This document shows positions 1-28,165 of a stretch of DNA of 28,165 nt, one piece after another. The stretch comes from Bordetella parapertussis (GTDB lineage: Bacteria; Pseudomonadota; Gammaproteobacteria; Burkholderiales; Burkholderiaceae_C): the NCBI GenBank assembly GCA_945878355.1, contig CAMCTC010000061.1, positions 1-28,165 on the forward strand, written 5' to 3'. The position numbers and the translations under genes are program-made. Position 1 is the stretch's first letter; every line of letters begins with the position of its first letter. The notes beneath the pieces were generated by a model. The model did no database searches and was not told where the DNA came from. It was given only the letters and a program-made list of their open reading frames with translations.

Positions 1-2
1 CC

Positions 3-3000
3 CGCACGCTGTCAGTGACGCTGGCGGTCGAGCGCGGTGCGCTGGCGGTTACCACCGCGAATGCAGCGGGATTGACCGTGGAATCGGCTGTTGGTGGTTG
101 GAAGATAACTGGAAAAATGAGCGTAATTTCGACCTTCCTGTCCACCTCCGGCAACCTGAGCTATGCATCAGACAACGGCGTCGTCAAGGGCGGCTTGACG
201 GTCACGGTCAGCGACGGCCTCAACCAGACGGTGCGGACTGCGCCGCTGGTGGTCCAGGCTGCGGCGGTGCAGGCGTCTTACAACGGCGGCAATTTCGAAA
301 TACTGGGCATCGGTGGCAACGGGCTGCGACTGAGCCGCAGCGCACTCGACGATGTGCGGCTGACCGCGCTGGACGACGAATTGACGATTGCCAGATTGTC
401 TGATTCAGCGCTGGTGCTGACGGCCTCTGGGGGCGCCGACAGCGTCGTGCTGAACCTGGGCAACAGCACATCGACCGACCCGAATGCGGTGTTCGAGTTG
501 AAGCTCAAGAATGACTCGCAGAACCTGGCCAACGATTCGCTGACGGTCCAGCTCAAGCCCTTGAGCAAGTCCAGCACGCAGAACGTGATCACGCTGAGCA
601 ATGGCCAGATGATCAGCGGCGTTGAGAACGCGACCTGGCAACCGGGTCTGGGCGAACTGGTGATCCAGGGCGACGTGGTGCGTCTGGTCGCTGTTGCGGG
701 TGCGGCCGGTGTTGCGCCGTCAATCAACCTGGGCGACACGAAGCTGCGCATCATCGCGTCGAGTTTGACCCTCGATGCCGACCTGATCGTCAAGGACGCC
801 AGCAAGCTGGTGCTGAATGTCAGCGACAGCATCACGCTGCAGTCGATCAAACTGGCGGGCACCGGCACCAATGTGAGTGTCAGCGCCGCGCTGGTCGACA
901 AGACCGGCAAGGTCAAGGTGATCCAGTCGGTGACCATCACGATCCCGACCGACGGCAAAGCGGTTGACTTGAACCAATTCGCTGCCGCAGGCACAGGCCT
1001 GCAGGTCTCGCCGCCGGCAGGCGTCGCGATCTCGCTGGGCGGTGCTGGCAGTGCGGGTGGTTTGAACCTGGATCCGAGCCAAGTGAGCGGCGTCCCGGCG
1101 CTGGTGATCGGCTCGGCCGGCGGGTCTAGCCCGGTCGCGATGGGCGGCGCCGGCAGTCCGCCGCTGACCTTGTCCGTGCCCTTGGTGATCCAGGCCCAGG
1201 GCGCGGGCGGCAAGATCACCGTGGCCGGCAAGGTCACCGGCAAGAGCTTGGTGGTCCGCGGGCCGGGCAACACCACGTCGCTGGCCGATGGCACGGTGCT
1301 CGCGATGAGCGGCGACCTGATGATCGACGACGGTTTGCGGGTCGATGGCGGGGCCGTGTTATCGGCTGGCACTGCGGCGCAGGCCGGCGTGGCGGCAGCC
1401 GCTGGCGACCTGACCGTGACCGGGCGCATCAACGGCGGCACGGGCGCGAAAGATGTGCTGACGCTGGACGCGTTTGGCGGCGACGTGGCGCTGAACGGGC
1501 GCATCGGCAGCGGCGTCGGTGTGTTCACATTTGCTGGTGGCTCGCTGTACCGCAACGCCGCTGGCACTGCCTTGCAGAGCGGCAGCTTCGCCGAGGTGAA
1601 CCTGCTCGGCGGGTCGGGCAGCGGCGCGACCGCGACCTTCACCGTGGCGGGTGGCGTGGTCACCGGTGTGGTGATCCACTCGCTGGGTGGCGGCTACAAG
1701 GTGGGCGACGTGCTGACGGTGGCGCGCGCCGGGCTGGAGGACTACGAAGGCTTCGGCGGCGGCTTTGCGCTGACGGTGACGTCGATCGCCGGCCTGGAAG
1801 GGCTGACGATCGCCCATGCCCAGGACGTGGTGTTCGGCGAGCGTGTCTACATGGCCGGCGACGTGGTGATCAACGCGACTGGCGACGTGGTGTTCAACGA
1901 CCAGGTCGTGCTGCTCAACGGCGCGAAGCTGGTGGTCAACGGCGCCCACAGCGTGACCTTCAACAACGGCCTGATTTACGGCCAGGGCGCTGCCGGTTAC
2001 GGTGATCTGGAGATCAACGGCGGGGCGGTGAACTTTGCGTCGGGGATGTGGCAAGGCGACGGCGTGAGCTACACGGCTTCGGGCCTGGATTCGACGCACG
2101 GACTTCTAGCCCAGGTGAACGCAGGCGGTACCGGTTTCGGCGCGATCGATGTGGCTGGCGCGAACCTGGCGCTCAACAGCTATGTCGGCCGCAGTGACCT
2201 GGTGCTGGCGCCCGCGATGACGGTCCACGCCACCGAATCGGTGACGATGAGCGCGACGACCGGTCAGATCCTGACCCAGGCCGGCAGCACGGTGACTGCG
2301 CCCCAGGTGAATCTGACTGCGGGCACGGGTGTGGGCAGCGCGGCTGCGCCCTTGGCCATCGCAGCCGGCAGCCTGCAGCTGCAGTCCTTCAAAGGCGACA
2401 GCTACCTGCGCGAAGCCGATGCGCTGACGGCGGTCGAGGCCAACGTCGGCGGCAACCTGACGCTGACCAGCGGCGGTGCGTTGAACTTTGGCACCAGCGC
2501 GGTGGCGGGGACCTTGACCGTCACGACGGCCAGCGGCGGCATCAGCCAGACCGGCGCGTTGGTGGTCACCGGGGCTTCTAGCCTGACGGCCGCAGGCGCA
2601 CTGAGCCTGGCCAATGCCGGCAATGACTTCAAGGCCGTGGTGTCGGCCAATGCCAGCGGGGCGATCACGCTGAAGGACGCCAATGCGCTGGCGATCGGCG
2701 AGCTGGTCGCCGCTGGCGCTGGCGCGATTCGCGTCGAGGCGGCAGGCGACATCTCGCTCGGCCGCTTGCAGTCCGGCTCGGGGCCGGTCACGGTGGTCGC
2801 CGGTGGCGCGATCCGCAACACCGGCAACACCGCGCTGACCAATGTCCAGACCTCAGGGTCTGCGTCTGTCGAAGCCGGCACAGGCATCGGCGGATTCGGC
2901 AGCGCGCGCTTGCTGCTGTCGGCCGGCGAAGTCACGGGTTTGAACAAGACCAGCGGTGACGTCGTGCTGGCCGGTGCCACGGGCCTGACGGTGGGCAGCG

Positions 3001-5465
3001 CAGGCGTCAAATCGCAGGCCGATGGCTGGATGGTGTTGCTGTCGGGCGGCGCGCCGGTCGGCGGCGCGAAGTCTGCGGTGACCAGCGCCGGCCCGAATGC
3101 GGTGGTCTTCAAGTCGGGTCTGACGATGATCGACGAGGCAAGCTTGCTCGACGAATTGGCGCCCAGGTTGGTGATCAGCAGCAGCAAGTCCGAGGTCAAG
3201 GCTGGCGACAACGCTTCGATCACCTTCAGCTTCAGCGCCGACCCGGGCGGCAGCTTCGTCGCGGGTGACATCTCGACGCTGGGCGGCACGCTGGGTCCGA
3301 TCAGCGGCAGCGGCTTGACGCGAACAGCGACCTTCAGCCCGACGTCGGGCGCGGGCAGCGCCAGCATCTCGGTCGCAGCCGGGCGCTTCGCCGATGTCTT
3401 GGGCCACCTCAGCGCGCCGAGCAACCAGCTCGTCATCGGCATCCCGGCCGATGCGCCAGTGGCTGTGCCCGTCACGCCGACGCTGACCATCACCAGCAAC
3501 CAGCCTGCGGTGAAGAAGGGCGAGACCTTGCTGATCAGCTTCAACTTCAGCGACGACCCGGGCGGCAGTTTCGTCAACGGCGACATCGCGACCGCGGGCG
3601 GCACGCTGGGCCCGATCAGCGGCAGCGGTTTGACGCGCACGGCGATCTTCACGCCGACGCCCGGCCTGCCATCGGGCCAGGCGAGCATCACGGTGGCTGC
3701 CTGGCTTTACGACGATGGGCAGGGCAACTACGGCGCGGCGGGCCAGGCACCTGTGCTGAAGATCGACACGCTGGCGCCGACGCTGGCGATCACCAGCAGC
3801 AAGAACGTGCTGGCCCAGGGCACGACCTCGCTGATCAGCTTCACGTTCAGCGAAGACCCGGGCAACAGCTTTGTCGACACCGACGTGGTGACGCTGGGCG
3901 GCACGCTGGGCCCGATCAGCGGCAGCGGCCTGAGGCGAACAGCGGTCTTCACGCCGGCGCTTGACTTCGAGGGCATGGCGAGCGTCAAGGTGCCGTTCGG
4001 GCGCTACCTGGATGCGGCGGGCAACGCCGGTGCGGCGGGCAAGACGCCGGCACTGAGGATAGACACGGTCGCGCCGACGCTGACGATCACCAGCGACCAG
4101 GACCTGGTCAACAGCTCTGCGGTGATCAGCTTTGGTTTCAGCGAAGACCCGGGCACCAGTTTTGCGCTCGACGATGTCGTGACCTTGGGCGGGACGCTGG
4201 ATTCATTGAGCGGCAGCGGTCTGACCCGGACTGCGACCTTCACCGTGACGCCGGGCATGGGCCTGGCCGACATCTCGGTGGCCGCCGGGCGCTACACCGA
4301 CCCGGTAGGCAACGCCGGCGCGGCAGGTGCGAGCCTGCTGATCCAGCGCGACACGGTCGCGCCGACGCTGAGCATCACCAGCGACGTTGCGCTGCTCAGA
4401 AAGGGTGAGAAAGCGCTCATCACCTTCACGTTCAGCGAAGACCCGGGCGCAAGCTTCGGGTCGACCGATGTCGTGGTCTCGGGTGGCACGCTGGGCGCGA
4501 TCAGCGGTGCCGGGCTGACGCGCAAAGCGAGCTTCACGCCAACGCCTGGTCTGGCATCAGCCCAGGCCAGCATCACGGTCGCGCCCGGTCTCTACACCGA
4601 TGCGGCGGGCAACGCCGGCGCTGCAGGCAGCACGCCGACGCTGCTCATCGCGACGGTGGCGCCGACGCTGGCCATCACCAGCAGCCAGCCGGCGGTCAAG
4701 ATCGGTGAGACCGCGGTCATCAGCTTTGTCTTCAGCGCCGACCCGGGGGCTAGCTTTGTCGCTGGCGACGTGGTGACCACGGGCGGCAAGCTCGGGCCGA
4801 TCAACGGCAGCGGTTTGACCCGCAGCGCGGTCTTCACGCCGGCGTCCGATCTTGCCGGCGGCATCGCGAGCATCGCGGTCGCCGCCGGGCGCTACACCGA
4901 TGCGGCGGGCAACGCCGGCATCGCAGGCAACACGCTCGAGATCGGCATCAACGCCGCCGGTCCCAAGCCGCTGTCGGTGATGCGAAGCATCGCCGCGCTG
5001 AGCCTGGCGACACCCGCCGACGTGACAACAGTCGCCGCGTCGTCACGCCAGGCCAGCGCTTTCGGTGGCATCGGGCTGCAAGCGGTTCAGCCGTCGACGG
5101 CCGTGCTGGGCCGATGGGGCGGCAACCTGCCGGACCTGATGAACCAGTTCCATCAGGCTTCGACCGATCAGCACGAACCCGCGCAGCTGGACGCACGGCC
5201 GGGCGCAAAGCTCAGGCCGATCGACAACGCCTCGTCCTGGGTCAGCGACGACCAGTCCGAAGCGGCGGTTGCCGCGACGGCCTGGGCAAGCGGCCCGGCG
5301 CGCGAGGCGGGTCAAACCACAGGTCTGGGTTCGCGGCTCAAGTCCTGGGTCGGTCGCGTCGAGCGCTGGCTCGACTCGCAGATGCTGCCCAGCGCTGACC
5401 CGCCCGCAGCGCAGCCGCGGGACCGGCAAGAAGCGCCTGTGCGCAAGGACGAGAGGTCGAGCTGA
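3..5465 (+). CDS. Giant repetitive surface-type protein with Ig-like repeats (5' end outside window)
   Basis: The frame is open to the left edge with no stop, so this is the last ~1,820 residues of a larger protein; the GTG at 15 is probably internal. The first ~1,000 residues are Gly/Ala/Thr/Val-rich, with alternating short strands typical of haemagglutinin-like beta-helix repeats (for example GALNFGTSAVAGTLTV). Residues ~1050-1645 are six Ig-like repeats, each with the core GGTLGPISGSGLTRTA or a variant and most ending YTDAAGNAG. A unique tail of ~170 residues follows, including an amphipathic stretch near the end (LKSWVGRVERWLDSQ) and a charged terminus. I see no autotransporter barrel, no RTX nonapeptides and no PEP-CTERM motif, so the export route is unknown. 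Adhesin or matrix protein is inferred from repeat type only. The Ig-like domain resembles the bacterial Big families; I cannot name the exact one from sequence alone. Confidence 0.9.
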   Translation, partial: RTLSVTLAVERGALAVTTANAAGLTVESAVGGWKITGKMSVISTFLSTSGNLSYASDNGVVKGGLTVTVSDGLNQTVRTAPLVVQAAAVQASYNGGNFEILGIGGNGLRLSRSALDDVRLTALDDELTIARLSDSALVLTASGGADSVVLNLGNSTSTDPNAVFELKLKNDSQNLANDSLTVQLKPLSKSSTQNVITLSNGQMISGVENATWQPGLGELVIQGDVVRLVAVAGAAGVAPSINLGDTKLRIIASSLTLDADLIVKDASKLVLNVSDSITLQSIKLAGTGTNVSVSAALVDKTGKVKVIQSVTITIPTDGKAVDLNQFAAAGTGLQVSPPAGVAISLGGAGSAGGLNLDPSQVSGVPALVIGSAGGSSPVAMGGAGSPPLTLSVPLVIQAQGAGGKITVAGKVTGKSLVVRGPGNTTSLADGTVLAMSGDLMIDDGLRVDGGAVLSAGTAAQAGVAAAAGDLTVTGRINGGTGAKDVLTLDAFGGDVALNGRIGSGVGVFTFAGGSLYRNAAGTALQSGSFAEVNLLGGSGSGATATFTVAGGVVTGVVIHSLGGGYKVGDVLTVARAGLEDYEGFGGGFALTVTSIAGLEGLTIAHAQDVVFGERVYMAGDVVINATGDVVFNDQVVLLNGAKLVVNGAHSVTFNNGLIYGQGAAGYGDLEINGGAVNFASGMWQGDGVSYTASGLDSTHGLLAQVNAGGTGFGAIDVAGANLALNSYVGRSDLVLAPAMTVHATESVTMSATTGQILTQAGSTVTAPQVNLTAGTGVGSAAAPLAIAAGSLQLQSFKGDSYLREADALTAVEANVGGNLTLTSGGALNFGTSAVAGTLTVTTASGGISQTGALVVTGASSLTAAGALSLANAGNDFKAVVSANASGAITLKDANALAIGELVAAGAGAIRVEAAGDISLGRLQSGSGPVTVVAGGAIRNTGNTALTNVQTSGSASVEAGTGIGGFGSARLLLSAGEVTGLNKTSGDVVLAGATGLTVGSAGVKSQADGWMVLLSGGAPVGGAKSAVTSAGPNAVVFKSGLTMIDEASLLDELAPRLVISSSKSEVKAGDNASITFSFSADPGGSFVAGDISTLGGTLGPISGSGLTRTATFSPTSGAGSASISVAAGRFADVLGHLSAPSNQLVIGIPADAPVAVPVTPTLTITSNQPAVKKGETLLISFNFSDDPGGSFVNGDIATAGGTLGPISGSGLTRTAIFTPTPGLPSGQASITVAAWLYDDGQGNYGAAGQAPVLKIDTLAPTLAITSSKNVLAQGTTSLISFTFSEDPGNSFVDTDVVTLGGTLGPISGSGLRRTAVFTPALDFEGMASVKVPFGRYLDAAGNAGAAGKTPALRIDTVAPTLTITSDQDLVNSSAVISFGFSEDPGTSFALDDVVTLGGTLDSLSGSGLTRTATFTVTPGMGLADISVAAGRYTDPVGNAGAAGASLLIQRDTVAPTLSITSDVALLRKGEKALITFTFSEDPGASFGSTDVVVSGGTLGAISGAGLTRKASFTPTPGLASAQASITVAPGLYTDAAGNAGAAGSTPTLLIATVAPTLAITSSQPAVKIGETAVISFVFSADPGASFVAGDVVTTGGKLGPINGSGLTRSAVFTPASDLAGGIASIAVAAGRYTDAAGNAGIAGNTLEIGINAAGPKPLSVMRSIAALSLATPADVTTVAASSRQASAFGGIGLQAVQPSTAVLGRWGGNLPDLMNQFHQASTDQHEPAQLDARPGAKLRPIDNASSWVSDDQSEAAVAATAWASGPAREAGQTTGLGSRLKSWVGRVERWLDSQMLPSADPPAAQPRDRQEAPVRKDERSS
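3159..4950 (+). repeat. Six tandem Ig-like domain repeats (~288-315 bp period)
   Basis: Repeat units begin at about 3159, 3474, 3774, 4071, 4359 and 4659, each encoding (A/T)PxLxITS near its start. Each unit contains FSxDPGxSF, then GGTLGPISGSGLTRTA or a close variant. Units 3-6 end in variants of YTDAAGNAG, while units 1 and 2 diverge there. Conservation is visible in DNA as well as protein, especially over the GGCGGCACGCTGGGC stretch. Such arrays can expand or contract by recombination, so copy number may differ between strains. Confidence 0.9.
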
Positions 5466-5469
5466 GTCT

Positions 5470-5503
5470 GGCCGGTGGCGGGGCCGCAAGCCCGCCACCG
5501 GCC
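5470..5503 (+). terminator. Strong hairpin after the giant gene
   Basis: A perfect 13-bp stem (5470-5482 with 5491-5503, GGCCGGTGGCGGG arm) closes an 8-nt loop and starts 5 bases after the giant gene's stop. No U-tract follows, so it may be a Rho-aided terminator or a 3'-end stabilising hairpin. It lies between convergent transcripts and could act on both. Confidence 0.6.
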
Positions 5504-5507
5504 TGGT

Positions 5508-5729
5508 TCAGCCCTGGATGGGCCTGCGGCTCATGCTCGCTTCGGGCGCGTCAACATGGCATTCGCTTTCTCCTGAATTGCCCGACAGCGCTCCAGCAAA
5601 GAGGTGCCGCAGCGACCAGACGACCCAGAGATCCTTTTCCAGCAGATGGGGCGGCACGCCTGACTTGTCGGCTGCGACGTTGAGCGCATCCAGGCGTTCG
5701 GCGGCAGAGAGTTGGAAGAACTCAGCCAT
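5508..5729 (-). pseudogene. Truncated AbiEii-type nucleotidyltransferase toxin
   Basis: Only the N-terminus is recognisable. The first ~48 residues contain PPHLLEKDLWVVWSL, which matches the start of AbiEii/AbiGii-type nucleotidyltransferases; the frame then runs through unrelated residues and stops at 73 aa, against roughly 250-300 aa in the family. The nucleotidyltransferase core (GG[TS]SLSK and the following acidic motif) is absent, so no toxin activity is expected. The ATG overlaps the end of the upstream AbiEi gene by 8 bases (ATGGCTGA), the usual translational coupling of such pairs. The break lies close to the 3' end of the convergent giant gene, which suggests a deletion at that junction. 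Identification rests on the motif and on the AbiEi partner. Confidence 0.7.
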
Positions 5730-6318
5730 GGGTCACGAGTGCGCTGACCTCCTGGGCCAGCCATGTGGGAAGGCGCGGTCGCGCCGAAGCGACTTCCTTC
5801 AGTTGGGATGCCGGCAGTTTGGTCCGAAGTTTCTCAATGGCTTCGCGAGCCTTCTCTGGCCCCAGCCAAGCCAATGCCCGCACCACCTCGCCTGCAGCAC
5901 GCCCAGGAAAGACCAACTGCCAAATCGGGGCGTGCCGGAACTCGACCATCTGTGCGCCCAACTTCAAGCGACGACTGGGACCGGACGTGAGATAGACCGC
6001 CCTCATCGGTACCTGCGTGGTCAGGCCCAGCGCGTTGGCGGCGGCGGCGCCGTGCGACACGATGATGTCTCCACGCTGATTCGCAAGGCCCTCGACCATC
6101 TTGACGGCCGATGGTGCGCGCATGCCATAGCGGCTTTCGACGGGCAGGACATAGATCCCGCGGCCGGCGCGCAGCAGGGTTCCACGCTGCACCAGGCGGG
6201 AGAGCACTTGATCTACGGCTGCACGGCCGCCCAGATGCAGCAGTTCCTTGGCGACCAAAGGTGTCCCTTCGGGTAGGCCGGCGCTGTGTTGCAGGACTTG
6301 TTGCGCAAGGGTTTGCAT
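5722..6318 (-). CDS. AbiEi-like antitoxin / transcriptional repressor (DUF6088-type)
   Basis: A 198-residue protein with an N-terminal winged-helix region (about residues 18-60, [24 protein letters not shown] in two parts, ending GRGIYVLP) and a C-terminal domain carrying [12 protein letters not shown] and [13 protein letters not shown]. These are hallmarks of AbiEi-type antitoxins of type IV toxin-antitoxin systems. Such proteins neutralise the AbiEii nucleotidyltransferase and repress their own promoter by binding inverted repeats. The ATG at 6318 has a GGAG ribosome site about 8 bases upstream and a clear promoter/operator. The toxin gene behind it is truncated, so this antitoxin appears orphaned. 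It may persist as a repressor or may protect against related toxins elsewhere; both are inference. Confidence 0.8.
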
Positions 6319-6333
6319 CGCGATAGCTCCAAT

Positions 6334-6370
6334 CTGTCAGAAGCATAGCGCTACTTCTGACAGTATTCAA
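6334..6370 (-). promoter_or_regulatory. Promoter with palindromic operator for the AbiEi gene
   Basis: On the minus strand TTGAAT (6370-6365) and TATGCT (6347-6342) are separated by exactly 17 bp, a good sigma70 arrangement. A perfect 10-bp inverted repeat, CTGTCAGAAG (6334-6343) and CTTCTGACAG (6354-6363), overlaps the -10 box and fills the promoter spacer. Expected transcription starts near 6335, a short leader before the ATG at 6318. AbiEi proteins are known to bind inverted repeats and autorepress, so this is the predicted operator. Confidence 0.75.
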
Positions 6371-6411
6371 GCTGGAGTGACGCGCTGGACAACATCCCGC
6401 CGAGCCATGGA

Positions 6412-6497
6412 GTCTGGGTTCGCGGCCCAAGTCCTGGGTCGCGTTGATCGCTGGCTGGACTCGCAGATGCTGCCAAGTGCAGACCCGCCACCGGCCT
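6412..6497 (+). pseudogene. Decayed copy of the giant gene's 3' end
   Basis: Bases 6412-6488 match 5323-5403 of the giant gene closely, with one 3-base gap and scattered substitutions. The translated remnant reads [20 protein letters not shown] against [19 protein letters not shown] in the intact gene. The next bases (ccgccaccggcct) also match the arm of the hairpin that follows the giant gene. There is no upstream body of a gene here, so this is a relic of a duplicated or paralogous 3' end, now separated from the first copy by the AbiE locus. Confidence 0.75.
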
Positions 6498-6604
6498 CGT
6501 CATTTGCTGCGCCCGGGCCAGGGTCGGCGGCACTTTGTCATGGCTTCTATACTGAAAGGCCGGCTGCCTCGGCTGCAACGACGACGAACACCATCGCGCC
6601 TCCC

Positions 6605-7798
6605 ATGCAACCCGTGATCCACAGCCTGCTCGAGACCGACCTCTACAAGTTCACGATGTGGCAGGCGATGCTGCACCGGCATCCGCAGACACAGGCCGAG
6701 TACATCTTCATTTGCCGCAATGCGCACGACTACCCGTTGACGCATTTGATCGCCGAGATCAACGAGCAGATCGACCATCTGTGCACGCTGCGATTCCTGC
6801 CTGATGAACTGGCCTACCTGCGCGGGCTTCGGTTCATCAAGAGCGATTTCGTCGACTTCCTGCGCATCTTCCAGTTCCAACGCGATTTCATCGAGGTTCG
6901 CGACAACGCGGGCACTTTGGAGATCGTCGCGCGCGGCCCGCAAGTGCATGTGATGGCTTTCGAGATCCATGTGCTGGCGATCGTCAACGAGCTCTACTTC
7001 CGCCGTTTCGACCAGGCCGAGGCACTGGCCGAAGGGCGACGCAGGCTGGCCGAGAAGCTGCAGATGCTGCGCGATTTTCGCCACGAACCGGCGCGCCGCA
7101 ACGCTTTCGAGTTCTTCGATTTCGGCGTGCGCCGGCGTTTTTCGGGCGCCTGGCACCGCGAGGTGGTCAGCACCTTGGCGCGAGAAGTGCCCGAGTACTT
7201 CCGCGGCACCTCTTGCGTGCTGCTGGCGCGCGACCTGGGGCTGGTGCCGATCGGCACGATGGCGCATGAGTTTTTGCAGACCTACCAGGCGCTGGGCGTT
7301 CGGCTGCGCGACTTCCAGAAAGCCGCGCTCGAAGCCTGGGTCCAGGAGTACCGCGGCGACCTGGGTGTCGCGCTGACCGATGTGGTCGGCATGGACGCAT
7401 TCCTGGCCGATTTCGACCTCTACTTCACCAAGCTGTTCGACGGCTTGCGCCACGATTCGGGCGACCCGGTGGTCTGGGGCGAGAAGGCGCTGGCGCATTA
7501 CGCCAAGCTGCGCATCGACACCCACACCAAGCGGTTGGTGTTCTCGGACGGGCTGAACCTGCCCAAGTCTTTCGAGCTGTACCGCCACTTCGCCGACCGC
7601 ACCCAGCTCGGTTTTGGCATCGGCACCAACCTGACCAACGACATGGGCTTGCACACGCTGCACATCGTGATGAAGCTGACGCACTGCAACGGCCAACCGG
7701 TGGCCAAGCTGTCGGACTCGCCCGGCAAGATCCTGTGCGACGACCAGACCTTTCTGGCCTACCTGCGGCAGGTCTTCAAGGTGGCGCCGCTGCCCTGA
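6605..7798 (+). CDS. pncB: Nicotinate phosphoribosyltransferase
   Basis: Catalyses formation of nicotinate mononucleotide from nicotinate and PRPP, with ATP hydrolysis, in NAD salvage (Preiss-Handler pathway), in the cytoplasm. The 397-residue length fits the ~400-residue PncB type. Visible motifs are [16 protein letters not shown] at residues 8-23, [15 protein letters not shown] with the likely phosphorylated His at 221, HDSGDP, FSDGLN and GIGTNLTND in the PRPP-binding half. The ATG at 6605 is chosen because family homology starts at once; the open frame continues further upstream but into the decayed giant-gene relic. No strong ribosome site is visible. A TATACT at 6548-6553 could be a -10 box, but no good -35 accompanies it. 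Confidence 0.95.
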
Positions 7799-7894
7799 GG
7801 TCGGGTGTGGCGGGGGCTTGACACAGCAGCGCAGCCGCGGGTCACTTGCGTTTTCCCGGGGCTGCCACATGGCTGACTTGACGGCGCGTCGACA

Positions 7895-8569
7895 ATGGCG
7901 CGCATGACTTCATTGACCGTGATTCGCCATGGCGAAACCGACTGGAACCGCCAGCACCGCTTCCAGGGCCAGATCGACGTGCCGCTCAACGCGCTTGGGT
8001 TTGAGCAGGCGCGCCGAATGGGCCAACGCCTGGCTGACGAGACCTTCGACCTGATCGTCGTCAGCGACTTGCTGCGAACGCGCCAGACCGCGCAGGCGCT
8101 GGCCGATGCCCAGTGCGGTGGACTGGCGATGCAGGTCGAGCCCTTGTGGCGCGAGCAGGGTTTCGGCCTGCTCGAAGGCCTGGACGTGCCCACGATCCGC
8201 AGCCAGCACGCTGAGCTGTGGGCGCAGTGGCAGCGCCACGATGCCGATTACGCGCTGCCGCAAGGCGGCGAGAGCAACCGGGTTTTCTACGCCCGGGTGA
8301 TGCAGGCGCTGCAGGCGCTGCTGGCTGCGCACGCCGGCGCCAGCGTCGCGCTCGTCACGCACGGCGGTGTGCTCGACATGCTGTGGCGCAGCGCGCTGGC
8401 CTTGTCGCTGAGCGGGCCGCGCGAATGCGAGATCCCCAACACCGGGATCAACCGGCTGCGCTGGTCAGATGGCAGGCTGCAGATCGTGGATTGGGCCGAC
8501 GCCAGCCACCTCGAAGGCCTGCCGCCGCAGCCCAGCACGGTGCAAACCCGGTTGCCGCCGACCGCTTGA
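7895..8569 (+). CDS. Histidine phosphatase family protein (phosphoglycerate mutase-like)
   Basis: A 224-residue cytoplasmic member of the histidine phosphatase superfamily. The catalytic RHGETDWN motif is at residues 11-18 (nucleophile His12). It is followed by the substrate loop with GQIDVPLNALG, the LLRTRQTA motif, the acid-bearing EQGFGLLEG segment and the second-His motif LVTHGGVLDML. Members dephosphorylate sugar phosphates, cobalamin precursors or nucleotide-type substrates; nothing here fixes the substrate. The gene follows pncB by 96 bases on the same strand, so cotranscription is possible. An alternative ATG lies three codons downstream; neither has a clear ribosome site. Confidence 0.9.
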   Translation: MARMTSLTVIRHGETDWNRQHRFQGQIDVPLNALGFEQARRMGQRLADETFDLIVVSDLLRTRQTAQALADAQCGGLAMQVEPLWREQGFGLLEGLDVPTIRSQHAELWAQWQRHDADYALPQGGESNRVFYARVMQALQALLAAHAGASVALVTHGGVLDMLWRSALALSLSGPRECEIPNTGINRLRWSDGRLQIVDWADASHLEGLPPQPSTVQTRLPPTA

Positions 8570-8594
8570 GCGTCGAGCTGCCAGCGTGCAGCGC

Positions 8595-8644
8595 TTGCGG
8601 ATTCATACCTGATAAAGCATACTTTCCAGGTAGACATAGGAGGT
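8595..8644 (+). promoter_or_regulatory. vapBC promoter, palindromic operator and strong ribosome site
   Basis: TTGCGG (8595-8600) and CATACT (8618-8623) lie 17 bp apart. TACCTG (8606-8611) and CAGGTA (8627-8632) form an inverted repeat around an inner AAAG/CTTT pair, centred on the -10 region, as expected for an autorepressed toxin-antitoxin promoter. A near-perfect Shine-Dalgarno AGGAGGT at 8638-8644 is 5 bases before the GTG at 8650 but 14 before the ATG at 8659, which favours the GTG start. Confidence 0.6.
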
Positions 8645-8649
8645 ATGCC

Positions 8650-8964
8650 GTGGCATCAATGGACATCACTTTGGCTGAGCGCGGGCAGATCGTGATTCCC
8701 AAAGCGGCGCGTGACGCGCTCGGCATCAAGCCTGGCGCCCGCCTGCGCTTGCGCATCGACGGCGGCCGACTCGTGATCGAGAAAATCGTCCAACTCGATT
8801 TGAGTCCATGGGTGGGTCAGGCCGTGGATGATGGTTTGACCAGTGAACAGGCTTTGACCGAGTTGCGCGGCCGGCCGGTGCCGTGGCGCGCGCCGGAGCC
8901 TGCGCCGGCCAAGGCCGCGCCAGCCAAGTCCGCGCCAGCCAAGGGCAGAGCGCGTCGAGCGTGA
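8650..8964 (+). CDS. VapB/AbrB-type antitoxin
   Basis: A 104-residue protein with an N-terminal SpoVT/AbrB swapped-hairpin DNA-binding domain (ITLAERGQIVIPKAARDALG, then IKPGARLRLRIDGGRLVIEK). A middle region (SPWVGQAVDDGLTSEQALTELRG) probably contacts the toxin, and the C-terminus is a low-complexity Ala/Pro/Lys tail with repeated APAK units. It should neutralise the PIN toxin encoded next and repress the shared promoter through the palindrome upstream. The start is GTG at 8650, selected by the AGGAGGT site. The stop overlaps the toxin's start in a GTGA tetranucleotide, so the two are translationally coupled. The APAK tail is unusual for an antitoxin and may aid nucleic-acid binding (inference). 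Confidence 0.85.
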   Translation: MASMDITLAERGQIVIPKAARDALGIKPGARLRLRIDGGRLVIEKIVQLDLSPWVGQAVDDGLTSEQALTELRGRPVPWRAPEPAPAKAAPAKSAPAKGRARRA

Positions 8965-9359
8965 GGACTGCGGTCGACTCCAGCGTGCTGTTTGACATTG
9001 TCAAGGGCGCGCCAGGCGCAGCGGCCGCACAGACAGCGCTTGAGGCCGCATTGGCACAGGGCATCCTGTGCGTTTGCGCGGTGGTGGTGGCCGAACTGGG
9101 CCGCTACTTTGTCGACGAGCAGGACTTGCGCGAATTTCTGGCCGCCTGCCAGATCGAGCACGACCCGATGTCCATGGACACCGCGCTGGAGGCGGCGCGC
9201 ATCATGCGGGGCTACGCCCGCAACAAGGGACCGCGCGAGCGCACTGCGCCGGATTTCCTGATCGGCGCCCACGCGATGACCCAAGCCGATGCCCTGCTGA
9301 GCACCGACGCAGGCTTTTTTCGACACTACTTCGTGGGTTTGAAGGTGGTCACACCTTGA
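8961..9359 (+). CDS. VapC-type PIN-domain ribonuclease toxin
   Basis: A 132-residue PIN-domain protein, the usual VapC length. The acidic metal-binding residues are in place: Asp6 in TAVDSSVLFD, Glu45 in VVVAELGRYF, Asp98 in TAPDFLIGAHA and Asp116 in LLSTDAGFF. VapC toxins are Mg-dependent endoribonucleases, often cutting tRNA or rRNA; the target here is unknown. Translation starts at GTG 8961 inside the antitoxin's stop (4-base overlap). Frame upstream of this start overlaps the antitoxin and shows no homology. The system looks intact. Confidence 0.88.
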   Translation: MRTAVDSSVLFDIVKGAPGAAAAQTALEAALAQGILCVCAVVVAELGRYFVDEQDLREFLAACQIEHDPMSMDTALEAARIMRGYARNKGPRERTAPDFLIGAHAMTQADALLSTDAGFFRHYFVGLKVVTP

Positions 9360-9360
9360 C

Positions 9361-9415
9361 GGGGCCGGCCGGCGCCAACCGGTGCAATCGGCCCCAATCG
9401 GCCCCAATCGGCCCC
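9361..9415. terminator. Possible bidirectional hairpin with 10-bp tandem repeats
   Basis: Between the convergent VapC and solute-binding genes, GGGGCCG (9361-9367) can pair with any of three CGGCCCC copies (9389-9395, 9399-9405, 9409-9415) inside the tandem repeat CAATCGGCCC (three units, 9385-9414). The location suits a bidirectional terminator, but no U-tract is present. Confidence 0.35.
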
Positions 9416-9421
9416 GCGCGA

Positions 9422-10924
9422 TCAGCCCCAGCTCAGCGCTGCCAAGTCGTTGGCGAAGATCGGCATCTCGCGCCACAAGCCTTTGAGCCTGGCGTTGGCG
9501 ACGGTGATCCAGGTCGGCTGGTAGAGGTAGGCCGCGACCGCATCGTCGGCCACCAGGCGCTGCGCCTCGCCCATCAGCTTCAAGCGTGTCGGGGTGTCGG
9601 CGGTGGCGTTGATCTTGGCCCACAGCGCGTTGAACTTCGGCGACTCGTAGTTCCAGTAATAACCCGGCCGGGCGAAGTTGCCGAAGTCCAGTGGCTCGAC
9701 ATGGCTGATGATCGTCAGGTCGTAAGCCTTCTGGCCATAAACGTTCGAGAGCCACTGCGCCCATTCGACGCTCTCTTGCTTGGCGACGATGCCCACCTTG
9801 GCCAGCATCGCGGCGATCACCTCGCCGCCCTGACGCGCGTAAGGCGTTGGCGGCAGCTTCAGGCTGAGTTCGAGCGGCGTCGTGATGCCGGCTTCCTTGA
9901 GCAGCGCGCGGGCTTTGTCGGGGTTGTAGGCGTTGACAGCGGTCAGGTCGACATAGCCTGGCGCGCTGGGCACGTAGAAGCTGCCGATCGGTTTGCCAAA
10001 GCCTTCGGCCACACCGTCGATGACTTGCTGGCGGTCGATGGCGCAAGCGATCGCTCGGCGCACCCGCACGTCGTCTAGCGGACGTTTCTTGTTGTTGATC
10101 GCGACGATGGTCTTGGCGCGCGAGCCACCGACCAGCACCTGGAAGCGTTTGTCGGCGCGCAACTGTGCCAGTGACCTGGCCGCCGAGACGCGCGGGAACA
10201 TGTCCACGTCGCCGGCCATCAGTGCGGCGACCTGGGCCGACGCGTCGCTGATGAAGCGCATCGTGACGCGGCGCAGCGCGACGGCCTTGGCGTCGCGGTA
10301 GCCGTCCCAGCGCGCCAGCACGATGGCGCTGCCCTTGGCCCAGCTCTCGAGCTTGAACGGACCTGTGCCCACCGGCTGGGTGTTGTTGGTCGCCGCGCTC
10401 TTGGGCTCGACGATCACCGCAGTGGCCTGGCCGATCTGGAACAGGAAATCGGGGTTGGTGTTCTTCAGCGTGATCACCAGCGTCAGGTCGTCGGTGGCGC
10501 TGAGGTTGACGATGTTGCTGAACACCGCCTTGTCCTTGTTCAGGCTGTCGGCAGCAGCAGCGCGTTCGAATGAGAACTTCACCGCCGCAGCGTTGCAGGG
10601 CTCGCCGTTGTGGAACTTCAGGCCCGGTCGGAGGTGGAAAGCCCAGGTCTTGTTGTCGGGTGTGACGGTCCAGCGCTGGGCCAGCAGCGGGGAGATGGTC
10701 GAGTCAGCACCGATCTTGGTCAGCGTCTCGAACAGGTTGTAGTGCACCACCTCGCCGATCGCTGCGGCCGCGCCGGCGGTCGGGTCCAGGCCGGGCGGCT
10801 CCAGCGTCATCGCCAGCACCAGCGTGTCTTTCTTGGTCTGGGCAACGGCGTCCAGGCTTGCGGCCAGGCCGGCGGTCAGTGGCAGGCCCATGGCCAGGTT
10901 GATGGCGGTGCGGCGGCGAATCAT
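9422..10924 (-). CDS. ABC transporter substrate-binding protein (SBP_bac_5, peptide/nickel type)
   Basis: A 500-residue periplasmic binding protein. The N-terminus MIRRRTAINLAMGLPLTAGLAAS is followed by an AVAQ-type cleavage region. The body begins LVLAMTLEPPGLDPTAG and contains VHYNLFETLTKIG, the family hallmark KFHNGEPCNAAAVKFSFERA, and YNPDKARALLKEAG. The family captures oligopeptides, nickel or other solutes for ABC import; the ligand cannot be read from sequence. No permease or ATPase genes lie beside it, so its transporter must be elsewhere. It follows the MFS gene on the same strand after 121 bases that hold GGCCCCAA tandem repeats, so separate transcription is possible. Confidence 0.9.
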   Translation of the reverse strand: MIRRRTAINLAMGLPLTAGLAASLDAVAQTKKDTLVLAMTLEPPGLDPTAGAAAAIGEVVHYNLFETLTKIGADSTISPLLAQRWTVTPDNKTWAFHLRPGLKFHNGEPCNAAAVKFSFERAAAADSLNKDKAVFSNIVNLSATDDLTLVITLKNTNPDFLFQIGQATAVIVEPKSAATNNTQPVGTGPFKLESWAKGSAIVLARWDGYRDAKAVALRRVTMRFISDASAQVAALMAGDVDMFPRVSAARSLAQLRADKRFQVLVGGSRAKTIVAINNKKRPLDDVRVRRAIACAIDRQQVIDGVAEGFGKPIGSFYVPSAPGYVDLTAVNAYNPDKARALLKEAGITTPLELSLKLPPTPYARQGGEVIAAMLAKVGIVAKQESVEWAQWLSNVYGQKAYDLTIISHVEPLDFGNFARPGYYWNYESPKFNALWAKINATADTPTRLKLMGEAQRLVADDAVAAYLYQPTWITVANARLKGLWREMPIFANDLAALSWG

Positions 10925-10980
10925 CAGCGGGCTCCAGAGCGGATCGGATCAGTCCGTCTCGATGGTAACGGCCTGAACAC

Positions 10981-11004
10981 CGGCCCCAACAACGGCCCCA
11001 ACAA
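10981..11004. repeat. 12-bp tandem repeat CGGCCCCAACAA
   Basis: Two exact copies (10981-10992 and 10993-11004), then a degraded third, in the gap between the MFS and solute-binding genes. The GGCCCCAA core is shared with the 10-bp repeats at 9385-9414 on the other side of the solute-binding gene. Confidence 0.7.
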
Positions 11005-11045
11005 CGGCCTTGACAGGGCCTCGATGGGCGGCAGTTTGGCGGCGC

Positions 11046-12287
11046 TCAGATCGCATTGCCGACCGCGTCGCGCCGGATCAGGTCGTCGCGCCAGGTGACG
11101 GCAAGCACCAGCGTCAACACCAGGCCTGTGAACACCAGCGTCAGCGCCGTCGCCACGTAGCCGACCTTGGGGATCATCGCGCCGGCGAGCAACAGCCCCA
11201 AGGGCAGCGGGTAGATCGCCAGCATCCGCACGCCCATGATGCGGCCGCGAAAGCGCTGCTCTGCCGTGCGCAGCAAGATGATCGACAGCGTGATCATGCT
11301 CAGGCTTTGGCAGGCGCCTGCGAGCATCAGCATGGCCATCGCGACCGGCAGGCTGGTCGAGAGCGCGAAACCGACCAGACTCAGGTGCCAGGCGGCGCAG
11401 GTTGCGATCATGGTCCGTGCCGGCCGCACTTTCGCGCCGAACAGGCTCAGGCTCATCGAGCCGATGAAGGCACCGACCGCGAAGCTCGCCACCAGCCAGC
11501 CCAGACCGCGCTGGTCGACGTGGAAGACATCGCGGGCGATGTACGGCATCAAGCCGGTGGTCAACGGAAATGCCGTCAGGTTCACCAGTGCGGCCAGGCT
11601 CATCACGGCACGCAGCCGCGGCGTTCGCCAGACATAGCCCAGGCCTTCCTTGAGGTCTCGCCAAGGTGATGGACGCTGTTCGGTAGGCAATTGTTGCGAG
11701 CCGGGGCGACCGTCCGTCAGCAGCGTCAGCAGCGCGCCGGTCAGGTAGATGGTGCTGATCGCGATGTAGGCCGGCCCCATGCCGAACGTCGCCATGAAGC
11801 CCGCGCCGGCCAGCGCGCCACCGACGCGGGCCGAATCATGCGTTGTTCTCGAAATGCCCATCGCCGCCACCAGATGGCCAGCCGGCACGGTGGCGCCGAC
11901 CAGCGCGCTGCGCAGGCCGATGTCCGACGGCCTGACCAGGCCCGACATCGCAGCGACGACGAGCACCAGCATCGGGTCGAGCTGTCGGGTCAGCGCGAGG
12001 AACAGGATGACGCAGGAGAACAGCGTGTACCACAAGCGCATCGCGGCCAGCACGTTGCGCAGCCCCAGCCGGTCGCCGAGCACGCCGAGCAAAGGCGAGA
12101 CCAAGGTGCCGACGAACAGCAGTGAGCCGAAGACGGTCAGCAGCACCACCGATCCGGTCTCGGTCAGCACGTACCAGCCCAGGATCAGCGTCTCCATCTC
12201 GAGCGCCCAGGCCGTGCAGAGGTCAGCCGGCCACTGGAAACGGAAGCTGCGGGTGCGAAACGCTGCCAGCGCGGTGATCCCGCTCAT
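11046..12287 (-). CDS. MFS transporter (MFS_3 / EntS-like)
   Basis: A 413-residue inner-membrane permease with about 10-12 hydrophobic segments. The loop between helices 2 and 3 carries LGVLGDRLGLRNVLAAMR, a good match to the MFS motif A (GxLaDrxGrr). The sequence resembles the MFS_3 group, which includes the enterobactin exporter EntS and many drug exporters, so efflux is the likely direction. The ATG at 12287 is chosen because homology (FRTRSFRFQWPADLCTAWALE) begins right after it; the frame runs further upstream only as antisense-like sequence over the thioesterase gene. It starts 19 bases after the thioesterase stop, consistent with one operon. Substrate unknown. Confidence 0.9.
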   Translation of the reverse strand: MSGITALAAFRTRSFRFQWPADLCTAWALEMETLILGWYVLTETGSVVLLTVFGSLLFVGTLVSPLLGVLGDRLGLRNVLAAMRLWYTLFSCVILFLALTRQLDPMLVLVVAAMSGLVRPSDIGLRSALVGATVPAGHLVAAMGISRTTHDSARVGGALAGAGFMATFGMGPAYIAISTIYLTGALLTLLTDGRPGSQQLPTEQRPSPWRDLKEGLGYVWRTPRLRAVMSLAALVNLTAFPLTTGLMPYIARDVFHVDQRGLGWLVASFAVGAFIGSMSLSLFGAKVRPARTMIATCAAWHLSLVGFALSTSLPVAMAMLMLAGACQSLSMITLSIILLRTAEQRFRGRIMGVRMLAIYPLPLGLLLAGAMIPKVGYVATALTLVFTGLVLTLVLAVTWRDDLIRRDAVGNAI

Positions 12288-12306
12288 GGCGATTGACGGC
12301 AGCGCA

Positions 12307-12732
12307 TCAGGCGGCTTTTCCCGCCGGCTTGGCCTCGATGATGCGGAACGTGGCCTGGCCGAACGCGACGACGGTGTTGCGGGCATCCGTGACCTCGGCC
12401 CGAACGAACACCGTGCGCCCGGCCTGATGGGTCGTTGCAGCTTGACAGATGAACGGGCCGTGCTGCGCTGGCGCCGGGTACTGGATGCTGCAGTCGACGG
12501 TTGCACAACCGCGGTCCGGCGCCAGTGACAGCGCCGCAAAGGCCATCGTCGTGTCCATCACCGTGAAGAGGATGCCGCCGTGAGGTTGTGCGGGCGAGGG
12601 CCAGCAGACCTGTGGCCGAGGGGACAGGGTGGCTCTTGCGCGGCCGGCCATTGCCTCGTGGAGCTCGATGCCGATGGCCTGGTAGAGCGGGTTGGTGTTG
12701 ATCTGGGCGATTCGGTCGACTGGGAGATCCAT
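12307..12732 (-). CDS. PaaI-type hotdog thioesterase
   Basis: A 141-residue hotdog-fold protein. The catalytic-helix motif HGGILFTVMDTTMAFAAL starts at residue 51, with Asp60 in the position of the PaaI catalytic acid. The rest follows the family pattern: ATVDCSIQYPAPA, AGRTVFVRAEVTD, FGQATFRI. Such enzymes hydrolyse acyl-CoA thioesters, often aromatic or medium-chain, in the cytoplasm. It lies 46 bases after the serine hydrolase and 19 before the MFS gene, all on the minus strand. The exact acyl-CoA is unknown. Confidence 0.9.
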   Translation of the reverse strand: MDLPVDRIAQINTNPLYQAIGIELHEAMAGRARATLSPRPQVCWPSPAQPHGGILFTVMDTTMAFAALSLAPDRGCATVDCSIQYPAPAQHGPFICQAATTHQAGRTVFVRAEVTDARNTVVAFGQATFRIIEAKPAGKAA

Positions 12733-12778
12733 GGGCGGGGTTCCGGTGGGTGGGTGATGGCCGGTGCTGGGTCGGTGG

Positions 12779-13996
12779 TCAATCCTCCAGCGCCTGATAC
12801 GTCAGGTTGCGCATCAGTGCGCGGTAATGGCGCCGCAGGTCTGGCGCGCACAGCATCAGGATGGCGACCAGTTGCTCGGCCGGGTCGATCCAGAAGTAGG
12901 TGCCGAACGCCCCCGACCAGTAGAACTCGCCGACCGAGCCCGGCACAGGGTTGCGGCCCGGGTCGTTGCGCACGCAAAAGCCCAGCCCGAAGCCTTGACC
13001 GAACTCGGGCAGGGGCGCCGATTCCTCGAACTGCGCGCGCGCGGAGGCTGCCACAGCGATGCCGGGCGGCAGGTGGTCGCAGGACATCAGCGCCACTGTC
13101 TTGCGCGAGAGCAGGCGGACGCCTTCAAGTTCGCCGCCGTTGATCAGCATCTGCGCGAATCGCAGATAGTCGGGCGCGGTAGAGACCATGCCGCCACCGC
13201 CGGACATGAAATTTGGCTTGACCGTGAGCTGGCGCGCCATCGGTGGGCGTTCTCCGGTCCTGGGGTCGACCAGCGCCTCGGCGACGCGCTGCGCGTCGCG
13301 CTGCGGAACGACGAAGCCGGTGTCCTTCATGCCCAGAGGCTGCGTGATCCGGTTGGCGATGAACTGGTCCAGCGGCAAGCCCGACACCGCTTCGACCAGG
13401 CAGCCCAGCACATCGGTGGACATGCCGTAGTCCCAGACCTCGCCGGGCTGGTGCTGCAAGGGCAGTGCGGCGAGTTTGGCGATGAACTGCGCGCTGGTCT
13501 GCTTCGGGTCCATCACGGCGGCGGCGCGGTAGGCCCGCTTGACCAGCGAGTCGCCGAAATGCCCGTAGCTGATGCCCGAGGTGTGGCGCAGCAAGTCCTG
13601 CACCGACATCTCTCGCCTTGCCGCTTCCAAGCTGAGACAAGGCTGGCCCGCGGCATCTGTCGCTTCGACGCCGACCTGCAGGCCTTTGAGCGCCGGTAGG
13701 TAGACCGACACCGGGTTGACCAAGCGCACCAGCCCTTCTTCGACCAGCATCATCACCGCCACCGAAACCATCGGCTTGGTCATCGACGCGATGCGAAAGA
13801 TCGAGTCGACCGACATCGTCAGGCCTTGTTCCCGGTCGCTGTAGCCGAAGGCTTCGAGGTAGACCGGCTTGCCGCGCCGCGCGACCAGCGCGACCGCGCC
13901 TGGAATCGAGCCCTGCTGGACGTCCTGTTCGAACGCGGCCTTGATGCGCGCTGCTCGCGCTGGAATCAGCAGATTGGGTTCGCTTGCAATGGACAT
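12779..13996 (-). CDS. Serine hydrolase, beta-lactamase/EstB family
   Basis: A 405-residue member of the class C beta-lactamase-like family. The SxxK motif is SMTK (Ser71, Lys74). The second motif is Tyr190 in WDYGMSTD, so the classical YxN Asn is replaced, as in EstB-type esterases. A C-terminal WSGAFGTYFWID segment takes the place of KTG. Family members are usually esterases or transesterases rather than beta-lactamases. No signal peptide is seen, suggesting a cytoplasmic enzyme. The ATG at 13996 is preferred, with GGAAA upstream; an in-frame GTG at 14035 would add 13 residues. It is the first gene after the bufferin module (162-base gap) and heads the thioesterase-MFS group. Confidence 0.88.
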   Translation of the reverse strand: MSIASEPNLLIPARAARIKAAFEQDVQQGSIPGAVALVARRGKPVYLEAFGYSDREQGLTMSVDSIFRIASMTKPMVSVAVMMLVEEGLVRLVNPVSVYLPALKGLQVGVEATDAAGQPCLSLEAARREMSVQDLLRHTSGISYGHFGDSLVKRAYRAAAVMDPKQTSAQFIAKLAALPLQHQPGEVWDYGMSTDVLGCLVEAVSGLPLDQFIANRITQPLGMKDTGFVVPQRDAQRVAEALVDPRTGERPPMARQLTVKPNFMSGGGGMVSTAPDYLRFAQMLINGGELEGVRLLSRKTVALMSCDHLPPGIAVAASARAQFEESAPLPEFGQGFGLGFCVRNDPGRNPVPGSVGEFYWSGAFGTYFWIDPAEQLVAILMLCAPDLRRHYRALMRNLTYQALED

Positions 13997-14140
13997 GGCC
14001 AGAGTTTCCAGGTTGAGGAGGGAGACACCACGCACGGGCGATGCGTGGCACCGGTCGTCGTGGAATTATCCGCGCTGTCCCGCCTGGCCCGGGGAATGTT
14101 TGATCCATTGAAAGACTGGCGCCTGGCCAGCCTGTCGGTC

Positions 14141-14166
14141 AGCGCCTCTCAGCGCCTCTCAGCGCC
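14141..14166. repeat. 10-bp tandem repeat at the end of the BufBC gene
   Basis: AGCGCCTCTC occurs at 14141-14150 and 14151-14160, followed by AGCGCC. The stop codon of the BufB-BufC fusion lies at 14159-14161 within the array, so slippage here would alter the extreme C-terminus or the 3' end only. Confidence 0.7.
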
Positions 14167-15841
14167 CCGGCGGGACCCCAATCACCGCAGCCGGTCTTTG
14201 CAGGACCTGCGATGCCAGGCACTGCTGCAGGAGCCCGACGACATCGAACTCGGCGTCGAGGCCCAGCGCTGCATCCAACGCGCTGCCGAACGCAGCCCCT
14301 TCGGCCAGCCCGGTCAGCCATCGGTGGCCTGCCGCCGACAAGCTCAGCACCTGAGGCTTCCACGCCGGTCGGCACACCAGCACATGGCAGCGCTGGTCAA
14401 GTGGCTCGGCAAACTCGCTCGGCGCTTCGCGCTGGTGGGCCTGCCAAAGCCCGGCAATCGCCCATCGGGACGCCAGCAACACGCAGGCTGGTTGCAGCCG
14501 AAGACAGGTCTGGCCGAGCATTTCCGGCGTCAGATCGACCAGGTCCTGGGCTGAGACGGGGTCGCCGTCGGCTGCGTAATACGCGCGATGCAGGGCCCAT
14601 TCCAGCCTGGCCATGTCCGGAAAATACGGGTAGTTGGCCACTGGCGAAAACCCTGCCAGGAACTGCGCGAAATCAGCCCCGAAGTCGTTGAGGTCGCCGC
14701 TGCTCGACGGGTGGGCCGAGCCATAAGCTCGAGCCAGCGCCGCAAAGAACTCCTCGCCGACCAGCTGCTGCAACACCGGGTAGGCCGCCGCGAGCGTCTT
14801 CTCCCAGGTGCTCACCAGGTGGCCGCGGTAGCGGGCAAAGCGCGCGGCGCTGCGAGACGGTTCGCCGACGAAAGCATCGGGCGCGTGCTGACCCAACAGG
14901 GCCTGGGCAAAGCCGTGCTGGATGGCCTCCAGCGCAGGCGCGGCCACCGCTTCGACGCGGCCTCGCGCGCTGGTCCGCAACGTCGAATCCGCAGCATGCG
15001 GCGGTGTCGCTGCGGGACAGGTCTTGAGCATCAACGCTCGCGCTGTGTCGGCTTCGGCCAGCAGCAGGTCCAGCGCGGGAATGTCGGTGTCCCATTCGAT
15101 CAGCGTGGGCACCGGCCCAAAGCGTTGCAGCGCGTGCTCGTAGAGCCGCCACACCGATGCTGCCACCCGGTCGCCATGGTGGTCGACCACTGCGTCGGGC
15201 GTCACCAGATGGCCTGCCAGATGGATCTCACCGACATGCTCGGCCGACACCCGATCGATCGCCGCCAGGGCCGACTCCTGATGGTTGCACTGGTTCACAT
15301 ACAGGTTGTTGACGTCCAGCAGGATGCCGCAGCCCGTGCGTTGCGCGACTTCGGACAGAAACTCGGCTTCGCTCATCGCGTCGGCGCGGTAACGAAGATA
15401 GGTCGAGACGTTTTCCAGCAGGATGGTTTGTTGGATCGCATCCTGGACCTGGTGGACCCGCTGGCAAACCAGCTCGAGCGCGGATCGCGACAACTGCAGC
15501 GGCAGTAGGTCGTTGAGGTGCCGGTCTGCCACTGCGCCCCAGCACAGGTGCTCGGACACCAGCGCAGGCTCAAGCGCCTTGACCAACTGCGCGACGCGCT
15601 GCAGATGCACTGGGCTGAAGCCCTGCGCCGAGCCGATGCCCATGCCAACGCCGTGCAGGCTGATGGGATAGCGCTGCCGCAACTCGAACAGCACATGGCG
15701 GTCCACGCCGCCTGCTTGCAGATAATTCTCGGTGTGGACTTCGAGCCAGTCGACGGCAACTTGCTGCTGCTTGAACTCGCGGTAGTGGCGGGCTCGCAGG
15801 CCAATCCCAACGCCCTGCAGTTGGGCCGCGCTTGCAGGCAT
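14159..15841 (-). CDS. BufB-BufC fusion: MNIO (DUF692) maturase joined to DUF2063 partner
   Basis: A 560-residue protein with two parts. Residues ~8-280 are the DUF692/UPF0276 TIM-barrel of multinuclear non-haem iron oxidative enzymes. It shows GIGLRARHY, WLEVHTENY (Glu34, His36), SLHGVGMGIG (His63), SEHLCWG (His98), LLENVSTYLRY, LLDVNNLYVNQCNH, GEIHLAGH and IEWDTDIP, which supply the His/Asp/Asn/Glu iron ligands. Residues ~310-555 are DUF2063 (BufC-like): QHGFAQALLG, FARYRGHLVSTWEKTLAAAYPVLQQLVGEEFFAALA, then YPYFPDMARLEWALHRAYYA. In known bufferin systems the MNIO protein uses this partner to convert precursor cysteines to thiooxazoles. The two are normally separate genes; here they share one chain with a short linker. 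It starts 15 bases after the precursor gene's stop and has a weak ribosome site, so coupling is likely. Confidence 0.9.
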   Translation of the reverse strand: MPASAAQLQGVGIGLRARHYREFKQQQVAVDWLEVHTENYLQAGGVDRHVLFELRQRYPISLHGVGMGIGSAQGFSPVHLQRVAQLVKALEPALVSEHLCWGAVADRHLNDLLPLQLSRSALELVCQRVHQVQDAIQQTILLENVSTYLRYRADAMSEAEFLSEVAQRTGCGILLDVNNLYVNQCNHQESALAAIDRVSAEHVGEIHLAGHLVTPDAVVDHHGDRVAASVWRLYEHALQRFGPVPTLIEWDTDIPALDLLLAEADTARALMLKTCPAATPPHAADSTLRTSARGRVEAVAAPALEAIQHGFAQALLGQHAPDAFVGEPSRSAARFARYRGHLVSTWEKTLAAAYPVLQQLVGEEFFAALARAYGSAHPSSSGDLNDFGADFAQFLAGFSPVANYPYFPDMARLEWALHRAYYAADGDPVSAQDLVDLTPEMLGQTCLRLQPACVLLASRWAIAGLWQAHQREAPSEFAEPLDQRCHVLVCRPAWKPQVLSLSAAGHRWLTGLAEGAAFGSALDAALGLDAEFDVVGLLQQCLASQVLQRPAAVIGVPPGR

Positions 15842-15856
15842 CGGGAGCCGCCAGCG

Positions 15857-16126
15857 CTACTTCGTTTTCTTCTTCTTGGCTTCCTCGGCAGTCATGCCAC
15901 CTGACTGTTTACAAGTGCCTTTGGCCACGTACGTCCAATCGTTTGCACTCTTGTCGGATGTGGCCTGTCCGGCGCAGGAGTGCGAGCCGTTCAAAGAGGC
16001 GCAATCATTCTTCCCGGCCTTGGCGATGCCGTAGCACTTTTCTTTGTCCCCGGCGGCGACGGCGGCGCTGGGCGCAGCCACCAGCGCGGCCAATGCGGCG
16101 GCGAGCAGGATTTGGCGTTTGTCCAA
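15857..16126 (-). CDS. BufA-like bufferin precursor (DUF2282), copper-binding RiPP candidate
   Basis: An 89-residue secreted small protein. Residues 1-25 are a signal peptide ([21 protein letters not shown]). The mature part has four cysteines: Cys31 in [14 protein letters not shown], Cys42, Cys51 in HSCAGQ and Cys72 in KGTCKQ. This is the DUF2282 pattern of class 1 bufferins. The C-terminus is Lys-rich (EEAKKKKTK). Characterised bufferins are periplasmic peptides whose cysteines are partly turned into thiooxazoles and that bind copper. The start is TTG at 16126, supported by AGGAGA 6 bases upstream; no ATG or GTG is better placed. It precedes the BufB-BufC fusion by 15 bases. Confidence 0.88.
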
Positions 16127-16161
16127 GTGAAGTCTCCTGAAGAAAAGCGGGGCGGGCGGCT

Positions 16162-16209
16162 TGTGACAAGGGTCAGTCGCTGCATGGAAAGGTTTTTGAT
16201 CTTGTCACA
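16162..16209 (-). promoter_or_regulatory. Inverted repeat upstream of the bufferin precursor
   Basis: TGTGACAAG (16162-16170) and its exact reverse complement CTTGTCACA (16201-16209) are 30 bases apart, 36-83 bases upstream of the precursor's TTG. The inner copy is itself part of a small palindrome (CTTGTGACAAG). Further GTCA elements lie beyond it. No convincing sigma70 promoter is visible, so an alternative sigma factor or activator site is possible; this is inference. Confidence 0.4.
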
Positions 16210-16270
16210 TTTTCTTTGACGGAATTTTTGACAGACGCCATCCGGTCGATCCGACTCGATCAATGCAAAC

Positions 16271-16297
16271 CCTTGTGGCCAAAGGCATTTGGCAAGG
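16271..16297. other. Imperfect hairpin in the divergent intergenic region
   Basis: CCTTG (16271-16275) pairs with CAAGG (16293-16297), and CCAAA (16279-16283) pairs with TTTGG (16288-16292), with a 3-base bulge and a 4-base loop. It sits between the divergent bufferin and PEP-CTERM genes (296-base gap, 16127-16422). Function unknown; it may be a protein-binding site or a leader structure of the PEP-CTERM transcript. Confidence 0.35.
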
Positions 16298-16422
16298 TGG
16301 CATGAAAGCTGCAACTTGGTCGTGGCTGCGCGATCTCGACGCGATGCGCCTGGGGCCTGTCGGCGCGCAGCCAGCCGTGGGAGAGGCGCGTCAATGGCAG
16401 CACTGCCAACAAGGAAACTGCG

Positions 16423-16875
16423 ATGAAGCACTTCAGGAAGTCAATCCTTGCCGCCGCGTTGTCGGCTGCATTTTTGTCGGTGCACGGTGTTGCCCAGGCA
16501 GACGACAGCAGTCCCCAGAGCATCCCACAGGAAAAAGGGTCCATTCTTGCTGCTGCGCTATCGGCTGTCTCGTCGTTGATAGACGGGGTCACCAAGACAG
16601 CCAATGACCAGAACAAGGACACGGCGGACGGGTCTCAAAGCAAGGACGACTACAAGCCCGTCGTACCCGACAAAGGCAACACCGATAGCTCCGGCGACAC
16701 CCCCGACGACAAAGACGGGGACAAAGGCGGCGACAAAGACGGGGACAAAGAAGACCATGCCAACACCGTCCCCGAGCCCGACAGCTTGGCGCTGGTGGCG
16801 CTTGCTTTGGCGGGACTGGCTGCCTTGCCCAAGCGCAAGCCGGCGCAGCAACCCAGCGCCGACCCAGGCGATTGA
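16423..16875 (+). CDS. Small PEP-CTERM sorting-signal protein, Asp/Lys-rich
   Basis: A 150-residue exported protein. Residues 1-26 are a signal peptide. The C-terminus carries VPEP (116-119), a hydrophobic helix (SLALVALALAGLAALP) and a basic end (KRK), the PEP-CTERM sorting signal handled by exosortase in EPS-producing Gram-negative bacteria. The middle is hydrophilic and Asp/Lys/Gly-rich, with DKDGD at 96-100 and 104-108, reminiscent of calcium-binding loops. The nine residues SILAAALSA occur twice, at 7-15 in the signal peptide and at 40-48. AAGGAAA lies 5 bases before the ATG. No exosortase gene is in the window. It is divergent from the bufferin precursor and likely has its own promoter. 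Function unknown; an extracellular or matrix role is inferred. Confidence 0.85.
   Translation: MKHFRKSILAAALSAAFLSVHGVAQADDSSPQSIPQEKGSILAAALSAVSSLIDGVTKTANDQNKDTADGSQSKDDYKPVVPDKGNTDSSGDTPDDKDGDKGGDKDGDKEDHANTVPEPDSLALVALALAGLAALPKRKPAQQPSADPGD
16708..16753 (+). repeat. 24-bp tandem repeat encoding DKDGDKGG
   Basis: About two copies of a unit built from GACAAAGACGGG and GACAAAGGCGGC (16708-16731 and 16732-16753), in the Asp/Lys region of the PEP-CTERM gene. Confidence 0.75.
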
Positions 16876-16912
16876 ACCGCGTCCTACCTGTAGCGGTCCG
16901 TCAGCGTGATGC

Positions 16913-17287
16913 TCAATCGAATTTCGCGCCAGATTCCTTCACGACCTTGGCCCAGCGCGTCTTCTCGTCACGGATGAAGGCGCCGAAGTCGGCGGGCGAA
17001 CCGGGTCGGGTTTCTGCGCCGGCCTTGGCCAGTCGGTCTTGCATCTCGGCGGTGGCGAGGATTTTCGTGATCGTGGCATGCAGCTTGGCGACGATGTCGG
17101 CTGGTGTCGCGGCCGGTCCGACGATGCCCTGGAACGACCCGGTCTCGAAGCCCGCCAGCCCGGTGGACTCGGCCACGGTCGGGATGTCCGGCGCCGATGC
17201 GAAGCGCTTCGCGCTCGAGATCGCCAAGGCCTTGAGTTTGCCGTCCTTGACCAAGGGATAGGTCGCGAGCCCGCGGCCTGGCCGCCG
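16913..17287 (-). pseudogene. 5'-truncated TctC/Bug-family binding protein remnant
   Basis: Only the last ~115 residues of a Bug-type tripartite tricarboxylate transporter receptor remain: LVKDGKLKALAISSAKRFASAPDIPTVAES, then the typical PAATPADIVAKLHATITKIL and a final AKVVKESGAKFD. Intact members, such as the one at 25956-26954, have ~330 residues with a signal peptide and two domains. Reading upstream, homology ends at about 17280 and an in-frame stop lies at 17291-17293, which is the stop codon of the neighbouring aldo/keto reductase. A deletion probably fused the two loci. No start codon or ribosome site is convincing. Confidence 0.8.
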
Positions 17288-17290
17288 ATG

Positions 17291-18316
17291 TCAGCCGCTG
17301 CGCGGCACTCGCCCAGCCAGCGGGTAAGCCGGGTCGTTGTAGCCAGGCGTCGAGGCGTGGCCTGCGCTGACCAGGCCGCTGACGAAAGCCTCGTCTTCGG
17401 CGGTGAACTCGGTGTTGACCGCCTCGAGGTAGTCCTGCCATTGCGCCAATGTCCGGGGTCCGCCGATCAAGCCGTTGACGAGCCGGTTGTTCCAGGCCCA
17501 GCCCAGCGCCAACTGGGTCGGCGTCAAGCCGCGCGATCGGGCATGGTCGGCCATGCGCTGCGCCAGCGCGAGCGACTCGGGGCGGAACTCGGTCTGCAGG
17601 ATGCGGGTGTCCTGGCGCGCGGCGCGCGACCCGGAAGGCGGCGCCGCGTCGCTGCGGTACTTGCCGCTGAGCACGCCGCGCGCCAGCGGGCTGTAGACGA
17701 CCGCGCCGACACCGTAATGCGCGCAGCAGGGCAGCAACTCGGTCTCGATCTGGCGCGACATCGCGTTGTAAGGCGGTTGGCAGGCAATCGGCGGGGCGAT
17801 GCCCATCGACCGGCACATCTCGACCACTCTTGCGACGTTCCAGGCCCGGAAGTTGGAGACGCCGAAGTGGTGCACCTTGCCGCTGTCGATCAGGTGGGCG
17901 ATCGCGCCCAGCGTTTCCTCCAGCGGCGTGCTGGCGTCTTCGCGGTGCAGGTACAGCAGGTCGATCCAGTCGGTGTTCAGGCGCAGCAGGCTGGCGTCTA
18001 CGGCCTGCAGCATGTGGCGGCGCGACAGGCCGCGCTGGTTTGGCCCGGGTCCGACCGGGTTGGCCAGCTTGGTCGCGAGCACCCAGTGTTCTCGCTTGGC
18101 TGCGATCAGCCTGCCGGTGATGCGTTCAGACTCGCCGCCCGCGTACATATTGGCCGTGTCGATCGCGTTCAACCCGGCATCGATCGACGCGGCGACGATG
18201 TTCGCGGCTTCGGCCTCGTCGGTCTGGTCGCCGAACATCATCGCGCCCAGCCAGAGCTTGGAGACCTTCAGGCCGCTGGCGCCCAGAGCTTGGTACTGCG
18301 GTTTGGGTGGAGTCAT
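17291..18316 (-). CDS. Aldo/keto reductase
   Basis: A 341-residue NADPH-dependent oxidoreductase with the TIM-barrel AKR fold. The catalytic tetrad is visible as Asp53 and Tyr58 (NAIDTANMYAGG), Lys83 (LATKLANP) and His124 (LLYLHRED). FGVSNFRAWNVARV and later WAWNNRLVNGLIGGPRTLAQ fit the cofactor-binding half. These enzymes reduce aldehydes and ketones; the substrate is not readable. The ATG at 18316 begins family homology (YQALGASGLKVSKLWLGAMMFG) and has AGGAC upstream; the frame runs a further 25 codons but these look non-coding. Its stop touches the truncated TctC remnant. Confidence 0.92.
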   Translation of the reverse strand: MTPPKPQYQALGASGLKVSKLWLGAMMFGDQTDEAEAANIVAASIDAGLNAIDTANMYAGGESERITGRLIAAKREHWVLATKLANPVGPGPNQRGLSRRHMLQAVDASLLRLNTDWIDLLYLHREDASTPLEETLGAIAHLIDSGKVHHFGVSNFRAWNVARVVEMCRSMGIAPPIACQPPYNAMSRQIETELLPCCAHYGVGAVVYSPLARGVLSGKYRSDAAPPSGSRAARQDTRILQTEFRPESLALAQRMADHARSRGLTPTQLALGWAWNNRLVNGLIGGPRTLAQWQDYLEAVNTEFTAEDEAFVSGLVSAGHASTPGYNDPAYPLAGRVPRSG

Positions 18317-18387
18317 GGTTTGTCCTGTGAGGCGGGTCCATCGATTGTCAAGCAATGCGCGGCCGGCTTCGGCCGGCCTCGGGGCGG

Positions 18388-18999
18388 TCAATAGCTCATC
18401 GGCAAGGCCAGGCCCATCGCGATGAACAGGCCGCCGCAGCCGCGGTTGAAGTTCTTGCCCAAGCGAGCGAGCAGAGGGCTGATGCGCTGCGCCAGGCTGG
18501 CCAGCAAGTACTCAAAGCCGAACTCGACCAGCACGAAAGTACCTGCCATCGCGATGAACTGGACCACCAGGTCGCGTGCCGGGTCGATGAATTGGGGCAG
18601 GAAAGCGCCGTAGAACAGCAGCGCTTTCGGGTTCGACAGCGCTGTCAGCAGACCCTGGCGGAACATCTCCCGGCCCAGCGCTGCGGGTCTTGAGGTGTCG
18701 GCCTGCAGCCGGATTTCCGGCGCGCGCCACAGCTGTATGCCCAGCCACACCAGGTAGGCGCCACCCAGCAGCTTGAGCCATGTCAGCGCGGCCGCGGAAG
18801 CCTTCAACAGCGCGCCGATGCCCAGCATCGACAGCGCGATCAACGCGGCGAATCCCAGCGCTCCGCCGCTGACGGTGAACAAGGTTTTGCGCGGGCCGTG
18901 CAGTACCCCGTGGGTCAGCACCAGCAAGCTGTTCGGGCCGGGTGTCAGCGACAGCCCCAGCGCGGCGACCAGGTAGAGCAACCAGGTGTGAAGGGCCAT
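18388..18999 (-). CDS. LysE/RhtB-family amino-acid exporter
   Basis: A 203-residue inner-membrane protein with about six hydrophobic helices. The family signature LSLTPGPNSLLVLTHGVLHGPRKT lies near the N-terminus and NPKALLFYGAFLPQFID in the middle. Members export amino acids or their analogues (lysine, homoserine, threonine, leucine). The ATG at 18999 gives the usual MxLHTWLLYL start; a GTG at 19014 would add five residues. Neither has a strong ribosome site. It lies 71 bases upstream of the aldo/keto reductase on the same strand. Confidence 0.9.
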   Translation of the reverse strand: MALHTWLLYLVAALGLSLTPGPNSLLVLTHGVLHGPRKTLFTVSGGALGFAALIALSMLGIGALLKASAAALTWLKLLGGAYLVWLGIQLWRAPEIRLQADTSRPAALGREMFRQGLLTALSNPKALLFYGAFLPQFIDPARDLVVQFIAMAGTFVLVEFGFEYLLASLAQRISPLLARLGKNFNRGCGGLFIAMGLALPMSY

Positions 19000-19043
19000 C
19001 AGTTTCGTTTTCACCGCTTGCGCAAAGCGGCAGTCTACGTCTG

Positions 19044-19069
19044 CGGCAGATCGCCGTGGCGATCTGCCG
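19044..19069 (-). terminator. Perfect 12-bp hairpin after the C1 peptidase gene
   Basis: CGGCAGATCGCC (19044-19055) and GGCGATCTGCCG (19058-19069) are exact reverse complements separated by 2 bases. It lies 15 bases past the peptidase stop and ahead of the LysE gene. There is no U-tract, so it may stop transcription with Rho or protect the 3' end. Confidence 0.5.
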
Positions 19070-19083
19070 GGCCCGTCAGTGCT

Positions 19084-19971
19084 TCAGCCGAATTTGCCGG
19101 TGTCTACCCACTCGGCCTTGATCAGCGACCACCAGTCGACCGCCAGCCCCTTGAGCACGTAGTCGTAGGGCAGCCAGCCGTAGCCGGCGTCGCCCCAGCC
19201 GGTGCCCCAGGAATTGCGGATCAGCAAGGCACCCGTGGTCGGCGCCGAGCCCGCGTTGCTGTTCCTGATCACCAGGTTGTCGTTGTAGCCCGCCACGTCC
19301 ACCGCATGACCCCCCACCACCCTGTCGACGGTCGTCGGGAACGGGATCGCCCCTTTGTTGGCCGCGTTGGCCTGGGTGTAGGAGTTGTAGACCGTGAAGC
19401 CGAAGAACGCTGGCAGACCGGCTGACAGGTTGGTCTTGATCGCGTTGAGCAGCGCCGCCTTGCTGGTGCCGGACGGGTCGAGCCGGTAGTACTTGACAGC
19501 CTGGTAGTTGCTGCCGAACGAGTACAGAAAAGCCGAGGGCTCGGCGTCGAAATTGGCCACCACATAAGGCCAGTACTCCTCGGGCGGTACGCCGAACAAG
19601 GCCAAGGCTTCCATCGTGCTGCGCAGGTAAGCGCCTGTGTCGCCGGTCCATTTCAGCAGGTTGCGTGTGGCTTTGTAGAGAAACAGCCGCGAGCCGTCGA
19701 TGTGCTTGCCGAAGGCCCGGCGCTCGCAGTACTCCAGCAGGCCGAGCCCGGCATTTGCGGTGCACGAGCCCAGGTTGAGCTGGTTCTCGATCGGCGAGAA
19801 CCAGGCCCGCAGGTCGACGCTGGGCGCCAACTCGGCCGGGCCCACCCTGGCGCCTGCGCCCCTGAGCTTGCTCAGCAAGGGTTTGACGGCATGGTGGTCT
19901 GGGGTGTAGTCGCGGATGCTGGGCAGATCGCGCAACCAGCCCAGTCTTGGGGGGGAAGAGGTGTCGGACAT
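19084..19971 (-). CDS. Papain-like C1 family cysteine peptidase, no signal peptide
   Basis: A 295-residue C1A-type peptidase. The oxyanion Gln64 and nucleophile Cys70 are in ENQLNLGSCTANAG, the catalytic His222 is in VVGGHAVDVAGYND, and Asn253 is in IRNSWGTGWGDAGYGWLPYDYV. The N-terminus contains LPSIRDYTPDHHAV in place of a classical long prodomain, and there is no signal peptide, so the protein is probably cytoplasmic or leaves by an unusual route. The ATG at 19971 is supported by GAGGAAA about 7 bases upstream; the frame further upstream lacks homology. Flanking genes do not indicate a substrate. It stands alone between the LysE gene and the molybdoenzyme. Confidence 0.92.
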   Translation of the reverse strand: MSDTSSPPRLGWLRDLPSIRDYTPDHHAVKPLLSKLRGAGARVGPAELAPSVDLRAWFSPIENQLNLGSCTANAGLGLLEYCERRAFGKHIDGSRLFLYKATRNLLKWTGDTGAYLRSTMEALALFGVPPEEYWPYVVANFDAEPSAFLYSFGSNYQAVKYYRLDPSGTSKAALLNAIKTNLSAGLPAFFGFTVYNSYTQANAANKGAIPFPTTVDRVVGGHAVDVAGYNDNLVIRNSNAGSAPTTGALLIRNSWGTGWGDAGYGWLPYDYVLKGLAVDWWSLIKAEWVDTGKFG

Positions 19972-20111
19972 GTCGGATTTCCTCGAGGTTTTGAAGCACT
20001 GGCCGTTGATGGCCGGCGTGCTGCGCCGGCCCGGCACTGGCCGGTGTGGCAGGCTCGGTCGCGGCGCCAATGCATTCAAACCGGCAAGTCCTCCAGCAGG
20101 GTGTCTTCAGG

Positions 20112-20127
20112 CCCCAAGAACTTGGGG
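20112..20127. other. Short hairpin in the 233-base gap before the C1 peptidase gene
   Basis: CCCCAAG (20112-20118) and CTTGGGG (20121-20127) pair across AA. The gap from 19972 to 20204, downstream of the molybdoenzyme gene and upstream of the peptidase gene, holds no other feature I can support apart from the peptidase ribosome site. Confidence 0.35.
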
Positions 20128-20204
20128 GTCCTGGCCCGTGCCAGACCTGAAAAATTTGCCGCGCTTGCGCAATGGCAACGGGGGCACCGATGCGGGCGCG
20201 AACT

Positions 20205-22466
20205 TCAGCTTGGCGCGGTGATGTAGGCCTCGATCGACACCATGCAGGTGTGGGCCGAACAACCCTGGCCGAACTGCGAGCTGCCTTTGTCCAGCGTGAG
20301 CACGTTCGGATTGCCAGCCCGGTCGAGTGCTTGATCGGTGTCGTCTTCGGGGTCGTACCAGGCGCCGGTGGGCAGCATCACGACGCCTGGGCGCACCAGG
20401 TCGACCACCGATGCGCTGGCCAGGCACTGGCCGCGCGCGTTCCACAAGCGGATGACCTGCCCGTCGGTCAACCCGAGTCGCGCCGCATCTTCCGGGTGGA
20501 TCAGCGCTTGTTCGCGCCCATCGCGCTTGCTGGCCTGGCTTGCCGGTGCGTCGTCGAGTTGGCTGTGCAGCTTGTGTTGCGGTTGGCGCGAGACCAGGTG
20601 CAGTTGCTGCGCTGCCGACGCCGACCCCAGCCATTCGGCCGGCTCGATCCAGGCCGGGTGGGCTGGGCAGTCCGCGAGGTCCAGGGCTGCCAGCCGGGGG
20701 CTGTGCAGCACGATGCGCCCGCTCTCGGTCAGCAGCGGGTGCCCGACCGGGTCGGCGCGGAAAGCCGACAGAAAGCTGTGCTTGGACAGCGTCGGCACTT
20801 CGGCCGAGCCATGGGCCCAGAACGCGTCGAACTCGGGCATCGCGTGGTCGAAGCGCCGGGCGGCGTCCTCGCGGGTTCGCTGGTACAGCTCGGCGATCCA
20901 CGCCATCTCGTCGCGCCCCTCGGTGAAAGCGGCCATCACGCCCAGCCGGTCGGCGATGCCGCGGAAGATGGCGTGGTCCGACAGCGCTTGCCCCACTGGC
21001 GCTATCGCTTGCTGCATCGCGATCAGGTGGCCTGACCTGCGGTTGCCGGCGATGTCGTTGCGCTCGATCGACGTGCTGGCTGGCAGCACGATGTCGGCGC
21101 GGCGCGCCGTCGCGGTCCACATCGGGTCTTGCACGATGATCGTCTGCGGCCGCGTCCAGGCCCGCCGCAGTCGGTTCAGGTCCTGGTGGTGGTGGAAGGG
21201 GTTGCCGCCGGCCCAGTAGACCAGGCGGGTGTCCGGGTAATGCCGGGTCTGTCCTTCGTAGCTGAAGGCTTCGCCGGGGTGTAGCAACAGGTCGGTGATG
21301 CGTGCCACCGGGATGAAATCCGGGTTGGGGTTGACGCCCTGCGGCAGCTCAGGCGGGCGTGCCACCGCGATTGGCGCGCCCACGCCACCCAGCGAGCCGT
21401 AGCCGTAACCGACCCCGCCGCCGGGCAGGCCGATCTGTCCGATCACCGAGGCCAGCGCGAGCGCGGCCCAGAACGGCTGCTCGCCGTGGTCGGCGCGCTG
21501 CAGGCTCCAGCTGACGGTGAGCATCGACCGGGTCTCGACCAGGCGCCGGGCGAGCTTGCGCGTCCACTCGGCGTCGATCGAGCTCACCTGCTGGGCCCAG
21601 GCAGCGTTCTTGGCCACGCCGTCCTGCGCGCCGCCGAGGTAGCCCAGCAGCTCATCGCTGCCGCTGCAACAGCGGGCCATGAAGTCCTTGTCGTGCCAGC
21701 CGGCAGCGACGATCTCGCCGGCCAGGCCTAGCATCAGCGCGGCGTCGGTGTTGGGGCGAATCGGCCACCATTCGGCCGGCACCCAGTCCGGCAGGTCGTC
21801 GCGCAGCGGCGAGACCAGGATGAACTTCACGCCGCGTGCGACCATCTGTCGCAGCTGCTGTTCGAGCGTGTGCAGGGCCAGGCCGCCGGCTTCGTTCTGT
21901 GCTGTTCTCGGCGACAGCCCGCCAAAGACGACGACGGTCTGCGAATGCTCGGCGATGGTGTCGAGGGTGTTGGCCTGGCCGCGGCAGGCGTCGGCGCTGC
22001 CCAGCGTGTGGCGCAGGATCACCGGCCCGGCGGCGATGCTGTAGGTGTCGACATGGCCGGTGTAGCCGCCCACCAGATTGAGCATGCGCTTGAGCTGCGA
22101 CGGCGCGTGGTGGAAGCGGCCGCAACTCGTCCAGCCGTAGGAGCCCGCAAAGATTGCCCGGTTGCCGTGCTCGCTGCGAACCCGGTCGATCTCGCCGGCG
22201 ACCAGCGCGAAGGCTTGATCCCAGCTCACTGGCACGAAGTCGTCGCCAGGCCGGCGTTCACTGGCGCCGCGGGTCTTGAGCCAGCTCGCGCGCACCATCG
22301 GCTGCGCGACCCGGTGTTTCGGGTCGGCCCAATGCTTGACCGACTCGATGATGGGCGATGGCGCGGGGTCGGCGCCGAAGGGCTCGACGCCCCGGATGCG
22401 CCCGTCTTCGACCAGCAGCGTGTAAGCGCCCCAATGGCTGCAGTGCGAGATGCGTCGCAAGCTCAT
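20205..22466 (-). CDS. Molybdopterin-dependent oxidoreductase, BisC/DMSO-reductase type
   Basis: A 753-residue member of the DMSO reductase family in its BisC/TorA subgroup. GSYGWTSCGRFHHA holds the likely molybdenum ligand Ser114. There is no N-terminal Cys cluster for Fe-S and no twin-arginine signal, which fits a cytoplasmic BisC-like enzyme (E. coli BisC is of similar length). Further motifs are SWSLQRADHGEQPFWAA, VYWAGGNPFHHHQDL, MWTATARRADIVLPAS, ERNDI and the C-terminal pterin-binding VIRLWNARGQ. BisC enzymes reduce biotin sulfoxide and methionine-S-sulfoxide; TorA-like ones reduce N- or S-oxides, so the substrate is not certain. The ATG at 22466 fits the homologous start. The class II aldolase lies 131 bases upstream on the same strand. 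Confidence 0.93.
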   Translation of the reverse strand: MSLRRISHCSHWGAYTLLVEDGRIRGVEPFGADPAPSPIIESVKHWADPKHRVAQPMVRASWLKTRGASERRPGDDFVPVSWDQAFALVAGEIDRVRSEHGNRAIFAGSYGWTSCGRFHHAPSQLKRMLNLVGGYTGHVDTYSIAAGPVILRHTLGSADACRGQANTLDTIAEHSQTVVVFGGLSPRTAQNEAGGLALHTLEQQLRQMVARGVKFILVSPLRDDLPDWVPAEWWPIRPNTDAALMLGLAGEIVAAGWHDKDFMARCCSGSDELLGYLGGAQDGVAKNAAWAQQVSSIDAEWTRKLARRLVETRSMLTVSWSLQRADHGEQPFWAALALASVIGQIGLPGGGVGYGYGSLGGVGAPIAVARPPELPQGVNPNPDFIPVARITDLLLHPGEAFSYEGQTRHYPDTRLVYWAGGNPFHHHQDLNRLRRAWTRPQTIIVQDPMWTATARRADIVLPASTSIERNDIAGNRRSGHLIAMQQAIAPVGQALSDHAIFRGIADRLGVMAAFTEGRDEMAWIAELYQRTREDAARRFDHAMPEFDAFWAHGSAEVPTLSKHSFLSAFRADPVGHPLLTESGRIVLHSPRLAALDLADCPAHPAWIEPAEWLGSASAAQQLHLVSRQPQHKLHSQLDDAPASQASKRDGREQALIHPEDAARLGLTDGQVIRLWNARGQCLASASVVDLVRPGVVMLPTGAWYDPEDDTDQALDRAGNPNVLTLDKGSSQFGQGCSAHTCMVSIEAYITAPS

Positions 22467-22597
22467 GGTTGGCAGCCTGTATGGGTATCAGCGTTGTTCA
22501 TGGGGTCGGTCCTGGCGTTGCGGCTGGTGGGCGATCGACTGATCATGCGCTGCGCTGGCTCGATGTTGATCGAAAGATAGGTCGCTCATTTTGAATG

Positions 22598-23272
22598 TCA
22601 GGTCGCTTGACGCCGTGTCTCTTGGGCTGCGCGAGGCTGCTGGCCGTAAGTCCTGAACTTCTCCAGCACCCGCGCCATCTCTTCGTCCGACAGCAGCTTC
22701 GGTGCGCCGAAAGTCAGCACCTGCAGGTACAGCTGGGCCATCTCCTCGACCGTCACCGCCAGCGTCATCGCCTGCGCCAGGTTGGCATGTGCGGCGATCA
22801 CGCCGTGGTGTGCCATCAGGCAGGCGCGCCGGTCTTTCAGCGCGACCAGCACGGCCTGGCCGAGTTCGGCGCTGCCAAAAGTCTGGTAACTGGCGCAGCG
22901 GATGTTGTTGCCGCCGGCAGCGGCCACCATGTAGTGAATGGCCGGGATGTCGTGCTCGAGGATGCTCACCGCGGTGGCATGGGCTGAATGCGTGTGCACG
23001 ACCGCGTTGAGTTCCGGCCGCTCGACCAGGATGTCGCGGTGAAAACGCCACTCGCTCGACGGCAGGATGTCGCCTTCGTAGCGGCCTTCCCAGTCCATGA
23101 AAACGATTTGCTCTGGCGTCATGCCGGCGTAGGCCAAACCGGTGGGCGAGATGTGAAAGCCCGCTGCGCCGCGCACGCTGATGTTGCCGGCAGTGCCCTT
23201 GTTGATGCCCAGCCTGGCCATGCTTTGAAGCGCTTCGACGATCGCGGTGCGGGTGGACAGGTCGTCTCTCAT
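22598..23272 (-). CDS. Class II aldolase/adducin family protein (fuculose-phosphate aldolase-like)
   Basis: A 224-residue zinc-dependent aldolase or decarboxylase-type protein. Visible are GTAGNISVR at 26-34, ISPTGLAY, catalytic-type Glu74 in SSEWRFH, the zinc ligands His93 and His95 in VVHTHSAHATA, and the third-His motif MAHHGVIA (His155/156). The fold covers fuculose-1-phosphate and ribulose-phosphate enzymes as well as several four-carbon acid-phosphate aldolases. Next to a beta-hydroxyacid dehydrogenase (divergent, 186 bases away), a role in sugar-acid breakdown is plausible but inferred. The ATG at 23272 is followed directly by homology. Much longer frame upstream of it is antisense to the neighbouring operon and is not coding. 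Confidence 0.92.
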   Translation of the reverse strand: MRDDLSTRTAIVEALQSMARLGINKGTAGNISVRGAAGFHISPTGLAYAGMTPEQIVFMDWEGRYEGDILPSSEWRFHRDILVERPELNAVVHTHSAHATAVSILEHDIPAIHYMVAAAGGNNIRCASYQTFGSAELGQAVLVALKDRRACLMAHHGVIAAHANLAQAMTLAVTVEEMAQLYLQVLTFGAPKLLSDEEMARVLEKFRTYGQQPRAAQETRRQAT

Positions 23273-23351
23273 GGGTCGGTCTGCAGGTGTGGGTCGGCTG
23301 TGCCAGCGCGGATGGATGCATTGTGCAGACTGGGCGCTGGACCCAATGCTG

Positions 23352-23374
23352 GTCGCTTGAGCTTGTCGCTTGAG
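23352..23374. promoter_or_regulatory. Direct repeat GTCGCTTGAG in a divergent promoter region
   Basis: GTCGCTTGAG occurs at 23352-23361 and 23365-23374 (13-base spacing) in the 186-base gap between the divergent aldolase and dehydrogenase genes. Two tandem half-sites of this kind suit a regulator that controls both directions, but no regulator gene is nearby. Confidence 0.4.
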
Positions 23375-23458
23375 GTAGCCGCGTCTGGGTGCAAGCCCGA
23401 TAGCCGATCCGCCGCAGACCCTGTATCGTGTGCCATCCCCACTGCAGGACAACTCAGC

Positions 23459-24310
23459 ATGAAGATCGCATTTTTCGGCACCGGCCTGATGGGCTCGGGT
23501 TTTGTCCGCCGGCTGCTCGCCAACGGCCACCAGGTCAATGTCTGGAACCGCAGTCCCGCCAAGGCGCGCGCGCTCGAGGCCGACGGCGCCAAGGCATTCG
23601 ACGACCCGGCGGCCGCGCTGGCGGGCGCCGAGCGAATCCATTTGTCGCTGTCCGACGACGCGTCGGTTGACGCGGTGCTCGAGCCGATCGCTGCAAGAAT
23701 CTCGGCCTCGGTCTGGATCGTCGACCACACGACCACCGCGGTCACGCCCACTGCCGAGCGCGCTGCGCGCTGGGCGGCGCGCGGCAAGACCTTCGTCCAC
23801 GCGCCTGTGTTCATGGGCCCGGCCAACGCGCAAGATGGCACTGGTTTGATGATTTTGTCGGGTGCTGCGGCGCATCACGAGGCGCTGCTGCCGGAACTGC
23901 AGCGCATGACCGGCAAGGTGGTCTACCTGGGCGAGGCGCCCGAGCGGGCGGCAGCCTTCAAGCTGTTCGGCAACATGACGCTGATCGGGATGATGGGCGT
24001 GCTCGGCGACGTCAACCGTCTCGCGCACTCTGTCGGCATCTCGACCACCGACGCGTTCTCGCTGTTCAAGCACTTCAACCCGGGCCAGTTCCTGCCGGCA
24101 CGCGCCGACAAGATCGCCGCGGGCGATTTCAGCGCGCCGTCTTTCGAGGTCTCGATGGCGCGCAAAGACGTTCGGCTGATGATCGAGCAAGCCCAGCGCG
24201 GCGGCGTCGACCTGTTCGTGATGCCGGGTGTCGCGGCGATGTTCGACGCCGCGATCGCGCGCGGCGAGAGTGCGCTGGACTCGGCCGCCGCGGCGCGAAT
24301 TCCGACCTGA
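23459..24310 (+). CDS. 3-hydroxyisobutyrate dehydrogenase-like NAD(P)-dependent oxidoreductase
   Basis: A 283-residue beta-hydroxyacid dehydrogenase. The Rossmann motif GTGLMG is at residues 7-12, and the catalytic Lys168 sits in AAFKLFGNMTLIG. The family substrate motif, usually PVSGG, here reads PVFMGPANAQDGT (from 116), so substrate recognition may differ from classical tartronate-semialdehyde or hydroxyisobutyrate enzymes. FEVSMARKDVRLMIEQAQ lies in the C-terminal helical domain. The ATG at 23459 has AGGAC upstream. It is the first gene of a three-gene operon, 30 bases before the dienelactone hydrolase-like gene. Confidence 0.92.
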   Translation: MKIAFFGTGLMGSGFVRRLLANGHQVNVWNRSPAKARALEADGAKAFDDPAAALAGAERIHLSLSDDASVDAVLEPIAARISASVWIVDHTTTAVTPTAERAARWAARGKTFVHAPVFMGPANAQDGTGLMILSGAAAHHEALLPELQRMTGKVVYLGEAPERAAAFKLFGNMTLIGMMGVLGDVNRLAHSVGISTTDAFSLFKHFNPGQFLPARADKIAAGDFSAPSFEVSMARKDVRLMIEQAQRGGVDLFVMPGVAAMFDAAIARGESALDSAAAARIPT

Positions 24311-24340
24311 AGATTTCCCATACAACTCAAGAGGAACAAC

Positions 24341-25078
24341 ATGATCGAACACCATATTGACATCCCGACCGCCGACGGCGCGATGAACAGCTTCGTCGTC
24401 CACCCCGAGGAGGGTGGGCCGCATCCCGTGGTGCTGTTCTACATGGACGCACCCGGCAAGCGCGAAGAACTGCACGACATGGCCAGGCGACTGGCGGCCA
24501 CCGGCTATTGCGTCGTGCTGCCGAACCTGTACTACCGCAGCACGCGCGATTTCTGGCTGAAGGAGCGGACCGAGCCGGCGATGGCGCACATGTTCTCGCT
24601 GATGGCCACGCTCAACGCCGCCACCACCGAGTGCGACACCCGGGCCTTGCTGAAATTCGTCGACGCCCAACCCTATGCCGACAAGACGCGGATCGGCGCG
24701 GTCGGCTACTGCATGAGCGGTCCCTTCGTGGTCTGGGCTGCCGCGGCATTCCCGGAGCGCTTCCGCAGCATCGCGTCGATCTACGGCGCGAACATGGCGA
24801 CCGACAAACCCGACTCGCCGCACCTCGTGGCACCCAAAGTCCAATGCGAGAGCTATTTCGCCTGCGCCGAGACCGACAAGTGGGCTTCGCCTGCGGACAT
24901 CGCCAAGCTCGAAGCCGGGTTGCAAGCCGGCGGCAAACCGCACCGCATCGAGTGGTATCCCGGCACCGAGCATGGCTTCGCCTTCCCGCAGCGCCCTGTG
25001 TATCACAAGGTCGCGGCCGAGCGGCACTGGGAGCGCCTGCACCGCCTGTTCGGGCGGACCTTGAACTCGGCTGCCTGA
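24341..25078 (+). CDS. Dienelactone hydrolase family protein
   Basis: A 245-residue alpha/beta hydrolase. The DLH catalytic triad is visible: nucleophile Cys124 in GAVGYCMSG, Asp179 in CAETDKWA and His211 in GTEHGFAF. The N-terminal HIDIPTADGAMNSFVVHP and FYMDAPGKREELHDMARRL match the family. True dienelactone hydrolases open carboxymethylenebutenolide in chlorocatechol breakdown; most relatives act on other lactones or esters. AGAGGAAC stands about 8 bases before the ATG. It lies between the dehydrogenase and the enoyl-CoA hydratase in an operon (gaps of 30 and 21 bases), pointing to a shared catabolic route that the sequence does not name. Confidence 0.92.
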   Translation: MIEHHIDIPTADGAMNSFVVHPEEGGPHPVVLFYMDAPGKREELHDMARRLAATGYCVVLPNLYYRSTRDFWLKERTEPAMAHMFSLMATLNAATTECDTRALLKFVDAQPYADKTRIGAVGYCMSGPFVVWAAAAFPERFRSIASIYGANMATDKPDSPHLVAPKVQCESYFACAETDKWASPADIAKLEAGLQAGGKPHRIEWYPGTEHGFAFPQRPVYHKVAAERHWERLHRLFGRTLNSAA

Positions 25079-25099
25079 ATTCCCGACTCGAGGCCCACG

Positions 25100-25936
25100 A
25101 TGGACTACAGCGATTACCGGTGTTTGCGCGTCGAACTGACCCAGGGCGTGGCGCGCGTCACGCTGGCCAACGGCGAGATCAACCTGCTCGACAAACCTTT
25201 GTTCAAGGAAATGATCAGGCTGACCGAGCAGCTCGCGGCCGACGATCAGGTGCGCGTCGTGATCCTGTGCTCGGCCAACCCGGACTTCTTCATCGCGCAT
25301 TTCGATGTCGGGTTGATCCTGAAGTTTCCGGTCGATGCGCCGGCGCCCGACGCCGGCCTGTCGCCTTTCCACCGGATGTGCGAGACCTTGCGAACGATGC
25401 CCAAGGCAACGATCGCCGTCGTCGAAGGCCGTGCAGGCGGTGGCGGCAGCGAGATCGCGCTGAGCTGCGACATGCGATTTGCGCTGCGCGGCCAGGCGGT
25501 CTTCAACCAGCCCGAGGTTGCGCTGGGCATCCTGCCTGGGGGCTCGGGCACGGTTCGCTTGTCGCGGCTGCTGGGGCGTTCGCGCGCGCTCGAGGTGGTG
25601 CTGGGTTGCGACGATGTGCCGGCTGAAACCGCCGAGGCCTGGGGCTGGGTCAACCGGGCCTTGCCAGCGGCCGAACTGTGGCCTCATGTGGACCGGCTGG
25701 CGGCGCGGATCGCGTCATTTCCAGCGCATGCGGTCGCAGCCGCCAAGGCCAGCGTGCTGCGCGCGGAAAAAGAGGTGGTGCCCGACTTGCTGGCCGAGGC
25801 CGTGGCCTTCCAGGGCACGCTGGGCGGTGCCGGCACAAGGGCGGCGATGGAGTCTTTCATGGCCTCGGGTGGGCAGACCCCGGCGGGCGAACTTCGCCTG
25901 GGCGAGCTCGCCGCCGAGCTGCACCGGCCGGGCTGA
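25100..25936 (+). CDS. Enoyl-CoA hydratase/isomerase family protein (first copy)
   Basis: A 278-residue crotonase-fold protein. Oxyanion-hole regions are NPDFFIAHFDVG and VVEGRAGGGGSEIALSCDMRFA. The QPEVALGILPGGSGTVRLSRL segment carries the Glu typical of hydratases, and the C-terminal helices follow. The usual AG(D/A)(L/I)xE text of the first oxyanion loop is altered to IAHFDV, so the precise reaction is uncertain. It is the last gene of the operon begun by the dehydrogenase and converges on the TctC gene with 19 bases between stops. Confidence 0.9.
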   Translation: MDYSDYRCLRVELTQGVARVTLANGEINLLDKPLFKEMIRLTEQLAADDQVRVVILCSANPDFFIAHFDVGLILKFPVDAPAPDAGLSPFHRMCETLRTMPKATIAVVEGRAGGGGSEIALSCDMRFALRGQAVFNQPEVALGILPGGSGTVRLSRLLGRSRALEVVLGCDDVPAETAEAWGWVNRALPAAELWPHVDRLAARIASFPAHAVAAAKASVLRAEKEVVPDLLAEAVAFQGTLGGAGTRAAMESFMASGGQTPAGELRLGELAAELHRPG

Positions 25937-25955
25937 GTCGCGGGACGCGCGGCGA

Positions 25956-26954
25956 TCAGTCCACCGACGCGCCCGACGATTTCACGATCCTGGCCCATTT
26001 GGCGATGTCCTCGTTGAGGATCGCCGCGAACTGATCGGGCGTCACCGGCTTGTCGGCGGGTGCGGCGAGCTCGACGCCGAGCTGCTCGAGCTTGTCGCGC
26101 AGATCTTTGCCTGCCAGCGTCTTGGCCATGCCGTCCTGCAGCTTGATCAGCACCTCCTGCGGCACGCCGGTCGGCGCAAACAGGCCTATCCACAACGTGC
26201 CGTTGTAGCCCGGCAGCGTCTCGGCGATGGTCGGCAGATCGGGCAGGACCGGCGAGCGTGTCGCACCGCTGACGGCCAGCGCGCGCAGCTTGCCTGACTT
26301 GATGTGCGCCAGCGCGGACGGCAGGCTGGCGAACAGCATCGGCAACTGACCGCCCATCACATCGTTGAGCGCCGGTGCCACGCCTTTGTAAGGCACATGC
26401 TGCAGCTTCACGCCCGCCATGCTGCCGAGCATCTCGCCGAGCAAGTGGTTCAGCGTGCCGTTGCCGGCCGAGGCGTATTGCAACTCGTTGGGTTTGCCCT
26501 TGGCCATGGCCAGCAGTTCGGTGACGGACTTGGCGGCAAACGATGGGTTCACCAGCAGCACATTGGGCACCGCACCGATCAAGCTGATCGGTCTGAAGTC
26601 CTTCACCGGGTCGAAGCCGGGGTGCTTGTACAGCGCCGGGTTGATGGCCTGGCTGCTGCTGATCGTCATCAGCAAGCTGTGGCCATCCTTGGGCGCCTGC
26701 GCCGCCAGCTGGGTGCCGATGTTGCCGCCCGCACCGGGCCGGTTGTCGATCACGACCGAGCCGCCCAGCACCTCGGCGAGTCTTTGCCCGACGACCCGGC
26801 CGACGATGTCGTTGGTGCCGCCGGCCGCCTGCGGCACCAGCATCACGATAGTCCGGCTCGGGTAGGCCGATTGGGCCTGCGACAGGGTCGGCCCCAGACC
26901 GCAGATTGTTGCTGCCAGCAGGACGATGCGGCGGGTGGCATGGCAGATCGGCAT
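25956..26954 (-). CDS. Tripartite tricarboxylate transporter substrate-binding protein (Bug/TctC)
   Basis: A 332-residue periplasmic binding protein. A signal peptide ends near GPTLSQAQS. The mature start YPSRTIVMLVPQAAGGTNDIVGRVV is typical, followed by VIDNRPGAGGNIGTQLAAQA, YKHPGFDPVKDFRPISLI, HVPYKGVAPALNDVMGGQLPMLFA and SGKLRALAVSGATRSPVLPDLPTIAE. The family binds carboxylic acids such as citrate or aromatic acids and is greatly expanded in Burkholderiales; the TctAB membrane partners are not in the window. The ATG at 26954 is chosen for the signal peptide and an upstream GGAGA. Its position between two enoyl-CoA hydratase genes suggests capture of an acid degraded by these enzymes (inference). 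Confidence 0.93.
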   Translation of the reverse strand: MPICHATRRIVLLAATICGLGPTLSQAQSAYPSRTIVMLVPQAAGGTNDIVGRVVGQRLAEVLGGSVVIDNRPGAGGNIGTQLAAQAPKDGHSLLMTISSSQAINPALYKHPGFDPVKDFRPISLIGAVPNVLLVNPSFAAKSVTELLAMAKGKPNELQYASAGNGTLNHLLGEMLGSMAGVKLQHVPYKGVAPALNDVMGGQLPMLFASLPSALAHIKSGKLRALAVSGATRSPVLPDLPTIAETLPGYNGTLWIGLFAPTGVPQEVLIKLQDGMAKTLAGKDLRDKLEQLGVELAAPADKPVTPDQFAAILNEDIAKWARIVKSSGASVD

Positions 26955-27086
26955 GCAGGTCTCCAGCAAGATGGATGGGTTGACGGCGCGAAGCGACGCG
27001 GGGCTGGTTGGAGGTCGCGCTGGCCGGCTCGATCTGCAGTATGAACCACGACCCAAGGTAAGCTCGCCGCAAACTGGAGGATCCCG

Positions 27087-27899
27087 ATGAAAGATGTTGA
27101 ACCCAAGGCTTCGGTACAGCCCGAAGTGCTTTACGCCGTCGAAGACCAGATCGCCGTCATCACGCTCAACGCGCCCGAGCGCATGAACACGATCTCGCGC
27201 GCGATGCTGGGCGAGCTGACGCGCTTGTTGCTCAAGGCCAACGAGGACCCGGCGGTTCGCTGTGTGATCCTGACTGGCACGGGCCGGGCTTTCTGCGCCG
27301 GCCTCGATCTGCGCAGCGGGCGGCCCGAAGGCGGGCTGAGCATCGCGTCCTCATCGACCACCTTGAACTTGCGCGACACCCCGCCGACGGTGTTGCAGGC
27401 GATGGACAAACCCACGATCTGCGCCGTCAACGGCGGCGCCGCCGGATATGGCATGGACACCGCGCTGGGCTGCGACATCCGAATCATGGCCGAATCGGCC
27501 AAGCTCGCCGCGGCCTTCGTCAAGCGCGGTGTCGTGCCCGAGTCGGGCGGCACCTGGTTTCTGCCGCGAATGATCGGTTGGGCCAAGGCCGCCGAGTTGA
27601 TCTTCACCGGTCGCACGCTCAATGCGCGCGAGTGCCTGGACTGGGGCCTGACCAATCTGGTCGTGCCCGACAGCGAGTTGATGGACCGGGCCCGGGCGAT
27701 GGCGCGCGAGATCGCGTCGAATGCACCGCTGGCAGTGCAAGCCGCCAAACGCATGATGCGCATCGGCCTGAACGAGACCTTTCCCGACCATGTCCACCAT
27801 GTCTATTTGCAGCTGCTGCCGCTGTTCAAGACGCAGGACATGGCCGAAGGCATCCAGGCTTTCATGGAAAAGCGCGAACCGCAGTTCAAAGGGCATTGA
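27087..27899 (+). CDS. Enoyl-CoA hydratase/isomerase family protein (second copy)
   Basis: A 270-residue crotonase-fold protein. The first oxyanion region is GTGRAFCAGLDLRSG. The second is AVNGGAAGYGMDTALGCDIRIM, followed by FVKRGVVPESGGTWFLPRMIG with an acidic residue in the PESGG turn. EGIQAFMEKREPQFKGH is a standard C-terminus. GGAGG lies 8 bases before the ATG. The gene is divergent from the TctC gene (132-base gap). Its stop codon TGA overlaps the conserved TTGACATCC end of the insertion element, so the natural stop may have been replaced by one from the element without loss of protein. Confidence 0.93.
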   Translation: MKDVEPKASVQPEVLYAVEDQIAVITLNAPERMNTISRAMLGELTRLLLKANEDPAVRCVILTGTGRAFCAGLDLRSGRPEGGLSIASSSTTLNLRDTPPTVLQAMDKPTICAVNGGAAGYGMDTALGCDIRIMAESAKLAAAFVKRGVVPESGGTWFLPRMIGWAKAAELIFTGRTLNARECLDWGLTNLVVPDSELMDRARAMAREIASNAPLAVQAAKRMMRIGLNETFPDHVHHVYLQLLPLFKTQDMAEGIQAFMEKREPQFKGH

Positions 27900-28165
27900 C
27901 ATCCTCCCGGCCCTAAAGGGCCGGGATTCCCTCTGCAGGGGCTGCATGTCCGCAGCCGGCTCTGAACCTAGACAGGATATTGCGAGCAGCGTTCACATCA
28001 CGATCATGCAAAGCCCCACACCCCAAGCAGGTCCATTGCCTTATTGCAAGACCTTCGAGCCCTTTCGGTCCCCCGACCAAACCACAGTCGGAACAGGTCT
28101 GCGTAGAGAACTTCTCACTCACTTCTTCAAACCATGCGCCATGCCTAACGGCCTTGTACGCGAGT
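27896..28165 (-). mobile_element. End of an IS200/IS605-group element (tnpB side)
   Basis: The sequence starting TTGACATCCTCCC at 27896 leads into a perfect 8-bp hairpin, CCCGGCCC (27906-27913) and GGGCCGGG (27918-27925) with loop TAAA. This end structure is familiar from IS200/IS605-group elements and overlaps the tnpB stop codon. The rest of the element lies beyond the window, so I cannot say whether a tnpA transposase is present. The exact boundary, between 27896 and about 27900, cannot be fixed from one copy. Confidence 0.8.
27913..28164 (-). CDS. tnpB: TnpB (OrfB) RNA-guided nuclease, C-terminal part
   Basis: The frame is open to the right edge; only the last ~83 residues are present. 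They read YKAVRHGAWFEEVSEKFSTQ, then a zinc ribbon CSDCG...CLGCG and HDRDVNAARNIL, whose Asp belongs to the third RuvC motif. This is the conserved C-terminus of TnpB. TnpB proteins are RNA-guided DNA nucleases that use an omega RNA made from the 3' end of tnpB plus the element's right end. The stop codon (27913-27915) sits at the loop of the terminal hairpin. Whether the full protein is intact cannot be judged here. Confidence 0.9.
   Translation of the reverse strand, partial: LAYKAVRHGAWFEEVSEKFSTQTCSDCGLVGGPKGLEGLAIRQWTCLGCGALHDRDVNAARNILSRFRAGCGHAAPAEGIPAL

Follow-up and report, generated by a model that had tools for sequence, protein, structure and literature searches.

A natural single-chain fusion of MNIO maturase and DUF2063 partner recurs in bufferin-type loci

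A 560-residue protein encoded in the window, by which we mean the whole 28,165-nucleotide stretch of DNA analysed here, carries an MNIO maturase domain and a DUF2063 partner domain in one polypeptide. Its gene lies 15 nt behind a precursor gene, so that A is followed by B and C in a shared frame, and the two probably represent a minimal Buf1-type bufferin operon, bufA-bufBC, in which maturase and PME1 partner are joined (Table 1). Natural MNIO-DUF2063 single chains of this kind constitute a real, recurrent and apparently undescribed architecture of a known RiPP system. An earlier note, made from the letters of the window, had described an 89-residue, four-cysteine DUF2282 precursor followed by a 560-residue chain with DUF692/MNIO and DUF2063 domains, and had read the pair as a bufferin module with BufB and BufC fused; both open reading frames are present as described, and profiles, conserved residues, folds and relatives bear out the reading as a Buf1-type module.

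Table 1. Features of the bufA-bufBC locus in window positions; PMC12452194 is cited from the accessible part of its text.
Feature	Position	Strand	Basis
bufA, 89-aa DUF2282 (Buf1-type) precursor, TTG start	15857..16126	minus	PF10048 E 6.7e-23
Predicted Sec signal peptide / leader of BufA, residues 1-25	16052..16126	minus	sequence pattern
Cys31 codon, expected disulphide mate of Cys72	16034..16036	minus	homology, PMC12452194 Fig. 3 legend
Cys42 codon, expected thiooxazole position	16001..16003	minus	homology, PMC12452194
Cys51 codon, expected thiooxazole position	15974..15976	minus	homology, PMC12452194
Cys72 codon, expected disulphide mate of Cys31	15911..15913	minus	homology, PMC12452194
AGGAG Shine-Dalgarno-like site, 7 nt upstream of bufA start	16134..16138	minus	sequence reading
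bufBC, 560-aa fused maturase, ATG start	14159..15841	minus	Pfam and NCBIfam profiles, relatives
MNIO (BufB) domain, residues 10-270	15032..15814	minus	PF05114 E 9.7e-101
Low-confidence linker, residues 278-300	14942..15010	minus	pLDDT 52-59 in blocks 281-300
DUF2063 domain, residues 307-395	14657..14923	minus	PF09836 E 6e-22
RRE-type region, about residues 454-543, three strands then three helices	14213..14482	minus	

BufA opens with a basic start, a hydrophobic stretch and a VAA^G site (judged by eye from the sequence), and its cysteines at positions 31, 42, 51 and 72 form the four-cysteine DUF2282 pattern, matched by PF10048. According to the accessible text of PMC12452194, Buf1 of C. vibrioides contains thiooxazoles formed from cysteines and promotes growth under copper excess; its central cysteines are modified and the outer two form a disulphide. 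Among the 55 fused loci L001-L055, 54 have an A-like open reading frame ahead of the fused gene, the exception being L020. On reading the window sequence, no clear Shine-Dalgarno site was found before bufBC. Upstream of bufA lies a 9-bp perfect inverted repeat (TGTGACAAG/CTTGTCACA, window 16162-16209); as a conserved operator it was rejected, the other upstream regions (58 entries, two of them duplicates) containing no counterpart.

The N-terminal half of BufBC reached 355.8 bits with the NCBIfam MNIO_BufB model (NF050167), against a cut-off of 310, whereas the models for HvfB (231 bits, cut-off 360), HvfC (46, cut-off 142), MbnB (TIGR04159; 44, cut-off 325), ApyH (80, cut-off 400) and ChrH (39, cut-off 600) all scored below their thresholds. 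An oxazolin (HvfABC) system was rejected on the HvfB and HvfC scores and on the absence of EGKCG from the BufA sequence, and a methanobactin (MbnABC) system on the TIGR04159 score. H63, H98, E143, D176, H207 and E249 occupy what we take to be the MNIO iron-ligand positions. H63, H207, D220, H222 and E249 are identical in all 121 aligned proteins and H98, E143 and D176 in at least 98% of them, and these eight putative ligand positions are invariant in alignments of 52 and of 74 rows. D220 and H222 match D242 and H244 of HvfB through the D-x-H motif and also align to 3bww. The partner half is complete, comprising both the DUF2063 and the RRE-type domain of a PME1 partner. Structure prediction yielded a confident two-domain model, with a TglH/MbnB-like fold in the B half and an NGO1945/TglI-like fold in the C half, which retains its conserved residues at a pLDDT of 93.8. 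A profile of the C half found no match among PDB sequences up to E 1, its kinship being visible by fold alone. Between aligned residues 272 and 300, the linker region measures 7-57 residues (median 22, 121 proteins).

Compared with Buf1 gene clusters (bufABC with DoxX, as in Caulobacter vibrioides and the Cupriavidus gig operon), the window has the same four-cysteine DUF2282 precursor with a signal-peptide pattern, a BufB-class MNIO, a DUF2063 plus RRE partner and the order A-B-C, but it joins B and C in one chain, and no DoxX (BufD) or ECF sigma/NrsF was found in it. The engineered HvfB-HvfC fusion (accessible part of PMC13419390) likewise places an MNIO before its PME1 partner in a single chain, 1:1 by construction; whereas that construct is artificial, linker-free and of the HvfB/oxazolin branch, BufBC is natural, of the BufB branch and equipped with the linker region just described. 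MovX, an MNIO with its own fused C-terminal recognition-type domain (RRE/winged helix), appears partner-independent in the accessible text of PMC13419390 and PMC12452194, whereas BufBC carries the whole DUF2063 plus RRE partner. Unlike BufBC, the TglHI and MbnBC heterodimers (8hi7, 7dz9, 7fc0) consist of two chains and have other substrates and products. No mention of a natural MNIO-DUF2063 fusion was found in the accessible text of the literature searched (PMC12452194, PMC12668002/PMC13097082, PMC13419390, PMC12710340, PMC8692599, PMC12538549, PMC12509749, PMC12141560, PMC11002830 and PMC8719888). NCBI already labels several such chains "MNIO family bufferin maturase", so that the sequences are known even if their architecture seems undiscussed.

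The fusion is a real architecture and not a sequencing slip. All of the best 120 of 4,137 database homologues are single chains with both Pfam domains; one cluster among them, P0001, is 98% identical and has 73 members. Of 356 stretches confirmed in the genome scan, the best 80 were taken as loci, and in 55 of these (L001-L055) the B and C halves share one frame, always in the order B then C. Fifty-one of the 55 are complete; the fused frame runs off the contig in L051 and L054, the start of the B half is missing from L021, and L020 has an 817-aa frame in which the C half is recognisable in part. A 56th one-frame locus, L068, is cut, beginning inside B at a contig end, and the remaining 24 loci are split into neighbouring genes. 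The nearest genome (G001) shows the same MFS and thioesterase neighbours as the window at 88.8% DNA identity over 1,978 bases, with a C half (56% identical to that of the window) at the same place that is cut off where the contig stops. A distinct bufABCD operon in G001 is split and is accompanied by sigma and NrsF. The record of L020 is labelled as a Bordetella parapertussis MAG and is 83-89% identical to the window in DNA over long stretches; the species label is probably wrong.

In a sample across the phylum, at least 145 of 398 genomes had a match. Among the matches listed, a single genome (G586) had both halves in one stop-free frame, and G388, G630, G306 and G582 had a match over both halves with one internal stop, as split neighbours would. 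In the family to which G586 belongs, which we infer to be Oxalobacteraceae-like, at least 116 of 195 genomes had a match and at least 60 had one match over both halves, at least 53 of these being stop-free (two of them extending no further than residue 426-432) and at least seven containing one stop; in two genomes of this family, G729 and G586, the halves share a frame but were matched separately. The window's own family gave matches in at least 191 of 299 genomes and stop-free spanning matches in at least 11. The five same-genus genomes listed are mixed, with the clade I form described below in G001, split genes in G144, G228 and G297, and neither in G012, and therefore suggest that the fused form reached the window's lineage horizontally. 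The search for DUF692 plus DUF2063 single chains that the earlier note had proposed thus shows them to be recurrent, and common in one Oxalobacteraceae-like family. Of its view that this was the best candidate in the window for a less-described variant, one part stands, as the architecture is apparently undescribed, and the other does not, as the fusion is not singular but a common form in that family.

With further loci added from genomes of the window's family, and all loci classified by profile, 68 distinct fused loci were obtained, the window included. A tree of 114 BufB domains (67 fused and 47 split, without duplicates and without the incomplete row L021) requires five changes for the fused form, three of them forced by starred branches. 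Clade I comprises 54 rows, including the window and named Oxalobacteraceae, and clade II (L106-L114 and L117) comprises 10 rows with a support of 100. Clade II precursors have six cysteines in seven of the 10 loci, the other three not having been picked up by the script; they look like Buf2, and the two of them that were scanned gave no Pfam match. L050, L104 and L105 have DUF2282 precursors. For groups named after the tree was seen, topology tests rejected one clade of all fused loci (p 1.4e-80), one clade of all fused loci minus clade II (p 3.0e-7), clade I with L104 and L105 (p 1.65e-4), clade II with L104 and L105 (p 0.003) and, weakly, clade I with clade II (p 0.034); clade I with L050 (p 0.17) and L104 with L105 (p 0.59) were not rejected. 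More than one origin of the fusion is therefore firm; three origins are supported, the weakest test standing at p 0.034, and the five of the best tree are not required. Three changes on the tree could also represent one gain and two losses; we favour gains, since split forms are distributed over the whole phylum.

The pair formed by the window (14159-15841) and L001 (6001-7740) shows an uneven identity, of 98% in the first 90 residues and about 60% in the C half. This drop from B to C is steeper than in other close fused pairs, and four-fold sites differ as well (0.67-0.79 in B, 0.48-0.62 in C); gene conversion is a possible cause.

The earlier note had also found no BufD or sigma genes within the window, and a profile scan of its open reading frames of at least 40 aa agrees, no match to DoxX, ECF-sigma or NrsF being found with profiles grown from locus L081, which could miss remote members. 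In the fused loci L001-L055, DoxX follows in 31 and was not found in 24, some of which lie on short contigs, and sigma/NrsF is absent from all 55 within the available flanks, so the absences in the window are not special. A sigma gene lies near L104, L114 and L117 out of 12 other fused loci. Among 15 window open reading frames scanned with Pfam, the near neighbours of the locus are ordinary: one flank carries MFS, thioesterase and beta-lactamase-fold hydrolase genes, the opposite flank genes for a PEP-CTERM protein and for an aldo/keto reductase. With sigma/NrsF and DoxX not found locally, copper control of bufA-bufBC is no more than putative. Elsewhere in the window, a short GC-rich hairpin-like stretch follows the aldo/keto reductase gene (18359-18400), with dozens of near copies in G001, and an 1,816-aa open reading frame (15-5465) that contains six Big_12 Ig-like repeats plus one DUF5649 repeat encodes a possible surface protein.

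BufBC is most likely a single-chain bufferin maturase for copper stress. By analogy with its relatives, the DUF2063-RRE half would bind the Sec signal peptide of BufA as a leader and present Cys42 and Cys51 to the diiron site in the MNIO half joined to it, where they would be oxidised with O2 to 5-thiooxazoles. BufA would then be exported by Sec and cut after Ala25, and the mature peptide, held by a Cys31-Cys72 disulphide, would bind excess periplasmic copper. The tether would replace the assembly of a BufB-BufC heterodimer, keep the stoichiometry at 1:1 and keep the iron site in its partner-activated state. In the accessible part of PMC13419390, HvfB needs HvfC to reach its active Fe(II)/Fe(III) state, the two proteins made separately and then combined have no activity, and the engineered fusion in the same B-C order is more active than the coexpressed pair. 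The fixed stoichiometry and stable complex that the earlier note had expected would fit that fusion, and BufBC may be regarded as a natural version of the construct.

In clade I precursors, residues 2-18 of the predicted signal peptide (consensus MNKRQALIAAALATVCAA) match BufB itself approximately in conservation, at 0.88 against 0.47 for the spacer (546 pairs with a BufB identity of 0.75-0.85). Of 50 fused precursors of clade I, 45 have a cysteine at position 16 of the leader, and 31 split precursors have no cysteine anywhere in theirs; the window has Val16. At a BufB identity of 0.65-0.75, leader conservation is the same in fused and split systems (0.65 each), and at 0.55-0.65 it is higher in fused (0.47, 25 pairs) than in split ones (0.24, 110 pairs). 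We read leader conservation as support for a probable recognition of the signal peptide in general, not for an effect of the fusion. It is conceivable, if on balance doubtful, that nature has repeatedly built a self-activating MNIO, in which the attached PME1 partner would hold the active mixed-valent iron state and the chain would seize the BufA signal peptide before Sec does, so that only modified bufferin would be exported.

The benefit of the tether, and nothing else in this account, is disputed by the reading that the fusion is neutral, coupled neighbours having been joined by small indels into a chain that works like the BufB-BufC pair; we give this explanation a substantial chance, somewhat short of even. 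Fused and split systems evolve alike, the C half diverging about two to three times faster than the B half with dC/dB medians of 1.85-2.86 in fused and 1.99-2.65 in split loci (L068, L021, L020, L051, L054, L061 and L134 left out as partial or duplicate), so that an altered evolution of the partner after fusion was rejected and the fusion has left no detectable mark on it. Split systems are moreover widespread, and in 41 of the 45 distinct split loci B and C lie in different frames, so that joining the two usually takes a small indel, and a single one can suffice. Neutrality is opposed by the recurrence of the fusion on the tree, by its persistence in one Oxalobacteraceae-like family and by the superior activity of the engineered analogue noted above (PMC13419390, accessible part).

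That the single-chain maturase installs another cysteine modification, or that its product serves another metal or stress, is unlikely. MNIO chemistry is diverse and the product assignments of relatives have differed between groups, MerC-bufferin fusions in the accessible literature suggest other metals, and the 15 window open reading frames scanned with Pfam include no copper gene; the score above the bufferin-maturase cut-off, the scores below those of HvfB, MbnB, ApyH and ChrH, and the four-cysteine DUF2282 precursor nevertheless argue for bufferin chemistry. It is very improbable that an internal start additionally yields a free BufC, which would make the fusion only part of the output: an in-frame GTG with a Shine-Dalgarno-like site stands at residue 299 of the window chain, but such preceded in-frame starts near the junction were found in just 10 out of 52 fused loci, a share that does not exceed the 0.21 among 445 control windows. 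A sequencing error or decaying gene, in which a frameshift or lost stop merged two genes or the C half is degenerating, can practically be dismissed, for while the window and L001 are 92% identical in the B half and 61% in the C half and L020 retains its C half only in part, the relatives sharing the one-frame architecture in the genome scan and the database, the conserved and confidently modelled C half and its counterpart at the same place in G001 up to the contig end refute the error that the earlier note had named as decisive against the fusion.

If BufBC does act as a single-chain bufferin maturase, natural single-chain enzymes are now available for a kind of system in which the unfused partners can show weak binding (HvfB/HvfC; PMC13419390, accessible part). 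BufBC makes two questions testable: the effect of the partner on the iron cofactor, and the action of a RiPP maturase on a substrate bearing a Sec signal peptide. For annotation pipelines, the fusion is a warning against expecting a separate DUF2063 gene after each MNIO gene. That fusions with an identical domain order recur in both Buf1-type and six-cysteine, Buf2-like systems hints that the association of the partners limits maturation. Were the self-activating MNIO true, the near-invariant clade I leader MNKRQALIAAALATVCAA would be a recognition element hidden in a signal peptide.
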